Shown: positions 1-64,000 of the stretch, piece after piece | How the letters are laid out: each line of letters opens with the position of its first letter | How positions within the stretch are numbered: position 1 is the stretch's first letter | NCBI RefSeq assembly: GCF_000024405.1 | Contig: NC_013517.1 | Location: 3,565,989 to 3,629,988 of the forward strand | DNA from: Sebaldella termitidis ATCC 33386 | Lineage (GTDB): Bacteria; Fusobacteriota; Fusobacteriia; Fusobacteriales; Leptotrichiaceae | Direction: 5' to 3' | Length of the DNA stretch: 64,000 nt | Made by a program: the position numbers and the translations under genes | Notes under the pieces: generated by a model | Seen by the model: the letters and a program-made list of their open reading frames with translations, nothing else | Databases searched by the model: none | Told to the model about the DNA's origin: nothing

Positions 1-345
1 TTTCGGAGTCTCCTCTATTATCTTTTTCCCTGCCGGAGTTTTATAAAAATTCAGAATATCGTCTATTTCCTGCTCTGTAAAATGCCTGTCATAAAGCTCG
101 GCCTGTTTATTCAGTACATAATCCATCATTGACTGCATCTCTTTCTGCATCGCAGCTTTCTGATTTTTTGATAATTTCATACTATCTGTATCATTTAGTA
201 TCATTTCCGACATTTCATTTGTTGCTGCCTGAATATCCATTACCTGAAATAATTCTTTTATTTTTTTCTGCTTTGGCGTTTCAGCGGAAAAAACTGTTAT
301 GTTTATTGTGAATACTAACATTGTAATAATAAATAATTTTTTCAT
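1..345 (-). CDS. DUF2059 domain secreted protein (3' end outside window)
   Basis: The 115 visible codons encode a signal peptide (MKKLFIITMLVFTINITVFS, likely cut near Ala21) followed by a helical region ending in FTEQEIDDILNFYKTPAGKK. That last motif is typical of DUF2059 proteins, small periplasmic or surface proteins of unknown function. The start ATG at 345 has a good AAGGAG ribosome site 7 bases upstream. The C-terminus lies beyond position 1, so length cannot be judged. It is probably a separate unit from the phosphatase upstream. The family call rests on the FxExEixxixxFYxTPxGKK signature; the cellular role is unknown. Confidence 0.75.
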   Translation of the reverse strand, partial: MKKLFIITMLVFTINITVFSAETPKQKKIKELFQVMDIQAATNEMSEMILNDTDSMKLSKNQKAAMQKEMQSMMDYVLNKQAELYDRHFTEQEIDDILNFYKTPAGKKIIEETPK

Positions 346-421
346 ATGCTCACTCCTTATTTATTTTATAGTTATGAAATAATTATATCACAAATACATA
401 ATTTTTATAATTATTTCTCTT

Positions 422-1237
422 TTATTCTTTCCACCCTTTCAGTGAACTTTCCCTCATCTGTGTTCTTCCTCTGTAGTCTGTTTTATAATAGTCAGAATTT
501 ATTGCTGCTTCAAAGCTTCCATACACAGGATTCGGAATAATGAAATATTTTTTCCCGAATTCTTTCGAAAGCTCGTCTACTTTCCTTCTCCGCTCTTCTG
601 CTGTAGCCCCTGCATCAATAAAATCGTTTATATCATCTCCCAGATAAGCTGCGACATGATAATCCTTCTCTATCTGGTTTCTTCTCGATTCCTTACTGGA
701 TTCTCCTGTTTTCATTATAAGATGTTTATTATCTGCCTTGAATTTTTCTTTCAAAAGATTATCAAGTGTATTTTTTCTTTCAGCCTCTTTTCTGTTCGTT
801 ATATAAAATACTTCTCCGCCGTTTTCATATATAAAATTCACAAAATCAACAGCTCCCGGCATAGCAGCGGCTTTTTCCGCCTTTCTCCACTCATCCCATG
901 CTTTCGGAGAAAAATTTTTCCCTTCTTTTATATATTCAGCCTGAGTATAAATATTATCCAGTACTGTTTCATCAATATCCACAATAACTGCAAGTTTTTT
1001 TTCATAGTTCTTACTTTTTTCTTCAATAAATCTACTCTTTGCAAAATTAAATACCTGATATACAGAGGCCCTGTATTCTGCCGAAGTCTGCATCCATACT
1101 GTTCCCAAAACTGTCTGCTGTGACTGGAGACTCTCATAAGTCATTTGTACAGTATCTGTATCTGCGCTTCCTGCATGTATAATTCCCGTGAATATTACTA
1201 TTATATATATACACAATAATTTTCTAAAACTTTTCAT
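422..1237 (-). CDS. Secreted HAD class IIIB acid phosphatase (e(P4)/5'-nucleotidase-like)
   Basis: Signal peptide at residues 1-22, then a HAD phosphatase of the class IIIB / e(P4) type. It shows motif I DIDETVLDN (first Asp is the nucleophile), motif II YITNRKE, and the acidic motif LGDDINDF. Such enzymes dephosphorylate nucleotides and other phosphomonoesters outside the cytoplasm so the product can be taken up. Classic e(P4) is a lipoprotein, but no lipobox cysteine is visible here, so this one looks like a cleaved periplasmic enzyme. The start at 1237 was chosen because AAGGGGAGAAAA precedes it; the upstream ATG at 1267 would overlap the peptidase gene. It follows the M18 peptidase by 19 bases and is probably cotranscribed. 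Confidence 0.85.
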   Translation of the reverse strand: MKSFRKLLCIYIIVIFTGIIHAGSADTDTVQMTYESLQSQQTVLGTVWMQTSAEYRASVYQVFNFAKSRFIEEKSKNYEKKLAVIVDIDETVLDNIYTQAEYIKEGKNFSPKAWDEWRKAEKAAAMPGAVDFVNFIYENGGEVFYITNRKEAERKNTLDNLLKEKFKADNKHLIMKTGESSKESRRNQIEKDYHVAAYLGDDINDFIDAGATAEERRRKVDELSKEFGKKYFIIPNPVYGSFEAAINSDYYKTDYRGRTQMRESSLKGWKE

Positions 1238-1256
1238 TTTTTCTCCCCTTTTTCTG

Positions 1257-2552
1257 CTATACTTCAAAAAATACTTTTATCAGCTCTTTTAAGGAATATA
1301 AATCATCTCTGCCGCATAGCTCTCTCACAGAATGCATTGCGAGCATAGGTATCCCCAAATCTACCGAATCTGTTTCCAGATGTGTCGATGATATCGGCCC
1401 AATGGTAGAGCCTCCCGCCTCTTTTGAATTATTAACAAAATCCTGTGTTTTTATATCTTTTCCCTCTATTATCTGCTTTATTACAGATATCGAAAATCCG
1501 TCAGATGTATATTTTTGGTTGGCACTTATTTTAAACACTACTCCCTGATTCAGAGAAGGCTTATTTGTGGGATCCATTTTACCAGTAAATCCCGGATGTG
1601 CCGCATGTGCTCCGTCAGCTGATATTAAAAAAGAGTTATTTACGGCTGTTAAAAAATCTCCTCTGTTCATTCCCAACGCTATATATATTCTTTCCATATA
1701 ATTCATCAGATAATTGGAATCTGCCCCCTGCTTCGTGGAGCTTCCCACCTCTTCATTATCAAAGCCGACAAAGATATTTATACCCTTATTAACATGTCTG
1801 CTTTCTATAACAGCACGAAGCCCTGTATAAACCGATGCCAGATTATCTATTTTCGGTGCAGAAACAAATTCATTTTCCGCTCCGAGCAGAGTTCCCTTTT
1901 CATAAGCATATACGTATAAATCAAAGTCCAGAATATCTTTTTTATCTATATTACTCTCTTTTGAAACCAGATTTATAAGAAAATCTTCTTTTTCAAATGC
2001 TTCATTTATTAAGCCTATTACAGGAAGCACATCATTTTGTCTGTCTATTTCTACACCCTGATTAACACTTCTGTTTTGATGAATTGCCAGATTTGGTATT
2101 GTCATAAGCGGTCTGTCTATATTTATATATACAGTTTCAGGTCTGAAAATATTATCTGTTTTCAAAATGACCCTTCCTGCTATGGACAAAGGTCTGTCAA
2201 ACCATGTACTCAGGATAGGTCCTCCATATACCTCAGTATTCAGTCTTATTATATTTTCCACTGTCATCTCAGGATTTGGTTTTATTCTAAAACACGGAGA
2301 ATCAGTATGAGATCCTGCTATCCGAAATCCGCATTCTGTGCTGATTTCTTCGCCCACTGTAAAAGCCATGATTGTAGAGCTGGTTTTCTTTATATAATAC
2401 TTTCCGTTTTTTTCCAGCTTCCATTCCTTAGAAGGGTCAAGTCTTATGAAGCCGTTTTTTTCCAGCATATCTGAACAGTTTTTTACTGCATGGTAAGTAC
2501 TCGGGCTTTTATCAATAAAATCTATAAATTCTTCTGCAAATACTTTTTTCAT
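1257..2552 (-). CDS. apeB: M18 family aspartyl/metallo-aminopeptidase
   Basis: The 431 residues match the usual length of M18 aminopeptidases, cytoplasmic dizinc exopeptidases that remove N-terminal (often acidic) residues. Visible metal and catalytic motifs are AGSHTDSP (His and Asp), GFDNEEVGS (Glu-Glu) and SADGAHAAHPG; the C-terminal STHLETDSVDLGIPMLAMHS carries the last metal-binding His region. It is preceded by a consensus promoter (TTGACA-17-TATACT) and leads a two-gene unit with the secreted phosphatase. Peptide degradation fits an amino-acid-fermenting fusobacterium. The exact substrate preference cannot be read from sequence. Confidence 0.9.
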   Translation of the reverse strand: MKKVFAEEFIDFIDKSPSTYHAVKNCSDMLEKNGFIRLDPSKEWKLEKNGKYYIKKTSSTIMAFTVGEEISTECGFRIAGSHTDSPCFRIKPNPEMTVENIIRLNTEVYGGPILSTWFDRPLSIAGRVILKTDNIFRPETVYINIDRPLMTIPNLAIHQNRSVNQGVEIDRQNDVLPVIGLINEAFEKEDFLINLVSKESNIDKKDILDFDLYVYAYEKGTLLGAENEFVSAPKIDNLASVYTGLRAVIESRHVNKGINIFVGFDNEEVGSSTKQGADSNYLMNYMERIYIALGMNRGDFLTAVNNSFLISADGAHAAHPGFTGKMDPTNKPSLNQGVVFKISANQKYTSDGFSISVIKQIIEGKDIKTQDFVNNSKEAGGSTIGPISSTHLETDSVDLGIPMLAMHSVRELCGRDDLYSLKELIKVFFEV

Positions 2553-2596
2553 CTAATCATCCTTTCGTTTTTCCATAACTTTTGTATTCTTTTTAT

Positions 2597-2625
2597 AGTA
2601 TAGACTTCTCTTCGTTTTGTGTCAA
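2597..2625 (-). promoter_or_regulatory. Promoter of the M18 peptidase unit
   Basis: Minus-strand TTGACA (2625-2620), a 17-base spacer, and TATACT (2602-2597). It lies about 45 bases upstream of the peptidase start. The only base off consensus is in the -10 box. Confidence 0.75.
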
Positions 2626-2663
2626 ATAAAAATTGTTCCTGTTTAAAAAATAATTTTAATATA

Positions 2664-2692
2664 AAAGCTGCCCCTTTATCAGAGACAGCCTT
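2664..2692 (-). terminator. Terminator of the galactitol operon
   Basis: On the minus strand AAGGCTG pairs with CAGCTTT (one G-U) across a 15-base loop, followed by a T/A-rich tail. It sits 48 bases past the stop codon of the last operon gene. Confidence 0.55.
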
Positions 2693-2739
2693 CACTTAGC
2701 GTAATATTTCATTTATAATCGGTCAAATGTAACATTACA

Positions 2740-3666
2740 CTAGATTTTTAGTACTTCAACTGTAATATTTCCCATGAATTCCTTCACGTCTTCCGGAATT
2801 ACCCTTCCTGTTTCCATACTTTGTGCATTTGACATACCGCATGCCATGGATAATTTCAGTATTTCGTTTAATTCCAGACCGTCATCCAGACCCTTCGCAA
2901 AACCTGCCACAGAAGAATCACCGGAACCCACGGTATTATGTATTTTGATTTTTGGAATCGTAATTTTCAAAATCTCCTCACCAAAATATATTGCTCCTTC
3001 TCCGCCCAGAGATACAAGTACATTTTGTGCACCAAGATTTTTGAGTTTTTCTACTGCTTTTTTTATTTTATCTCTTCCGTCTATTGACTCTCCCAGAACA
3101 TACTCCAGTTCATCAAAATTCGGCTTTATGAGATAAGGCTTTCCTTTCACACCTTCCAGCAGTGATTTTCCGCTGGTATCCAATATTACCTTTTTGCCTT
3201 TTCTGTTTACCAGTTCTACCAGCTTCTGGTAATATCCGGCATCCATCCCCTTGGGAAGGCTTCCTGACATTGTTATTACGTCTGATTTTTCCACCAGCTC
3301 CATTAATTTTTTTTCAAAGGCTCTCAGATCAGAATCAGTCAGTTCTTCTCCTGATTCCAGAATTTCAGTTTCCGAATGCTTTGCTAAAACTGCAATACAT
3401 ACTCTTGTTTCAGCAGAAGATACATAGAATTCCTCTTTTATATCCATTTTTTTCAGATTTTCCTGTATCCATTCTCCGTTTTTCCCGCCTATTATTCCTG
3501 TGGCAACGACATCAGCACCCATCTGTCTTAGTACCTTTGTTACATTCAGACCTTTTCCGCCGGGACTTTTTATAGTCTTTTCGGCTCTGAAAAGTCTTCC
3601 TTCCTTAAAGTCTTCTATAAAATATCTTGTATCTATAGCCGGATTTAATGTTACTGTAGTAATCAT
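2740..3666 (-). CDS. PfkB-family sugar-phosphate kinase (tagatose-6-phosphate / fructose-1-phosphate kinase)
   Basis: This 308-residue ribokinase-fold (PfkB) enzyme has the N-terminal substrate motif TLNPAIDTRY, the glycine-rich KSPGGKGLNV, and the C-terminal anion-hole and catalytic base motif NTVGSGDSSVAGF. Relatives are LacC (tagatose-6-phosphate kinase) and FruK (1-phosphofructokinase). It is the last gene of a gat operon, where tagatose-6-phosphate made by GatD must be phosphorylated before GatY can cleave it, so tagatose-6-phosphate kinase is the preferred role (inference). E. coli gat lacks a dedicated kinase. The gene starts 11 bases after gatY with GGAGGAG upstream. Sequence alone does not exclude fructose-1-phosphate. 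Confidence 0.85.
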   Translation of the reverse strand: MITTVTLNPAIDTRYFIEDFKEGRLFRAEKTIKSPGGKGLNVTKVLRQMGADVVATGIIGGKNGEWIQENLKKMDIKEEFYVSSAETRVCIAVLAKHSETEILESGEELTDSDLRAFEKKLMELVEKSDVITMSGSLPKGMDAGYYQKLVELVNRKGKKVILDTSGKSLLEGVKGKPYLIKPNFDELEYVLGESIDGRDKIKKAVEKLKNLGAQNVLVSLGGEGAIYFGEEILKITIPKIKIHNTVGSGDSSVAGFAKGLDDGLELNEILKLSMACGMSNAQSMETGRVIPEDVKEFMGNITVEVLKI

Positions 3667-3677
3667 CTTCTCCTCCT

Positions 3678-5563
<1,886 letters not shown>

Positions 5564-5727
5564 ATTATGTCACTCTCCTATTCTGGTATATAAATTTAAC
5601 AGGCTGTATAAAAATAGAGTTACTTTTTATACATAATACCGGTAATGTAAAACAGATAATTTATAATACCCGGCATTAATTTATAAAATCTATTTTGATA
5701 CAGCTCTTATTTGCTTAGTTTATTTAA

Positions 5728-7119
5728 TTAAGCTTTTGCTCCTTGTAATTCTGCTTTTTCCTGTTTCTGAAGTGCTTTATATCTTCTGTATGTCATTGCT
5801 ATTCCTATAAAATATATTACTGCTATTACTAATAATCCCACTACATTTGTTCTCTGGAAAATCTGTACCATCAGATATGTAATCGGTGATCCGCCCTGAT
5901 CCAGTGATCCTACTAAATCTTTTCCTCCGAGCATATTTGCATTTTTAGCAAGTATTGTCTGTAATTCCACTGTCTGATTAGATATCCATATTGTAATAAA
6001 CATAATGAATGAACCTGATATCAGCGTTCTGAAAATATTTCCGTGATGAATTGCCACAGCCATAGCTATAAAGAATCCGATTGTTGCCAGATCCCCGAAA
6101 GGCAGTACTCTGTTACCAAATGTTATTGATCCTATCGCAGCTATTATTACTGTTAACGGGATAAATAACAGCCCTGCAGAAATTACGTTTGCATCTCCCA
6201 GTAATAGCGCCGGATCAAGCCCGATAAGAAATTCTCCTCCGCCGAATTTTGCAGATAATTTTTCTCTTGCAGCTTCTGATATTGGTAATAAACCTTCCAT
6301 AATAGGTTTTATTACTTTTGGCATCAGATACATAACAGCTGATACTGATACTGAAAGCTGCAGTACTTGTTTTGGTCCGTATCCTGCAAGAATCCCTACT
6401 ATTAATCCTAATATAAACCCTACTATTATAGGCTGTCCGAATGCCCCTAATTTTTTCTCAAGTTTCTCAGTATCAATGTCTATTTTATTTATTCCCGGTA
6501 TTTTATCAAGAATAGCATCCACTATTACTGCAAATGGTGCGCAGTAAGCTGATGTCCCGTGTGGCACGGCAATTCCTTCCAGTCCGAAATAATCTCTTGT
6601 ATCATACTGAAACCAATCCCCGAACTTATACGAAAATACGGCATGTACTACTACTCCCAGTATTCCCAGCCAGTAATTTCCTGTAACTATATGTACCAAT
6701 GCCCCTGTAAAAGTCATATGCCAGATATTCCAGATATCCACATTTACTACTCTTGTCATTTTTAGGGCAAGCATTATAAGATTTACTAAAATTGCCACCG
6801 GTATTGCTACTATGGCTATTTTTGACGCCCATGTCATCGGTGCAGTTCCCGGCCATCCAAGATCAATTACAGTAAGATTCAGACCAAAATTCTGTGCCAT
6901 CTGCTCTGCAGCAGGCCCTAATGTATCTCTCATCAGTGTAATTACTATTCCAATCCCGATAAATCCTATTCCTATCATAAGCCCGGCATTAAAGGCCTTT
7001 CCTAGTTTTAATCCTAAACATAATGCAAAAATAATTATTACCAGCGGCAGCATTACTGCTGGTCCTAAATCCAATATATATTGTATTGGCGGTGTTATCA
7101 TATTTAAAAAGTTATCCAT
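5728..7119 (-). CDS. gatC: PTS galactitol permease, EIIC component
   Basis: The 463-residue inner-membrane protein has about ten hydrophobic segments and the Gat-family signature regions (GPAVMLPLVIIIFALCLGLK near the N-terminus, GLEGIAVPHGTSAYCAPF in the middle). It forms the sugar channel that takes up galactitol while GatA and GatB phosphorylate it to galactitol-1-phosphate. It follows gatA by 25 bases with an AGGAGGAG site. Its position between the soluble PTS domains and gatD fits the galactitol assignment. Other hexitols or pentitols such as arabitol are possible substrates of this family. Confidence 0.92.
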   Translation of the reverse strand: MDNFLNMITPPIQYILDLGPAVMLPLVIIIFALCLGLKLGKAFNAGLMIGIGFIGIGIVITLMRDTLGPAAEQMAQNFGLNLTVIDLGWPGTAPMTWASKIAIVAIPVAILVNLIMLALKMTRVVNVDIWNIWHMTFTGALVHIVTGNYWLGILGVVVHAVFSYKFGDWFQYDTRDYFGLEGIAVPHGTSAYCAPFAVIVDAILDKIPGINKIDIDTEKLEKKLGAFGQPIIVGFILGLIVGILAGYGPKQVLQLSVSVSAVMYLMPKVIKPIMEGLLPISEAAREKLSAKFGGGEFLIGLDPALLLGDANVISAGLLFIPLTVIIAAIGSITFGNRVLPFGDLATIGFFIAMAVAIHHGNIFRTLISGSFIMFITIWISNQTVELQTILAKNANMLGGKDLVGSLDQGGSPITYLMVQIFQRTNVVGLLVIAVIYFIGIAMTYRRYKALQKQEKAELQGAKA

Positions 7120-7144
7120 GTTATAAACTCCTCCTAGTTTATTA

Positions 7145-7609
7145 TTAAATTAAATTTTGTTTTAGTATTGTCATTACTTCTTCTACATCGTTAGAATCAT
7201 AGATTTTTTTCAAAACATCTTCTTTTTGGTACAGCTCTACTAATTTCATCAAAAAATCCAGATGTTTTTCAGAATCCTTTACAATCAGTCCGAATATAAT
7301 CTTGGAATTCACTATTCCGTCATCCTCGGCATTCTCGAATTCTACCCCTTTTTTGGTAGTCACTACAAACATTGCATTGTCATTCACATGCTTTGCTTCC
7401 ACGTGCGGCATTGCCACCTGCATATATCCGAGATCAATTCCTGTAGGAAAGCTCTCCTCTCTTTTCAGTATCTCTTCAATGTAAGCCGGCTTTACCATTC
7501 CTTTTTCTATTAATACTGTTCCAATTTCATTAAACATTTCTTCTCTGTCGGAAAAATCCCTGTTCAAATAAATGAGATCCCCGTAAAAATTCATTTCTAT
7601 TCTGATCAC
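7145..7609 (-). CDS. gatA: PTS galactitol EIIA component
   Basis: Fructose/mannitol-type EIIA domain protein. It receives phosphate from HPr on a histidine in VAMPHVEAKHV (His69 counted from the GTG at 7609) and passes it to GatB. Length is normal for a free-standing EIIA. The start is uncertain: GTG at 7609 sits only one base after AGGAG, whereas ATG at 7594 gives the better alignment with other GatA proteins but has a long spacing. It lies 8 bases downstream of gatB. Confidence 0.88.
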   Translation of the reverse strand: MIRIEMNFYGDLIYLNRDFSDREEMFNEIGTVLIEKGMVKPAYIEEILKREESFPTGIDLGYMQVAMPHVEAKHVNDNAMFVVTTKKGVEFENAEDDGIVNSKIIFGLIVKDSEKHLDFLMKLVELYQKEDVLKKIYDSNDVEEVMTILKQNLI

Positions 7610-7617
7610 TCTCCTGT

Positions 7618-7896
7618 TTATTTTAATATTTCAAGTATTTTTGCCTTTAATGCATCCTGATTTATTCCTGAAATAAATCCCATTACATGGACAACAGGAA
7701 CACTTCCCATATCTTTTGAAAATTTTGAAGTAGTTGCTATTAATGCTGCACCGTCAGCATAAGATTCTATTTCGTTTATTCTGCACTGAACCAGATCTAT
7801 AGCTATTCCGTTTTCCTCACATAACTGTTTGATTTTGTTTGCTGCCACAGTTGATGTTGCTACTGCACCTCCGCAGGCTACTATTACCTTTTTCAT
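7618..7896 (-). CDS. gatB: PTS galactitol EIIB component
   Basis: The 92-residue EIIB of the lactose/galactitol fold is phosphorylated on Cys8 in the P-loop-like IVACGGAVATST. It transfers phosphate from GatA to galactitol during passage through GatC. An excellent ribosome site (GGAGGTAAAGAA) precedes the ATG. It sits between gatR and gatA with short gaps, consistent with a single transcript. Confidence 0.92.
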   Translation of the reverse strand: MKKVIVACGGAVATSTVAANKIKQLCEENGIAIDLVQCRINEIESYADGAALIATTSKFSKDMGSVPVVHVMGFISGINQDALKAKILEILK

Positions 7897-7909
7897 TTCT
7901 TTACCTCCA

Positions 7910-8656
7910 CTATATATTTATTATTTTTGTTATTTTTTTGTAGTCTTTCATTATATCCGGCTTCAAATTCCCGTCTGTTATTATTCCGTCAAGATCTTCC
8001 ACCTTAAAAAACGAATAAAAAGCTTCTCTGTTAAACTTTGAACTGTCCAGAAGCAGGAATCTTTCTTTTGCATTTTCCAGCACTATCTGCTGTATCAGAC
8101 CCTCGTCATAATTGGATATTGTTACTTTGTTTCCGCTTACTCCGTTTGCTCCTATAAAACATTTATCCACATTTATCTTACTTATAGAATCCAGAAAATA
8201 ATCAGGAATAATTGCTTCTGTTTTTCTTCTCAGCCTTCCCCCTGTTACAATGAAGTCTAAGTCCAGATGCGAGTACTTTACCATTACAGAATAAGAATTA
8301 GTTACCACTGTTACATTTTTTGCTTTTATAAATTCAGGAATTCTTTCTGTTGTTGTTCCCGGTGCTATAAATACCGTTTCACCGTCCTGTATATAAGAAG
8401 CTGCTATTTTGGCAATATGCTCTTTTTCTTTCATATACTTTACTTTTCTGTCATCATAAAGTTTTTCCTGCTGAATTTTCTTTATACTTTTTGCTCCTCC
8501 GTGAATTCTGATAAGCAGTTTTTTATCTTCAAGGTATTTTAGATCACGCCTTATTGTCATTTCAGTTACATTCAGTTCTTCTGTTAATTCCAGAGTCGAT
8601 ACTATACCTTTTTCCTTTACCTTGCTTAATATCACCTCTATTCTTTGGTCTTTCAT
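7910..8656 (-). CDS. gatR: DeoR-family repressor of the galactitol operon
   Basis: Residues 1-55 form the DeoR-type helix-turn-helix (ELTEELNVTEMTIRRDLKYLEDKKLLIRIHGG region). The rest is a DeoRC sugar-phosphate sensor domain with the GTTTERIPE and GANGV motifs. It is the first gene of the operon it presumably controls; the inducer is probably galactitol-1-phosphate or tagatose-6-phosphate (inference). An operator of four phased TGTT repeats lies immediately upstream, so autoregulation is likely. ATG at 8656 has AAAGGAGGG upstream. Confidence 0.88.
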   Translation of the reverse strand: MKDQRIEVILSKVKEKGIVSTLELTEELNVTEMTIRRDLKYLEDKKLLIRIHGGAKSIKKIQQEKLYDDRKVKYMKEKEHIAKIAASYIQDGETVFIAPGTTTERIPEFIKAKNVTVVTNSYSVMVKYSHLDLDFIVTGGRLRRKTEAIIPDYFLDSISKINVDKCFIGANGVSGNKVTISNYDEGLIQQIVLENAKERFLLLDSSKFNREAFYSFFKVEDLDGIITDGNLKPDIMKDYKKITKIINI

Positions 8657-8670
8657 AAGTTTCCCTCCTT

Positions 8671-8710
8671 TTTGTTTCCAAATGTTTTAAAATGTTTTAT
8701 TTTGTTCGTT
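8671..8710 (-). promoter_or_regulatory. GatR operator: four 10-bp-phased repeats
   Basis: On the + strand TGTTT, TGTTT, TGTTT and TGTTC recur at 8672, 8683, 8693 and 8702, within 10-base blocks tttgtttcca, aatgttttaa, aatgttttat, tttgttcgtt. The array begins just downstream of the -10 box of the gat promoter and ends before the gatR ribosome site, the expected place for a repressor. DeoR-family repressors commonly bind direct repeats with about one helical turn spacing. Confidence 0.6.
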
Positions 8711-8713
8711 ATA

Positions 8714-8741
8714 ATTATAACTCATTTTTTTATTTTGTCAA
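8714..8741 (-). promoter_or_regulatory. Promoter of the galactitol operon
   Basis: Minus-strand TTGACA (8741-8736), 16-base spacer, TATAAT (8719-8714): both boxes match consensus exactly. It drives gatR and everything downstream to the kinase gene. Confidence 0.85.
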
Positions 8742-8972
8742 TAGTTATTCTAAAAAAAATTTCTACCCTGAAAAAACATAGCTAAAATAAAGACTTTTCC
8801 ACATTTTCGTTTTTGTTGGTTTTTGTTTCTTTATTTGATTTTTCTATTTTTATTTCAAATTTCTACAAAAAATTTTTTTTAGATATACAGTTTTTTTATT
8901 ATATTTCATGTTTATTTTATTTTTGAAATATGGTAGTATTTATAAAATAAATGTAAATTAAGGATAACCAAT
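8742..8972. other. AT-rich divergent intergenic region
   Basis: No gene is seen here. The + strand carries a tandem pair GTTTTTGTTG / GTTTTTGTTT at 8809-8828, again with a 10-base period and resembling the GatR blocks. No convincing promoter for the + strand gene at 8973 was found. Confidence 0.5.
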
Positions 8973-9989
8973 ATGATCAATACTGATAAAAACAATAGTT
9001 TTATTTATGAATCAAAAATAGAATCTTTATCTTTTCTAAAAGATCTGGCGCTTATATTTGCCAAACCCGCTGCTGTTGTGTACACTGCATTAGTTTTACT
9101 CTTCGCCTTCTTAGAACAGGGTATAAATAAAATAGTATTTTTAGTGCCTCTGCTTATTCTGTCAGCAGTCTTTTTAATTATTATTCTGATGCTTTTTATT
9201 ATGTTTATCTGGGAAGCTTTGTTTTCACCATATAAAATTTTTGCTGAAGACGGGTGTCTGATCTGTAAATTTTTCTTCAAAAAAATATTAGTCATAAATA
9301 CAAAGGATATCCTTTTTGTAAAACGTCATAAAGGTCACAGCAAAGGCAGAGGTGCTTTTTATAAAAATAAATACACTCTGTTTTTGAAAAATGGAAAAAA
9401 ATATATGATAAATTGTTTTATATTCAGAAACAGCAGCGACATAAGTTTTTTCTTTACAAATATCACAAAATCATACAATAAAAAATATATAAAACATATC
9501 TCCGATGAAAAAAACACTTTTCCTGAAATATTTCATAAAGATATCTATTGTTTTTATATACTGAAAAACAGCCTTGTAATTCTTTTGGTTTTGTGCCTGA
9601 TAGTATTATTTATTTATTTTATTTTTACCCGGATATTCCTTGCCGCAATTTTTACATTTGCTGTTTTGGCCGCAATACCTGCTGTTCCGGTAAAAATAAT
9701 AATGAATATTAAAGAGAAAACTGTTATACTAAAATCATTTTGCGGAATAAAGATTCACAGAATCTGCTTTCATGAAATAAACCGGATTATCATCAGCAAT
9801 AACCTTAATATATCTGTTACTGCCATGTTTAATGATAAAAACAAAAAACAGAAAATTTTTTTATTATCTCCATATAAATCAAAATACAGAGATCAGATTT
9901 TTAAAATATTACATATAATTTTTAAAAATAAAATATCATTCGATCTGACTGGCGATGAAGCTCTAATTTCAAACAAGGTAAAATTATAA
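8973..9989 (+). CDS. Membrane protein of unknown function, paralog 1 (repeated hairpin + PH-like unit)
   Basis: Not recognised. The 338 residues show two copies of one plan: a pair of transmembrane helices (about 35-85 and 195-240) each followed by a soluble beta-rich segment of about 90 residues. The first soluble segment has DILFVKRHKG and YTLFLKNGKKYMI, resembling bacterial PH-like membrane-associated domains; the second has a weaker equivalent. Codon use is strongly AT-biased and lysine/isoleucine-rich. The next gene is a paralog with the same layout, so the pair arose by tandem duplication. Start ATG at 8973 has AAGGA upstream. Function is unknown; a cell-envelope role is only a guess. 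Confidence 0.7.
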   Translation: MINTDKNNSFIYESKIESLSFLKDLALIFAKPAAVVYTALVLLFAFLEQGINKIVFLVPLLILSAVFLIIILMLFIMFIWEALFSPYKIFAEDGCLICKFFFKKILVINTKDILFVKRHKGHSKGRGAFYKNKYTLFLKNGKKYMINCFIFRNSSDISFFFTNITKSYNKKYIKHISDEKNTFPEIFHKDIYCFYILKNSLVILLVLCLIVLFIYFIFTRIFLAAIFTFAVLAAIPAVPVKIIMNIKEKTVILKSFCGIKIHRICFHEINRIIISNNLNISVTAMFNDKNKKQKIFLLSPYKSKYRDQIFKILHIIFKNKISFDLTGDEALISNKVKL

Positions 9990-10029
9990 AATAAATATTC
10001 ATGTATAATTGCTCAGAAAGGCAGGAATT

Positions 10030-11001
10030 ATGAAAAGAAAAGCAGAAACATCTGATTATAATTTCAAAAGAGACAGACCTTTTCCATTTTTAAAAGGTGT
10101 AATAAAATATTTATTATTCATATATATTATATTTTTTATAATTTTTTCTTTTCTGGAAAAAGGTATAACAGAAATTTCGGCTGTAATCCCGTTTATTCCT
10201 GTCATCGGCTTATTCTTCATCAGCATTTTTCAGTTAATCTGGCATTTTATTTTTTCTCCGCCGGAAATTACTTTTTCCAAAAATACTGTCTGCTGGAAAA
10301 CCAACACCCGAAAACAAATTCTGATAAACTTTTCGGATATCCTGTATGTAAAAAACGGGATCAGTCACAGTAGATTTAACGGTACTTATTATAATGACAA
10401 ATATTATATATTTCTGAAAAACGGAAAAAAATATAAATTAGATTTCTTTTTGTTTGCAAACAAATATTCTATTGACAAAATGATAATGAATATTACCAAA
10501 ATCTATAATGAAAACTCTGTGAAATATATCAGGAAAAACACTGGAACTTTTTTTAAAATCTATAATGAAGATAAGTATATTTTTTATACTGCTAAATATA
10601 AACTGAAATTATTACTGGGAATAGCATTTTTTATACTATTTATTATTTTATTAATTTATAAAATATTTTTTATTGGAATGATTTCGCTTGCTTTATCTGT
10701 CTTTTTACTGGCTGTACCTGTAAAAACAATACTTAATCTAAAAAACAGAGATATAGCATTCCAAAATATTTTTGGTTATAAAACAGCAGATATTTATTCC
10801 CGTAAAACCAAAAAACTTATATTTAACAATAAATTCAGCATCAATATCTCAATGAATCCAAATGACCCCAGGCAAAGATACAGAAGTTTTTCTCTTGAAG
10901 CCTATAATATTCAGGACAGAAAAAAAATTATTGAAATATTATGCTTGATTTTTGAAAATAAAATTGAATTTAATTTTGACGGAAAAGAACCGTTTTTGTA
11001 A
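10030..11001 (+). CDS. Membrane protein of unknown function, paralog 2
   Basis: Paralog of the preceding gene. It shares the transmembrane hairpin (LFIYIIFFIIFSFLEKGITEIS), the soluble motif DILYVKNGISHSRFNGTYYNDKYYIFLKNGKKYKL, and a second hairpin near residues 190-235 ending AVPVKTILNLKNRD. The ATG at 10030 follows CAGGAATT and was preferred over a TTG at 10009. The 40-base gap to paralog 1 suggests cotranscription. A bidirectional terminator follows. Function unknown. Confidence 0.7.
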   Translation: MKRKAETSDYNFKRDRPFPFLKGVIKYLLFIYIIFFIIFSFLEKGITEISAVIPFIPVIGLFFISIFQLIWHFIFSPPEITFSKNTVCWKTNTRKQILINFSDILYVKNGISHSRFNGTYYNDKYYIFLKNGKKYKLDFFLFANKYSIDKMIMNITKIYNENSVKYIRKNTGTFFKIYNEDKYIFYTAKYKLKLLLGIAFFILFIILLIYKIFFIGMISLALSVFLLAVPVKTILNLKNRDIAFQNIFGYKTADIYSRKTKKLIFNNKFSINISMNPNDPRQRYRSFSLEAYNIQDRKKIIEILCLIFENKIEFNFDGKEPFL

Positions 11002-11013
11002 TTTGCCAGTATA

Positions 11014-11061
11014 AAAAAAGTGTTTTCGACTAATCTCTCGATTGTCTGAAAACACTTTTTT
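11014..11061. terminator. Bidirectional terminator between paralog 2 and the autotransporter
   Basis: AAAAAAGTGTTTTC (11014-11027) pairs perfectly with GAAAACACTTTTTT (11048-11061) over a 20-base loop. The A and T ends give a U-tract in either direction, serving the convergent genes. Confidence 0.85.
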
Positions 11062-11071
11062 ATTTTACTGA

Positions 11072-14000
11072 TTAAAATACAGCTTTTAATGTCACTCCTG
11101 CTCTATAATCATCTTCTTTATTATTCCCTGTTGAGTATTCCCCTGTCAGAAATATTCCATATCTGTCCTCTATTTCCACACCTATTGCTGCCTTCGTTCT
11201 AAATATCCCGGACTCATCCTGTGGTTTAGAAAGTTTATGATACCCGTCTTCAATTGCTGTTAATCTGGCTTTCTCCCTTTCATTTAGATCCGCAAGTTCA
11301 TATTCATATGCAAAATCAAGCGCTCCTTTCAGCTGCCATCCCGAAGTGTTTCCTAATGGCAAAGCCCCTTTTACCTCAACTCCTGCTCTCGGCTTTACGC
11401 TCCATGCATCGTTTCCATCTATTTCCAGAGCTTCAAGACCGCTTTCTGTAAATGAAGGTCTTGTCACATACATGGCTCTGAATGCTCCATACGGCATTAT
11501 ACTTGCTTTTTTGCCAATCTCAAATCTTTTACCAAGTATATTATCACTTGTTATACTGTACGTTTCATATGTCCCGTTCATTTCCGATCTTCCGAACGGC
11601 GATATCCAGTCTATATTTCTGTCTACATTATGAAAGCTTACTCTTCCTGTAAGGTCATTTCTTACTTCCCAGTTATTTGCTTTATATTTATTATGTACTC
11701 CCAGCTGAATTGTATCTACCCATTCTTCACTTTCATTTCCGTCTTTAAATTCAAATCCTGTATGTAAATACCCCAGTGAATAGCCGAAAGTATGTCTGTA
11801 TGTTCTTTCCACTTCCCGCAAGGCTAATACTCCTGTCGTTGTATAATCATAACCAGTAACTCCGTCAGTTTCCTCTTTATTTTTTCCTTTTGCTCCTATT
11901 ACACTTATTTTTACATTTTCTTTCGTATTATCTGGTGATTCCTGCAATGTAAACAGCGTATCTTCAAATGCCTTTGCTATATCATTTTCTCTCTGGTTTA
12001 TATTAGCGTATATATTCCCCGCCAGACTTGCCATTATGTGTCTGAAATCGCCCTCATCTGTTATATAATTTATTTTGTCAAATATTTGTCTTCCTTCACC
12101 ATATGTAACAGCATATTTCTCATTAAGCACTCTTCCAAAATCTTCAAACCATAATCCGTCTGTAAATTCTGTATAAGGTTTTCTTGTCATTACAAGGTCG
12201 CTTCCCTGAGCTGTTGCATCCCATGTCAATGACTGCGAAATATATTCACCTTTTCCGGTAACACCCTTAAACATATTTTCAAATACGTATCTGTCTGCTG
12301 CTGTTCCTACTGCAAAATCAGGTGCTACTTCCAGCTTGTCAGGTATTACACCGCTGAACCCTACTTGACTTGATGAATTTGTAGTAGGTGTATTTGTAGA
12401 CGGATCTATTGTTACTATTACTCTTATTCCGTCATAATTAAAGTTCCCGCCTACATTTATATTTATTATTCCTGAATTCACCAGTGTCGGCATATCCGGC
12501 AGATCATACTGCTTAGAGGTATAACCCCGCGTTGTCCCTGTTGTATCTGTTATGTTGCTTAATTCTACCGTCGGAGTATAAGCTATTCCAATACCCGTTC
12601 CTGTGATATTTATGATCCCGTGGTTTACAAGCTTGGTATCATCGCCTGCAAGGTATATTCCCGTTACATCATTCCCAGTAACATTAATAACCGCTCCATA
12701 ATCATTATATATCTGGGCACCGTTCTGACCAGCTATCCCCATCACGTTATCACCAGTCATATTTATAGTACCGTAATTTCTTACTATTGCATAATCTGAT
12801 ACAAATATACCCTTTGCATCATTTCCGAAACCATTTATTATCCCGTGATTTTCTGCTGTATAACCTGCTCCTTTTACATAAATACCTATACCGTCTTTTC
12901 CTACCTGTATTGTTCTGCCGGAACTATTTGTTATATTAGAATCTTCACCGTATATTCCCACAGAATATCCAGTTTTATATTTATTCCCGGCTGAATCTGT
13001 ATGCTCTACAAGATTTGAATCTCCCAGAATAATATCTGCATTGTTTATTATATTTGATCCTTTGGCATATACTCCTATATTTGCGACACCTGCACTGCCG
13101 GTTATATTGGCATTATTTACAAATGATCCTCCGCTTTTCAGATAATATCCTATATTGTCTGATCCTGTCATTGTCAATGTTCCGCTGTTATCTGCCGCAA
13201 GTACGGAATCAGCAAACACAAATATACTGTTATTTCCTATTACTGCCGGCTGATTATTAACAAATGACGGAGCTGTTGTTCCTGTAAATACAAAACCATA
13301 TGAGCCGTCTCCTACAGAAACTGCCGAATTATTCGTTACCGTACCTGTCTGATTTACTGCGTAAACACCTATGGCATCATTTTGCCCCACTGTTATTGAT
13401 GAACCTGTATTTAAGGTAATCGTTCCGCCTTCGGAATATATTCCTGTCCCGCCGTTTCCTGCTGTTATTGCCCCGGAATTTGTCACACTTCCGTTTAGAT
13501 TATATATTCCTATAGAATTATCCCCTGCATTTATACTTCCGCCCGAATTTGTTATACTGCTTCCTGCATTATCTGCATAGATTCCCACTCCGGGCTGGAT
13601 AGAACTCAGCGAATTTCCTATTGTTATTATTCCGCTATTTGTTATGCTGCTACTTCCGGTTGTATATATACCTATTGACTGATCTCCGCCTAAATTAATA
13701 TTATTGCTGTTTGTCACACTTACCGGCGTTAATGCTGAATTTTCCGAGTAAATTCCCACCGCTTTTTGACCTGTACTTTTTATTTCTGCTGTTCCTGTAT
13801 TAGATATGCTTACTCCGTCTTTCAGAAACAAACCTGTAGATTCCTGAGCGATGTTTATAGTTCCGTTATTATTTACTATATATGCTCCTGCCCCTTCGGC
13901 ATATATTCCTACAGAATTATTATTTACTGTTATTGTTCCTTCATTTCTTCCTCTGGCTCCTCCAGTAAGGTACATTCCTGCCGATGAATCCCCGAGTGTT

Positions 14001-17000
14001 ATTATACCAAGATTTGTTCCTTCTTCAGTTACTGTCTGTCCGCCAGATCCTGATACAGTATGTCCCGGAATCGGAATTCCGGCATGCTGTCCGCTCAGTA
14101 CCATTCCGGAAACATTTGTTCCGGATGAGCTGATGTTTGAAGTTATTCCAAATAAAGCCACTGTTCCAACACCATTTATCAGTGAACCGTTTGAACCTAA
14201 AGCTGCTGATGTACTGTTATAAAAATCTCCGCCTATCATATTTCCCACTACATATGTCGATCCCGGTGTTGCTGTTACTGTAAATGGTGTTGACAGGTTT
14301 AGACTTGACCCAACATCTGTTATCATTAACGTTATATTTTTTCCGTCTACTGATATGCTTCCGCCCAGATTAGTCAGACTGCTGCTATTTGTAAGATAAT
14401 ATCCTATCGCATTATCTCCGTTTAATGATATTGTTCCTCCGTTTATTGACCCTGTACTTCCGCTTGCATATACTCCTACTCCGTTTTTCCCTACAGATAT
14501 ATTACCATTTATATTTAAAGTAGAATTTACAGCGTACACTCCTATTCCTGCCTCGGCACTTGATACATCTATATTTGAAGATGACCCCAGATTTATTACA
14601 GAATCAGCAACAGACACAGCCGTATTATTAGCATATATTCCGTATCCTCCGTGTGTTGTCCCTGTAGAAATTATGTTTTGGTTATTATTTATGGTTATCT
14701 TGTCATCACCATAACCCAGTGTCGAAGATGAGGTTACGCCGTCAAGATAGTTCACACCGTATATCCCTACACTTTTATTTCCTATATTTATAGTTCCGGA
14801 ATTATTTGTCACGCTGCCGTTTGCCGCATAGATACCTACTGACTCTTCTCCTGTTACTTTTATAAAGCTTCCGGCAGTATTTGTTATATCTCCGAAATCT
14901 GCCAGCATTCCTGTGGAATTATTTCCTGACAAATCTATTACACTGTTATTATTTAACGTTATTCTTGCTCTGTCTAATGCACCGGAACCAGTTCCGTAGT
15001 TAACCTGACCCACTGCCAGCTGCCCTGAATTTGTACCTGTTATTCCGCTGTTTACATCAACACTTGAATTGATAAAATCTGACTTATTGTAAGAATCAGT
15101 ATTACTGTTCAAATTTACTGCCTGATCTATAACCAAAGTACCTTTTGTTATTGAAAACGGTGTATAGTTCGGATTGCTCGATGATGATATTTTTACATTT
15201 GTTCCGCTTATTGTTGTTCCAGGTGCATAGGCTGTTCCAATCGAACTTAAAAGTATCGTTCCAGGTGCATCAATTATTGCCAGTTTTGATGTAGGATCTT
15301 TCAGATTAATCTCCAGTGTTCCGCTTCCTGTTACAAGTGACGATAAATATGTATTCAGGGCTCCTGTAGAAGAAAATGCCATTCCTCCCGCTTCTATATC
15401 TACGACTATAGTTCCGGAAGCTATATTTATATTACCGGAACCGCTGTTATTTAATGCAAAAATCCCGCCGTTTTCTACTATTGATTTATATGTTCCGGAT
15501 AAATTTATTGTTACACCGTCTGCATAAAGACCGATTGCCCCGTTTCCTGTTTTTATTGTTCCGCCTGACAGATTATTTACAGTTCCGGCTTTGGCATAAA
15601 GACCTGCTCCATTTTGTGAATATACTTCTATATTTCCGCTTCCCATACTGAAAGTTCCCGAATGATTATATACACCTACCTGATCTTTATCAGTTCCTAT
15701 AGCTGTCAGCCTTATATTCCCGGCATTGACTCCTGAACCATGTGCACCTATATACATTCCTATTGCCTTATCTGCAGAAGCTGCTAATGATTGTATTGTC
15801 CCTGTATTTATTATTGTTCCAGTATTTAATGTCGAAGCTCCTACAGCATACATACCTGTTACATTATCTCCAAGTGATATTGTATTGGTATTTGTTCCTA
15901 AAGATGTATTTCCTGCAGTTGCTTCTACATACATCCCTATTCCGGAAGTTACATCAGCTACCTTTATTGCAGCTCCGCTGCTCATTGTTGAATTTTTCAG
16001 GTATATTCCTGTTCCTGATCCGCCTGATACATTTACACTTCCGGCTATTGATGTCGCAGTACTGTTATCTCCGTATATTCCTACAGAGCTTCCTCCAGCT
16101 GCTGATTCCACTGTTATAGTTCCGGCATTTATTAAATCTGTTTTCTTAAGATATGCTCCTATTATTGTTCCAGTTCCTTTTAGATCTATATTTGATGTTG
16201 AAGTAAGATTTACCGACGAAACTGCAGTTGTATTATTATCTGCATATATACCAAATGCATCACCGCTTACTCCTCCTGCTACTGTTTTGATATCTTTTTG
16301 ATTTTCTATATCTATCTGATCATTTCCATAGCCTAATGTAGTATAACTCGTACTTCCGTCAAAATAATTTCCGCCGTATATCCCCACAGAGCCCTGTCCG
16401 CCAAGCTCTATCAAGCCTTGGTTTAATGTATCCGCTCCGTTGGCTACATACATTCCTATGGAATTATTTCCGCTTAACTTTATTTTACCGGTACTGCTGT
16501 TTGTAACAGTTATATAGTCACCTGCTATTCCTGTAGAACCATTTCCTGCAAGTGAAATAGTTCCGTTATTCACTATATATCTGCCTGCTAATGTACCGCT
16601 TGAATTATTTCTCTGTGCTATGGCAATGTATTGTTTTGCAGAATTTGTACCTTCTACTGTAGTACTTGAGTCTACTGTTACATTAGTATTTATAAACTGT
16701 ATTTTACCGTATGATCCTGAATCCAGATCTGATTCCGTACTATCATTCAGTGTCAGATCAAACCCGTTCATTACATAATCATTATAACCTGATCCCGTAA
16801 AATTAAAAAAACCGCTTGTCAAACTTGGAAGCCCCGTAAAATTAAGTATATTAACAACTCCTCCCGGTGAGTCAATATACATAACATTTGACCCGGCCGC
16901 CATATTGACAGTCAAACTGCCTGCATTAGCAAAAGCTCCTTTTATTGCCGCTGCTACAGTCGGAATATCTGCCAGATTAGCAACCTTGGCATAAAGCAGC

Positions 17001-19438
17001 ATTCCACCGGGATTTACATTCGCTGAGGCCGGCCCTGTTATATTATACTTACCTGTTACCGTACTGCCGTTTACATAATTATAGAAAAGGAGTCCGCCCT
17101 GATTTGCCGTAAGCAAATTTGATCCTGACAAATTAATTGTAGAATTATCACCGGAATATAAAGCTATTCCACCATTTTGGGCAATTATATTTCCTCCACT
17201 GATTGTCGTCAAAAGAGTATTATCAGCATATACACCAATCGAATTTTCTGCTCCGGAAGTTATTGTCCCACTGGACATTGTATATGTAGCGGCATTATAC
17301 ACTCCTAACGACTCTTTTCCGCTTAATGTTATCGTCCCGCTGTTTTTTCCTGAAGACCCTGCAAGAACTGCAGTGGCCTGAGACTTTTCTTCATTTACTA
17401 TAATATTTCCTTTATTTTCCAAATAACCATTATTTGAAGAAAGCATTCCTATTGATGTTTTGGCTCCGGTACCTAAGGTTATTGTTCTTCCTGTATTATT
17501 TATTATTGATGTTCCGGTTCCGTTTGCCTGAATTACCACATTATTTCCAAGACCTTTGTTTATTGTTATATCTTTATCCAGCGTTATTCCATATTTATCA
17601 CTTCTTATCAAAACACTTTTTAAGGCATTTGAATCAAAATCCAGACTTTGGATATGTGAAGAATTCAGTATCATTTCTTCATTCTGTGATGTTTTATAAT
17701 CACTTCTACGTAATATACCTATATTTTCTTCACCATTAATTTTTATATTCAAATTTTTAATATTATCAACTATATTTGTAGCTCCTGTAGGAGTTATATT
17801 TTTTGAAAAAGAAATTCCTATATTATTTTTTCCTGCAACTTTTATTTCTCCTGAGGAACCATCCAGTACTGCTAATTTATAATAATCGGGAAGATTTGCA
17901 GAACCTGCCTGAACAGAACCGTTGTTGTCAATTATATTAGGTATTCTCACCCCGTAGCTTGCAGTGCCTTCTAATTCAATATTACCTATTGTAACATCAA
18001 CAACTGGATAAAATCCGGCATAATGACCAAAATCTATTCCGATACTTTTTGTTGAATTACTTGTAAGCTTTATGTTTCCCGCATTTATAAATTTAGGCTT
18101 ATTTGTCGCAGCAACAGGTGTCTGGACTGTTTCATTTGTAATCATTACTCCTATTACACTCTGTCCGCCGTTAATTATCAAATTTCCTTCATTTTTTAAT
18201 GTTGCCCCGTTATTTGGCGTATCTCTTCCATTGAGCTGCAGACGCATTCCTATCAAAATAGAATTCGAATTCGTAGAGTGACCGTAAAGGGTTAAATTAG
18301 ATCCGGGTGTTATTCTTACTACTCCGTTATCCCCGTACCAGCATGTATTCAGGCTCACAAAATAATACGCTGTTGATATAGTCGAATTATTCCGCATAAT
18401 ATAATCTCCGATTACATCAACATTTTCAGCTACTCCGCTCGTATACCCCGTAGTACTTATAAAAGTCCTCATTCCTGCTGATGACGAATTACCTATTGCC
18501 AAGGTTCCCGAAGCTGATGGTGTCGCTAAAGCCGTATAGGCTACCGGTGCCCCGCTGATTGTCCCTACTCCTGATCCTGCCAGAGTTATTTCTGCAGTAT
18601 TACCTGATGCTACTTCAATTTTGTCAAAATTATTCAGATATATTTGCGATGAATTAACTTGATATCCTTGATATTCTGTTACACCATCAGGAATATAAGC
18701 CAGCATTTCAGGCTGAAATGTGCTTGGTGCTGTTATCGAAGGCGTTATGGGATTAAAACTATTTACAATAATTGAATTAATTGTCGGGATTGTTATTACC
18801 ACCGGCAGCGGAGCTGTCGGTGCCACTATTGAAGGTACAGAAAATGATGTCAGTACCGGTAGTGTCGGCGTTATTGTCCCTACTGTGGGACTTCCTGGAG
18901 TAACAGGTGTTACCAGCGGCATGGAAGGCTTTGTTACTCCCAGAGATATCGGCTGTCTGTCAGGTTCTTTTACCTGTATTCCTACTCCGAGATCTATCTC
19001 CTTCGGCTGCTGTAATGACTGATACGGCTTTCCTTCCAGACCTCCTGTCATTCCGCTTGTTGTTACATAATTACCGTTTGTATCATAATATCCTGATACT
19101 TTTGAATTATATTTTGCATTTTCTTTGGAATTATCTACCCCTTTATTGTATTCGCTGTAAGTTCCCGAAATAAATATCTGCCACTCTAAAAACTCTGGTT
19201 TTATTACATAATCATTCTGTTTATACAGGTCTTTCAACTCAGCATTTCTTTGTTTTAATACTTTTTCTATTATTTCGTAATTTTTTTTGTTTGATTTTCC
19301 CTGTTCTATATTTTTTATTATATTATTGTACATTCTGTCATATTTTACGGAATTACTCCCGGCAGCTTCAGCGCTGTAAGCCGAGATCATTGCATTTAAT
19401 GCTAGAAAAGGCAATAATAATCTTTTATTTTTTTTCAT
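11072..19438 (-). CDS. Giant type Va autotransporter adhesin (2788 aa)
   Basis: Signal peptide (residues 1-25, ending AEA), a charged helical N-terminal region (about 30-75) as in fusobacterial autotransporters, a Pro/Val/Thr-rich linker (about 135-220), a very long passenger, and a C-terminal translocator barrel in the last ~270 residues ending in Phe (GVTLKAVF). The passenger consists of degenerate units such as NSGTINIG..SVGIYA and GDNAIGYYL, expected to form a right-handed beta-helix on the cell surface. Adhesion or biofilm function is inferred from the family. Start ATG follows TAAGGAGAATTT. The reading frame is intact over 8.4 kb. The barrel is nearly the same as that of the second autotransporter at the window end. 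Confidence 0.93.
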   Translation of the reverse strand: MKKNKRLLLPFLALNAMISAYSAEAAGSNSVKYDRMYNNIIKNIEQGKSNKKNYEIIEKVLKQRNAELKDLYKQNDYVIKPEFLEWQIFISGTYSEYNKGVDNSKENAKYNSKVSGYYDTNGNYVTTSGMTGGLEGKPYQSLQQPKEIDLGVGIQVKEPDRQPISLGVTKPSMPLVTPVTPGSPTVGTITPTLPVLTSFSVPSIVAPTAPLPVVITIPTINSIIVNSFNPITPSITAPSTFQPEMLAYIPDGVTEYQGYQVNSSQIYLNNFDKIEVASGNTAEITLAGSGVGTISGAPVAYTALATPSASGTLAIGNSSSAGMRTFISTTGYTSGVAENVDVIGDYIMRNNSTISTAYYFVSLNTCWYGDNGVVRITPGSNLTLYGHSTNSNSILIGMRLQLNGRDTPNNGATLKNEGNLIINGGQSVIGVMITNETVQTPVAATNKPKFINAGNIKLTSNSTKSIGIDFGHYAGFYPVVDVTIGNIELEGTASYGVRIPNIIDNNGSVQAGSANLPDYYKLAVLDGSSGEIKVAGKNNIGISFSKNITPTGATNIVDNIKNLNIKINGEENIGILRRSDYKTSQNEEMILNSSHIQSLDFDSNALKSVLIRSDKYGITLDKDITINKGLGNNVVIQANGTGTSIINNTGRTITLGTGAKTSIGMLSSNNGYLENKGNIIVNEEKSQATAVLAGSSGKNSGTITLSGKESLGVYNAATYTMSSGTITSGAENSIGVYADNTLLTTISGGNIIAQNGGIALYSGDNSTINLSGSNLLTANQGGLLFYNYVNGSTVTGKYNITGPASANVNPGGMLLYAKVANLADIPTVAAAIKGAFANAGSLTVNMAAGSNVMYIDSPGGVVNILNFTGLPSLTSGFFNFTGSGYNDYVMNGFDLTLNDSTESDLDSGSYGKIQFINTNVTVDSSTTVEGTNSAKQYIAIAQRNNSSGTLAGRYIVNNGTISLAGNGSTGIAGDYITVTNSSTGKIKLSGNNSIGMYVANGADTLNQGLIELGGQGSVGIYGGNYFDGSTSYTTLGYGNDQIDIENQKDIKTVAGGVSGDAFGIYADNNTTAVSSVNLTSTSNIDLKGTGTIIGAYLKKTDLINAGTITVESAAGGSSVGIYGDNSTATSIAGSVNVSGGSGTGIYLKNSTMSSGAAIKVADVTSGIGMYVEATAGNTSLGTNTNTISLGDNVTGMYAVGASTLNTGTIINTGTIQSLAASADKAIGMYIGAHGSGVNAGNIRLTAIGTDKDQVGVYNHSGTFSMGSGNIEVYSQNGAGLYAKAGTVNNLSGGTIKTGNGAIGLYADGVTINLSGTYKSIVENGGIFALNNSGSGNINIASGTIVVDIEAGGMAFSSTGALNTYLSSLVTGSGTLEINLKDPTSKLAIIDAPGTILLSSIGTAYAPGTTISGTNVKISSSSNPNYTPFSITKGTLVIDQAVNLNSNTDSYNKSDFINSSVDVNSGITGTNSGQLAVGQVNYGTGSGALDRARITLNNNSVIDLSGNNSTGMLADFGDITNTAGSFIKVTGEESVGIYAANGSVTNNSGTINIGNKSVGIYGVNYLDGVTSSSTLGYGDDKITINNNQNIISTGTTHGGYGIYANNTAVSVADSVINLGSSSNIDVSSAEAGIGVYAVNSTLNINGNISVGKNGVGVYASGSTGSINGGTISLNGDNAIGYYLTNSSSLTNLGGSISVDGKNITLMITDVGSSLNLSTPFTVTATPGSTYVVGNMIGGDFYNSTSAALGSNGSLINGVGTVALFGITSNISSSGTNVSGMVLSGQHAGIPIPGHTVSGSGGQTVTEEGTNLGIITLGDSSAGMYLTGGARGRNEGTITVNNNSVGIYAEGAGAYIVNNNGTINIAQESTGLFLKDGVSISNTGTAEIKSTGQKAVGIYSENSALTPVSVTNSNNINLGGDQSIGIYTTGSSSITNSGIITIGNSLSSIQPGVGIYADNAGSSITNSGGSINAGDNSIGIYNLNGSVTNSGAITAGNGGTGIYSEGGTITLNTGSSITVGQNDAIGVYAVNQTGTVTNNSAVSVGDGSYGFVFTGTTAPSFVNNQPAVIGNNSIFVFADSVLAADNSGTLTMTGSDNIGYYLKSGGSFVNNANITGSAGVANIGVYAKGSNIINNADIILGDSNLVEHTDSAGNKYKTGYSVGIYGEDSNITNSSGRTIQVGKDGIGIYVKGAGYTAENHGIINGFGNDAKGIFVSDYAIVRNYGTINMTGDNVMGIAGQNGAQIYNDYGAVINVTGNDVTGIYLAGDDTKLVNHGIINITGTGIGIAYTPTVELSNITDTTGTTRGYTSKQYDLPDMPTLVNSGIININVGGNFNYDGIRVIVTIDPSTNTPTTNSSSQVGFSGVIPDKLEVAPDFAVGTAADRYVFENMFKGVTGKGEYISQSLTWDATAQGSDLVMTRKPYTEFTDGLWFEDFGRVLNEKYAVTYGEGRQIFDKINYITDEGDFRHIMASLAGNIYANINQRENDIAKAFEDTLFTLQESPDNTKENVKISVIGAKGKNKEETDGVTGYDYTTTGVLALREVERTYRHTFGYSLGYLHTGFEFKDGNESEEWVDTIQLGVHNKYKANNWEVRNDLTGRVSFHNVDRNIDWISPFGRSEMNGTYETYSITSDNILGKRFEIGKKASIMPYGAFRAMYVTRPSFTESGLEALEIDGNDAWSVKPRAGVEVKGALPLGNTSGWQLKGALDFAYEYELADLNEREKARLTAIEDGYHKLSKPQDESGIFRTKAAIGVEIEDRYGIFLTGEYSTGNNKEDDYRAGVTLKAVF

Positions 19439-19491
19439 AAATTCTCCTTACTTTCTTCAAATGGTTTTCAAAGTTTTATCTATTAAATCAT

Positions 19492-19520
19492 ATCATATTT
19501 TTTATTTTTTATCCATTAAA
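19492..19520 (-). promoter_or_regulatory. Possible promoter of the autotransporter
   Basis: Minus-strand TTTAAT (19520-19515), 17-base spacer, TATGAT (19497-19492). The -35 box is weak. Confidence 0.35.
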
Positions 19521-19614
19521 TTAAATTTCATTCTATCTCTAATATACAGGGAAAATCCCTGTTTTTTCTTATTTTAAACCAATTTTGGAATCATTATCTT
19601 TTTCAGATAAAAAT

Positions 19615-19646
19615 TGAGAGACTCTACTGTTAATAGGAGTCTCTCA
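19615..19646 (-). terminator. Terminator after the small secreted peptide gene
   Basis: TGAGAGACTC (19615-19624) pairs perfectly with GAGTCTCTCA (19637-19646) across 12 bases; on the minus strand it is followed by ATTTTTAT. Confidence 0.8.
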
Positions 19647-19682
19647 TCATTTTTACAATAATTCCGTAAATTAATCACAATA

Positions 19683-19814
19683 CTAATGACAGTGTCTTTT
19701 TCCGGTACTCCTGTCCACATGGCATCCGTTTTTGTCTGTTCTGCCTCCGTGAGCTGCCGATACGGAGAATACTGCCACCAGCAATAACATTGTTAACACA
19801 AAAAGTTTTTTCAT
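19683..19814 (-). CDS. Small secreted Cys/His-rich peptide (43 aa)
   Basis: The sequence is a signal peptide (MKKLFVLTMLLLVAVFSVSA) plus a 23-residue mature part with GRTDKNGCHVDRSTGKRHCH. The HGGRTDxxGCHxxxxTGxxHCH motif is widespread in small secreted proteins and as a C-terminal add-on of exported nucleases and similar enzymes; its role is unclear. Start ATG at 19814 has a perfect TAAGGAGG site; the ATG at 19874 does not. It lies 62 bases after the DKNYY lipoprotein gene and ends at a terminator, so the two likely form one unit. Confidence 0.75.
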   Translation of the reverse strand: MKKLFVLTMLLLVAVFSVSAAHGGRTDKNGCHVDRSTGKRHCH

Positions 19815-19876
19815 AAATAACCTCCTTATACTAGTTTTATCTAAAAAATGTAACAAACACTTTATCATTTCCACTT

Positions 19877-21283
19877 TTATTCTGTTTCAACCGCTTTGAG
19901 TGACTCAGCTCTTTTTTCTTCAAACTCATCTGTAATTATATATTTTTTCAGATTTTCAAATTCCTGTGGACTTATTTTTTTACTAACAGTCGTAAAATGT
20001 TTATCAAAAGGATTTCTTTTATATATATTGTTTTTGTCTATAAAAGCCCCATAATCCCCGGTTCCCGCAAGTTCATCCATATAGCTGCTTCCTCTTGCAA
20101 AAGCATAGGTTCCCGTATCGACACCTTTTATATCGGAATACTCTGTGCCAAATCTGTCTATTACTGCTATTTTATTATTTGATTTTAATATAATCATCTC
20201 TTTATCAATATATACAAGGCTTTTTTTTACAGGTGTTATATCAGTTTTTCTCAAATACAGCCAGTCATTAACATAAAAATTATTTTTATCCTTGAAAATA
20301 TTCAGCCCGTCTACTACAGCATAAAGATCAAAGCTTTTTGGGTCTATTTTATATTTTTCCTTCAAATTTTCAGTTTTATTCCCTAAAAGATATATATTGT
20401 TATTATCTTTCAGGATATTCTGAGCTGAGGAATCCAGCTTATAAATCTTAGAATCTTTCTTCACAATATTGAGCCGCTCTATTCCTGAATAATAATAATT
20501 TTTATCCTCATATAATCCTGCTCCCGCAGATTTAAAAGTTTCGGGATCTATTCCTTTTATTTTCTCATCTTTCAGGTAAACACCGTTTTTATCTTTTACC
20601 ATTGCATAAATATAACTGCTCCCGCATGTATCACCATCATAAAATTCTTCCATTACCTTAAAAGTATTTCTGTCATAATCTGTTTTTTCTTTTCCGTAAA
20701 AAACACTTTCGTTACTCAAAAGATAATGCCCCTCCAAAATATATTCCGCAGGATCTGCACCTGCTATTTTCTCTGTTTGGTAGTAAATACCGTTTTTATC
20801 TGATGTATAATCATTTCCTATGGTTTTGAATGATACGCTGTCGGCATATTCCAGTTTTTTCCCCATAAAGTATACATTCTTATTATCTTTTCCGTATCCC
20901 TCTACTTTGTCCAAAAGGACAAAAGAAGGAGAATCTGCCCCCGAAATAATATCTCCGAGATAATAAACATTTCTTTTATCCTTGGAATAGCCTGTAGCCC
21001 CTATCAATGTGCCGACACCGCCCAAAAATTGAAATGTCTCGGGGTCAGAGCCTTTTATTACACTTCCTTGATAATAAACATTCTTATTATCTTTTCCAAA
21101 ATAAGGATTAATTCCGGTAAACTTATCTGCATTTACTTTTTCCAGCTTTACCAGTTCTTCCTTATAACCCGGAATTCCATAATACACTTCTTTCCCTTCT
21201 TTTACATAAGAATAAAATACCGGACTGCAGCTGATCCCTGTATAGAATGCCGCTAAAAACAGAATAAAAACTATTTTTTTCAT
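19877..21283 (-). CDS. DKNYY-repeat lipoprotein
   Basis: The signal sequence ends in a plausible lipobox (TGIS before Cys). The rest is about ten degenerate repeats of the DKNYY type, e.g. GKDNKNVYYQGSVIKGSDPETF, KDKRNVYYLGDIISGADSPSF and KDKNGVYLKDEKIKGIDPETF, each about 30-40 residues. Proteins with this repeat are surface or periplasmic, likely beta-rich, and of unknown function. ATG at 21283 follows GAGGGTGA; ATG at 21298 is an alternative. It is cotranscribed with the downstream small peptide gene. Lipidation is inferred, and the outer-membrane side is unknown. Confidence 0.8.
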   Translation of the reverse strand: MKKIVFILFLAAFYTGISCSPVFYSYVKEGKEVYYGIPGYKEELVKLEKVNADKFTGINPYFGKDNKNVYYQGSVIKGSDPETFQFLGGVGTLIGATGYSKDKRNVYYLGDIISGADSPSFVLLDKVEGYGKDNKNVYFMGKKLEYADSVSFKTIGNDYTSDKNGIYYQTEKIAGADPAEYILEGHYLLSNESVFYGKEKTDYDRNTFKVMEEFYDGDTCGSSYIYAMVKDKNGVYLKDEKIKGIDPETFKSAGAGLYEDKNYYYSGIERLNIVKKDSKIYKLDSSAQNILKDNNNIYLLGNKTENLKEKYKIDPKSFDLYAVVDGLNIFKDKNNFYVNDWLYLRKTDITPVKKSLVYIDKEMIILKSNNKIAVIDRFGTEYSDIKGVDTGTYAFARGSSYMDELAGTGDYGAFIDKNNIYKRNPFDKHFTTVSKKISPQEFENLKKYIITDEFEEKRAESLKAVETE

Positions 21284-21316
21284 AAAACTCACCCTCATTT
21301 CACTTTTCAATATCAT

Positions 21317-21600
21317 ATTAAATCAGTAAAAATATACTTTCTAAATCATTATTATTCATATTATATCTTTTTTATATTGTTTATTCAATAAATATTAAAT
21401 AAAAAGCCGGCTCTAAAATCTCTCCTTTTTTATCAAATTTATTTTTTATACATTGTTTTCGATGTACTTATCAAATTTTCAGAAAAATGCCGGCTATTAG
21501 AAAATCATCCTTTATATTCTTAGTCTGAAATAAAAAGAAAAATCCGGACAGTTTTTTATTTTTTAATTATACAGGACTAAATATTTTTATTTCACTGAAA
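21317..21600. other. Intergenic region with paired GCCGGC boxes
   Basis: No gene seen. AGCCGGC near 21405 and GCCGGCT near 21489 are mutually complementary over 7 bases with about 75 bases between them, and could form a long-loop hairpin or be two copies of a palindromic site. Confidence 0.4.
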
Positions 21601-21606
21601 CAAACA

Positions 21607-21615
21607 TGGTATAAT
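21607..21615 (+). promoter_or_regulatory. Extended -10 promoter of the acyltransferase gene
   Basis: TGGTATAAT (TGn extended -10) lies about 65 bases upstream of the start codon; no good -35 box is visible. Confidence 0.5.
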
Positions 21616-21678
21616 CCTAAATAATCTGATATAAAGTATATATATATTAAAAAAAATTTCACATGGAGGATTAAGAAT

Positions 21679-22221
21679 ATGGAAAATATGACATTTGAAG
21701 AATTAATAAAAATAAACTGCTTTTCAAAAGAAGCATCGGAACAAAAACAAGCCGCCGAATTATTAGAACAGCGTTACTGCTGTGAAATTCGCTGTGCCGA
21801 CATGGATGAGAGTGTACGTTTTGCACATCATGCACGCGGGTGTACAATAGTTGCCGCAAAGCTGAGTAAAAATGTCGTCATTTTTCAAAATGTTACAATA
21901 GGTTCCAATATGCGCTACAATAAAATAAAAAAGGAATGGGAAAATGTGGGCAGTCCCATCATTGCCGAAAACGTGATTATTGCAGACGGTGCTAAGGTTC
22001 TTGGCCAAATAACAATCGGTAAAAATACAGTAATTGGTGCCGGAGCAATCATTACAAAAGATATTCCTGAAAACAGCGTCGCATATGGAATAAATCAATA
22101 TAAAGCCAAAGATCCTGATTATGATTTAGTATTCAATCCGGATATGATTTCCGGAGAAGAGATTATGAGAATTGATGCCAAACGGGTTGCCGAATTTGAT
22201 AAAATGCAGGATCACTCTTAA
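21679..22221 (+). CDS. Hexapeptide-repeat acyltransferase (serine acetyltransferase-like)
   Basis: A 180-residue left-handed beta-helix acyltransferase. After an N-terminal helical part come hexapeptide turns such as VVIFQNVTIGSN, PIIAENVIIADGAKVLGQITIGKNTVIGAGAIIT, with the histidine pair in RFAHHARGCTIV probably binding acetyl-CoA and acceptor. It resembles serine O-acetyltransferases, which make O-acetylserine for cysteine synthesis, but the N-terminal CysE domain is short and no cysK is adjacent, so the acceptor is uncertain. ATG follows ATGGAGGATTAAGAAT. It stands alone with its own promoter and terminator. Confidence 0.8.
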   Translation: MENMTFEELIKINCFSKEASEQKQAAELLEQRYCCEIRCADMDESVRFAHHARGCTIVAAKLSKNVVIFQNVTIGSNMRYNKIKKEWENVGSPIIAENVIIADGAKVLGQITIGKNTVIGAGAIITKDIPENSVAYGINQYKAKDPDYDLVFNPDMISGEEIMRIDAKRVAEFDKMQDHS

Positions 22222-22352
22222 AAACCCTGTTATTAAGTATCTTAGTTCTTTATACAGTAAAAGCTCTTTCTTTTGGAGAAACTTTTTAATTATTAATGAA
22301 TCGGATGAAAGTTTATGCTGTTATTCATAAAAATTCTTATCTTAAAACAAAA

Positions 22353-22372
22353 AGCCGGATTCATATCCGGCT
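22353..22372 (+). terminator. Terminator-like hairpin after the acyltransferase gene
   Basis: AGCCGGAT pairs with ATCCGGCT around a TCAT loop; the following T-tract is weak. Confidence 0.55.
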
Positions 22373-22476
22373 AATTTATCATGTCTTTTCAATTTCTAAC
22401 TCTTGTTTTTGTATGTGTTTTATATTTTCGCAGTAAGTCATCGATTCTCTGTTTAAAGATACAGTACAGTATTTCT

Positions 22477-23862
22477 TTAATTATCTGCCAGCTTCAATGG
22501 TCCATTTACTAATGGTATAACAATTTTTCTGTCAACATATTTCATATAAATAAGCCCTCCAATAAATGTTACAGCTTCTGATATCAAAAATGACCACCAA
22601 ATAAAAGATAATCCGAAAATATTTCCAAAGATATACGCCAGTGGAAGTAAAACAATACATTGTCGTGAAGCAGATAAAAATAAGCTTGATAATCCTTTCC
22701 CCAGACCTTGCAGGGCATAGCTCATCATAACTACCGTACTTCCAAAAGCAAAGCTTAAGCTTAAAATTCTTAATGCCGATATTCCCAGCTGCAGCATATC
22801 GTCTGACGGATTAAACATTTCAATAATCTGTGTAGTAAACAGCTGTAATAATAAAAATCCTATTAATCCTATAAATAATGAATATAAACCGGCAAATTTA
22901 ATTGATGTACGTATCCTGTCCCCGTTTTTAGCCCCGTAATTAAAAGCTACAATTGGTATTAAAGCATTATTCAGACCAAATACTGCCATATATACGAAAG
23001 TCTGCAATTTGAAATATGCTCCGAATACTGCAGTTGCTGTCACTGAAAAACCTAATAAAATCATATTAACACCAAATATCATTATTGAACTCATTGCCTG
23101 CATAATTATTGTAGGAATCCCTACTTTGCATATCTCTTTTACTGCCGATATATCTAAAGCAAAATTTCTTAAAGAAAAGTCTATTTCTTTATTTTTTTTC
23201 AAATTAAAATATATACACAAAAATAAAGAAACAGTCTGCCCTATTACTGTGGCAATAGCTGCACCCGCTACGCCAAGACTCGGAAAATTAAAATATCCAA
23301 ATATAAAAATAGGATCTAAAATAATATTAACAATTGCTCCGGCAATTTGTGAAATCATTGTATAAAAAGTTCTTCCTGTAGACTGCAGTAATTTTTCCAG
23401 AATAAGCTGAAACAGCTGACCGAAAGAAAAGACAGAGCATATCTTTAGATATGAATATCCCATATTTATTATTTCTTTATTATCAGTCTGAATATTAAAA
23501 AACCATTCACACATAAAAAAACCGAATATTAAAAACATCAAATATACTGCAATTCCTATAAGTAAACTATTTACAGCTATTACAGTCACTTTTTTATGTT
23601 CTCCGGCTCCCAGATATTTTGATAAGCTGGAACTTGCTCCCACGCCTATTCCTGTCCCGCAGGCTATAATAATATTTTGTACAGGAAAAGCCAAAGAAAC
23701 TGCTGTCAGAGCATTTTCACTGTATCTTGCAACAAACAAGCTGTCAACTATGTTATAAAGTGCTCCGATAAGCATAGATATTATCATTGGCGCTGCCATT
23801 GTAATCAGAAGACGGTTGACACTCCCAATCCCCATTTTGTTTTGATTTAATTTTCTTTCCAT
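22477..23862 (-). CDS. MATE-family cation-coupled multidrug exporter
   Basis: The 461-residue inner-membrane protein has twelve predicted helices in two related halves, as in NorM/DinF-type MATE antiporters that expel drugs or organic cations using Na+ or H+. Family-typical segments include MAAPMIISMLIGALYNIVDSLFVAR at the N-terminus and GVGASSSLSKYLGAGEHKK in the first half. ATG follows AGAGGAGAAAATC. A promoter about 100 bases upstream starts a short leader that is almost entirely hairpin, so expression may be controlled by attenuation. Substrate unknown. Confidence 0.92.
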   Translation of the reverse strand: MERKLNQNKMGIGSVNRLLITMAAPMIISMLIGALYNIVDSLFVARYSENALTAVSLAFPVQNIIIACGTGIGVGASSSLSKYLGAGEHKKVTVIAVNSLLIGIAVYLMFLIFGFFMCEWFFNIQTDNKEIINMGYSYLKICSVFSFGQLFQLILEKLLQSTGRTFYTMISQIAGAIVNIILDPIFIFGYFNFPSLGVAGAAIATVIGQTVSLFLCIYFNLKKNKEIDFSLRNFALDISAVKEICKVGIPTIIMQAMSSIMIFGVNMILLGFSVTATAVFGAYFKLQTFVYMAVFGLNNALIPIVAFNYGAKNGDRIRTSIKFAGLYSLFIGLIGFLLLQLFTTQIIEMFNPSDDMLQLGISALRILSLSFAFGSTVVMMSYALQGLGKGLSSLFLSASRQCIVLLPLAYIFGNIFGLSFIWWSFLISEAVTFIGGLIYMKYVDRKIVIPLVNGPLKLADN

Positions 23863-23889
23863 GATTTTCTCCTCTTCTTAAAAATAAAA

Positions 23890-23955
23890 AAGCGGCATGC
23901 AATAAAAAAAAGTCCAAGAACGACCTAGACTTATGTTTTTCACTGCATACCGCTT
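23890..23955 (-). promoter_or_regulatory. Hairpin leader (candidate attenuator) of the MATE gene
   Basis: The transcript should start near 23955. Its first bases AAGCGGTATGCA pair with TGCATGCCGCTT (one mismatch), enclosing AAGTC/GACTT followed by eight T. Both hairpins are followed by T-runs and so look like intrinsic terminators before the coding region. The sequence includes a mini reading frame ATG CAG TGA. Control by drug-dependent antitermination is a hypothesis. Confidence 0.5.
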
Positions 23956-23961
23956 AATAAA

Positions 23962-23990
23962 ATAATATCATATTTTATATATTTTGTAAA
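23962..23990 (-). promoter_or_regulatory. Promoter of the MATE gene
   Basis: Minus-strand TTTACA (23990-23985), 17-base spacer, TATTAT (23967-23962). Confidence 0.7.
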
Positions 23991-24065
23991 CTTTTGATTT
24001 TTTGCTGAGTTTATTTATAAAAAATCATGGTTTTTTATAGAAAAAATTAAATACTTTAGTAAAAA

Positions 24066-24090
24066 CAGACTGTATAGTTACTACAGTCTG
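24066..24090 (-). terminator. Terminator of the amino sugar-type PTS operon
   Basis: Minus strand: CAGACTGTA and TACAGTCTG form a perfect 9-bp stem with a 7-base loop, followed by TTTTTAC. Confidence 0.85.
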
Positions 24091-24115
24091 CCCTTATAAA
24101 ATAAGCTCTTAATTA

Positions 24116-24553
24116 TTATATTCCGCCGTCCTCAGATTCATATGTAATGCTGTTGTCATAAGGTATAAATATAAATTCTTTTACTTCTTCTCTTCCTACC
24201 TCAAGTGCATATTCTGCGAGCTCATGCAGATCCATGTCATCTCTTTCGCTTAAAACTCCCAGAAGCATAGGAAGATTTGTCCCTGAAATAACTCTCATTT
24301 CAGCTTCCTCCATACTTAGTCTTGAGGCTACCTGAAAAGGAGTACCTCCGGCAATGTCTGTAAAACACAGCAGTCCGTCACATTCCTTTAATTCATGTAT
24401 TGCAGTTTTTATATTGTTTTCCAGAACTTCTGAGGAATCTTCTTCGCCAAAATTTACTATTTTCAGATTTTCAGGTGAACCAAATACCAGCTTAACGGCA
24501 CTCATCATTCCTAAAGCAAAATTAGCATGCCCTGTTATTATTATCCCTACCAT
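24116..24553 (-). CDS. PTS mannose-family EIIA component (AgaF-like)
   Basis: A 145-residue EIIA of the mannose/sorbose/N-acetylgalactosamine family. The phosphorylated residue is His9 in IIITGHANFA, and the FTDIAGGTPFQVASRL motif is typical. It receives phosphate from HPr and passes it to the EIIB encoded at 26164. It is the last gene of the six-gene operon and the only EIIA in it, so it must serve both IIC-IID pairs. Start ATG follows AAGGAGCTGAGTAGA. Confidence 0.9.
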   Translation of the reverse strand: MVGIIITGHANFALGMMSAVKLVFGSPENLKIVNFGEEDSSEVLENNIKTAIHELKECDGLLCFTDIAGGTPFQVASRLSMEEAEMRVISGTNLPMLLGVLSERDDMDLHELAEYALEVGREEVKEFIFIPYDNSITYESEDGGI

Positions 24554-24566
24554 TCTACTCAGCTCC

Positions 24567-25370
24567 TTACAATATTTTTAATGCCGACAAAATTATTGAC
24601 GCTATAAATGTAAGTAAAATCAGTAATGTCGGACTTACTTTTCTGGTTCTTAAAATAGCATACATAAGCATCGTATAGGCAAACGGCAAAATATTAGGGA
24701 ATATTTTATCAAACAGATCGGCCTGTAATGATACTGTTTTTTCTGCATTTACCACTATCTGTGAAACCACTTCTATGTGTACATATGAAGCTATAAGTCC
24801 TCCTATAACTGTCGTCCCCAGTATAGTTGCTGCTTTTGATACTATTTCTGAATTTTCCTTTATTTTTTCTATTGCTCTTATACCTAAGTTATATCCAAAA
24901 TGGGTCCATACAACCCGGAACAAAAATATAACAAAATAAACCATAAAGAATATAATCGGTCCGAGAACACTTCCTTCTTCTGCAAATGATGCAGAAATTC
25001 CGGCTACTATAGGAAGTATTGTAAACCAGAATATGGCATCCCCTATTCCGGCTAAAGGTCCAAACAATGCTACTTTCAGACCTTTTATCAAATCTCTGTC
25101 TTCTCCGCTCTCTTCAAGTGACATCAGCAGCCCCATCAGAAAACCTACCAGATTAGGATGAGTATTTATAAATTCAAGGTTATCTTTCATCGAATTAGAA
25201 ATAGCCTGTTTATCGCCTTTATGTATTTTTTCTATAGTAGGAAGCATAGAGCATGTCCATCCTCCAGCCTGCATTCTTTCATAGTTGAATGATGCCTGCA
25301 GGAAAGATGATCTGAAGCCCAAAAGAGTTATATCCCTCTTTGTAAGAACTTTTTTATTAGATTCCTTCAT
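24567..25370 (-). CDS. PTS mannose-family EIID component
   Basis: Membrane EIID with the conserved opening SFLQASFNYERMQAGGW, the MGLLMSLEE and GPLAGIGDAIFWFT segments, and a hydrophobic C-terminus. EIID with EIIC forms the channel of mannose-family transporters, a family restricted to the Man class. Start ATG at 25370 was chosen because GAGGAG lies 9 bases upstream; upstream ATGs at 25376-25397 lack this spacing. It overlaps the EIIC stop by 14 bases. It is clearly paralogous to the EIID encoded at 26809. Confidence 0.9.
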   Translation of the reverse strand: MKESNKKVLTKRDITLLGFRSSFLQASFNYERMQAGGWTCSMLPTIEKIHKGDKQAISNSMKDNLEFINTHPNLVGFLMGLLMSLEESGEDRDLIKGLKVALFGPLAGIGDAIFWFTILPIVAGISASFAEEGSVLGPIIFFMVYFVIFLFRVVWTHFGYNLGIRAIEKIKENSEIVSKAATILGTTVIGGLIASYVHIEVVSQIVVNAEKTVSLQADLFDKIFPNILPFAYTMLMYAILRTRKVSPTLLILLTFIASIILSALKIL

Positions 25371-26151
25371 TGCCATCATCTCCTCTGTCTCTTGCATTTA
25401 ATCCAGCCTCTTCGATTTTCTTCTGATTAAAATATTCATATATTGCAAATGCTGTTCCCAGCAAAGCTACCGGAAGGAGATTCGAAAATTTTAAGAAAGA
25501 TGCCACTACAAATCCTATTATTAAATATGGTATATATTGTTTCTGAAGCATAACCCTTAACAAAAGCCCAAATCCCACTGCAGGAAGGATACCCCCTGCT
25601 ACTTCAAATCCGTGAGTCAGCCATTCTGGCATACTGTTTACCAGATTCTGCACAGCTTCCTGTGCCACATATGAAGATACGAAAACAACAACCGCATATG
25701 ATATACCTACTATTAATGTGGTAACTAAATTTAAAAAATAAAATTTCTTTATCTCTACGTCTTCTGCATATTTATCCGCTTTTTTCATGAAGAGCGAGAA
25801 TATCGAGTAATAAAATAAGATAATATACTGCATTAAAAAGCTAAACGGAAGTGCTAATCCAATGGCTATTTTCGCATCTACCTTAGCAGTATAAGCTATA
25901 ACCGTGGTCATTACTCCTGCCAAAACAGGGTTAGGCGGCTGTGTTCCTCCCGCCGGAGTCAGTCCGGCAAAAGCAAGTTCTGTCAAAGCACCTGTAAGTA
26001 ATCCAAGCCTTAAATCCCCCAAAATAAGTCCTGTCAGAGTACTTACTATCAATGGTCTAAATATAAATAAGGCCTCAAGCCAAAAATCAATACCAACAAT
26101 AAAAGCCATAACCGCTAAGCATATTCCTTGAAATAAACTTATTTCTAGCAT
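25357..26151 (-). CDS. PTS mannose-family EIIC component
   Basis: Polytopic EIIC with the family signature LTELAFAGLTPAGGTQPPNPVLAGVMTT. Together with EIID it forms the sugar-translocating unit. ATG at 26151 has AGAGGTGG at good spacing; a GTG at 26160 is the alternative. It follows EIIB directly. The amino-sugar role (GalNAc, GlcNAc or a related sugar) is inferred from the divergently transcribed nagA gene. Confidence 0.9.
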   Translation of the reverse strand: MLEISLFQGICLAVMAFIVGIDFWLEALFIFRPLIVSTLTGLILGDLRLGLLTGALTELAFAGLTPAGGTQPPNPVLAGVMTTVIAYTAKVDAKIAIGLALPFSFLMQYIILFYYSIFSLFMKKADKYAEDVEIKKFYFLNLVTTLIVGISYAVVVFVSSYVAQEAVQNLVNSMPEWLTHGFEVAGGILPAVGFGLLLRVMLQKQYIPYLIIGFVVASFLKFSNLLPVALLGTAFAIYEYFNQKKIEEAGLNARDRGDDGNEGI

Positions 26152-26163
26152 ATTATCCACCTC

Positions 26164-26631
26164 TTACACTTTTAGTTTTTTGTCTCCAGGTACATCCTGT
26201 ATATAAATATCTACTCCTTTAGATTCCAGATATTTGATATCATCTCTGTCTTTTTGATCCACATATACTTTCTTGCTGAGCTGCTCTTTCCCCTCAGAAA
26301 AATGCATATTTCCGATATTCACTTCCTTTATAGGAACTCCTCCGTCTACTAGTTTTTTCACTGTTTCCGGAGTTTTACACACTATAAATATTTTCTGATT
26401 AGGCGAAGCTTTATGAATAATGTTAATCGTGTGTTCTATGGTAAAAAATCTGATTCCTACCCCGGAAGATTTAGCAACTACCTCCATTAATTGTTTTTCC
26501 ACATCGCTGTTAGCCGCAACATCATCTACTACCACAATCAGATTTGCACCCAGTGACTTTACCCATGTAACTCCGACCTGTCCGTGGACCAGACGATTGT
26601 CAATTCTTGTTAATAAAATATTAGGTCCCAC
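26164..26631 (-). CDS. PTS mannose-family EIIB component
   Basis: EIIB of 155 residues with active-site His16 in RIDNRLVHGQVGVTWV, the hallmark of this family. It phosphorylates the incoming sugar after receiving phosphate from the operon's EIIA. Translation starts at GTG (26631) after GGAGGAGAGACAA. It is the only EIIB in the operon. A terminator-like hairpin separates it from the upstream IIC-IID pair, so the two halves may be expressed unequally. Confidence 0.9.
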   Translation of the reverse strand: MGPNILLTRIDNRLVHGQVGVTWVKSLGANLIVVVDDVAANSDVEKQLMEVVAKSSGVGIRFFTIEHTINIIHKASPNQKIFIVCKTPETVKKLVDGGVPIKEVNIGNMHFSEGKEQLSKKVYVDQKDRDDIKYLESKGVDIYIQDVPGDKKLKV

Positions 26632-26776
26632 TTGTCTCTCCTCCTTATTTATTGATCTATAAAAACCAGCTTTGGATATTTTTTGCTCCTTTCAAAAAAA
26701 GCTTTATTGAATTTTATCATAAGCTGAATTTTTTAGGATTTGCCGGCTTTTATTTCACAGCCGACAAATCTTAAAA

Positions 26777-26798
26777 AGCTACTTCTCCCAAAGTAGCT
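26777..26798 (-). terminator. Internal terminator between EIID-2 and EIIB
   Basis: AGCTACTT (26777-26784) pairs with AAGTAGCT (26791-26798), loop of 6, followed on the minus strand by TTTTTAA. It may give partial termination inside the operon, or EIIB may have its own promoter. Confidence 0.75.
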
Positions 26799-26808
26799 GT
26801 TTTTTTAT

Positions 26809-27624
26809 TTATAATAAACCTATATATCTTCCTATTATACCTACAAGTAAAGTTATTCCTATCAGTAAAAGAGGTGATTTTCCTTTTCTTAACAGGTAGT
26901 ACATAAGAAAAGTGTAAGCTAAAGGCAGCAGTCCCGGCATGATTTTATCCAGAACATCTTCCTGAATTGCCACTTTCGCCTGTCCTGCATTAATTACCAA
27001 AGTCAGATTAAATCTTATATATGTGGCAATTAATCCTCCTACCACAGCAAGACCAAGTATACTTGCAGCTCTTGAGATACTTTGCGTATCCTCATTCAAT
27101 GTTTTCAGCGCACTTACCCCTGTTCTGTATCCATAGTGCATAAGTCCGTATATCAAACCGAAGTGAATTACATTAAAAATCAAAAGGAATACAAACGGTC
27201 CGGCTATACTTCCGTTTATAGCAAGTGCAGAACCTATTCCTGCTGATATTGGAAGAAGCGTAAGCCATATCAGGGCATCCCCTATTCCTCCCAGCGGTCC
27301 CATTGTAGCTATTTTTATACCTCTTATTGTATCTATATTTTCTTTATTTTCCTCCATTGCTATTACTATACCCTCTATAAATGTTACCAGAAAAGGGTGG
27401 GTATTAAAGAACTCCATATGCATCATCATAGACTTTGACATATCGTCTTTGTTTTTATGAATTTTTTTCAGTCCCGGAATTATAGAATATAACCAACCGC
27501 AGGCCTGCATTCTTTCATAGTTAAATGATGCCTGTACGAATAACCCTCTCCAGGCCATTTTATTCAGGTCTTTTGCAGTAATTACCTTTTCTTTTGTCTG
27601 ATCCGCATAAGCATTAGATTCCAT
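26809..27624 (-). CDS. PTS mannose-family EIID component (second copy)
   Basis: 271-residue EIID with GLFVQASFNYERMQACGW and ATMGPLGGIGDALIWLT, paralogous to the EIID encoded at 24567. The start overlaps the EIIC stop by 11 bases with AAAGGAGGAATATAGCG upstream, implying coupled translation. No EIIA or EIIB accompanies this pair, so it probably shares those at 24116 and 26164. A duplicated IIC-IID pair could widen the range of amino sugars imported. Confidence 0.9.
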   Translation of the reverse strand: MESNAYADQTKEKVITAKDLNKMAWRGLFVQASFNYERMQACGWLYSIIPGLKKIHKNKDDMSKSMMMHMEFFNTHPFLVTFIEGIVIAMEENKENIDTIRGIKIATMGPLGGIGDALIWLTLLPISAGIGSALAINGSIAGPFVFLLIFNVIHFGLIYGLMHYGYRTGVSALKTLNEDTQSISRAASILGLAVVGGLIATYIRFNLTLVINAGQAKVAIQEDVLDKIMPGLLPLAYTFLMYYLLRKGKSPLLLIGITLLVGIIGRYIGLL

Positions 27625-28393
27625 CGCTATATTCCTCCTTTGCCTCTGTATTTCCGCCTGATCCGCCGGATCTGTCTTTTTTCAGATAGTAGTCATACAT
27701 TGCTATACTCAAGCCTATAAAGGCTATCGCCATAATTTCCAGCTTTAAGAAAGCTGCCAGTACGAATCCCAGTATCAGGAATCCGGCAAACTCTTTTTTC
27801 AGCATAATTTTCAAAAGCATTCCAAATCCTACTGCCGGCATCATTCCTCCGGCTACCGATAATCCTCCTATTAACTTTTCAGGTAACATCTGCACCACGC
27901 TTCTTGCAGCTTCTTCCCCGAAAAATATAGGCAAAAATGCAACTACGAAATATGAACAAAATAAAATCAGTAATCCGAGATAATTTATTCTTTCTATTCC
28001 CCTTACATCTGCATTGGCTGCATATTCGTCGGCCTTATGCATTACCGGTGAAAATACAGTGAATAACAATGTTATTCCTGCCTGCGCCGCAATAGCGAAA
28101 GGCACTGCTACACCAACTGCTATATTAGGATCTTCTTTTGTAAATATAGCAAAAGCAGTTCCTATTATCCCTCCGATAACCACGTTAGGCGGCTGTGCAC
28201 CGGCAAGCGGCACCATCCCCATCCATACTAATTCTAACATTCCCCCTGCAACTAATCCTGTCTTTACATCTCCTAATATTATTCCTACTACTAAGCCTGT
28301 TACCACTGGTCTGTGAACATGCAGCTGAAGATCAAATAAGTCAATTCCCGCAAGTCCTGCCCAGATTCCTATTAGTAACGCCTGTACGAACAT
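27614..28393 (-). CDS. PTS mannose-family EIIC component (second copy)
   Basis: EIIC with the signature GMLELVWMGMVPLAGAQPPNVVIGGIIGT and about seven hydrophobic segments. The ATG at 28393 has a strong CAGGAGGTG site; the TTG further upstream has none. It is the first gene of the PTS operon, about 270 bases downstream of a consensus promoter, so the transcript has a long untranslated leader. Sugar specificity is inferred only from neighbouring nagA. Confidence 0.9.
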   Translation of the reverse strand: MFVQALLIGIWAGLAGIDLFDLQLHVHRPVVTGLVVGIILGDVKTGLVAGGMLELVWMGMVPLAGAQPPNVVIGGIIGTAFAIFTKEDPNIAVGVAVPFAIAAQAGITLLFTVFSPVMHKADEYAANADVRGIERINYLGLLILFCSYFVVAFLPIFFGEEAARSVVQMLPEKLIGGLSVAGGMMPAVGFGMLLKIMLKKEFAGFLILGFVLAAFLKLEIMAIAFIGLSIAMYDYYLKKDRSGGSGGNTEAKEEYSDGI

Positions 28394-28671
28394 TAAGAAC
28401 ACCTCCTGTTTTTGGTTCAATTTTAAAACATTAACTCAGGTTCAATCTATTAATTAAACTTATTGCTAGCTTTAATATTGTACTCAGAAAGTAACTATAA
28501 ATTATATTGGATATTTTTTTATATTATTTTGAATTTTGAAATTAAATTTTTAACATTTGAATTTTTAGATTATTTTTTGATAAGTCCCCCGTTTTAATAA
28601 TTTGATATTAAATATACGAAAGTTAAGAAATGTTGCTAAAGCCTTTTATGTACAATGCTTACTCATTATTT
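28394..28671 (-). other. Long AT-rich 5' leader of the PTS operon
   Basis: About 270 bases between the expected start site (about 28665) and the first start codon hold no gene. No riboswitch or antiterminator motif was recognised, though CGGGGGACTTATC near 28585 is unusually GC-rich for the region. Confidence 0.4.
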
Positions 28672-28699
28672 ATTATACCACCTTAACAAAAAATGTCAA
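28672..28699 (-). promoter_or_regulatory. Promoter of the amino sugar-type PTS operon
   Basis: Minus-strand TTGACA (28699-28694), 16-base spacer, TATAAT (28677-28672): a full consensus match. Confidence 0.8.
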
Positions 28700-29097
28700 C
28701 TAAAGTTCGTTTACCGTGCTGTTAGAATATTCTGTTTCCCATTCTTTTCCCCTTGTGTTTCCTATAAATACCGAAATATACATTACTTTTAATTTATTTA
28801 TTTTTAATTAATTACATAATAATAATAACTATTGTTTTTTATTTATTTTGAAATATAAATTTTTGTTTACATAACTGAAAAAAATACTTTTTTATTTTTT
28901 CAATTTATAACCCGTATATTTTATAATATGTCTGCTTCGCTTATAAAGTCATATTTTATTCCAATTTTTCAATACCGGATATTTGGCATTCTGTAAAATA
29001 TCTGTTAGGTATAATGATGAAATAAAACTGATGATATAAAAGCAGCAGGCAGGCTCCAAACTGATCTTCTATACTCTTATAAATAATAATTACTCTC
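28700..29097. other. Divergent intergenic region without genes
   Basis: About 400 bases of AT-rich DNA between the PTS and nagA promoters. No gene, RNA or clear operator is seen, and no local regulator gene is adjacent. Confidence 0.5.
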
Positions 29098-29126
29098 TTG
29101 ACCGAAAAATTTTTTTAGACTATAAT
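29098..29126 (+). promoter_or_regulatory. Promoter of nagA
   Basis: TTGACC (29098-29103), 17-base spacer, TATAAT (29121-29126), about 93 bases upstream of the nagA start. Confidence 0.8.
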
Positions 29127-29218
29127 TTGAATAAGATATAAATAATTTGATCAGACTATGCTCTGTCTCTGTTTTTTTGATTTTGCAAAGTACTGACAAT
29201 TTTGCTGGAGGTATTTTT

Positions 29219-30343
29219 ATGGTATTAAAAAATATTGATATTGTACTTGAAGACGAGGTAATCAAAAGTGATGTTCAAATAAAAAACGGAAAAATTTTCA
29301 AAATCTCTGCTGAAATAGAATCTGATGAATCTCTTGACTGCAGCGGAAAGTATCTTATTCCCGGATTTATAGATATGCATATTCATGGTATAGGAGGGCA
29401 TGATGCCATGGACGGTACTGTGGAAGCAGTTACTTCTATGTCGAAAGAAGTTTTGAAAAGAGGTGTTACTTCCTATCTGCCTACACTTCTTACAGAATCT
29501 GTGGAAAGAATACACAGCGGTTTTGAAGCTGTAAAAACAGTAATGGGAATGGATATCGAAAATACAGCAGATATTATTGGTGTCCATATGGAAGGACCAT
29601 TTTTCTGCGATGAATTCAAAGGTGCACAGAATCCTAAATTTTTACAATACGGCACACTTGATACTCTGGAAGCACTGGTTGGAAATTACTGGGATATCCT
29701 AAAAATTCTGTCAGCCGCCCCTGAACGTATAGAATTTTCTGTTATTCAGAAATTAAAAGAGAAAGGTGTAATTGCTTCTATAGGACACACAAGTGCTGAC
29801 AGTGAGCTTGTAGAAGAAGCCAGTTTATTCGGTATGACACACTGTGTCCACCTGTATAACGGCATGAAAGGACTCCATCACAGAGAACCCGGTACGGCAG
29901 GTGCAATACTGAATAACGACAGAATACATGCTGAACTGATTCTTGACGGAATTCATGTCCACCCTAAAATGGCAAAGCTTGCCTATAAATGTAAAGGGAA
30001 CAAGCTCTCTCTTATTACCGATGCCATGAGAGCCACTGGACTTCAGGACGGAAAATACGATCTCGGAGGACAGGATGTATTCGTAAAAGGATACGAAGCA
30101 AGACTTGCCAACGGTTCACTCGCAGGAAGCACCCTTACAATGGACAGAGCATTCAAAAATGCCCTGAGATTTCTTGATTCTGGTATTATCGGTGCAGTTA
30201 AGCTTACCAGCACAAATGCTGCCGATGAGCTGGGTCTGACTTCCAAAGGAAGGATAGAAGTGGGACGAGATGCCGATCTGCTGGTCGTAGACAGAGAATA
30301 TAATATAGAAAAAATAATAAAAGCAGGAAAGATAATTTCTTAA
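29219..30343 (+). CDS. nagA: N-acetylglucosamine-6-phosphate deacetylase
   Basis: The 374-residue amidohydrolase removes acetate from N-acetylhexosamine-6-phosphate, the first step after PTS uptake. The metal motif DMHIHGIGG carries His54 and His56. Further conserved pieces are VHMEGPFF (metal Glu), SIGHTSAD, THCVHLYNGM and the catalytic Asp in LITDAMRATG. ATG at 29219 follows GCTGGAGGTATTTT; the in-frame ATG at 29147 lacks a site. It is divergent from the mannose-family PTS operon. AgaA (GalNAc-6-phosphate deacetylase) is a close alternative, and no nagB or agaI is nearby. Confidence 0.9.
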   Translation: MVLKNIDIVLEDEVIKSDVQIKNGKIFKISAEIESDESLDCSGKYLIPGFIDMHIHGIGGHDAMDGTVEAVTSMSKEVLKRGVTSYLPTLLTESVERIHSGFEAVKTVMGMDIENTADIIGVHMEGPFFCDEFKGAQNPKFLQYGTLDTLEALVGNYWDILKILSAAPERIEFSVIQKLKEKGVIASIGHTSADSELVEEASLFGMTHCVHLYNGMKGLHHREPGTAGAILNNDRIHAELILDGIHVHPKMAKLAYKCKGNKLSLITDAMRATGLQDGKYDLGGQDVFVKGYEARLANGSLAGSTLTMDRAFKNALRFLDSGIIGAVKLTSTNAADELGLTSKGRIEVGRDADLLVVDREYNIEKIIKAGKIIS

Positions 30344-30360
30344 GCTGTTATATAAAAAAA

Positions 30361-30406
30361 CGGACACGCATTGTAAATTCATCATTACAGGTCAATGCTG
30401 TGTCCG
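30361..30406. terminator. Bidirectional terminator between nagA and the PhzF gene
   Basis: CGGACACGCATTG (30361-30373) pairs with CAATGC-TGTGTCCG (30393-30406; one bulged T). A7 and TTTT flanks give tails both ways. Confidence 0.8.
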
Positions 30407-30430
30407 GTTTTATTTATACTGTATTTTATT

Positions 30431-31294
30431 TCAAAGAAAAATCTCTCCGGCATAAACCGCTTCCCCTTTGATCTCCACATTAAGATTTCCGTATTCTTTT
30501 TTTACCTTTACATAAATCATTCCGCTTTTCCCGATTTCCTGTCCCTGTTCCACTGCTATATTTTTCTCATCCAAAGATTTTATAAAGCTTATATAATATG
30601 CTCCCATTACTCCTGATGCAGTTCCTGTAACCGGATCCTCCACTGTTCCGGAAAACGGCGACGAAAAATGTCTTCCGTGCATGTCTGCATCTTTATCATA
30701 AGTTTCAAGACAGAACGGATGTACAGATGCTCTTGGCTTTTGCGTCAATACTTCCGGAAACCTTTTATTCTCAGGCTTCATTTTTGAAAAAATATCCAGT
30801 TTTTTTATCGGTATCAGTAAAGTCCATATTCCTGTACTTCCATACATTATCGGCAGATCATCGTCTATGTCCTTTTCTTTTATCCCTATTGCTTCAGCCA
30901 GCTTAGCTTTATCTCCCTTAAATTCCTCAAACTGTGCCGGAAGCTGTTTCATTGATATGAAGGTTTTTCCTGTATTCTGAACTTCCATATTTACATCAAT
31001 TATTCCTGACAGTGTTTCTACGGTTTTTATTTTTTTGTTTTCTTTTTCAAATAATGCTTTTACTCCGGCAATCGTAGCATGACCGCATAAATTCATTTCA
31101 TGTCCCGGAGTAAAATAACGCATTTTTATATCCGCCTCTTTTGAAGCAAGTAAAAATACAGTCTCATTAAATCCTATTTTTCCGGCTGCTTTCTGCATTT
31201 CATCTTCTGTAAGATCATCACATTCGAATACCACTCCTGCCGGATTACCCATGCCGGCTTTATCTGTAAATGCTTCATACTTGTATATTTTCAT
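30431..31294 (-). CDS. PhzF-family isomerase/epimerase-like protein
   Basis: 287 residues of the PhzF fold (two related alpha/beta barrels). Visible family motifs are FTDKAGMGNPAGVV at the N-terminus (conserved GNPxGV), GFNETVFL with the catalytic-position Glu, RYFTPGHEMNLCGHATIA, and EDPVTGTASG in the second half. PhzF itself isomerises a dihydro-hydroxyanthranilate in phenazine synthesis, but most bacterial homologs such as YddE have unknown substrates and no phenazine genes are present. ATG follows GAGGGGAAATA. Cytoplasmic; function unassigned. Confidence 0.85.
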   Translation of the reverse strand: MKIYKYEAFTDKAGMGNPAGVVFECDDLTEDEMQKAAGKIGFNETVFLLASKEADIKMRYFTPGHEMNLCGHATIAGVKALFEKENKKIKTVETLSGIIDVNMEVQNTGKTFISMKQLPAQFEEFKGDKAKLAEAIGIKEKDIDDDLPIMYGSTGIWTLLIPIKKLDIFSKMKPENKRFPEVLTQKPRASVHPFCLETYDKDADMHGRHFSSPFSGTVEDPVTGTASGVMGAYYISFIKSLDEKNIAVEQGQEIGKSGMIYVKVKKEYGNLNVEIKGEAVYAGEIFL

Positions 31295-31342
31295 TATTTC
31301 CCCTCACTAATAATATATTTTTTCATATAATTACAAAAATCT

Positions 31343-31702
31343 TTATTCTGAATAAAATTCACAAATTTCCTTTAGATTATACTTTTCTGATATTTCACTT
31401 TCCCAAATTACATACTCTTCGTTTGAACACGGCTCGGGATATGGAACCCCGTGTAACCAGTACATATTACCATATACGAGAAGCATTGCCCAATGATATT
31501 CAGTCTCATGTATCAGACAATACGCTTCCCCGGCTCTCTCTGCTTCTCTGGCTAAATTCGATTCATTAACAATTGTGTCAGCTTCTTCATATGTTTTACC
31601 TGCAAACCTGACTATGTTCCATTTTACATATTCACAAAAACTAAATTGATTAAATATAATTTTTTTGTTTCCGTCATAAAAAACAAGGCCGTCTCGAACC
31701 AT
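31343..31702 (-). CDS. Hypothetical protein (119 aa)
   Basis: Not recognised. A soluble, acidic protein with many aromatic residues (Trp, Tyr, Phe) and three dispersed cysteines; no signal peptide or membrane segment. Start ATG follows GAGGTGTTTT. It lies between the PhzF gene and the fructose-type PTS operon, 48 bases upstream of phzF, and could be cotranscribed with it. The aromatic, acidic composition resembles some small immunity-type proteins, but no toxin gene is adjacent, so no role is proposed. Confidence 0.6.
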   Translation of the reverse strand: MVRDGLVFYDGNKKIIFNQFSFCEYVKWNIVRFAGKTYEEADTIVNESNLAREAERAGEAYCLIHETEYHWAMLLVYGNMYWLHGVPYPEPCSNEEYVIWESEISEKYNLKEICEFYSE

Positions 31703-31797
31703 AAAACACCTCAGTATTCAGATTATAATCCTGATTATATCATAACCACCCACAGTATTTAAGTATATTCCAAAATGATATCTGGCAGTATACATAA

Positions 31798-31821
31798 AAA
31801 ATGAGCCTTTCAGCCCATTTT
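31798..31821 (-). terminator. Terminator of the fructose-family PTS operon
   Basis: Minus strand: AAAATGGGCT and GGCTCATTTT form a 10-bp stem (two G-U pairs) closed by a GAAA tetraloop, followed by further T. It lies 43 bases past the stop of the zinc dehydrogenase gene. Confidence 0.8.
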
Positions 31822-31863
31822 TAAACCTCTGTATGAATATTTTCCACAATTATATTCTTATTA

Positions 31864-32910
31864 CTAATCCTCAAAATTAATTACATTTTTCAAACCGCTT
31901 CCATCTGCGGCTTTTTTCACTGCTTCATTTATTTCATCAAGCTTAAATCTGCTTGAGATTATTTTTTTCATTGGAATAAGACCATTTTCTACCAGTGCCA
32001 GTGATTTTCTGTATTGTATAAGACTCGCACGTGCACTGCCGTGTACAGCAAGCTGTTTATAATGTATTGTATTTGAGTTTAACTGTACGTTCTCTCTGTC
32101 TTTAGGCAGTCCTCCGAAAAATAATACTCTTCCGTTCATATTCATTAGCTCTATTGCAGAACTTTGTGCTTCCGGTGACGGAGCTGCTATTATGCTTACA
32201 TCTACTCCGTTTCCCTTAGTTTCTGCCATTATTTTCTCTTTTAATTCTGCCGAAGTCACTGTTATTATATCAGGGTCAAGCTCCTTACACAGTGCCAGTC
32301 TGTCTTCGGAAAGATCATTCATAAACACCTTTACTGCTCCCTGTATTTTTGCAAGAAATGCATGCATTATCCCTATCGGACCTGCACCAATTATAAGTAC
32401 AGTGTCGCCGAGTTCTATATTTACTCTGCTCTGTCCGTTAAAAACACATGATAACGGCTCTACAAGCGCTGCTTCCTCATATGATATTTTATCATCAAGC
32501 TCTACAAGATTTCCTTGATTTACTGCTTTTGCAGGAATTTTTAAATATTCTGCAAAGCCGCCCTGAAGATTTATCCCAAATGCTTCATATGTTTCACATA
32601 AATGAGTATTTCCGCTGACACATCTGTCGCATGTACCGCATCCCATATTAGGTGCTATTGCCACTCTCATTCCTTTTTTATACTTTTGTACATTTTTTCC
32701 TGTTTCAGCTATTTCACCGCTGATTTCATGACCGAGTATTCTCGGATTGTTTTCATCCACTCCTGCATAACCGTTTTTAAACATTCTTATGTCAGTCCCG
32801 CAGATAGCTGCAGATTTCACCTTCACAAGTATTTCATCATCATTTATTGATGGTTTTTCTGTTTCTTCCAGTCTTAAATCATTAGCATTGTATAGAAATG
32901 CCGCTTTCAT
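31864..32910 (-). CDS. Zinc-dependent sugar alcohol dehydrogenase (sorbitol dehydrogenase-like)
   Basis: 348-residue medium-chain dehydrogenase. Catalytic zinc ligands are Cys37, His61 and Glu62 (SAAICGTD, GHEISGE). The structural zinc lobe is GCGTCDRCVSGNTHLC, and the cofactor motif is IGAGPIG. It oxidises a polyol or polyol phosphate with NAD(P). ATG at 32910 follows AGAGAGGTGGCATTT; an in-frame ATG at 32949 overlaps the previous gene and has no site. As the last gene of the PTS operon it probably acts on the imported sugar or its product; the substrate cannot be fixed from sequence. Confidence 0.85.
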   Translation of the reverse strand: MKAAFLYNANDLRLEETEKPSINDDEILVKVKSAAICGTDIRMFKNGYAGVDENNPRILGHEISGEIAETGKNVQKYKKGMRVAIAPNMGCGTCDRCVSGNTHLCETYEAFGINLQGGFAEYLKIPAKAVNQGNLVELDDKISYEEAALVEPLSCVFNGQSRVNIELGDTVLIIGAGPIGIMHAFLAKIQGAVKVFMNDLSEDRLALCKELDPDIITVTSAELKEKIMAETKGNGVDVSIIAAPSPEAQSSAIELMNMNGRVLFFGGLPKDRENVQLNSNTIHYKQLAVHGSARASLIQYRKSLALVENGLIPMKKIISSRFKLDEINEAVKKAADGSGLKNVINFED

Positions 32911-32932
32911 AAATGCCACCTCTCTTTTTATT

Positions 32933-34321
32933 TTATGCGTTAACCGCAACTTCTTTTTTCTTTTTCAGAATTATCACTGCGAATGCTGCTACTACTGTTC
33001 CTGCCGCTATGGCAATGATATATCCGAGCAGGTTACTTACTGCTCCCGGTATCGGAAGTACGAATATCCCCCCGTGTGGAACTGCCAAACCGCATTTAAA
33101 CAGCATTGAAAGTCCTCCTGTAACTGCCGAACCCAAAACTACTGAAGGCAGTACTCTCAAAGGATCCGCCGCCGCGAATGGTATAGCTCCTTCGGTTATA
33201 AACGAAAGCCCTAATACCCATGCTGTTTTTCCTGCTTCTCTTTCTTCTGCCGTAAATTTATCCTTTGCTATAAGAGATGCAAGTGCCATACTTAACGGCG
33301 GTATCATACCAGTTGCCATTACCGCAGCCATTACCATTGATGTCTGTCCGGGCTGTAAGCTTGTAAGTGATGCCACACCGAAGAAATATGCTGCTTTCCC
33401 TATAGGTCCAGCCATATCTATGGCCATCATTGCCCCGAGTATTATTCCCAGTCCTATAGAGTTTATACCGCTCAATCCGTTCAGCCAGTCTGTCATAAAA
33501 TTATTTAATGCTGTAAATGGTTTTCCTAAAACATAAATCATAACAAGTCCGACTATCATTGAAGACAATAACGGTAAAATAAGTACAGGCATTAATCCTT
33601 GAAATGCTTTTGGTATTTTTATTACCTGCTTAAGTAACATTATAACATATCCTGCAAGAAAACCTGCAACTAATGCTCCTAAAAAACCTGCACCTATAGC
33701 ATTGGCAAGCATTCCGCCTATCATCCCCGGAACAATTCCCGGTCTGTCAGCAATTGAAAATGCTATAAACCCTGCAAGTACCGGAAGCATTAATGCAAAT
33801 GACGTTCCTCCGCCGATCTGCATAAATGCTGCTGCTAATGTTCCCTGCTGATCTCCCGCATTTATTCCACCCAGAGCGAATGCAAGAGCTATCATTATAC
33901 CCCCTGCTACTACAAACGGAATCATATATGATACACCTGTCATCAAATGTTTGTAAGGCCCGAGATTTTTTTCTTTTGCCGCTTTTGTCTGTTCTGCTGC
34001 TTTTTCCGCCTGATACACTGTTGTCAGCTTTGAAGCTCTTTCTATAAGGGCTTTCGGATCTTTTATTGCCTCATCCACATTTACCTCTATAAGCTTTTTT
34101 CCTACAAATCTGTCTTTATTCACCGATGTACTTGCGGCTATTATTACTGCATCTGCTTCTCTGATATCCTTATCGGTAAGTACGTTTTCCGCTCCTATTG
34201 AACCTTGTGTTTCTACTTTCATTTCCACATTCATTTCTTTTGCTGCTATCTGTAAAGCCTCTGCTGCCATATAAGTATGTGCAATTCCTGTCGAACATGA
34301 TGTTATCGCTACATATTTCAT
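32933..34321 (-). CDS. PTS fructose-family EIIBC
   Basis: 462 residues: an EIIB domain (about 1-95) with the phosphorylated Cys9 in AITSCSTGIAHTYMAAE, a short linker rich in Lys, Gln and Ala, and a nine- to ten-helix EIIC domain (about 120-460) with GVSYMIPFVVAGG and DMAGPIGKAAYFFG. It imports and phosphorylates a sugar or polyol together with the EIIA encoded upstream. The enzymes next to it (mannitol-1-phosphate dehydrogenase-like, DeoC, zinc dehydrogenase) suggest a polyol rather than fructose. ATG follows TAGGAGGAGGAATATTTT. Confidence 0.9.
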   Translation of the reverse strand: MKYVAITSCSTGIAHTYMAAEALQIAAKEMNVEMKVETQGSIGAENVLTDKDIREADAVIIAASTSVNKDRFVGKKLIEVNVDEAIKDPKALIERASKLTTVYQAEKAAEQTKAAKEKNLGPYKHLMTGVSYMIPFVVAGGIMIALAFALGGINAGDQQGTLAAAFMQIGGGTSFALMLPVLAGFIAFSIADRPGIVPGMIGGMLANAIGAGFLGALVAGFLAGYVIMLLKQVIKIPKAFQGLMPVLILPLLSSMIVGLVMIYVLGKPFTALNNFMTDWLNGLSGINSIGLGIILGAMMAIDMAGPIGKAAYFFGVASLTSLQPGQTSMVMAAVMATGMIPPLSMALASLIAKDKFTAEEREAGKTAWVLGLSFITEGAIPFAAADPLRVLPSVVLGSAVTGGLSMLFKCGLAVPHGGIFVLPIPGAVSNLLGYIIAIAAGTVVAAFAVIILKKKKEVAVNA

Positions 34322-34483
34322 AAAATATTCCTCCTCCTAGTGCTGCAGCCTGTTTACTTCCAGCCGGATAATTCTGAAAGTGAACAGAATACTGCACTAT
34401 ACCTTTTCTCTTTTAAATTTTAATATTTGAGTAGACCGGCGAAGTACAAGTAATTTGACATTGACATACTACTGAATAAAACA

Positions 34484-34930
34484 TCAGTTATTCAGTAATT
34501 CTATTATTTCAGCAGGATTTACTGCATTTCTGAGACCATCTCTAAATTCCTTATGCATTAATTTTCTTGCAAAGCTTGTTAATATTCTTATATGCGTATC
34601 ATCTGAATTTTCAGGAACCGCTATTAAAAATACAAGATCACTCTTAACTCCGTCCATTGAATTAAAATCCACACCGCCGTTTATTCTTCCGAATGCCAGT
34701 GAAGGCTCCTTCACGCCGACACTCTTGCCATGAGGAATAGCTACTCCCATTTCCACTCCTGTAGACCCTATTTCTTCTCTTTTCAATACATCCTGAAAAT
34801 ATACTTCTTTATCCAGAAGTCTTCCCTCTTTATCCAAAAGCTCCACAAGTTCATTTATTACATCCAGCTTTGTTTCACCTTTCAGATTTAAATTAATAAG
34901 ATTTTCATTCATCAGCTTATTTATATCCAT
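34484..34930 (-). CDS. PTS fructose-family EIIA component
   Basis: 149-residue fructose/mannitol-type EIIA. The phosphoacceptor is His67 in EMGVAIPHGKSVGV. It donates phosphate to the EIIB domain of the adjacent EIIBC. ATG at 34930 has GGAAGGAGAAAGA upstream and was preferred to the ATG at 34945, which overlaps the site. A 162-base gap follows before the EIIBC gene, but no terminator is evident there. Confidence 0.9.
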   Translation of the reverse strand: MDINKLMNENLINLNLKGETKLDVINELVELLDKEGRLLDKEVYFQDVLKREEIGSTGVEMGVAIPHGKSVGVKEPSLAFGRINGGVDFNSMDGVKSDLVFLIAVPENSDDTHIRILTSFARKLMHKEFRDGLRNAVNPAEIIELLNN

Positions 34931-35019
34931 TCTTTCTCCTTCCAAAGTACTTAGCCATTTCTTTGCTGTTTACAGTAAGATGTCTTTATATCCAGATTTA
35001 CAGACCGGCTTATTTTCAT

Positions 35020-35694
35020 CTATTTATTTCTTTTATCATATTCATTCATAATTTCTATTCCGGCACTTGTCCCTATTCTTTCAGCCCCTGCTTCCACCAT
35101 TGCCAGGAATGTATCAAGATCTCTTATACCGCCTGCTGCTTTTACCTTTACTTCATCTTTTACTATTGATTTCATCAGCTTTACATCCTCTAACGTAGCT
35201 CCGCCTGTTCCGAATCCTGTTGATGTTTTTATGAAGTCCGGTTTCACTTTTGCTGCTATTTCACTTACTTTTATTTTTTCATCATCTGTAAGATAGCAGT
35301 TCTCAAATATTACCTTTGATAAAATATTCTTTTCTCTGCATGCTTTTACGATCTCTGTCATTTCTCTTTCTATGTAATCATAGTCTTTTTCCTTCAGCTT
35401 TCCTATGTTTATTACATAATCAATTTCATCTGCCCCGTTTTCTATAGCCTGTTTAGTTTCATGCACTTTATTTTCTATAGTTGTCTGCCCAAGAGGAAAA
35501 CCAATTGCTGCTCCCACATGTACCCCGGTTCCTTTCAGAAGCTTACTGCATAATTCCACAGGATACGAATTTATTGCTACCATCTTGAAGCCGTAATCTG
35601 CCGCTTCCTTACAAAGCTTTTCAAAATCTTCTTTTACTGCATACGCTCTAAGCTGTGTATGATCCACCATTTGTGCCAAATCTTTTTTTTCCAT
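35020..35694 (-). CDS. deoC: Deoxyribose-phosphate aldolase
   Basis: 224-residue class I aldolase that splits 2-deoxyribose-5-phosphate into glyceraldehyde-3-phosphate and acetaldehyde through a Schiff base. The catalytic Lys is in [14 protein letters not shown], and the second conserved Lys region is [11 protein letters not shown]. Usually deoC accompanies nucleoside catabolism genes; here it sits inside a PTS operon between the mtlD-like and EIIA genes. Either the operon handles a sugar giving a deoxy-pentose phosphate, or the enzyme is a DeoC relative with another aldol substrate. ATG follows GGAGGATAACA. Confidence 0.9.
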
Positions 35695-35709
35695 TGTTAT
35701 CCTCCATTT

Positions 35710-36855
35710 TTATAATTTTTCGTAATTTGATTTAATAATTGTAATAAGCTCATCAGGAATGGAATTTTCCGTAACTTTTTTTAAAGTTTCTTCTACTCCT
35801 GCTGTTTTAAGCATTTCCTGCAGTTCCACAGACTCCCTGTCAGAAGGAACATCATATTTTAATGCGTATGAAATCCCTGTTAGTAAATTTTCATTGGGAA
35901 GTCCGTATTCAAGTGTTCCAAGTAACGGTCTTATAAGTCTCTCCCTTACACCGAGCTTCCTTAAGGGTTCTCTTCCCACTCTTACTGTGCTGTCTCCAAG
36001 ATACTTATTTTCGAAACGCTTTAGTATCTTTTGTATATATTTTTCATGCTCTTCTTTGTCAAAACCGTATCTTTTTATTAATACAGCACCGCTTTCTTCC
36101 ATTGCACCGATTATTATTTTTCTTATTTTTTCATCACAGACAGCCTGGTCTATAGTTTCGTAATTCATGTAGACTCCCATGTGTGCAGCTATTATGTGAC
36201 CTGTATTTACAGTGAAAAGTTTTCTTTCAATATACGGGGTAAGATCTTTCTTTTTTATCATTCCCTTTAGTGTAAGCTCTCCTTTTATAAGAGTTTCATC
36301 TGCTATCCATTCGTTGAAATCCTCCACTATTGTGTATGTTGCCTCTTTCCCCTCTATTTTTCTCGGCGGAATTAATCTGTCCACCGCTGAATTTACAAAT
36401 CCTGCATATGTTTCCATATACTCCTTTTCATTCTCATCCAGATATTTTTCTACTTTTGATTTCAGGAAAGTAGAAGCTTCGAGTTTGTTTTCACAGGCTA
36501 TTATATTAATGTATCTTGTAATACCGCTGTTTTTTCTGAATTTGATTATCTCTGCCACTGTTGGTGCTATTATTTCCAGCACATTAGCCCCCACTGCTGT
36601 CGTTATAAGGTCTGTCTCCGGCACTTTTCTTTTTATACCCTCCAAATCTCCCGATAGTAATCCGCATACATTTTTTACTGTTTCAGTTTTGCTGTTTGCC
36701 CCTACTGTCTCCACTGTATACTCATTATCTTTATTCAGCTGGGATATGATTTCCTCATTTACGTCAATAAATGTGACATTATATGAATTTTCAGAAAGTA
36801 TTTTCCCTATAAAGCCTCTTCCTATACTGCCGGCACCAAAATGAAAAACTTCCAT
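35710..36855 (-). CDS. mtlD: Mannitol-1-phosphate 5-dehydrogenase-like protein
   Basis: 381 residues, the normal MtlD length. The N-terminal Rossmann motif is FGAGSIGRGFIGKIL and the polyol-dehydrogenase long-chain core follows (ACENKLEAS, GFVNSAVDRL, KLFTVNTGHIIAAHMG with the conserved Lys/Asn/His region). It would oxidise mannitol-1-phosphate to fructose-6-phosphate. ATG at 36855 follows AAAAAGGAGGCAGTT; the upstream ATG at 36900 lies within the operator repeats and is rejected. It is the first gene of the operon. A non-mannitol substrate is possible, as the operon encodes a fructose-type rather than MtlA-type permease. Confidence 0.85.
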   Translation of the reverse strand: MEVFHFGAGSIGRGFIGKILSENSYNVTFIDVNEEIISQLNKDNEYTVETVGANSKTETVKNVCGLLSGDLEGIKRKVPETDLITTAVGANVLEIIAPTVAEIIKFRKNSGITRYINIIACENKLEASTFLKSKVEKYLDENEKEYMETYAGFVNSAVDRLIPPRKIEGKEATYTIVEDFNEWIADETLIKGELTLKGMIKKKDLTPYIERKLFTVNTGHIIAAHMGVYMNYETIDQAVCDEKIRKIIIGAMEESGAVLIKRYGFDKEEHEKYIQKILKRFENKYLGDSTVRVGREPLRKLGVRERLIRPLLGTLEYGLPNENLLTGISYALKYDVPSDRESVELQEMLKTAGVEETLKKVTENSIPDELITIIKSNYEKL

Positions 36856-36880
36856 AACTGCCTCCTTTTTCAAATCTAAA

Positions 36881-36940
36881 TATGTTACCCTATGTTTCAT
36901 TATGTAATATTATGTCATCTTATGTAATAATATGTTACCA
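36881..36940 (-). repeat. Six TATGT direct repeats with exact 10-bp period (operator)
   Basis: TATGT occurs at 36881, 36891, 36901, 36911, 36921 and 36931, each followed by five variable bases (TACCC, TTCAT, AATAT, CATCT, AATAA, TACCA). The array fills the space between the -35 box of the operon promoter and the mtlD ribosome site, so bound protein would block transcription. All six sites face the same side of the helix. The binding protein is probably the divergent GntR regulator, though that family usually uses palindromes. Confidence 0.75.
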
Positions 36941-36953
36941 CATTTTTTTATTT

Positions 36954-36959
36954 TGTCAA
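36954..36959 (-). promoter_or_regulatory. -35 box of the mtlD operon promoter
   Basis: Consensus TTGACA on the minus strand. The -10 box must lie within the TATGT repeats; at 17-base spacing the hexamer is AACATA, not a strong match, which suggests activation or a different spacing. Confidence 0.5.
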
Positions 36960-36974
36960 TAGAAAAATTATTTA

Positions 36975-36992
36975 TTTGAAAAATTTTTCAAA
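36975..36992. promoter_or_regulatory. 18-bp perfect palindrome over the GntR promoter
   Basis: TTTGAAAAATTTTTCAAA is its own reverse complement and covers the -35 region of the GntR gene promoter: a candidate autoregulatory operator. Confidence 0.5.
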
Positions 36993-37013
36993 ATAATATA
37001 AAATTGTTATAAT
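36985..37013 (+). promoter_or_regulatory. Promoter of the GntR gene
   Basis: TTTTCA (36985-36990), 17-base spacer, TATAAT (37008-37013). Confidence 0.6.
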
Positions 37014-37039
37014 ATGAAAAATGAGGTGTTACTTTACAA

Positions 37040-37777
37040 ATGAAAAAACAAATAGATAAGAATATAGGAATTCCATTATATGAACAGATTCTTGAAATAA
37101 TATACAATGATATACAAAACGGGGTTTTTGCATATGGTGAGATCATTCCCAAAGAACTGGATCTATGTAAAATATACAATGTAAGCAGGCCTACTATCAG
37201 AAAAGCCATGGACATCCTTGTTCAAAACGGGAATCTGATTAGAATAAAAGGCAAGGGAACTTATGTTTCCTCTGATAAAAAAATAAAACAGGAGTTTACA
37301 CACATTATTCAGAACTTTAATGCCGAAATGTCACAAAAAGGAGTAAGTCCCGGTACAAAAGTCTTAAAAAAACTTCTTGTTACACCGGACAAGCAGACAA
37401 GAGAAAAGCTGGAACTAAAAAGTGATGAAAATGTAATAGAACTCGTGAGACTGAGATATGCCGACAATGAACCGCTTCTGATTGTTACCACGTATATCCC
37501 TTATGAGAGGGCTCCCTTTTTATTTAAAAAAGATTTTGAAAAGGTTTCTCTTTATGATTCTTTCGAAGAAAAAAATATTATCATAAAAAAAGCTGTACGA
37601 ACATTTGAAGTGCAAAAAGCAACAAAAGAGCTCTCGAATCTCCTTACTATCTCAAAAAATGATCCTGTTTTTTACTTTGAAACTGTTGCTTATTCGGATA
37701 AAAATGTTCCTTTGGAATTCTCTAAATGTTTTTACCGCGGCGATAAAAATAAATTTGTAGTTGAAATAATAAAATAA
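37040..37777 (+). CDS. GntR-family (HutC/UTRA) transcriptional regulator
   Basis: 245 residues: a winged helix-turn-helix (about 8-75; PKELDLCKIYNVSRPTIRKAMDILVQNG, wing IRIKGKGTYVS) followed by a UTRA effector domain. UTRA regulators bind phosphorylated sugars or related metabolites. It is divergent from the fructose-family PTS operon and most likely represses it until a sugar phosphate appears. ATG follows GAGGTG at a rather long 11-base spacing. A palindrome overlaps its own promoter. A terminator follows. Confidence 0.88.
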   Translation: MKKQIDKNIGIPLYEQILEIIYNDIQNGVFAYGEIIPKELDLCKIYNVSRPTIRKAMDILVQNGNLIRIKGKGTYVSSDKKIKQEFTHIIQNFNAEMSQKGVSPGTKVLKKLLVTPDKQTREKLELKSDENVIELVRLRYADNEPLLIVTTYIPYERAPFLFKKDFEKVSLYDSFEEKNIIIKKAVRTFEVQKATKELSNLLTISKNDPVFYFETVAYSDKNVPLEFSKCFYRGDKNKFVVEIIK

Positions 37778-37816
37778 ATAAAAAACTGTTTTGAATAACA
37801 AGTATCTGTAATAGCT

Positions 37817-37837
37817 CTGTTTTGAAACAGTTTTTTT
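37817..37837 (+). terminator. Terminator of the GntR gene
   Basis: CTGTTT TG AAACAG followed by seven T; an upstream AAACTG can form a longer alternative stem. Confidence 0.7.
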
Positions 37838-37942
37838 GAAATACGGCAGTTTTGTTTATATTTTGTAAAAATCAGCTGCTTACTGGTTTTGCAGGCTTCC
37901 GGCTAAAGAGTGCTTCTGCTTCAAAATATTCAGCCTGCATTA

Positions 37943-37971
37943 TTGAAATAGCAGCAAAAATTCTGTATAAT
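37943..37971 (+). promoter_or_regulatory. Promoter of the MarR gene
   Basis: TTGAAA (37943-37948), 17-base spacer, TATAAT (37966-37971). It ends only about 20 bases before the start codon, so the leader is very short. Confidence 0.75.
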
Positions 37972-37992
37972 ATTTAACGAGGAGGAAATATT

Positions 37993-38460
37993 ATGAACAG
38001 GGAAGAGCAGGTCATAACAGGTTTCAGAGGTTTATTAAATAAAATAGTCCGGCTTAATAAATTTCAGATGGAAGACAGCCTTAAAGGTTATAAGCCTTCT
38101 GAAGTGCATTGTATTGAATACATCGGGAAAAATACGGACCCTAATGTAACAAAGCTTGCAGAAGCTTTTTACATGACTAACGGTGCAATAAGTAAAATGG
38201 CAAAAAAGCTCATAAAAAAAGATCTTATTGAAAGCTACCAAAAACCGGATAACAAAAAGGAAATCTATTTTAGGCTTACTGAACACGGAAAAAAGGTCTA
38301 TGAAATACACGGAAAACTGCATAAAGAGTTTCAGAAACGGGATAAGCCTGTATTTGAACAAATAAGCGAAGAACAATTCAGAAGCATTCTCAGCTTTATC
38401 AAAAGCTATAACAAACATCTGGATGAAGAAATAAAAAAACTAAATACTAAATCAAAATAA
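37993..38460 (+). CDS. MarR-family transcriptional regulator
   Basis: 155-residue winged-helix regulator. The core is LAEAFYMTNGAISKMAKKLIKKDLIESYQ with the wing KPDNKKEIYFRLTEHGKK, and flanking helices form the dimer interface. MarR proteins repress nearby genes and release DNA on binding phenolics, oxidants or metabolites. The downstream flavin reductase-like gene has a symmetric site right at its transcription start, a likely target. ATG follows GAGGAGGAAATATT. Confidence 0.88.
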   Translation: MNREEQVITGFRGLLNKIVRLNKFQMEDSLKGYKPSEVHCIEYIGKNTDPNVTKLAEAFYMTNGAISKMAKKLIKKDLIESYQKPDNKKEIYFRLTEHGKKVYEIHGKLHKEFQKRDKPVFEQISEEQFRSILSFIKSYNKHLDEEIKKLNTKSK

Positions 38461-38497
38461 TGTAAACAGCCTGTCTTTTTTAGATCAGGTTTTTTTA

Positions 38498-38526
38498 TTG
38501 ACTAAGAAACAAAATGATGCTATTAT
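38498..38526 (+). promoter_or_regulatory. Promoter of the flavin reductase-like gene
   Basis: TTGACT (38498-38503), 17-base spacer, TATTAT (38521-38526). Confidence 0.75.
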
Positions 38527-38532
38527 ATTTTA

Positions 38533-38548
38533 TGTTTCCAAGGAAACA
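38533..38548 (+). promoter_or_regulatory. Symmetric operator, probably for the MarR regulator
   Basis: TGTTTCC AA GGAAACA: 7-base arms with a 2-base centre, placed at about +1 of the promoter. No copy was found upstream of the MarR gene itself. Confidence 0.55.
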
Positions 38549-38580
38549 AATTTTAGGATTTTAAAAGGAGAATTTATAGA

Positions 38581-39114
38581 ATGGATATTAATCAGTTATT
38601 CAAAAAAATTTCTGCCGAAGATATGAATGATAATGTATTCACATTAGTTGGAAATGACTTTTTTGCTGCTACTGCAGGTAAAAAAGATCATTATAATTCT
38701 ATGGTTGCCAGCGGAGGAGGATTTGGAGTTCTTTTCAAAAAGCCTGTTTCATGGTGTGTTTTTAGATCAGACCGCTATACACTTGAAATGATTCAAAAGG
38801 AGCAAACATATACATTATCTTATTTTCCGGATGACTATAGAGAACAAATGATGTTTTTAGGAAGTAAATCAGGAAGAGACAGTGACAAAATGAAAGAAGC
38901 CGAGCTGATTAGCATCGAAACCCCTTCCCAAAATATGTCTTTTGAAAAAGCAAGGCTGATTTTCGAATGTAAATTAATGCAGATTACTACCCCTGATCCT
39001 GATGATTTTTATTCACAGGAAGCCAGAGATTATATAAATGAAACTTACAAAAAGTCAAGCGATCATCGTAAATTTGTAATCGGTGAAATTACTGATATCT
39101 GGATAAAAAAATAA
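38581..39114 (+). CDS. Flavin reductase-like FMN-binding split-barrel protein
   Basis: 177-residue protein of the flavin reductase-like split-barrel fold. An FMN-contact region is suggested by DHYNSMVASGGGFGVLFKKPVSWCVFRSDRYTLE, in line with the family pattern of a small-residue turn before a pair of strands, and TYTLSYFPDDYREQM follows. Related proteins reduce flavins, bind FMN as oxidoreductases, or sense oxidants. ATG follows AAAAGGAGAATTTATAGA. It is likely controlled by the adjacent MarR regulator. Physiological substrate unknown. Confidence 0.8.
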   Translation: MDINQLFKKISAEDMNDNVFTLVGNDFFAATAGKKDHYNSMVASGGGFGVLFKKPVSWCVFRSDRYTLEMIQKEQTYTLSYFPDDYREQMMFLGSKSGRDSDKMKEAELISIETPSQNMSFEKARLIFECKLMQITTPDPDDFYSQEARDYINETYKKSSDHRKFVIGEITDIWIKK

Positions 39115-39122
39115 AAACTAAT

Positions 39123-39163
39123 AAAAAATATGCTAAATACTTGTCAATATCAGCATATTTTTT
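39123..39163. terminator. Bidirectional terminator
   Basis: AAAAAATATGCT (39123-39134) pairs perfectly with AGCATATTTTTT (39152-39163); serves the convergent flavin reductase and TetR genes. Confidence 0.85.
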
Positions 39164-39199
39164 ATTTATTATGAAATTCTCATAATTTTATATAATTCA

Positions 39200-39790
39200 T
39201 TAATTTCCTCTGTATTTAAGCCCTGACCATATCATTTCAGCAAGCATGTCTATTCCCTCATCATCCAGTTTTATATTTTCGAACATTATGCTTTCTTTCA
39301 AAAATTCATATATTACCCCGATAATAAACGTCGAAATAATATCTACATCCATAGATTTGATAATTTTTCGCTCTATAAGAAGTCCCATAAAATAATAAAT
39401 CGGTTTATTTCTTTTGAAACGGCCTTTTTTTATATCACTTGAAAGATAAAAAGAACTCTTTGACTTAATAACAAAATGAAGCATTTTCGGATTTTCTTTA
39501 TAAAAATTTATATGTCTTTTTACCATGTCCAGCACAAATTCCTTACAAACTTCCGCATCTGTATTTATATCCACTTCCATCAGTCTTCCCTGATCAAGAT
39601 ATTCTGCCAGACTTATCATACAGTATTCATATAATGTATCAATCAGATCTTTTTTCCCGCTGAAATAAAAATAAATATTCCCCGGGCTGGCATGTATTTT
39701 TTGCGACAGCTTTCCCATAGAAGCCTTCTCCAGTCCTACTTCCTGTATCAGATCAAGCATTCCTAATAAAATTTTCTCTTTTGTATCCAT
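39200..39790 (-). CDS. TetR-family transcriptional regulator
   Basis: 196 residues with a TetR N-terminal DNA-binding domain (ILLGMLDLIQEVGLEKASMGKLSQKIHASPGNIYFYFSGKKDLIDTLYEYC) and a helical ligand/dimer domain. ATG at 39790 follows TAAGGAGAAAA and is preferred to the ATG at 39838. The gene has a consensus promoter containing a small palindrome, so autoregulation is likely. The divergent outer-membrane barrel gene is a possible second target. Confidence 0.85.
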   Translation of the reverse strand: MDTKEKILLGMLDLIQEVGLEKASMGKLSQKIHASPGNIYFYFSGKKDLIDTLYEYCMISLAEYLDQGRLMEVDINTDAEVCKEFVLDMVKRHINFYKENPKMLHFVIKSKSSFYLSSDIKKGRFKRNKPIYYFMGLLIERKIIKSMDVDIISTFIIGVIYEFLKESIMFENIKLDDEGIDMLAEMIWSGLKYRGN

Positions 39791-39947
39791 TTTTCTCCTT
39801 ACTGGATAATTATTTCGTATCCGTTTATTTTTATCCATCTCTTTTTCTGATATATGATAGGTTTTCAGAAGATGTGCAAATTATTTTCCCGCCGGAATAT
39901 CAAGAATGAGTACTCTGTCTTTCTTATTTTCCCTTTAACTTATTTAA

Positions 39948-39976
39948 ATTATACACATTAAACCCTGACCTGTCAA
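39948..39976 (-). promoter_or_regulatory. Promoter of the TetR gene with overlapping palindrome
   Basis: Minus-strand TTGACA (39976-39971), 17-base spacer, TATAAT (39953-39948). TGACCTGTCA (39966-39975; TGAC/GTCA arms) overlaps the -35 box and may be the TetR operator. Confidence 0.7.
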
Positions 39977-40285
39977 TACAGCTTCATTATTAATCAATTG
40001 TGCCTTTAATTATTTTTGAAAAAATTTCCTGTAATATACCTGAGTATAATTTGACTTTACAATTTTGCACATTACTCTTTTTATATAAAAGAATTTTCTG
40101 TTATTTTTAGTTTAATATCCGACTAACAAAAAACTTTACTCTTCAATCAATTAATGATACTATTAAGTATAGTATTTATAGTTTGTGTAACTAATTCTAT
40201 ATTTATTTTATTAATCAGAATTAGTATCATAATAAGTATTAATAATAATATTGCATTAAAAATTTCAGGTAAAAGGAGTCTACAT
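39977..40285. other. Leader region of the outer-membrane barrel gene
   Basis: No gene seen. Two inverted repeats lie here: ATACTAT/ATAGTAT (40158-40176) and CTAATTCT/AGAATTAG (40191-40224). They may be operator or leader hairpins. No convincing + promoter was found. Confidence 0.4.
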
Positions 40286-41077
40286 ATGAAAAAATTTTTT
40301 AAAAAATTAATTTTTTTGACGCTCATAATGACTTTATCTGCACAATTTGCAGCAGCTGATGATGTGGATGAAATTTCAAAGAAGCTGGCAAATCCGGTAT
40401 CTGATCTTCATAATCTTCCTTTGAGATATGATTATGATAAAGATGTGGGACCTTACTACGGTACCAGAAATACCCTCAGAGTCCAGCCGATTTTATCATT
40501 TAAACTAAATGATGAATGGTCAGTTATTTCCAGAACAGTTATCCCTCTCATTACACAGCATGATGTCATTCCGGACAGCACACAGACAGGTGTGGGAGAT
40601 ATTCAGGAAAGCCTGTTTTTCTCTACTACTACAAAATCAAAAGTTATCGTTGGTTTCGGACCTATATTCTCGATCCCTACCTATGATAATGATTTCAGCA
40701 GCAAGAGATTCGGTGCAGGACCTACTGCATTAGTTCTGATAGATCCTGGAAAATGGACAATAGGCGGAATGGCAAACCATGTATGGTCATTTGCCGGACC
40801 GGGTACTGACGGAGACAAAGGATATTTTTCCAAAACACTGGTACAGCCTTTTATTACCTATCAGCTTCCTAAAGGATGGTCAATCGGTCTTAACAGTGAA
40901 TCTACATATGACTGGAAGGAAGATGAGTGGCTAATTCCTCTTACTCTTCAGGTAAGTAAGGTAGCTAAGATCGGAAATATGCCGATAAGCTTTGCACTTG
41001 CCCCGAATTATTACGTAGAACGTCCTGACAGCGGACCTCGTTGGGGTGCAAGAGCTATAGTCACATTTGTATTTTAA
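40286..41077 (+). CDS. Outer-membrane beta-barrel protein of the 'neuromedin U' family
   Basis: Signal peptide (MKKFFKKLIFLTLIMTLSAQFAAA) and a 240-residue body of alternating strands ending in Phe, as expected for an outer-membrane barrel. It closely follows the bacterial family often mislabelled neuromedin U: KLANPVSDLHNLPLRYDYD, GTRNTLRVQPIL, SVISRTVIPLI, GVGDIQESLFFS, GAGPTALVLI, NHVWSFAG, ESTYDWKEDEW. Function unknown; a small-molecule channel is plausible. ATG at 40286 follows AAAAGGAGTCTACAT; upstream in-frame ATG 40154 would delete the signal peptide logic and is rejected. Confidence 0.85.
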   Translation: MKKFFKKLIFLTLIMTLSAQFAAADDVDEISKKLANPVSDLHNLPLRYDYDKDVGPYYGTRNTLRVQPILSFKLNDEWSVISRTVIPLITQHDVIPDSTQTGVGDIQESLFFSTTTKSKVIVGFGPIFSIPTYDNDFSSKRFGAGPTALVLIDPGKWTIGGMANHVWSFAGPGTDGDKGYFSKTLVQPFITYQLPKGWSIGLNSESTYDWKEDEWLIPLTLQVSKVAKIGNMPISFALAPNYYVERPDSGPRWGARAIVTFVF

Positions 41078-41098
41078 TAATTTAAAATTTTATAAGTA

Positions 41099-41149
41099 AA
41101 AATGAGCCGTTTGATTTTTGAGAATCTTCTCACAATTCCGGCTCATTTT
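41099..41149. terminator. Bidirectional terminator
   Basis: AAAATGAGCCG (41099-41109) pairs with CGGCTCATTTT (41139-41149); serves the barrel gene and the convergent phosphonate operon. Confidence 0.85.
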
Positions 41150-41175
41150 CTATTTATCATTATTTCGGCACTATC

Positions 41176-42240
41176 TTATATTTCCTGATATACATGACAC
41201 GATTCATTGTCAAGCTTTAGAAACAAAATTTCATCTTTTTCAAAAACCCTTTTATTACCTGCCTCCAAATCAAGACAAAGCTCTTTTCCATATTCTGTAG
41301 CCAGCTTATAACGCACAAAACCACCCAAAAAATTCCTTATGATAACCTTGGCTTCAATTGTATTTTCGCTCTTTTCTTCTGAAACCTCCAGTTTTTCCGC
41401 TTTTATGAATATTACTACATTATCTCCGTCTTTTATTTTTTTATCCAGACTGTCAAAATACATATTCTTGCTATTTTCTAGCCTGATCAGCTTTTCACCT
41501 GCTGACAGAACCTTTCCATGCAGTTTTGAAGAATTCCCTATAAATTCCGCAGTAAATTTATTTTTAGGATTATCATAAATCTCATTTGGAGTTCCCATTT
41601 CTACAATTTCACCTTTTTGCATAACAGCTATTCTATCAGACATACCCAGAGCCTCACTCTGATCATGTGTAACATAAACAGTGGTTATTCCCAGTTCCTG
41701 CTGCAGCTGTCTTATTTCATCTCTCAAAATCCCTCTTACAGAAGCATCTAAAGCTGAAAGCGGCTCATCCAGAAGGAGTATTCCGGGATTTAGTACAAGA
41801 GCCCTTGCCAGAGCCACACGCTGCTGCTGACCGCCTGATAACTCATGCGGATATCTGTCCTCAAGATATTCAAGACCTACTTTTTTCAGCCATATCAAAG
41901 CTTTTTCCTTTGCTGTTTTCTTATCAATTCCTCTTGCTTCAAGTCCAAAAGCAACATTTTTAATAATAGTCATATTGGGAAATAATGCATAATGCTGAAA
42001 AACCATTCCTATATTTCTTTTTTTAGTAGGAATTTTTCCGAAGTTTTCATTGTTATACATTATAGAACCGCTGTTTGTTTCTTCAAGACCGGCTATTAAT
42101 TTTAGCAGCGTGCTTTTGCCGCAGCCGCTTGGTCCTAGTAAAGTCAAAAATTCGCCTTCCCTGATATCCAGATCTATTTTATTTAATACCTTATTTTTAC
42201 CGTAATATTTTTCTATGTTTCTAAGTCTGAATTCATTCAT
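41176..42240 (-). CDS. ABC transporter ATP-binding protein (2-aminoethylphosphonate type)
   Basis: 354-residue ATPase of the iron/spermidine/AEP transporter group. Walker A is GPSGCGKST, the signature is LSGGQQQRVALARAL, Walker B is ILLLDEP, and the switch His is in VYVTHDQ. Residues beyond about 240 form the C-terminal regulatory TOBE-type domain. It powers import by the two permeases encoded just upstream. Phosphonate specificity is inferred from phnW and phnX in the same operon (PhnT role). It is the last gene, ending before a terminator. Confidence 0.88.
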   Translation of the reverse strand: MNEFRLRNIEKYYGKNKVLNKIDLDIREGEFLTLLGPSGCGKSTLLKLIAGLEETNSGSIMYNNENFGKIPTKKRNIGMVFQHYALFPNMTIIKNVAFGLEARGIDKKTAKEKALIWLKKVGLEYLEDRYPHELSGGQQQRVALARALVLNPGILLLDEPLSALDASVRGILRDEIRQLQQELGITTVYVTHDQSEALGMSDRIAVMQKGEIVEMGTPNEIYDNPKNKFTAEFIGNSSKLHGKVLSAGEKLIRLENSKNMYFDSLDKKIKDGDNVVIFIKAEKLEVSEEKSENTIEAKVIIRNFLGGFVRYKLATEYGKELCLDLEAGNKRVFEKDEILFLKLDNESCHVYQEI

Positions 42241-42265
42241 AATTATTTTTTCCTCTTTTCTAAAT

Positions 42266-43129
42266 TCACTGATTTTTTAATATCTTTCCTGTAAGTGAGC
42301 ATACTGCCACAAGTATAAATGTCATTGCAGTACCTGTAAGAACCATGGCACTTGCCATATGACCGTCGATTCTCATTAATTTATTCAGAAATACCTGATA
42401 TGTTTCCCAGCCTGATCCTACTATCAGCTGTGCCAGAGCAAAATTATTAAATGTAGTGGTAAACACCATAATTCCTCCTGTAAGCATTCCTTTTTTCAAA
42501 GAAGGAACCAGTATTTTCAGAATAAATTTCCATGTGGGTACTCCCAGTGTACATGAAGCGTCATAAAGAACTCCGGCATTAATACTCATAAAAGTATTTT
42601 TCAAAGACCAGAGCATAAACGGAAAAGCAAAAACAGCTTCACTGAAAATCAGCAGTACCGGACTTCCCAGCAAAAGCGGGAAAGCCTCTCCATAAAATGT
42701 TACCGTGGATAAGGCCAGAACCACTCCAGGAAGAGCTACCGGTATTATAGAAATTGTTTCCAGCAGCGTCATCATTTTTTTATTTCCGGAAAGCTCCACA
42801 CCTAATAAAGCTGCTGTTATTATCAGAATATCCATTAAAACTACAAGAAATGAGACCAGAAAGCTTCGGGCGAATGATGACCAAAACAGAGAATTCATGA
42901 ATAACTCCCTGTATGCATTAAGCGACCATACTTCCGGAAGCAATGTCATATTCCATTTTCCCGAAACTGAAAACAGTACTACTGATATTACAGGAAATAT
43001 TGTATAGATTAAAAATAAACCTGTCACAATATAAAATAAAATCTTTTCATAGTTTGTCTTTACACTTAATTTCCATTTTTTTACTTCAGAATTATCCAGT
43101 GTAATTTCCATATAATTTTCATTTTCCAT
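42266..43129 (-). CDS. ABC transporter permease (AEP type, PhnV-like)
   Basis: Binding-protein-dependent permease with six predicted helices and the ATPase-coupling EAA-like loop DASCTLGVPTWKFILKILVPSLKKG. The ATG at 43129 overlaps the preceding stop as TAATG with AGGTGG upstream, so translation is coupled; a GTG at 43141 is the alternative. It forms the membrane channel with the other permease. Confidence 0.85.
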   Translation of the reverse strand: MENENYMEITLDNSEVKKWKLSVKTNYEKILFYIVTGLFLIYTIFPVISVVLFSVSGKWNMTLLPEVWSLNAYRELFMNSLFWSSFARSFLVSFLVVLMDILIITAALLGVELSGNKKMMTLLETISIIPVALPGVVLALSTVTFYGEAFPLLLGSPVLLIFSEAVFAFPFMLWSLKNTFMSINAGVLYDASCTLGVPTWKFILKILVPSLKKGMLTGGIMVFTTTFNNFALAQLIVGSGWETYQVFLNKLMRIDGHMASAMVLTGTAMTFILVAVCSLTGKILKNQ

Positions 43130-43947
43130 TATCTTAACCACCTGCCGGCTTTTTCATTTGTTTTTTTATATATAACTATAAATATCATCATTATGAGAAA
43201 TAAAAGTATTGAAATCGTATAGGCATCTACCTGCCTGAACAGCGACATCTGCATCAGATATCCTATCTGTATGGTTATCAGATTTATTCTGTCTGAAGAA
43301 ATAGCCTGTGCTGTAGCATATGTTCCCAGAGATGTAAGAAATACCAGTGTTGTAGATGCCATAAAAGACGGAAAAAGAACAGGTCCGGCTATTTTCAGTA
43401 TATATCTTTTCTTTCCGGCTCCCAGAGTACATGCTGCACTCCACCATTCCGGCTTTAAGGAACCCACTGCCGGAAGAAATAAAATTGTCATATACGGTAC
43501 TAAAAAACTCAGATATGCAAAGTGAATTCCTGTTAATGAGACTATATCAAAATTTGGATATATGCGAATCCCTATCCTTCTCAGAATAATTGTCAAAAAT
43601 CCATTTGTCCCCAGTGTAGCGAGTAATGCAAAGGCAAGCCCTATCCCGCCGTTATTTGCGGAATAATTCAAAAATGAAAGGAACCAGCTGTGCTTTGCCA
43701 GCCTTTTATACCATAATACCGCTATTATACTTCCTGCCGCCGCGGACTCTGCCGTTACCCAGACTGACAATATCATGCTGTTCTTTAATCCCTCTATATA
43801 CAAAGGATTTGACAATACTCTTATCCATGAACCCAGTCCCTGACTAAAGCTCTTAAATATAAGACCGACTAATGGCAGAATCAGAAAAAACAATGACAGT
43901 ACAATATACGGAACAGTCAAAATTATTCCTTTTCTCCTCTTGTTCAT
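43129..43947 (-). CDS. ABC transporter permease (AEP type, PhnU-like)
   Basis: Six-helix permease, first of the pair, with the coupling loop SAACTLGAGKKRYILKIAGPVLFPS. The ATG at 43947 overlaps the stop of the binding-protein gene as ATGA; the upstream ATG at 43971 lies inside that gene and is less likely. It works with the neighbouring permease, ATPase and lipoprotein. Confidence 0.85.
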   Translation of the reverse strand: MNKRRKGIILTVPYIVLSLFFLILPLVGLIFKSFSQGLGSWIRVLSNPLYIEGLKNSMILSVWVTAESAAAGSIIAVLWYKRLAKHSWFLSFLNYSANNGGIGLAFALLATLGTNGFLTIILRRIGIRIYPNFDIVSLTGIHFAYLSFLVPYMTILFLPAVGSLKPEWWSAACTLGAGKKRYILKIAGPVLFPSFMASTTLVFLTSLGTYATAQAISSDRINLITIQIGYLMQMSLFRQVDAYTISILLFLIMMIFIVIYKKTNEKAGRWLR

Positions 43948-45008
43948 TGTGAAACAACCTCTTTTTCCCATCTGTCTGCAATTACATCAGGTGTTATTTC
44001 ACTCCAGCTCTGCGGCTTGCCTACTTTTTTATAAAAGCTGTCAGGAAGCATCTGTTTTTTTATTTCCTCGGGAATAATCAGATTCCCTGCTACTGCTCTT
44101 ACAGGCATTGCCCCGCCTTTGGCGAATTCAAGCTGTCCTTCATCAGAAGTAACAAAATCAGCAAATGCTTTTGCAAGATTCGGATGCGGTGCATATTTAT
44201 TCAGAATCAAAGCTCCGGGAGCATATATAGAACCTTCCTTGGGAAATACTATTTCCAGATTTACTTCATTTGCCAGCTTTCTTTTATTTCCAAGAGCAAG
44301 AAAGTCATATTGTATAGTTATGGGTACTTCGCCTTTTTGTATATTTGCCGTACTCCCTTTTATATTCTTTATATTTCCCAGTTTTTGAAGCTCTGCAAAA
44401 TATTTAAATGCAGGATCAAGATTTTTTACATCCCCTCCAAGTGCGTAAGCCACTGCAAGAACCATATTTACCCCTGAACCTGATGAACGGGGATCAGCTA
44501 TGACAATACTGTTTTTATATTCAGGCTTTTTTAAATCCTCCCAAGATGTAGGAATATTTTTCACAAGATCTTTATTAACCAAAATTACAGGTACTCCTAC
44601 ATAAAGCCCGGTAAAATTTCCGTCCTTATCCTTTGCCCAGTCCGGTATTTTATCCCAGTTAGCATTTTTATACGGGAGCGTTACGCCCTCTGTTACTGCT
44701 ATTTTCCCCCATACCATTCCTATTTCCGCAGAATCAGCCTGCGGATTGTTTGCTTCTGCCTTAAATTTTGTTATTTCCTCAGCACTGCTCATATCAGTAT
44801 CCACACGGGTATTTCCAAATATAGAATTAAACTTTTCAAAAACCCCTTTCCAGTTTGCCCAGTCATCAGGCTGTCCGTAAGTTACATATTTCCCCTCTTT
44901 TTTAGCCTGTTCTATATCTGCTGGTGTATTTGGATCTATTGCTTGTTTTTTCCCGCATGCTGTTATAAAAACCAATCCCAGCAGGCTTAACAATAATAGT
45001 TTTTTCAT
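43944..45008 (-). CDS. ABC transporter substrate-binding lipoprotein (AEP type)
   Basis: 354 residues with a lipoprotein signal (LLGLVFITAC; Cys18 lipidated) and a type II periplasmic-binding fold related to Fe3+/AEP-binding proteins. SMALL conserved segments such as ADPRSSGSG and DFVTSDEGQLEFAKGGAMPV are typical of that group. It delivers substrate, probably 2-aminoethylphosphonate, to the two permeases. ATG overlaps the stop of the PHP gene as ATGA. Ligand identity is inferred from operon context only. Confidence 0.85.
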   Translation of the reverse strand: MKKLLLLSLLGLVFITACGKKQAIDPNTPADIEQAKKEGKYVTYGQPDDWANWKGVFEKFNSIFGNTRVDTDMSSAEEITKFKAEANNPQADSAEIGMVWGKIAVTEGVTLPYKNANWDKIPDWAKDKDGNFTGLYVGVPVILVNKDLVKNIPTSWEDLKKPEYKNSIVIADPRSSGSGVNMVLAVAYALGGDVKNLDPAFKYFAELQKLGNIKNIKGSTANIQKGEVPITIQYDFLALGNKRKLANEVNLEIVFPKEGSIYAPGALILNKYAPHPNLAKAFADFVTSDEGQLEFAKGGAMPVRAVAGNLIIPEEIKKQMLPDSFYKKVGKPQSWSEITPDVIADRWEKEVVSQ

Positions 45009-46240
45009 ATTTTTCCTCCTTGATTTCTATTATAATATTTATTAAGCAGACCTTCTAAAAGCTCCCCTTGAAAATCTGCCGTTTCTTCAGTCTTCTCATT
45101 TTCTATAATACTTCCTTCAATAAAGCATCTGTTATCATGGACAGGAAAGTATTCCCTTAAAAGAAATTCTGTAAATTTTACAAGCCTGAATTCGCCGTAA
45201 ATTCTGGTACCTTCATTTGGTATACTCTCTACTGCTACCGAATAAAATTTTTTTATATTCTTTTTCAGATCATCCAAGGTAAGAGTTTCTGAAAAAACAA
45301 CCGTATAAAACCATCCTGCATAACTGTTATGAATACCATGTGCATCGCTTACCCCGACTATGGGAATTTTCTGTTGTTTTTCCCTGCTGTTATTATAATA
45401 AGCGGTCTGAAGATTGTTTGATTCCGTTTCATGACCACCCAAAAGCTCAAATGCACAAAACGGTTTTTTTTCAAACATGTAGTCTACCAGATTTAATGGT
45501 ACATTATAAATATTTTTTGTTATCCAGAAAGGATGGCAGAATATCGAAAGGCCCCCGGATTCCCTTATTTTCTCAAAACACCATACGCAGGAAGCATAAA
45601 CATATTTATCAATGAATTCCGGAAAATCCTCCAGATTTTGTATAATTTCCTCTACTTCTTTCCGGTAAGTTTCCTCATCCTTCATTTTTTCATTTATACT
45701 TTCCTTACCACCGAAATTAATAATATGTACATAATTATCAGGAGGATGAACCTCTTCTCCGGGAAGTATCAGAAAATCACTTTTTATATTTTTAAAGCTT
45801 TCTACAGCTTCAAGCGAAGCGTTATAATTCCTGTGATCAGTAATTGCTATAAAATCGAATCCCATTTTCCTCATATTAAGAGCCACATATTCCGGACATT
45901 CCAAACCGTCAGACCTGTTTGTATGCATATGCAGATCACCCTTGTAAGGATTTTTATAAAACAAATCCTTATCACAGGCATAAACAGAAAATCCTTCATT
46001 TATTCCGATGTTATCTTTATCTTTTATAATTATTCTGTATTCCTGTTCTTTTTTCAGTTTCAATTCTGTTGATAAAATTCTGTTTTTTGGCTTTAGTGCT
46101 AATATTCTTTTTTCTCCTGTATCCATTCCATATATTTCTACAAAATATTCATTAGAAGTTTCTTTTTCATACAATAATTTTATATTTAAAATCTCTTTTT
46201 TATGTGTTTCAAAAATTTTAGGATAAACATCAAATTTCAT
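45005..46240 (-). CDS. PHP-domain metallohydrolase (CehA/McbA-like) of the phosphonate operon
   Basis: 411 residues. Residues 1-95 are beta-rich and form a separate N-terminal domain. From about 100 there is a PHP metallohydrolase: GDLHMHTNRSDG (His104, His106), FIAITDHRNYN, LPGEEVHPP, IFCHPFWI and VGVSDAHG, the complete set of metal ligands. PHP enzymes cleave phosphoesters or esters. It is tightly coupled (ATGA) to both neighbours between the PLP enzyme and transporter genes, so a role in phosphonate use is likely. Hydrolysis of a phosphonate ester or headgroup to free AEP is a hypothesis. No signal peptide, so cytoplasmic. Confidence 0.8.
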   Translation of the reverse strand: MKFDVYPKIFETHKKEILNIKLLYEKETSNEYFVEIYGMDTGEKRILALKPKNRILSTELKLKKEQEYRIIIKDKDNIGINEGFSVYACDKDLFYKNPYKGDLHMHTNRSDGLECPEYVALNMRKMGFDFIAITDHRNYNASLEAVESFKNIKSDFLILPGEEVHPPDNYVHIINFGGKESINEKMKDEETYRKEVEEIIQNLEDFPEFIDKYVYASCVWCFEKIRESGGLSIFCHPFWITKNIYNVPLNLVDYMFEKKPFCAFELLGGHETESNNLQTAYYNNSREKQQKIPIVGVSDAHGIHNSYAGWFYTVVFSETLTLDDLKKNIKKFYSVAVESIPNEGTRIYGEFRLVKFTEFLLREYFPVHDNRCFIEGSIIENEKTEETADFQGELLEGLLNKYYNRNQGGKI

Positions 46241-47613
46241 CTTATATCATCTCCCGACAATTCTTCACTAAACGCTTCATCTAGAAGTATTACCGCATGA
46301 CTAAGCTCTTCTTTTGTAATTATCAGAGGCGGCATTAATGTAAGGACATTTCCCTGTGATACTTTGAAACTAAGTCCTTTGTCAAGACATCTGTACATTA
46401 TTTTTTCTGCAAGCTCTCCTGCTTTTTCTTTTGTATCCCTGTTTTTTACCAGCTCTACAGCTCCCATTAGTCCTATTACTCTTATATCTCCTATTTTTTC
46501 ATATTTATTATACAATTCTGTCAGCCTTTCAAGAAAAAATCTGCCCATCTTTCTTACATAATTCAAAATTCCGTCATTTTCTATTTTCTCTATCAGGGCT
46601 AATGCTGCAGCACTTCCAAGAGGATTTTTTTCATGGGTAAAATGTCCCAGAGCACTGTCCTGACATATATCCATTTTTTTATCGGCTATTACAGCTGACA
46701 TAGGTATCAGTCCGCCGCCAAGTCCTTTTCCTATCACCAGAATATCAGGCTCTATCCCGTAGTTCTGAAAAGCAAACATTTTTCCTGTTCTGCCGAGTGC
46801 TGTGGGAATTTCGTCCAAAATCATTACTGCATTATATCTGCTGCATATCTCCCTTAATCTTTTGTAATATTCCACAGGAGGAATCTGAACATCTGTACTC
46901 CTCACAGTTTCCATAATTACAGCACATATGTCCCCTTCCCTTTCAATAATATATTCCAAATAATCAAGACACTTAAGCTGACATTGTCCGCAGCTGCCAA
47001 ACATACATCTGTAAGAATTATAAGGCATTATATGCTCTGTTCCGGGCATAAGCGGTCCGGCATTCTTCCTGAAAACACTTTCACCTCCTATTGAAATAGT
47101 GTCCAGTGTTGCTCCATGGAAAGAATCCCATAAAGATATTGTTTTATAGTTGCCGGTATATTTTCTGGCCAGTTTTAATGCAATGCTCATTGAAGCTGCC
47201 CCGCTTGTAGTAAAAAGTGTTTTGTATTCTTTTTCACCCATTGAAGTACATAATTTTTCTGCCAGCTTTACTGCTGCTTCATTTGTATATCTTCTTGGTG
47301 AAAATGAAAGCTTCTCCATTTGTCTTTTTACACTCTCGACTATATCCTCATTGTTATATCCGAGCTGATGCAGGCTGTTTCCATGAAAATCCATGTACTT
47401 TCTGCCGTCGGTATCTTCAATATAAATTCCGTTTACACTTTTTACTACATTCAGACAAGGTGTGGATAATGACTGATGAATAAAATAAGAGCTGTCATCG
47501 TCAAGTATTTTTTGTGTCTCTTTTGATATATTTTTTTTCTGCCATATTTTTCTGTATTCTGAAATATTTATATCCCCTTCTCTTTTAAGTGACTCTGTTA
47601 TTTTTTCCTCCAT
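46237..47613 (-). CDS. Class III PLP enzyme, PbfA-like (1-hydroxy-2-aminoethylphosphonate ammonia-lyase candidate)
   Basis: 458-residue class III aminotransferase-fold enzyme. The PLP Lys is predicted at 296 (VIGKGLGGG) and the pyridine-binding Asp at 267 (ILDEIPT). In phnW-phnX clusters such a gene is known as pbfA, whose product converts (R)-1-hydroxy-2-aminoethylphosphonate to phosphonoacetaldehyde and ammonia, feeding PhnX; that role fits here. Four closely spaced cysteines (203, 208, 211, 215) form a possible metal site. A true transaminase (another omega-amino substrate) is the alternative. The stop overlaps the PHP start; 2 bases separate it from phnX. Confidence 0.75.
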   Translation of the reverse strand: MEEKITESLKREGDINISEYRKIWQKKNISKETQKILDDDSSYFIHQSLSTPCLNVVKSVNGIYIEDTDGRKYMDFHGNSLHQLGYNNEDIVESVKRQMEKLSFSPRRYTNEAAVKLAEKLCTSMGEKEYKTLFTTSGAASMSIALKLARKYTGNYKTISLWDSFHGATLDTISIGGESVFRKNAGPLMPGTEHIMPYNSYRCMFGSCGQCQLKCLDYLEYIIEREGDICAVIMETVRSTDVQIPPVEYYKRLREICSRYNAVMILDEIPTALGRTGKMFAFQNYGIEPDILVIGKGLGGGLIPMSAVIADKKMDICQDSALGHFTHEKNPLGSAAALALIEKIENDGILNYVRKMGRFFLERLTELYNKYEKIGDIRVIGLMGAVELVKNRDTKEKAGELAEKIMYRCLDKGLSFKVSQGNVLTLMPPLIITKEELSHAVILLDEAFSEELSGDDIR

Positions 47614-47615
47614 TT

Positions 47616-48440
47616 TTATTCACTTGTCCTGTCTGTTGTATTTTTCCCAAGCCTTATATTTATTAATTCTATTATATTAAATATTTCCGAAAGATTATCT
47701 ATTGTATAATGTGCCCCGGCTTTAAAATATTCATTTTTCACTTTTATTCTCAAGGCTTTTTTTTCTTCCGCAGACAAACTGTCGAACTCTTCTTCAGAAA
47801 GTCCTGAAAGACTGCTCCCTTCTATTACTCCCACACTCCACACTCCGGCATTTCGTCCTTCTTCTATATCTACAATGGTATCTCCGATTTTCACGGCTTC
47901 CTTTACATTCATTATTTCCAGTTTTATTAGATTTTGAAAAATCATATACGGATACGGTCTGCCGTAATTCCCGATAAGATCAGGTGTTATCCAGAAATCA
48001 GGATTATAACCGTTTTCTCCGGCTACTCTGGTTACTATATCCATCATATTTTTGGTATAGCCTGTTGTAGAGCCGATTTTGTAGCCTTTATTTTTAAGCT
48101 TTTCTATTATTTCCGCATTATTTCCAAACGGTTTGCTGTATTTATCAATTATTTCAAGAACAGCCGGCTCAAAGCTCTTATATAATTCATCTATATCAGA
48201 TTTTTCCGGCTCTTTACCATATACCTCTTTCCATTTATCCCTTACTCTTGAAAAAGCCAGAATTTCCTTTATGTGGTCATATTTAAGCATTCCCATTGGC
48301 TTTCTTGCTTCTTCTACAGTGATTTCCACTCCTTTTTTTGAAAAAATAGAAAGAAATACGTTTACTGGCGAAAAGCTGCCGTAATCTATCACTGTTCCTG
48401 CCCAGTCAAAAATTAATGCCTTTATCTTTAGTTCTTCCAC
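47616..48440 (-). CDS. phnX: Phosphonoacetaldehyde hydrolase (phosphonatase)
   Basis: HAD-family enzyme that cleaves the C-P bond of phosphonoacetaldehyde to acetaldehyde and phosphate. The nucleophile is Asp12 (FDWAGTVIDYG); the Schiff-base Lys is Lys53 in RKPMGMLKYDHI, the same position as in the Bacillus enzyme. Also visible are STTGYTKNMMD and GDTIVDIEEGRNAGVWSVGV. 274 residues is normal. Translation starts at GTG (48440) after GGAGGTATTAGG and overlaps the phnW stop by 13 bases. Confidence 0.95.
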   Translation of the reverse strand: MEELKIKALIFDWAGTVIDYGSFSPVNVFLSIFSKKGVEITVEEARKPMGMLKYDHIKEILAFSRVRDKWKEVYGKEPEKSDIDELYKSFEPAVLEIIDKYSKPFGNNAEIIEKLKNKGYKIGSTTGYTKNMMDIVTRVAGENGYNPDFWITPDLIGNYGRPYPYMIFQNLIKLEIMNVKEAVKIGDTIVDIEEGRNAGVWSVGVIEGSSLSGLSEEEFDSLSAEEKKALRIKVKNEYFKAGAHYTIDNLSEIFNIIELINIRLGKNTTDRTSE

Positions 48441-49540
48441 CCTAATACCTCCGTTGTATATTTCTCTATACTTTTCAGCAGTTTTTCCATATCTTCTTTT
48501 TTTATATCACCGATATTTCCTATTCTAAAAATGTTCTTGCCGGATATACTGCCGGGATATATTACAAATCCCTCTTTTTTTAAAAAATCATAAAAATCCT
48601 TAAAACTATATTTTTCATTTTTAGGATTTTGAAATGTAGTAATAACAGGTGACTGAATATTTTTAGGAATCAGGCATTTGAACCCGAGTTTTTCCATTCC
48701 TTCTGACAATATTTTCTGATTTTCACTGTATCTTTTGTATCTTTTGGTGATCCCGCCCTCATCTTCCAATTCTTCCAGTGCCTGACAAAATGCTCTTACC
48801 ACATGTGTAGGAGAGGTATATCTCCATTTCCCGCAATCTTTTTCCATCACTTCCCACTGATCGTATAAATCCAGCGACAGGCTGTGAGATATATTTTTGC
48901 ATTCTTTGATTGCTTCTTTTTTGCAGATTATAAATGAAAAACCGGGGACACCCTGTATACATTTATTTGAACTGCTTACAAGAAAAGCTATATTATTTTT
49001 TTCAAAATCTATTGGAATACCTCCGTAACTGCTCATCGCATCTACCAGAAATACCCTGTTGTTTATTTTACAAAGCTCGCCGATTTCATCAATATTATTC
49101 AGAATCCCAGTTGTTGTTTCACAGTGTACCAGTACTATATGCGTTGCCATACTGTTTTCTATTACTTTTTTAGCTGACTTTTTATCTATACATGTATCAT
49201 ACGAAAATTCGATATATTCATAATTTTTATTTGCTATATCTGCTATTTCTTTTATTCTTTTTCCATAAACGCCGTTTGACAAAATAAGAAGCTTATCTTC
49301 ATCCTTTATTACACTTCCGATCATTGCCTCTACCCCGAATGTCCCGCTTCCCTGCATTGGAACAGCGGTATATACATCAGTATCTGCCCCTCCTGCTTCA
49401 AGAATTTTTTTTCTCATATTCTGAACCAGTTCCTTATACTCATTATCCCAAGTACACCAGTCTTTAAGCATGACATTTTTTACTCTGCTGCTTGTGGATA
49501 AAGGTCCCGGCGTAAGCAGCTTATAATGCTTTTCTTCCAT
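48428..49540 (-). CDS. phnW: 2-aminoethylphosphonate:pyruvate aminotransferase
   Basis: PLP fold-type I class V transaminase (370 residues) that converts 2-aminoethylphosphonate and pyruvate to phosphonoacetaldehyde and alanine. The PLP Lys is Lys193 in VSSSNKCIQGVPG; LLTPGPLSTS at the N-terminus and MQGSGTFGVEAMIGS are characteristic. As the first gene of the operon it sits about 75 bases downstream of a pair of TGTTTAC repeats. ATG follows GGAGAAGAAT. Confidence 0.95.
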   Translation of the reverse strand: MEEKHYKLLTPGPLSTSSRVKNVMLKDWCTWDNEYKELVQNMRKKILEAGGADTDVYTAVPMQGSGTFGVEAMIGSVIKDEDKLLILSNGVYGKRIKEIADIANKNYEYIEFSYDTCIDKKSAKKVIENSMATHIVLVHCETTTGILNNIDEIGELCKINNRVFLVDAMSSYGGIPIDFEKNNIAFLVSSSNKCIQGVPGFSFIICKKEAIKECKNISHSLSLDLYDQWEVMEKDCGKWRYTSPTHVVRAFCQALEELEDEGGITKRYKRYSENQKILSEGMEKLGFKCLIPKNIQSPVITTFQNPKNEKYSFKDFYDFLKKEGFVIYPGSISGKNIFRIGNIGDIKKEDMEKLLKSIEKYTTEVLGWKN

Positions 49541-49940
49541 ATTCTTCTCCTGTTCCCAGATTATTACCTGATTTTTTATGACACAATGTTATCATTATCT
49601 TTTATAAAATAAAACCCTTGTTTACAGGGTGTTTACTGTATCTTTATTATTTTTTTACATCCATCTGAATTTTTTGTTATTTTTTAGACAGTATTTTCAG
49701 ATATTCAAGTATATTTTGATAATAAATTTTATGTAAATAATCTGTAAAGGAATTGCAAAGGAATTGTTTTTTCTTTTTTTGGAAAAAAGTTTTAAATATA
49801 AATTTTCAAAATTTGATATAAAAAATATATAATTTAGAAACAACAGCAGAAATCATTGAAAATATATATTTTTCAAAGTATTTATAATGCTGTATCATAA
49901 AAAAATTTTTCCATTCAATTAATTTTTTTGGTTTTGATTA
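49541..49940. other. Intergenic region upstream of phnW and the DUF2828 gene
   Basis: No gene seen. TGTTTAC is repeated at 49619 and 49630 (11-base spacing) upstream of the phn operon, a candidate regulator site; a minus-strand GATAAT near 49596 could be the -10 box. The remainder is AT-rich without clear features. Confidence 0.4.
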
Positions 49941-49968
49941 TTGACTTTTTCAATATTAATGTTAAAAT
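49941..49968 (+). promoter_or_regulatory. Promoter of the DUF2828 gene
   Basis: TTGACT (49941-49946), 16-base spacer, TAAAAT (49963-49968). Confidence 0.65.
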
Positions 49969-49992
49969 AACTATGAAGAAAAGAGGTGTGTT

Positions 49993-51366
49993 ATGAATAC
50001 ATTTATAAACTTATTGGGGAATTTAAAAAGAACTGAAAAAAATGCCCCAGCGTATAAAAGTTCATTAGATCCGCTAACGGATTTATTTTTTTTAGTACTT
50101 TATTACAGAAATGACCACTCCAGGCTAAATAATCTGTTAAAGGAGATAATAGAAAAATATGGTGCTAATACTGCACTCAAAGCTATTTTTGCCTTAAGAG
50201 ACCCTCGAAATGGCATGGGTGAAAGAGCCGTCCCAAAAAAATTACTATATTATCTGGCTGATATTTCTCCAGATCTTATAATAAAAAATCTTGATAAAGT
50301 TATCGAATATGGAAGAGTTGATGATTTGCTTACTCTTCTGGATACAAAAATTGCCGAACAGACTGCTTTTTTTATAAAAAATAATATTGAAAAAAATCAG
50401 CTATTTGCTAAATGGCTTCCAAGAGATAATAAATCCCTAAAAAACTATGCATATATTCTTATGAATTTCTGGAAAATGAAGCCAAAAGAATATAGAAAAT
50501 TTATAACTCAAAATAATAAAGTAGTGGAAAGCCAGATGACAGCCAATAAATGGCATGAAATTGAATATGAAAAAGTACCTTCCAGAGCTGCACTTATATA
50601 CAGAAATGCATTTTCAAGGCATGACAATTCCAGATATAATCTCTATCTTGAAGATGTTGCGAATAATAAAGCCAAAATAAATACCTCTGTATCAACACCA
50701 AGTGATATTGTTTTGAAAATACTTAAGAATTCTTATGATACTACTCTTGAACTGGCATGGAAAAATCTAAAAGATTTTGCACCGGATGTGAGCTATCTTC
50801 CTGTTATAGACGTTAGTGGCTCTATGTATAATTTAAGCGATAGTATTTACCACGCTTTAGCATTAGGTACTTATTTTGCACAAAAAAATAAGTCGGATTT
50901 CAGAGATATTTTTCTAACTTTCTCTGAAAATCCCGAATTTGTAAAATTAGAAGGAGAAAATCTTCTGGAAATATTAAACAATCTAAAAAAAGCCTCGTGG
51001 GGTTATACTACAAATATAAATAAAGTTTTCGAATTAATTTTAAATACTGTAAAATCCGGTGCAAATAAAGAAGATCTCCCTAAAAATATTCTCATTCTTT
51101 CAGATATGGAATTTGATGCAGGTGTAAATACTGTTACTAATTTCGATACATGGGAAAAAGAATTTTCAAAACAAGAAGTTACATTGCCACAAATAGTATT
51201 CTGGAATTTAAATACACGAAATATGACTTTTCCAGTAACTATGCATAATAATGGTACTGTACTTTTATCCGGATATAATCCGCAAATGTTGGGAATGCTT
51301 AATGATGTGTCAAATCCTGTACAGTATGTTCTCTCATTTATTGAAAAATTCCCCATAAATGAATAA
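49993..51366 (+). CDS. DUF2828 protein: Ro/TROVE-like HEAT repeats plus VWA domain
   Basis: 457 residues. The N-terminal half (about 20-250) is helical with the DUF2828 motif AIFALRDPRNGMGER. The C-terminal half (about 268-450) is a von Willebrand A fold with a MIDAS (Asp273, Ser275, Ser277 in VIDVSGSM; later LILSDMEFD) and the family-typical QIVFWNLNTRN...VTMHNNGTVLLSGYNPQML. DUF2828 is a distant relative of TROVE/Ro60 proteins, ring-shaped RNA binders of non-coding Y RNAs and misfolded RNA. A tandem array of Y-RNA-like elements with its own promoter begins 85 bases after the stop codon, strongly suggesting an RNP partnership (inference). ATG follows AGAGGTGTGTT. Confidence 0.85.
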   Translation: MNTFINLLGNLKRTEKNAPAYKSSLDPLTDLFFLVLYYRNDHSRLNNLLKEIIEKYGANTALKAIFALRDPRNGMGERAVPKKLLYYLADISPDLIIKNLDKVIEYGRVDDLLTLLDTKIAEQTAFFIKNNIEKNQLFAKWLPRDNKSLKNYAYILMNFWKMKPKEYRKFITQNNKVVESQMTANKWHEIEYEKVPSRAALIYRNAFSRHDNSRYNLYLEDVANNKAKINTSVSTPSDIVLKILKNSYDTTLELAWKNLKDFAPDVSYLPVIDVSGSMYNLSDSIYHALALGTYFAQKNKSDFRDIFLTFSENPEFVKLEGENLLEILNNLKKASWGYTTNINKVFELILNTVKSGANKEDLPKNILILSDMEFDAGVNTVTNFDTWEKEFSKQEVTLPQIVFWNLNTRNMTFPVTMHNNGTVLLSGYNPQMLGMLNDVSNPVQYVLSFIEKFPINE

Positions 51367-51416
51367 GTTTATTTTTAATATAATAATTCAAAAAATAAAA
51401 TATATATTAAATACCC

Positions 51417-51445
51417 TTGATATAACTGGATACTTATAGTATAAT
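51417..51445 (+). promoter_or_regulatory. Promoter of the Y-RNA-like array
   Basis: TTGATA (51417-51422), 17-base spacer, TATAAT (51440-51445). The predicted start, about 51452, falls right at the first structured element, as expected for a non-coding RNA promoter. Confidence 0.8.
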
Positions 51446-51454
51446 TATTAATAT

Positions 51455-51567
51455 AGACAGCTAACAGCAACTAACTTGATATCCGAGCTGAAGGTGCAGG
51501 TGTGAATCCTGCCGTCAAAAGATGTAGCTTAAATAATAGAGTGTCAGCATTCACAAGACTGCTGTCT
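51455..51567 (+). ncRNA. Y-RNA-like element 1 with tRNA-mimic module (113 nt)
   Basis: Closing stem AGACAGC (51455-51461) / GCTGTCT (51561-51567), then the constant ACAGCA strand. Inside: anticodon-like stem GCTGA (51487-51491) / TCAGC (51544-51548); T arm GCAGG-TGTGAAT-CCTGC (51496-51512); short acceptor-like hairpin CGTC-AAAA-GATG (51513-51524); UA at positions equivalent to U8-A9; D arm GCTT/GAGT (51527-51530, 51539-51542; two G-U). The order is T arm, acceptor, D arm: a circularly permuted tRNA, as in bacterial YrlA Y RNAs. Pairings were found by hand; no covariance model was run. Confidence 0.8.
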
Positions 51568-51573
51568 GAAAAT

Positions 51574-51686
51574 AGATAACTAACAGCACATATTTTCTAA
51601 GGGATTAAAGGGTCGCAGGTTCAAGTCCTGCCAGTTGGAAACAACTGTAGCTCAGAGAAAGAGCATTTAATGAAAAACAGTTATCT
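51574..51686 (+). ncRNA. Y-RNA-like element 2 with canonical tRNA-mimic module (113 nt)
   Basis: Closing stem AGATAACT (51574-51581) / AGTTATCT (51679-51686). Anticodon-like stem ATTAAA (51604-51609) / TTTAAT (51666-51671); T arm GCAGG (51615-51619), loop TTCAAGT, CCTGC (51627-51631); acceptor hairpin CAGTTG-GAAA-CAACTG (51632-51647), i.e. the two acceptor strands joined by a GAAA tetraloop; U48-A49; D arm GCTC (51650-51653) / GAGC (51661-51664). Every stem is perfectly paired and the T loop is a normal tRNA T loop. The length equals element 1 although most stem sequences differ. It begins 6 bases after element 1. Confidence 0.85.
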
Positions 51687-51693
51687 GAAATAT

Positions 51694-51745
51694 AGACGAC
51701 TTACAGCAAACCAAATTTGAATATTCCAAATTCTTAGGGTCGTCT
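51694..51745 (+). ncRNA. Y-RNA-like element 3, short form without tRNA module (52 nt)
   Basis: Closing stem AGACGAC (51694-51700) / GTCGTCT (51739-51745), followed 5' by TTACAGCAA and 3' by GAAAT, matching elements 1 and 2. The interior has only a simple hairpin (AATTTG / CAAATT) in place of the tRNA-like module. It may be a minimal protein-binding form. It begins 7 bases after element 2. Confidence 0.7.
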
Positions 51746-51778
51746 GAAATAATAATACTTAATAAGTTTCTAAAAATA

Positions 51779-51811
51779 AAAAATTGCTCCTGTAATTCCA
51801 GAGCAATTTTT
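51779..51811. terminator. Bidirectional terminator after the RNA array
   Basis: AAAAATTGCTC (51779-51789) pairs perfectly with GAGCAATTTTT (51801-51811). It ends the RNA array on + and the Cof phosphatase gene on minus. Confidence 0.85.
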
Positions 51812-51826
51812 CTTTTATATTTTCTG

Positions 51827-52642
51827 CTAAAATTTTATAAAATGTTCTATAGCTTCAGTCAAGCCGTCTGCATTGTTATCTTTTTCCGTTACATAATCCG
51901 CTGATTTCTTTACATGCTCGTAAGCATTCTGCATTGCAGCACTATACCCAGATTCCTTGAGCATTTCTATGTCATTTTCCCCGTCGCCTATTGAAAGTAT
52001 TTCTGATAAAGGTATTCCCGAATATTCAGAAAACCACTTTAAAGCAACAGATTTATCAGAACCTGCCGGTACTACTTCAAGAAGAAAATCCAGTGAAAAC
52101 ATTGTCTTTATATCATTGCTCACAGCACTTTCCTGTAATTTAGCCGCTGCTGTTTCCAGATTTTCTCTTTTTCCCACCAGCAGTATTTTCATGAAATCAA
52201 TATCTTTATAATCATTTATATCCTTTATAAATACCTTTGTCTGATGGTTGCTTGAAACCTCCACTTCGAGCTCTTCGTTATCCTGTGTTATATATATGAG
52301 ATTTTTTTCATGAATACAAAAACTAATATCTATTTTATTTTTCATAATGATATCATATACTTCTTTTATAATATTAAAATCCAGTTTTTTTACATAAAGA
52401 TTTTTTCCTTCCTTTATATCATGAATTATTCCGCCGTTATATGCTATAAAGTATCTTATCTTATCATCAAGTCCTGCTTTTTTTATAAGTCCCAGCATTC
52501 CAAAAGCAGGTCTGCCTGATGCAAATAAAAATTCTCTTCCGCTTTCCAATACTCTTTTTACAGTTGCACTGTTTTTTTCCGATATTGCTTCATTTAATCC
52601 CAGACTTGTTCCGTCCATATCAGCTACTACCATTTTTATCAT
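51827..52642 (-). CDS. Cof-type HAD-IIB phosphatase
   Basis: 271 residues with HAD motif I VADMDGTSLG, motif II FASGRPAFG, the Lys in the DKSVALKWF stretch and motif IV SIGDGENDIEML. The cap insert between motifs II and III is of the IIB type. These cytoplasmic enzymes dephosphorylate sugar phosphates, flavin precursors or similar small molecules; the substrate cannot be told from sequence. ATG follows AAGGAGAGTAAACA. It stands alone, convergent with the RNA array. Confidence 0.88.
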   Translation of the reverse strand: MIKMVVADMDGTSLGLNEAISEKNSATVKRVLESGREFLFASGRPAFGMLGLIKKAGLDDKIRYFIAYNGGIIHDIKEGKNLYVKKLDFNIIKEVYDIIMKNKIDISFCIHEKNLIYITQDNEELEVEVSSNHQTKVFIKDINDYKDIDFMKILLVGKRENLETAAAKLQESAVSNDIKTMFSLDFLLEVVPAGSDKSVALKWFSEYSGIPLSEILSIGDGENDIEMLKESGYSAAMQNAYEHVKKSADYVTEKDNNADGLTEAIEHFIKF

Positions 52643-52910
52643 TGTTTACTCTCCTTTTTGATCTTAAATTTTGTTTTCATACAGAAATTTAATAAATTAT
52701 CTAAGATATTTACTATTGCCTTTATCCCAATATTTTTACAATAGTATATTTATTTATAAATTTATCAAACTTCCGTAAATACGTATAATTCATAATTTTT
52801 TTGAGTAAATCAAAATCATTTTAAAATTTTGTACTGGTGAAAGAATATTCAATTAACTAATTATAGCATAACTTGATCTGCTTTTCGTTAAAACCGGCAG
52901 AAAAGCACTG
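52643..52910. other. Intergenic region without recognised features
   Basis: AT-rich spacer between the Cof phosphatase gene and the PTS operon end; no gene, promoter or clear terminator recognised. Confidence 0.4.
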
Positions 52911-53189
52911 CTAAACATCGGAATTTTCCGCGAGATTCAGCATACGGCGTATATTTTCCCTTCCTTTTTTTATTCCCAGATTAATTACTGCTGCAAGCAG
53001 AAAACAAGCTGCCGTTAATATAATTCCTGTCACGCCAGCGGCAAAGCGAAGCCCTTTTCCCTGAAATCCCCAGTATGCAGTTACCAAAAAAATACTTGAA
53101 ACCGAAAGAAACATTCTTAACCATTTTTCCAGTTTTTTTATTTCTTTTGCCTGTAATGAAGCTTCTACAGTTAATTCCTTGGAATTCAT
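52911..53189 (-). CDS. Small two-helix membrane protein at the end of a PTS operon (92 aa)
   Basis: Not recognised as a named family. A charged N-terminal helix (about 1-25), two transmembrane segments (about 26-44 and 50-72) and a basic C-terminal tail. ATG follows GGGAGGATTTGTC. It lies 83 bases after the EIID gene, across a hairpin, and is probably its operon partner. Mannose-family PTS operons often carry small accessory genes, so a modulatory role for the transporter is possible but unproven. Confidence 0.65.
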   Translation of the reverse strand: MNSKELTVEASLQAKEIKKLEKWLRMFLSVSSIFLVTAYWGFQGKGLRFAAGVTGIILTAACFLLAAVINLGIKKGRENIRRMLNLAENSDV

Positions 53190-53217
53190 GACAAATCCTC
53201 CCTGAAATATTAAATTT

Positions 53218-53251
53218 GGTTACACAGCATTAATTTCAAAACTGTGTAACC
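53218..53251 (-). other. Intercistronic hairpin between EIID and the small membrane protein gene
   Basis: GGTTACACAG (53218-53227) pairs perfectly with CTGTGTAACC (53242-53251), 14-base loop, with no good T-tract: more likely an mRNA stability or processing element than a terminator. Confidence 0.6.
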
Positions 53252-53272
53252 ATTATATAAATCTATAAATTT

Positions 53273-54106
53273 TTAATAAGTAAGTCCTGGATTAAAGAAT
53301 CCGAGAAGAACTCCCACAAATGCTATAACCACAAGAATAAGCATTACTGTAGTCGGTGACATCTTTTTCTTTTTCATCAGCCACCAGCAGAATATCACAG
53401 TAATCGCTGACAGCAGCTTTGGAAATATCCCGTCAAACGTTTTCTGCAGATCTATAATTGTACCGCCTTCGGCATTACTAAGTTTAAAAGAAGTTGTTAT
53501 ATTTATCCATGTAGCTGCAACAGCTCCTATAACTATAGTTCCTACCATGATTACAGATTCTCTTATTGCAGTGGCTTTTTCACCCACTATTACTTCTACT
53601 GCTTTACCTCCCAGCTCATATCCCTTAAAGTATAAGAGTCTCATACCCGATATAGCCAGTATATTCCATACTATAATATAGAAGATCGCTCCAAGAGGTG
53701 ATCCGCCTCCCGAAAGTCCCAGTCCGATACCTAAAAGTATCGGAATCAGAGTTCCTACAATAAGCGAATCTCCGATACCTGCCAAAGGTCCCATAAGACC
53801 CGCACGTATCCCGTTTATCATTTCACTGTCTATCTGCTCTCCGTTAGCTCTTGCTTCTTCCAGTCCTGCAGTTATCCCCACTACCACAGTCCCGATCTGA
53901 GGCTCTGTATTGAAGAAAGCAGTATATGTTTCCATTGCTTTTTGCTTTTCCTCTTTATCATCATATAATTCATCAACTATAGGCAGCATCGATACAAGAT
54001 AACCAAATGTCTGCATATGCTCCTGTGAAAAACAGGTAAGATTTCCATAAAACCAGTTCCAGAAAGATTTTGTCAGTGCTTTTTTAGATACTTCTTTTCT
54101 AGCCAT
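53273..54106 (-). CDS. PTS mannose-family EIID component (second system)
   Basis: 277 residues, with EIID signatures SFWNWFYGNLTCFSQEHMQTFGY and GPLAGIGDSLIVGTLIP and a hydrophobic C-terminal segment. It forms the membrane channel with the EIIC encoded just upstream. The start overlaps the EIIC stop (TAATG), with GAGGAGGATATA upstream. It is quite diverged from the EIIDs at 24.6 and 26.8 kb, indicating a different substrate. Substrate unknown. Confidence 0.9.
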   Translation of the reverse strand: MARKEVSKKALTKSFWNWFYGNLTCFSQEHMQTFGYLVSMLPIVDELYDDKEEKQKAMETYTAFFNTEPQIGTVVVGITAGLEEARANGEQIDSEMINGIRAGLMGPLAGIGDSLIVGTLIPILLGIGLGLSGGGSPLGAIFYIIVWNILAISGMRLLYFKGYELGGKAVEVIVGEKATAIRESVIMVGTIVIGAVAATWINITTSFKLSNAEGGTIIDLQKTFDGIFPKLLSAITVIFCWWLMKKKKMSPTTVMLILVVIAFVGVLLGFFNPGLTY

Positions 54107-54942
54107 TATATATCCTCCTCTTCATCATCAACTGCTGATACTGTTGCTTTTTTTAGTCCCACCAGTTTTATATTATAATAAAGAATTGCAAAAAATCCGC
54201 CTACTATAGCTGCTCCTATAAGATTTACCCCCATACTTGCCGCGAGCGTAAACCCGAAGAAAAATGTTATTAGATCCGTAGGCTTTGTGACTACCTGTTT
54301 TAATAAAATTGCTATCCCTACTGCCGGCAGCAGACTTCCCACTGTAAACAGCGTTTTCATCGCAATACCGTCCATAGGAAGATAATTCTTAATAATCTGA
54401 ACCATATATTCACCTGATATCGTTATTATGAATGTAGGTATAAAACTGCAGATTATATGCGAGATCCACGGATAAACCATATTTACGAAATAAAGATTCT
54501 TAAAGTTGCCTTTTTCTATAGATTTCCATCCTATATGCTGCCAAAGCAGGTTTACTGTTGCCGTACCATAAAATAATACTGTTCCTAAGGTTCCCACTGC
54601 TGCCCCCAGTGCTGCTGCAAGCTGTGTTGCTTCAGTAGTACTGGGATCTATGCCAAGTCCCTTTATAGACACTATGGCAAGAGGTATACCAATGTAGCTG
54701 ATGGCACGAACATCTGCTGATACTGTACCGCCCGGCGTTACAAGTGCTATATAAATTACCTGTATTGCCGCTCCTACTATAATTCCGCTTTTTATATCTC
54801 CTAAAATAATACCGACTACCAGTCCTGCCACCAGCGGACGCCCTAAAGTATAATTTCCTATAGTTGTTCCTCCCAGTCCGGGCATGCTTGACAAGCAGGC
54901 AAAAATTCCCAGTAAAACTGCCTGAATCAGATTAATATGCAT
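54106..54942 (-). CDS. PTS mannose-family EIIC component (second system)
   Basis: 278-residue polytopic protein with the EIIC signature GAAIQVIYIALVTPGGTVSADVRAISYIGIPLA and a proline-glycine-rich N-terminus. It pairs with the adjacent EIID. A 127-base gap separates it from the EIIB gene, longer than others in the operon, but no promoter or terminator is clear there. ATG at 54942 has AAGGAAATG at long spacing. Confidence 0.9.
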   Translation of the reverse strand: MHINLIQAVLLGIFACLSSMPGLGGTTIGNYTLGRPLVAGLVVGIILGDIKSGIIVGAAIQVIYIALVTPGGTVSADVRAISYIGIPLAIVSIKGLGIDPSTTEATQLAAALGAAVGTLGTVLFYGTATVNLLWQHIGWKSIEKGNFKNLYFVNMVYPWISHIICSFIPTFIITISGEYMVQIIKNYLPMDGIAMKTLFTVGSLLPAVGIAILLKQVVTKPTDLITFFFGFTLAASMGVNLIGAAIVGGFFAILYYNIKLVGLKKATVSAVDDEEEDI

Positions 54943-55069
54943 AGTTAATCACATTTCCTTTCTATTTATACATTATTTAAATTTTATGCCTTACAGAAAA
55001 ATAAATTTTTATGTGATAAAATTAATTGTAAAAATATTAAGCTGTGAAAATTATTTATTAAAAATATGA

Positions 55070-55564
55070 CTATTTAAATCCGAATTTATCTCTGAATTTT
55101 TTCCAGTTTCCTATTGCTTCATCTTTCAGCAGTGCAAATTCCACATTATAACCTGCCTGCATAATTCTTTCTATTGCCTCTGCTTCTTCCTGTGTGATGG
55201 ACTGGTTATTTCCCAGCTTTACAGCTCCTGGTCTGTCGTTGCAGGGTCCTATATTTACTTCTCTTACTCCCGGATCAAATTTATCGTCCACAAGTATTTT
55301 AGCCATTAATATCGGTTCTTTTGTTATCAGAAAATAACGGTCTTTACTATCCAGTACTTTCTGACATTTTTCCTTCCATTCGTCATAGGTCCATACAAAT
55401 GTCTTTTTTCCGCTGGCATTTTTATATGCTGCTTTCAGTGTAGGATTTGTTGCTGCCAGATCATTTACGGCAACAAGTCCGTCACATGGATATTCCAGTG
55501 CCCAACGTGTACATGTCTGTCCGTGTATCATCCTGTCGTCTATTCTTACAAATGAAACTGCCAT
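55070..55564 (-). CDS. PTS mannose-family EIIB component (second system)
   Basis: 164-residue EIIB with phosphorylated His14 in VRIDDRMIHGQTCTRW. It takes phosphate from the adjacent EIIA and hands it to the incoming sugar. ATG follows AAGGAGATTACT; EIIA ends 17 bases upstream. It is diverged from the EIIB at 26.2 kb. Confidence 0.9.
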   Translation of the reverse strand: MAVSFVRIDDRMIHGQTCTRWALEYPCDGLVAVNDLAATNPTLKAAYKNASGKKTFVWTYDEWKEKCQKVLDSKDRYFLITKEPILMAKILVDDKFDPGVREVNIGPCNDRPGAVKLGNNQSITQEEAEAIERIMQAGYNVEFALLKDEAIGNWKKFRDKFGFK

Positions 55565-55581
55565 AGTAATCTCCTTCTTTT

Positions 55582-56007
55582 TTAGATTTCTTCCTCTTCA
55601 CCAGAAAAGTCAAATTGAAATTCTGCTACTGACTCTAATGCTTCACTTAATATTGCTTTTTTCAAAGCTTCCATATCATGCTCGTCCTCCAGCACTGCCG
55701 TAAGTCCCATTGACAGGTTCATCCCTCCGAATGCAGCGGTATTTTTTATGAATCCTTTTTCCGTAAGAATATTAAGCGCCGCAGTCATAGGAGAACCTCC
55801 TATAATATCAGCAAGCAGTACTATTTTATCTTTTTCTGTGATATCTTTAATCAAATCTGTAAAATTATTTTCAAAAATATCAATACCCATTCCATCCTGT
55901 AAGCTGGTACTTTTCAGCTCTTCCTTCTTAGCTCCTGCAAGCATATTCAGAGCATTATGAAGTCCGGGGGCAAATGTTCCATGACTCACTAATATCACAT
56001 GTTTCAC
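55582..56007 (-). CDS. PTS mannose-family EIIA component (second system)
   Basis: 141-residue EIIA with His9 in ILVSHGTFAPG and the family motif LLADIIGGSPMTAAL. First gene of a complete EIIA-EIIB-EIIC-EIID operon. Translation starts at GTG (56007), supported by a strong AGGAGGTGACA site. No catabolic enzyme lies in the operon; rpiB and a LacI regulator 2 kb upstream are separate units, so the substrate is not evident. Confidence 0.9.
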   Translation of the reverse strand: MKHVILVSHGTFAPGLHNALNMLAGAKKEELKSTSLQDGMGIDIFENNFTDLIKDITEKDKIVLLADIIGGSPMTAALNILTEKGFIKNTAAFGGMNLSMGLTAVLEDEHDMEALKKAILSEALESVAEFQFDFSGEEEEI

Positions 56008-56051
56008 ACTGTCACCTCCTTTTTAGAATGTTTCAAAACAATCTACTTTTT

Positions 56052-56079
56052 ATTATACAACATAATTTTTAAAAAGCAA
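56052..56079 (-). promoter_or_regulatory. Promoter of the second mannose-family PTS operon
   Basis: Minus-strand TTGCTT (56079-56074), 16-base spacer, TATAAT (56057-56052), about 45 bases upstream of the GTG start. Confidence 0.6.
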
Positions 56080-56582
56080 CGCTTAAAATTAATATCAAAT
56101 TGTTTTTTTTATTATTTATTATTATTATTTATTAATTTTATGAAATAAATAAAAACATTTTAAAATAATCATTTTATAAATTTATTTGAATTTCTTAGAA
56201 AAAATACTTCAAAAAATTTCCTGACTAATTTAACCGTTATGTATTTTTATTTCTAAAAATTATACAGTATAATTTTACTTCCTTATGATTTTTTTTGAAA
56301 AATTTATCTTCCGGAAATCTTTTTTAATTATTTATTATTTTAAAAAAATTTTAAAATTAATTTTTTTATCTTTAAATCATAATATATAAATTTAAAATTA
56401 TTTTTATATTATATAAAGATAAAGCTGTAAAATATATCAATAGTTCATAAATACCAATACTTAAACTGCTCGTAGAGACCGCCCGTTTACTGAAAAAATA
56501 TAATAAAGACTTGAAAAATATAATTATAAACTGTATAGTTATATCAACGGATTTTTATAATTTAAATAAAAGGAGAAATAAC
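56080..56582. other. Very AT-rich divergent intergenic region
   Basis: About 500 bases, largely runs of A and T, with no gene and no operator recognised. The CPBP gene promoter is not clear; TAAAAT-like boxes are too frequent to choose from. Confidence 0.4.
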
Positions 56583-57368
56583 ATGAAAATAATAAAAGCA
56601 ACATTACTTACAATTTTATACTGTACTATTTATTACTTCTTCCAGTTTATTACAGGGATTGTTATTTATAAAACAACAGATTTTCATATAAATGGAATCG
56701 GCACTGTACTATGTATCACGGTTATATTATCAGCAATACTCTCGTTTATTGCTTATCAGGGAATATTTTTTCTGCGAAAAATGAAAATAATTAAAATATG
56801 TAATTTTAAAAAACTGAAATTTTCATATATTCCGACAGCTTTCATCCTCGGTATATCTATTTGCCTGCTGAATTCTTCCTTAACAGCAGTATTGGCAAAA
56901 ATTGATTTTTTTGAATATCATATCCTGAAATATCAGTCGCTTAATTTCTGGATAGGAGAGACAAATACTGTTTTTTTAGTTCTGGCTCTTGCAATTACTG
57001 CTCCTTTAATTGAAGAAATTATATTCAGAGGTATGATTTTCCATGAATTAAAGCAAATTATGCCTGTGATTCCTGCTGTAATTATTCAGGGTCTGCTATT
57101 CGGAATATACCATTTTAATATTGTCCAGTTTATATATGCTTCATTTTTAGGTATTATGTTCGGTCTGGTTTACAGCTGGACGCAAAATCTCTGGATACCT
57201 GTTATCCTTCATTTTTCCAATAATATAATGGCGGTTACCGCAGCGAAACAGCCCGGAACCGAAAGTCTTGAAGGTCCTGATATCCGGATATTTCTCATAT
57301 CCCTTACGGTAACTGTTCTGCTTTGCTTATTTTTCTATAAAAGAAGAGTAACCGATTATCATGAATAA
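56583..57368 (+). CDS. CPBP-family intramembrane metalloprotease (CAAX-like)
   Basis: 261-residue membrane protein with about eight hydrophobic segments and the full ABI/CPBP motif set: EEIIFRGMIFHEL (EExxxR), FGIYHF (FxxxH) and HFSNN (HxxxN). Such proteins are intramembrane peptidases; bacterial members act in bacteriocin maturation or immunity, protein secretion or signalling. No bacteriocin gene is seen nearby, so the role is open. ATG at 56583 follows AAAAGGAGAAATAAC; upstream ATG 56511 lacks a site. Confidence 0.88.
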   Translation: MKIIKATLLTILYCTIYYFFQFITGIVIYKTTDFHINGIGTVLCITVILSAILSFIAYQGIFFLRKMKIIKICNFKKLKFSYIPTAFILGISICLLNSSLTAVLAKIDFFEYHILKYQSLNFWIGETNTVFLVLALAITAPLIEEIIFRGMIFHELKQIMPVIPAVIIQGLLFGIYHFNIVQFIYASFLGIMFGLVYSWTQNLWIPVILHFSNNIMAVTAAKQPGTESLEGPDIRIFLISLTVTVLLCLFFYKRRVTDYHE

Positions 57369-57369
57369 T

Positions 57370-57404
57370 AAAAAAGACCCGTTGATTTTCATCAGGTCTT
57401 TTTT
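57370..57404 (+). terminator. Terminator of the CPBP protease gene
   Basis: AAAAAAGACC (57370-57379) pairs with GGTCTTTTTT (57395-57404); T-rich tail. Confidence 0.85.
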
Positions 57405-57735
57405 ATAACCACAGCTGTATTCATGGTCTTACTTCTGCAAATCCATGCTTTTCGATTCAGTTGTTATATTTTTATAATTATTTTCTTTGCAAAATAACAT
57501 ACTCCGTCTGAACCAGTCTAAAAACAAATCCTCTTTAATAAACCCTTACTAATTCCCCCGGATTATTTCCATAGTTTTTCTCATTTCTATGAATCGAAAT
57601 AATGGTCTAACTCTCTAATTTTCTAGGTGGTTTCCATTTATATTATAAAAACTTTTGCGGGCTCCCCGAATTTAATACCCGAAAAATCATTATAAACACT
57701 GTTTTCGACAAATACCTTACTTTTATATGTTCTTT
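57405..57735. other. Intergenic region without recognised features
   Basis: About 330 bases between the CPBP and rpiB genes. Base composition is less extreme than in neighbouring spacers; no complete gene or structured RNA was recognised. It could hold remnants of a lost gene. Confidence 0.4.
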
Positions 57736-58179
57736 CTATCTTTCGTTTTCTATTTCACTTATCATTTTTACACGGTTCGCATGACGCTCACCTTCAAATT
57801 CGGCATCAAGCCATTCTTTTACTATCATCTTGGCAAGCTCGCTTCCTATGACTCTTGCACCAAAAGCCAGTATATTTGTATTATTATGCTCTCTTGATAA
57901 CTTTGCCGAGTAAGGCTCGCTGCACACCACAGCACGTATTCCCTTTACTTTATTGGCAGCTATAGAGATTCCTACTCCTGTACCGCATATCAAAATTCCA
58001 AGATCAAAATTACCGCTTACTACTTCCTCTGCTACCTTTTTGCCATAAACAGGATAATCTGTTCTTTCTGCTGTATACGGACCAAAATCTTCCACTTCAT
58101 GTCCCAGCTCTTTCAAATAATCAATAATTATCGGCTTTAATTCCAATCCGACATGATCACTTCCTATTGCTAATTTCAT
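57736..58179 (-). CDS. rpiB: Ribose-5-phosphate isomerase B
   Basis: 147-residue RpiB/LacAB-family isomerase interconverting ribose-5-phosphate and ribulose-5-phosphate (some members act on allose-6-phosphate or galactose-6-phosphate). Active-site features are Asp8-His9 (GSDHVG), Cys65 in ILICGTGVGISI, and REHNNTNILAFGARVIG. ATG at 58179 follows GGAGGAAGAA; the ATG at 58191 is part of that site. The transcript starts near 58468 and carries two LacI-type operators in its leader, so a sugar controls it through the divergent regulator. Confidence 0.9.
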   Translation of the reverse strand: MKLAIGSDHVGLELKPIIIDYLKELGHEVEDFGPYTAERTDYPVYGKKVAEEVVSGNFDLGILICGTGVGISIAANKVKGIRAVVCSEPYSAKLSREHNNTNILAFGARVIGSELAKMIVKEWLDAEFEGERHANRVKMISEIENER

Positions 58180-58398
58180 TTCTTCCTCCATTCATCTTAA
58201 CTGATATATTAAGTATATAATTGATATAACTATGTGGTAACTTATTTATTAAATATCTTATTTCTACTAAGCAGTATAGTTACAGCAACAATAAAATCCG
58301 TAATTTTTTCCATCTCCAAAGATAAAGCAATCTTGATCCGGATAATACTTCAAAAGAAAATCTTTTGATTATATCAGATATTTTTTACAATTTTTTTG

Positions 58399-58412
58399 AG
58401 TAATCGTTTTCT
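58399..58412. promoter_or_regulatory. LacI-family operator copy 1
   Basis: AGTAATCGTTTTCT (reverse complement AGAAAACGATTACT), centred on CG. Identical 14-mers recur at 59787 and 59887. Close to the cre consensus of CcpA-like LacI proteins. Confidence 0.65.
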
Positions 58413-58451
58413 TTAAATTTCTAAAAAAAATTATAGTTGCCTAAATTTTGG

Positions 58452-58463
58452 GTAATCGTTTTT
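58452..58463. promoter_or_regulatory. LacI-family operator copy 2
   Basis: GTAATCGTTTTT lies just downstream of the rpiB promoter start site (about 58468), a typical repressor position. Confidence 0.65.
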
Positions 58464-58474
58464 CCTTATACAAA

Positions 58475-58503
58475 ATAATATCATTATTAACTTTTTCTGT
58501 CAA
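58475..58503 (-). promoter_or_regulatory. Promoter of rpiB
   Basis: Minus-strand TTGACA (58503-58498), 17-base spacer, TATTAT (58480-58475); leader of about 290 bases. Confidence 0.75.
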
Positions 58504-58527
58504 TATTTTATTTATAAATAGTTTTTA

Positions 58528-58556
58528 TTGAAAAATACTGTAGTTTGTGACATAAT
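58528..58556 (+). promoter_or_regulatory. Promoter of the LacI-family gene
   Basis: TTGAAA (58528-58533), 17-base spacer, CATAAT (58551-58556). The rpiB and lacI-type promoters are back to back. Confidence 0.7.
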
Positions 58557-58602
58557 GAGATTAAAGATACAGTAATTGTTCACACAAGTTGGAGGAAAAT
58601 AT

Positions 58603-59613
58603 ATGAAAAAGAAGAATCTATCCATTAAAGAAATCGCAAAATTAAGTAATGTTTCAGTTGCCACTGTTTCAAGAGTAATAAATAACAGAAGCGGCTTTTC
58701 TGCCGAGACCAGGGAAAAGGTACTGAAAGTGATAAATGAAACAGGATATGAAGCAAATAATATTGCCAAAAGCCTCAGAATGAGCAGATCCCATTCTATC
58801 GGAATAATTGTTCCTGATATAGGAAATTTCTTTTTTGCAGATATTGTCCAGAAAATTGAAGAACTATTATTTGAAAGAAGCTATGCTACTATTATATGCA
58901 ATACTGCCAGAAGCAGCTCCAAGGAAAAAGCATATTTAAAAATGCTTGAAAGTAAGATGATCGATGGTCTGATAGTTATTTCCGGAGCTGAACAGTTCGA
59001 ACTGGGAAATATAAATTCCGATTTCCCGTTAATATGTATTGACAGAATGCCTAAAAACCCTGAATCTACTATATTTATATCTTCAAATCATTATCAGGGA
59101 GCTTTTGAAGCTACAGAACTGCTTTTATCCAAAAACTGTAAGAATCTGTGTATCGCTCTCCACAGAAAAACTTCTTCTGCTTCCCGGGAACGCTTAAAGG
59201 GATTCAAAGATGCGCTCAAAAAAAATAGTATCCAGTATAATGAAAAGAATAATTTTTTATACTTACCCGCAGAAAAGACAGATAACAAAGTCTCTGTAAT
59301 AAAAAAATATCTGAAAAGCAACCCTGATATTGACGGTATTTTTGCTGTTAATGATAATATTGCCCTTGTTCTTCTGGATATCCTGCCTCAGCTGGGTAAA
59401 AATATTCCGGAAGATATAAAGCTTATAGGTTTTGACAATACCTCCGGTGCATATTACTGCAAACCTAAGCTGTCGTCTGTAAAACAGAATACTTCCAAAC
59501 TTGCCCAAAGAACTGTTGACAGCCTGCTTGATATAATTAACGGCAAAAGAGAACAGGTGGATAAATATCAGCTGGAATCTGTTCAGCTGGTTTTAAGAGA
59601 AAGTACAGATTAA
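58603..59613 (+). CDS. LacI-family transcriptional regulator
   Basis: 336 residues: LacI helix-turn-helix and hinge (SIKEIAKLSNVSVATVSRVINNRSGFSAETREKVLKVI; hinge helix with NNIAKSLR) and a periplasmic-binding-like sensor domain (SIGIIVPDIGNFFFADIV ... GFDNTSGAYYCKPKLSSVKQN). It probably represses rpiB and perhaps itself, releasing on a sugar such as ribose, allose or a related compound (inference). ATG at 58603 follows TTGGAGGAAAATAT. Five CG-centred operator copies lie on both sides of the gene. Confidence 0.88.
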   Translation: MKKKNLSIKEIAKLSNVSVATVSRVINNRSGFSAETREKVLKVINETGYEANNIAKSLRMSRSHSIGIIVPDIGNFFFADIVQKIEELLFERSYATIICNTARSSSKEKAYLKMLESKMIDGLIVISGAEQFELGNINSDFPLICIDRMPKNPESTIFISSNHYQGAFEATELLLSKNCKNLCIALHRKTSSASRERLKGFKDALKKNSIQYNEKNNFLYLPAEKTDNKVSVIKKYLKSNPDIDGIFAVNDNIALVLLDILPQLGKNIPEDIKLIGFDNTSGAYYCKPKLSSVKQNTSKLAQRTVDSLLDIINGKREQVDKYQLESVQLVLRESTD

Positions 59614-60025
59614 TCATGATTATATAAAAGTGCACTTCTGAATTTCAGGTGTATAATAACTGTCTGTAAGATGTAAGTTATAAAAGCTTCTACGCTCTTT
59701 CTTTCTCCGGGATACTAAATCTATTTTTTATCTGTGATATTATAAATATAAGACAGATTTTCAGTAATCGTCTGTTTCAGATATATAGTAATCGTTTTCT
59801 TAACCTATGTACACTGTCTTTTACTCTCAAAGTTATTATCTTAATTTCTATTTTTTTATAAATAATTTTTATAATTATAAAATAACAGAAAACGATTACT
59901 ATAAAATTTTATCTCTGCATTTTCTATTGCCTGTATATTAAGCAGCATTATTTTATAAAAATAAAACTCTTTATTGGTACTGTAAAATACTTATTATCCA
60001 TACAGAATACCTGCTGCTTCTTATC
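59614..60025. other. Gene-free region with three LacI-type operators
   Basis: No gene is seen in about 410 bases, yet it carries GTAATCGTCTGT (59764-59775), AGTAATCGTTTTCT (59787-59800) and AGAAAACGATTACT (59887-59900). The last two are the same 14-mer in opposite orientation exactly 100 bases apart. Confidence 0.6.
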
Positions 60026-60074
60026 AATAAAAATACAGGAATATATTATCGAAAATTATTCCTGTATTTTTATT
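60026..60074 (-). terminator. Terminator of the 70-aa protein gene
   Basis: An 18-bp perfect stem (60026-60043 with 60057-60074; core ATACAGGAATA/TATTCCTGTAT) directly after the stop codon, with a T-rich minus-strand arm. Confidence 0.85.
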
Positions 60075-60287
60075 CTATTCAGGATTGTATTCAAAAAGTA
60101 CATTATAAACATTATTATCAAATAAATTACTGTATACAATTTCCTGAAATTCAGTGTCCTCCAGCAAGTCTAAGATATCATGCTCCACAATGTAAATATC
60201 AACTTCACTGTCATAGTAATAATCTTTTATACTTTCAGGAAACCTTACCTTCAAATAGCTTATTACATCCTCGACACATTTTTTCAT
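60075..60287 (-). CDS. Small acidic hypothetical protein (70 aa)
   Basis: Not recognised. A strongly acidic, aromatic-rich soluble protein (many Asp, Glu, Tyr) without signal or membrane segment. ATG follows a strong GGGGGGATAAT site and the gene is closed by an excellent terminator, so it is probably real. It stands alone between the LacI operator region and the coiled-coil protein gene. The acidic character recalls small inhibitors or immunity proteins, but nothing supports a specific role. Confidence 0.6.
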   Translation of the reverse strand: MKKCVEDVISYLKVRFPESIKDYYYDSEVDIYIVEHDILDLLEDTEFQEIVYSNLFDNNVYNVLFEYNPE

Positions 60288-60539
60288 ATTATCCCCCCAG
60301 TTATATTAATTTTAGTTTTTAAAAATAATTTTCATATGTAAATTTTTCTGCTGTATACTATTTTATACTTTAAACTAAATTGCTTTTATTTATCATTAAC
60401 TGCATTATCTATTAAGTAATTTATCGTTATTTTAATTATAGCTGTACAAAAAGAAATAGTCAACCAAATATCCGAAATATTTTACAAAACTTATTTTTTC
60501 TGTTGCAAATATTAAACACCATATTTTTATGAAAAAAAA
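60288..60539. other. AT-rich intergenic region
   Basis: No gene or clear promoter recognised; it contains the upstream region of the 70-aa gene. Confidence 0.4.
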
Positions 60540-60573
60540 TGTGGGAAATAATTTCGAAAAACTATTTCCCACA
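60540..60573 (-). terminator. Terminator of the coiled-coil protein gene
   Basis: TGTGGGAAATA (60540-60550) pairs perfectly with TATTTCCCACA (60563-60573); on the minus strand eight T follow. Confidence 0.85.
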
Positions 60574-60626
60574 CTTTCCTGTTATGATTTTATTCACATT
60601 ACTATATAAATTCTAAACTGCATTTT

Positions 60627-61550
60627 TTAAAGAACTATCCGCAAAATCTCTATCGCGAGTGGAATTAATGCTACAAAAACTGCTGATATTGCTATTTTTT
60701 GTGTCTTTTTGGATTCCTTAGCCGTGCCTGCCACCGCTGCTTCAATCTGTATCAGATGAACATTAAGCTTCGCATTGGTATCTGCCAGCTCGAAAGCCTG
60801 CTTCTCAAGATACTCATTTGATGCCTTCAGCCCTTTTATCTGTTCTTCCAGCGCTTTATTAGCAGCTGATAATTCTTCCAGACGTTTATTAGTCTCATTC
60901 CCTCTGTTATTCTGCTCCAGGTACCTTTCAAAATCAGAAAGCTGATGTCCGCCCGGCTTTTCGAGTTCATGTATTGCATCCTCAATTGCCTGAAGAAATT
61001 TTACCGGTTTATGTTCATTCTCATCCTCTGTTCTGTTCATTTCATGGATTCCTTCGATCAACGGCGGTTTTTCTTTACGAAAATTATTCTTATCCTCTTC
61101 CAGAATCAGAGGCTTGGGTAATTCTCTGGATATATTATTCAGCCCCAGAGGATTTGAATTAAAGATATCCGATTTGTTAAATGTATTATTGTTTTTAATT
61201 CCGGATGAATTTTGAAAATCCTTACTCAAAACAGAACTCGATTTATTGAGTATACCGCTGATACTGCTAATATCATCCAGCAGATTCTTTTCCAGACCGA
61301 GATCCAGTTTACTGACTATACTCCCGCTGTTTTCCTGACCTTTACCAAAAGAGCCGAATATATTACTGCTTTTTATACCTGCCAGACTTAAAATTCCTTT
61401 GCTTAAATCTGTATTCGCTTTGTTAAATATACGGTCTCCTGTGATATCAGGAATAGTAAATGTTCTTTCCAGGTCATAATCCGGATAACCTAAAGCTCCG
61501 TCCAGATACTCACTTGGAAAGCCAAATATTTTTTCATCATTGTTATTCAC
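60627..61550 (-). CDS. Coiled-coil protein with C-terminal membrane anchor (307 aa), unknown function
   Basis: Not recognised. The N-terminal ~150 residues are Asn/Ser/Gly-rich and low in predicted structure, then a charged segment (about 155-205), a heptad-rich coiled coil (about 212-262; RLEELSAANKALEEQIKGLKASNEYLEKQ), and one hydrophobic helix at the C-terminus (AISAVFVALIPLAIEILRIVL) preceded by lysines. This suggests a tail-anchored cytoplasmic protein. Translation begins at GTG (61550) after GGGAGG. It lies downstream of the S24-like gene across a 200-base AT-rich gap and may be independent. Confidence 0.65.
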   Translation of the reverse strand: MNNNDEKIFGFPSEYLDGALGYPDYDLERTFTIPDITGDRIFNKANTDLSKGILSLAGIKSSNIFGSFGKGQENSGSIVSKLDLGLEKNLLDDISSISGILNKSSSVLSKDFQNSSGIKNNNTFNKSDIFNSNPLGLNNISRELPKPLILEEDKNNFRKEKPPLIEGIHEMNRTEDENEHKPVKFLQAIEDAIHELEKPGGHQLSDFERYLEQNNRGNETNKRLEELSAANKALEEQIKGLKASNEYLEKQAFELADTNAKLNVHLIQIEAAVAGTAKESKKTQKIAISAVFVALIPLAIEILRIVL

Positions 61551-61751
61551 AAAAACCTCCCTTAAAATTCATAGTTTTATGTGTCTTGATTTTATAAATC
61601 GTTTAAATTATACCACATAAAAAGAAGAAGTTGAATAAATAAAAAGCAATAAAGAAAAATATTTTGAGAAGAATAAAATAAAATGAATTGATTAAATAAA
61701 AGAATAAATTATAGCAAAATTTTCAGCTAATAAAAAAATAAAATCTGGAAT

Positions 61752-62069
61752 CTACCAAATTTTAACTACTCTGCCAAAAATATTCTTTTTTTTAATCCAG
61801 CCATTTACATACTTATGATTATTTGATATCTGATACTCAGTATGTCCGTTTTTGTTTCTTACTCCTGATATTAAATGAGTGTAATAATTTCCCTTTACTT
61901 TACAGAATACAATATCATTTATTTTCAGGTCTGATTCATCAGTTACCGGCTCCAGAGTTACCGGCTGATTTGACTTTAGTATTGGCAGCATAGAATTTCC
62001 CGCTTCTTTATACTTCTCGATCATCTGACCTTGTGTAAGCAAAGAAGCAACAAAACTTGCCTTTGACAT
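61752..62069 (-). CDS. Small S24/S26 peptidase-like protein (105 aa)
   Basis: The middle and C-terminal parts follow the LexA/signal-peptidase fold: KEAGNSMLPILKSNQPVTLEPV (Ser at the nucleophile position), INDIVFCKVKGNYYTHLISGVR (His where Lys or His acts) and YQISNNHKYVNGWIKKKNIFGRVVKIW. No membrane anchor or DNA-binding domain is present. Stand-alone proteins of this type occur near maturation systems and mobile elements, but none is evident here. ATG follows AAGGAAGGAGGATGAAAT. The catalytic set Ser/His is of the archaeal/ER signal-peptidase type rather than Ser/Lys; activity is unproven. Confidence 0.7.
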   Translation of the reverse strand: MSKASFVASLLTQGQMIEKYKEAGNSMLPILKSNQPVTLEPVTDESDLKINDIVFCKVKGNYYTHLISGVRNKNGHTEYQISNNHKYVNGWIKKKNIFGRVVKIW

Positions 62070-62345
62070 ATTTCATCCTCCTTCCTTTAAGAAAAGTATC
62101 ATTTTATAATAAAAATGTCAATTTTCAGAGAACATAAAAACAGAGTTTTATGACCCGGAATAATACTTTTTTCAATTGTAAATTCTGCTGATAAATTTAG
62201 ATTTCCTGCCTTTTTGTATTCAAGCTCTCCGGCTGTTCTTTCAGAGTATTCTAAGACATCTATATCTGTGCCTTCGTAATAAAATTTTCAGACACCGCAG
62301 TATTAGAGTCTGATTTTTCACTTCTGTCACGCTGTTTCCAAAAGA
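62070..62345. other. Intergenic region without recognised features
   Basis: About 280 bases between the S24-like gene and the autotransporter terminator. No gene, RNA or repeat recognised; a promoter for the S24-like gene was not clear. Confidence 0.4.
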
Positions 62346-62401
62346 AAAAGAGCAGTTTTAACATAAACATACTGTTTTTTTGTTAGAATACTGCTCTTTT
62401 C
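62346..62401 (-). terminator. Terminator of the second autotransporter
   Basis: AAAAAGAGCAGT (62346-62357) pairs with ACTGCTCTTTT (62391-62401), with an inner AACA/TGTT pair; the minus-strand tail is T-rich. Confidence 0.85.
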
Positions 62402-62407
62402 TATGAA

Positions 62408-64000
62408 TTAAAATACTGCTTTTAATGTTACTCCTACTCTGTATTCATCTTTTTCACTATTTCCTATACCATATTCCCCTGTCATAAATATACCGTATCT
62501 GTCCTCTGCTTCTATTCCAAATACTGCTCTTGTTCTGAACATACCTTTTTCATCCTCAGGCTTTGATAAATCATGATAATTACTTTCTATCTTTGTTAAT
62601 CTTGCACTTTCTCTTTCGTTCAGATCTGCCAGTTCATACTCATATGCCAGATCCAAAGCTCCTTTCACCTGCCATCCGCCTGCAGAACCTAAAGGCAGTG
62701 ATCCTTTCAGCTCAATACCTGCTCTGGGTTTTACACTCCATGCATCATTTCCTTCTACCTGTAATGATTCCAGACCGCTTTCACTAAATGTTGGTCTTGT
62801 AATATATGTTGCTTTTATTCCTCCATATGGTGTCAGACTTGTATTTTTTCCTAAAGCCAGCTCTTTTCCGAATGTATTATCAGAAGATAATGAATATGTT
62901 TCATATGTTCCGTTCATTTCTGATCTTCCTGTAGGCGAAGGCCAGTCTATGTTTCTGTCTATATTATGTATGCTCACTCTTCCGATTAAGTTATTTTTCA
63001 AAATCCAGTCATTGGCATCATATTTATTGTGTAATCCCAGCTGAACTGTATTTACCCATTCTTCACTTTCATTTCCGTCTTTAAATTCAAAACCTGTATG
63101 CAGATATCCAAGTGAATATCCGAATGTATGTCTGTAAGTTCTTTCTACTTCTCTTAATGCCAGAACTCCTGTTGTTGTATAATCATAGCCGACTACTCCG
63201 TCTGTATCTTCTTTTGTTCTTCCTCTGCCCGCTATTACATTTATTTTCACATTTTCTTTTGTATTGTTTTTTGAATTTTCCATTAACATTAATGAACTGT
63301 CAAAAGCTCTTGCTATATCATCTGTTCTCTGATTCATATTAGCATAAACATTCCCTGCAAGACTTGCCATTACATGTCTAAAATCGCTTTCTTCCTCTAT
63401 CAAGTCAATTTTATCAAATATACTTCCGGCTTCTCCCGCTGAACCTGCATATTTTTCATCCAGTGCCTGTGCAAACTCCTCATACCACAGTCCGTCCGAA
63501 AAATCCTTATAAGCTAATTTATGCATATAAATATCCACATTTCCGTCATCATTTACTTTCGGCGTTGCTTCCCATGTCAGTGATTTACTTACCATCGGTA
63601 TCTTCCCGTTAGAAGAAATGATCTGTCCCGTGCTTGTCATGAATACATTTTCCAGTTTATAAACATTAGCATTTGTTCCCTGTGAAAAATCAGGAAGTAT
63701 TTTTACCGTATCTGTTATTGTCATACTATTTGCAGATATTGTTCCGCTGTTTAGTACAAAATCTACATCAGGCTGTGTCGATGGAGCAAGTGTATTCAAA
63801 TCCGGCTTTAATGATATCTCCATTCCCTCATTGCTAAAATGACCGTCAACTGTAATTAACCCCATATTTACAAGCTCTGGGAGAGGATAGCTGTCCTGCT
63901 CTTTTACTGCAAAGGCTCCGTTAGTATAATTAATAGTTCCTTCATTTATTATCTTCCCGTTTGGAGCCATTATTCCAACACTGTCAGTACCTGATATATT
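62408..64000 (-). CDS. Second autotransporter, C-terminal part (5' end outside window)
   Basis: The frame is open to the window edge, so only the last ~530 residues are visible. It shows the end of a beta-helical passenger (SVGIMAPNGKIINEGTINYTNGAF), a junction region (GLWYEEFAQALDEKYAG), the linker DFRHVMASLAGNVYANMNQR, and a 12-strand translocator barrel ending GVTLKAVF. The barrel is nearly identical to that of the autotransporter at 11-19 kb. Surface display of an adhesin-type passenger is inferred. It ends 7 bases before the terminator. Confidence 0.92.
   Translation of the reverse strand, partial: NISGTDSVGIMAPNGKIINEGTINYTNGAFAVKEQDSYPLPELVNMGLITVDGHFSNEGMEISLKPDLNTLAPSTQPDVDFVLNSGTISANSMTITDTVKILPDFSQGTNANVYKLENVFMTSTGQIISSNGKIPMVSKSLTWEATPKVNDDGNVDIYMHKLAYKDFSDGLWYEEFAQALDEKYAGSAGEAGSIFDKIDLIEEESDFRHVMASLAGNVYANMNQRTDDIARAFDSSLMLMENSKNNTKENVKINVIAGRGRTKEDTDGVVGYDYTTTGVLALREVERTYRHTFGYSLGYLHTGFEFKDGNESEEWVNTVQLGLHNKYDANDWILKNNLIGRVSIHNIDRNIDWPSPTGRSEMNGTYETYSLSSDNTFGKELALGKNTSLTPYGGIKATYITRPTFSESGLESLQVEGNDAWSVKPRAGIELKGSLPLGSAGGWQVKGALDLAYEYELADLNERESARLTKIESNYHDLSKPEDEKGMFRTRAVFGIEAEDRYGIFMTGEYGIGNSEKDEYRVGVTLKAVF

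Follow-up and report, generated by a model that had tools for sequence, protein, structure and literature searches.

Bacterial Y RNAs, such as the Deinococcus Y RNA and Salmonella YrlA (RF02553), are encoded beside a gene for a protein of the Ro60 fold (Rsr/Ro60; TROVE, PF05731). In the rsr-yrlBA-rtcBA RNA repair operon of Salmonella, a Ro-like protein, Y-type RNAs and RtcB occur together, and a decoy role of YrlA has been discussed (PMC7790460). The noncoding regions with the highest transcription in the Listeria phage CKA15, three in number, are located <2 kb upstream of the DUF2828 gene CKA15_055, which the authors likened to Rsr, suggesting Y RNAs; coordinates were given for only one of the three regions, the most transcribed one (26236-26727), and purified particles of the phage contained the DUF2828 protein (PMC12282133). 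The Class I RNAs of Dictyostelium (RF01414), reported as unique to dictyostelids, are 42-65 nt long, present in many copies, and closed by a short stem of variable sequence; they start with AAG, end with CUGU, carry an 11-nt motif (CCUUACAGCAA) next to the 5' stem strand, and have a variable interior. Their promoter element DUSE lies about 60 nt upstream, the RRM protein Rnp1A binds them directly, and a Ro-type partner was not reported (Kjellin 2021, PMC7919456). They have been described as linked to the multicellularity of Dictyostelia.

The window analyzed here, a stretch of 64,000 nucleotides from the genome of Sebaldella termitidis ATCC 33386 (4.49 Mb, three contigs), contains a DUF2828 gene followed by a promoter, three RNA elements and a terminator-like inverted repeat (Table 1). 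This array very probably codes for three small noncoding RNAs which are Y-RNA-type partners of the neighboring Ro60-like DUF2828 protein, and which are cut apart from one transcript. The initial annotation, made from the sequence alone, had noted the promoter, three consecutive elements whose closing stems differ in sequence but keep their pairing, and constant parts flanking the stems, all of which were confirmed. The closing stems measure 8, 9 and 10 bp in elements 1, 2 and 3, respectively; the constant parts are (U/A)ACAGCA, just within the 5' strand, and a 3'-terminal UCUGAAA. In a second genome of the genus (G001), both promoter hexamers and the 17-nt spacing are preserved while the spacer sequence has changed; one pair of the acceptor-like hairpin of element 1 is G-U in the window and G-C in G001. 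Identity between the two genomes amounts to 93% for the array (267/287), as compared to 88% for the DUF2828 gene and 78-80% for the flanks. As to the terminator, which had been called perfect, the inverted repeat followed by T is present, but its 11-nt loop is outside the definition used by the terminator scanner, which missed it; G001 has a different but equivalent hairpin and T run at this position. The repeat is probably shared with a convergent gene (51827-52642). A third, distant genome (G055) contains a single element upstream of its DUF2828 gene, with the stem ACAGAACUUA/UAAGUUCUGU and the motif ACAGCAA.

Table 1. Features of the DUF2828 locus and its RNA array (positions refer to the window)
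Feature	Position	Strand	Details
DUF2828 (+DUF7788/vWA) gene, 457 aa	49993-51366	+	Pfam PF11443, 97 bits; PF25043, 133 bits
Promoter of the array	51417-51445	+	TTGATA-17-TATAAT; 11/12 consensus positions matched
RNA element 1, ~115 nt	51454-51568	+	Closing stem UAGACAGC/GCUGUCUG; motif UAACAGCAA
Element 1, degenerate tRNA-like T arm	51496-51512	+	
Element 1, acceptor-like hairpin	51513-51524	+	
RNA element 2, ~115 nt	51573-51687	+	Closing stem UAGAUAACU/AGUUAUCUG; motif AACAGCA; tRNA mimic within
Element 2, circularly permuted tRNA-like module	51604-51671	+	51604-51609 pairs with 51666-51671 (AUUAAA/UUUAAU)
Element 2 module, first arm: T arm	51615-51631	+	
Element 2 module, second arm: acceptor	51632-51637/51642-51647	+	GAAA cap
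Element 2 module, third arm: D arm	51650-51664	+	
RNA element 3, 54 nt	51693-51746	+	Closing stem UAGACGACUU/GGGUCGUCUG; motif CUUACAGCAA; without tRNA mimic
Terminator-like inverted repeat	51779-51789/51801-51811	+	11-bp stem, 11-nt loop, then T

The DUF2828 protein of the window belongs to PHROG 850 ('RNA-binding protein') and is not matched by the TROVE HMM (PF05731). When its AF2 model (pLDDT 89.4) was compared with the PDB by Foldseek, the best 11 matches were all Ro60, Rsr or TROVE structures, including those of phage Ro60 (E 5e-8 to 2e-6), with 11-14% identity, a probability of 1.00, and TM scores of 0.4-0.6 over the full length. The modeled structure supports a Ro60 fold, composed of a helical-repeat ring and a vWA domain, and bears out the earlier description of the protein as Ro-like. 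TROVE genes were absent from all 23 DUF2828 genomes searched, i.e., the two families did not co-occur. Viral relatives of the protein include giant viruses. DUF2828 genes were also observed on contigs of two Asgard MAGs, assigned to Lokiarchaeota (L022) and Heimdallarchaeota (L082), where binning errors are possible; the Lokiarchaeota contig carries one element with a permuted tRNA mimic. In the window, a minus-strand cluster adjoining the DUF2828 gene (46237-49540), comprising a class V aminotransferase gene (48428-49540) and an ORF for a HAD-like hydrolase, is suggestive of 2-aminoethylphosphonate breakdown; a link to the array is not visible.

DUF2828 was detected by tblastn in 682 phage records. 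Viral contigs were not matched by the window protein as a single-sequence query, so that an alignment query was needed, and an archaeal-MAG query, used for more distant DUF2828 virus contigs, returned two contigs. In a scan of 171 DUF2828 loci, of which 8 came from phages and another 160 from contigs of bacteria and viruses, 332 elements consisting of a closing stem and CAGCAA were found on the gene's strand in 138 loci, among them 69 of 80 bacterial and 58 of 80 viral contigs; the scan found none in the other 33 loci. The elements are mostly 45-75 nt long, and often 80-135 nt when a T arm is contained. Their position peaks just upstream of the DUF2828 gene, most lying within about 750 bp, and many follow each other in tandem with gaps of 0-10 nt. 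CAGCAA together with the closing stem is the signature of the family, and the array form is common in it. The proposal of a polycistronic array of a Y-RNA-type family is supported by this linkage across loci, with refinements regarding Rfam membership, signature and frequency of arrays. No Rfam family covers the elements at threshold.

ACAGCA occurs 544 times on the gene's strand of the 171 loci, and a matching stem goes with 247 of these occurrences; the corresponding figures are 17 of 182 for the opposite strand and 12% for anagram 6-mers. Among 58 short elements, Sebaldella being left out, covariation in the closing stem amounted to 172 two-sided changes (47.9 in shuffles) with a score of 0.878 (0.11-0.21 for slid controls), a test which is partly circular because these elements were picked for having a stem; the strand and anagram comparisons, and the held-out test described below, are free of this circularity. 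The initial claim of selected RNA structure was upheld for the stem with ACAGCA, which is above the strand and anagram controls. Fold energies relative to shuffles were favorable for elements 2 and 3 (z -2.9 and -3.4, respectively), but the fold energy of element 1 alone was no better than that of shuffles (z -0.8).

The covariance model R1, built from the 58 short elements without Sebaldella, identified element 3 of the window (27.9 bits, E 1.1e-4) as its sole match with E<=1 in the whole genome. When R1 was applied to 19 bacterial genomes (2-9 Mb) whose loci were absent from the training set, 13 of 17 hits with E<=0.01 were located <=2.5 kb upstream of a DUF2828 gene and on its strand. Covariance modeling, suggested along with the original reading, recovered element 3 of the array and DUF2828 loci in held-out genomes, and homologous elements do occur beside other DUF2828 genes. 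R1 is a short model, with chance scores of up to 31.9 bits in 60 AT-rich Fusobacteriota where DUF2828 is not nearby; for this reason, lone R1 hits in AT-rich genomes prove nothing. Hits distant from the DUF2828 gene were seen in three genomes having such a gene, namely G071:C366:92527-93444 (+), where they form a close pair, G078:C15:51192-51243 and G065:C27:76849-76898, and may be further copies or chance matches.

Close linkage to the gene, mostly on its upstream side, might also be expected of cis-acting elements, i.e., of leader or trailer structures controlling DUF2828 expression or of autoregulatory binding sites on the gene's own mRNA. We consider such a role improbable, because the elements occur both upstream and downstream of the gene, form arrays with a promoter and terminator of their own, and are also found far off in phage tRNA clusters, on the same strand; moreover, a leader does not need tRNA mimicry.

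Mimicry of tRNA is most evident in element 2. Rotated to normal order, its module was called a tRNA by ARAGORN with each of four arbitrary anticodon loops, compared to none of 200 shuffles; in the same rotation test, the module of phage Finnry was called a tRNA, and that of phage CL1 was not. The Bacillus subtilis phage FADO, the E. coli phage CL1, the mycobacteriophage Finnry and some of the bacterial loci show this order of arms as well. A permuted tRNA-like module is a trait of YrlA; within the array it is present in element 2, degenerate in element 1, and absent from element 3. Element 2 matched the YrlA model (RF02553) with 40.8 bits (E 1.3e-7), below the gathering threshold of 69 bits, whereas elements 1 and 3 were not matched by this model; the best score among the relatives was 49.9 bits. 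The comparison with Rfam Y RNAs proposed initially hence yielded a sub-threshold similarity, but no member at the curated thresholds. The family resembles the bacterial Y RNAs in its location beside a gene for a protein of predicted Ro60 fold, its closing stem, the permuted tRNA-like module, and RtcB as a frequent neighbor. It differs from them in that the partner is DUF2828 and not TROVE as judged by HMM, in the CAGCAA beside the closing stem, in the tandem arrays, in scores below Rfam thresholds, and in the many members of about 55 nt without a tRNA part. Nine TROVE loci of Chloroflexota, analyzed for comparison, carry tRNA-like RNAs, but a consistent stem+CAGCAA element was not found in them.

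Genes for RtcB RNA ligase adjoin 38 of the 80 bacterial DUF2828 genes, 35 of them directly downstream. Beside the DUF2828 gene of the window there is no rtcB; the RtcB genes of this genome are located elsewhere. At 12 bacterial loci (e.g., L053, L057, L026 and L074), a divergent gene for a WYL regulator, the elements, DUF2828 and RtcB follow in this order, an arrangement reminiscent of RNA repair operons, but with a regulator of a new type. It parallels the Salmonella rsr-yrlBA-rtcBA operon (PMC7790460), from which it differs in the protein family, in having often a WYL protein instead of RtcR as regulator, and in that the RNAs usually precede the Ro-like gene.

The mimicry, the frequent location in tRNA clusters, the RtcB genes next door in relatives, and the decoy role discussed for YrlA (PMC7790460) could alternatively indicate RNAs that act on tRNA metabolism, as decoys or regulators, by binding a protein other than DUF2828, for example RtcB or an anticodon nuclease, and that share the locus with DUF2828 by chance. 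This is unlikely, given that a T arm is contained in only 44-45 of the 332 elements, most being without a tRNA part, and that the constants of the family are the stem, CAGCAA and the DUF2828 neighbor, also in viruses without an adjacent RtcB. Decayed or chance inverted repeats without function might be suspected from the fold energy of element 1, which is at the level of shuffles, and from its degenerate tRNA mimic. They are a highly implausible explanation, however, since conservation between the two species is higher in the array than in the gene, and since R1, to which Sebaldella did not contribute, has its best match of the entire genome in element 3. Among other types of elements, a riboswitch or leader and toxin-antitoxin RNA repeats were considered and dropped, as were a retron RNA, there being no reverse transcriptase gene in the neighborhood, and a CRISPR-like array, the variable part being inside each stem.

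Expression data for a related phage locus are consistent with the interpretation of the elements as Y-RNA-type partners of DUF2828. The stretch upstream of CKA15_055 contains three SigA-type promoters, one of them just before an array of three elements (CKA15 25289-25553). Since coordinates are available for only one of the three highly transcribed regions (PMC12282133), we infer, rather than read from the data, that this array is very probably another of them. A second SigA-type promoter precedes a ROOL RNA (RF03087) scoring 90.1 bits, with a cut-off of 99.1, at CKA15 26195-26746, which corresponds to positions 1470-2021 of the Listeria phage AG20 locus (L014); the most transcribed region at 26236-26727, left unidentified by the authors (PMC12282133), is most likely this ROOL RNA. 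The third promoter precedes a noncoding region (L014:1007-1340; CKA15 about 26876-27212) that is a candidate for an abundant phage RNA. The CKA15 RNAs resemble the present family in being highly transcribed upstream of a DUF2828 gene, but the study did not define a sequence family, motif or structure (PMC12282133). As the CKA15_055 protein is present in phage particles, it might enter the host together with the phage DNA or otherwise during infection.

Similarity to the Class I RNAs of Dictyostelium comprises the size, the variable closing stem, the CCUUACAGCAA-type motif by the 5' strand, the AAG start, the CUGU end, the variable interior, and the occurrence in many copies. Element 3 has ACUUACAGCAA (10 of 11 motif positions), a 10-bp stem, CUGA and a length of 54 nt; its score with the RF01414 model was 23.9 bits (E 0.046), not reaching the gathering threshold of 41.5 bits. 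The Dictyostelium model was then run on whole phage genomes as an independent check. In eight phages, its 15 best hits (E<=0.05) were all on the DUF2828 strand, 14 of them within about 1.1 kb of the DUF2828 gene and one about 4 kb upstream. Fifty further DUF2828 virus records yielded 29 hits, 28 of which were on the strand of the gene; 16 of the 29 were within 2 kb of DUF2828, where 4.3% would be expected (binomial p 5e-15). The distant hits examined, which are on the same strand, lie in or near tRNA clusters of the phages and resemble full members of the family. The best score among the virus records was 36.1 bits, so that none passes the cut-off, and in G000, G001 and G055, three bacterial genomes searched in full, the model gave noise. 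Because RF01414 also responds at such E-values in some control genomes, it is the position and strand of the hits, and not their E-values, that carry the argument. The Class I RNAs are unlike the family described here in being eukaryotic, in the DUSE promoter, a eukaryotic element that would not be expected in bacteria, and in Rnp1A as binder. That they are eukaryotic members of a phage and bacterial family of Ro partners, with a Ro60-like DUF2828 protein as the missing core partner, is a proposition to which we would give even odds.

From these observations, we infer how the array RNAs might be processed, bound and used. The three RNAs would be transcribed together and then cut into separate RNAs. 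The variable closing stem and the adjoining CAGCA(A) are proposed to form the binding site of the DUF2828 ring, and the interior would act as a variable effector: element 2 holds a permuted tRNA mimic and element 1 a degenerate version, while the interior of element 3 is a short, AU-rich loop. In the manner described for Rsr and its Y RNA, gating or tethering of the Ro-like ring is the probable task of the RNA, in the service of RNA quality control or of tRNA repair. The RNA may also guide a nuclease or ligase to RNA that has been damaged. The tRNA mimics may double as decoys for tRNA-cutting nucleases, which in phages could be host anticodon nucleases.

Ro-like annotations in phages and a suggestion of Y RNAs are already known; apparently new are the RNA family, its signature, the arrays, the linkage to RtcB, and the match to Class I RNAs. 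A prior description of the family was not found in the literature searched, which included few subscription papers, and an earlier one may exist. The elements and the DUF2828 protein would constitute a second Ro-RNA system that is widespread and clearly marked by its sequence signature, with which the RNA partners of hundreds of phage and bacterial DUF2828 genes could be found with a simple model. The association of the RNAs with RtcB-type RNA repair and with phage tRNA clusters suggests a function in the protection or repair of tRNA during infection. Besides, a testable answer is offered as to the nature of the Dictyostelium Class I RNAs, and partner RNAs are predicted for the DUF2828 proteins of giant viruses as well as for those of plants, in which the domain has been reported.
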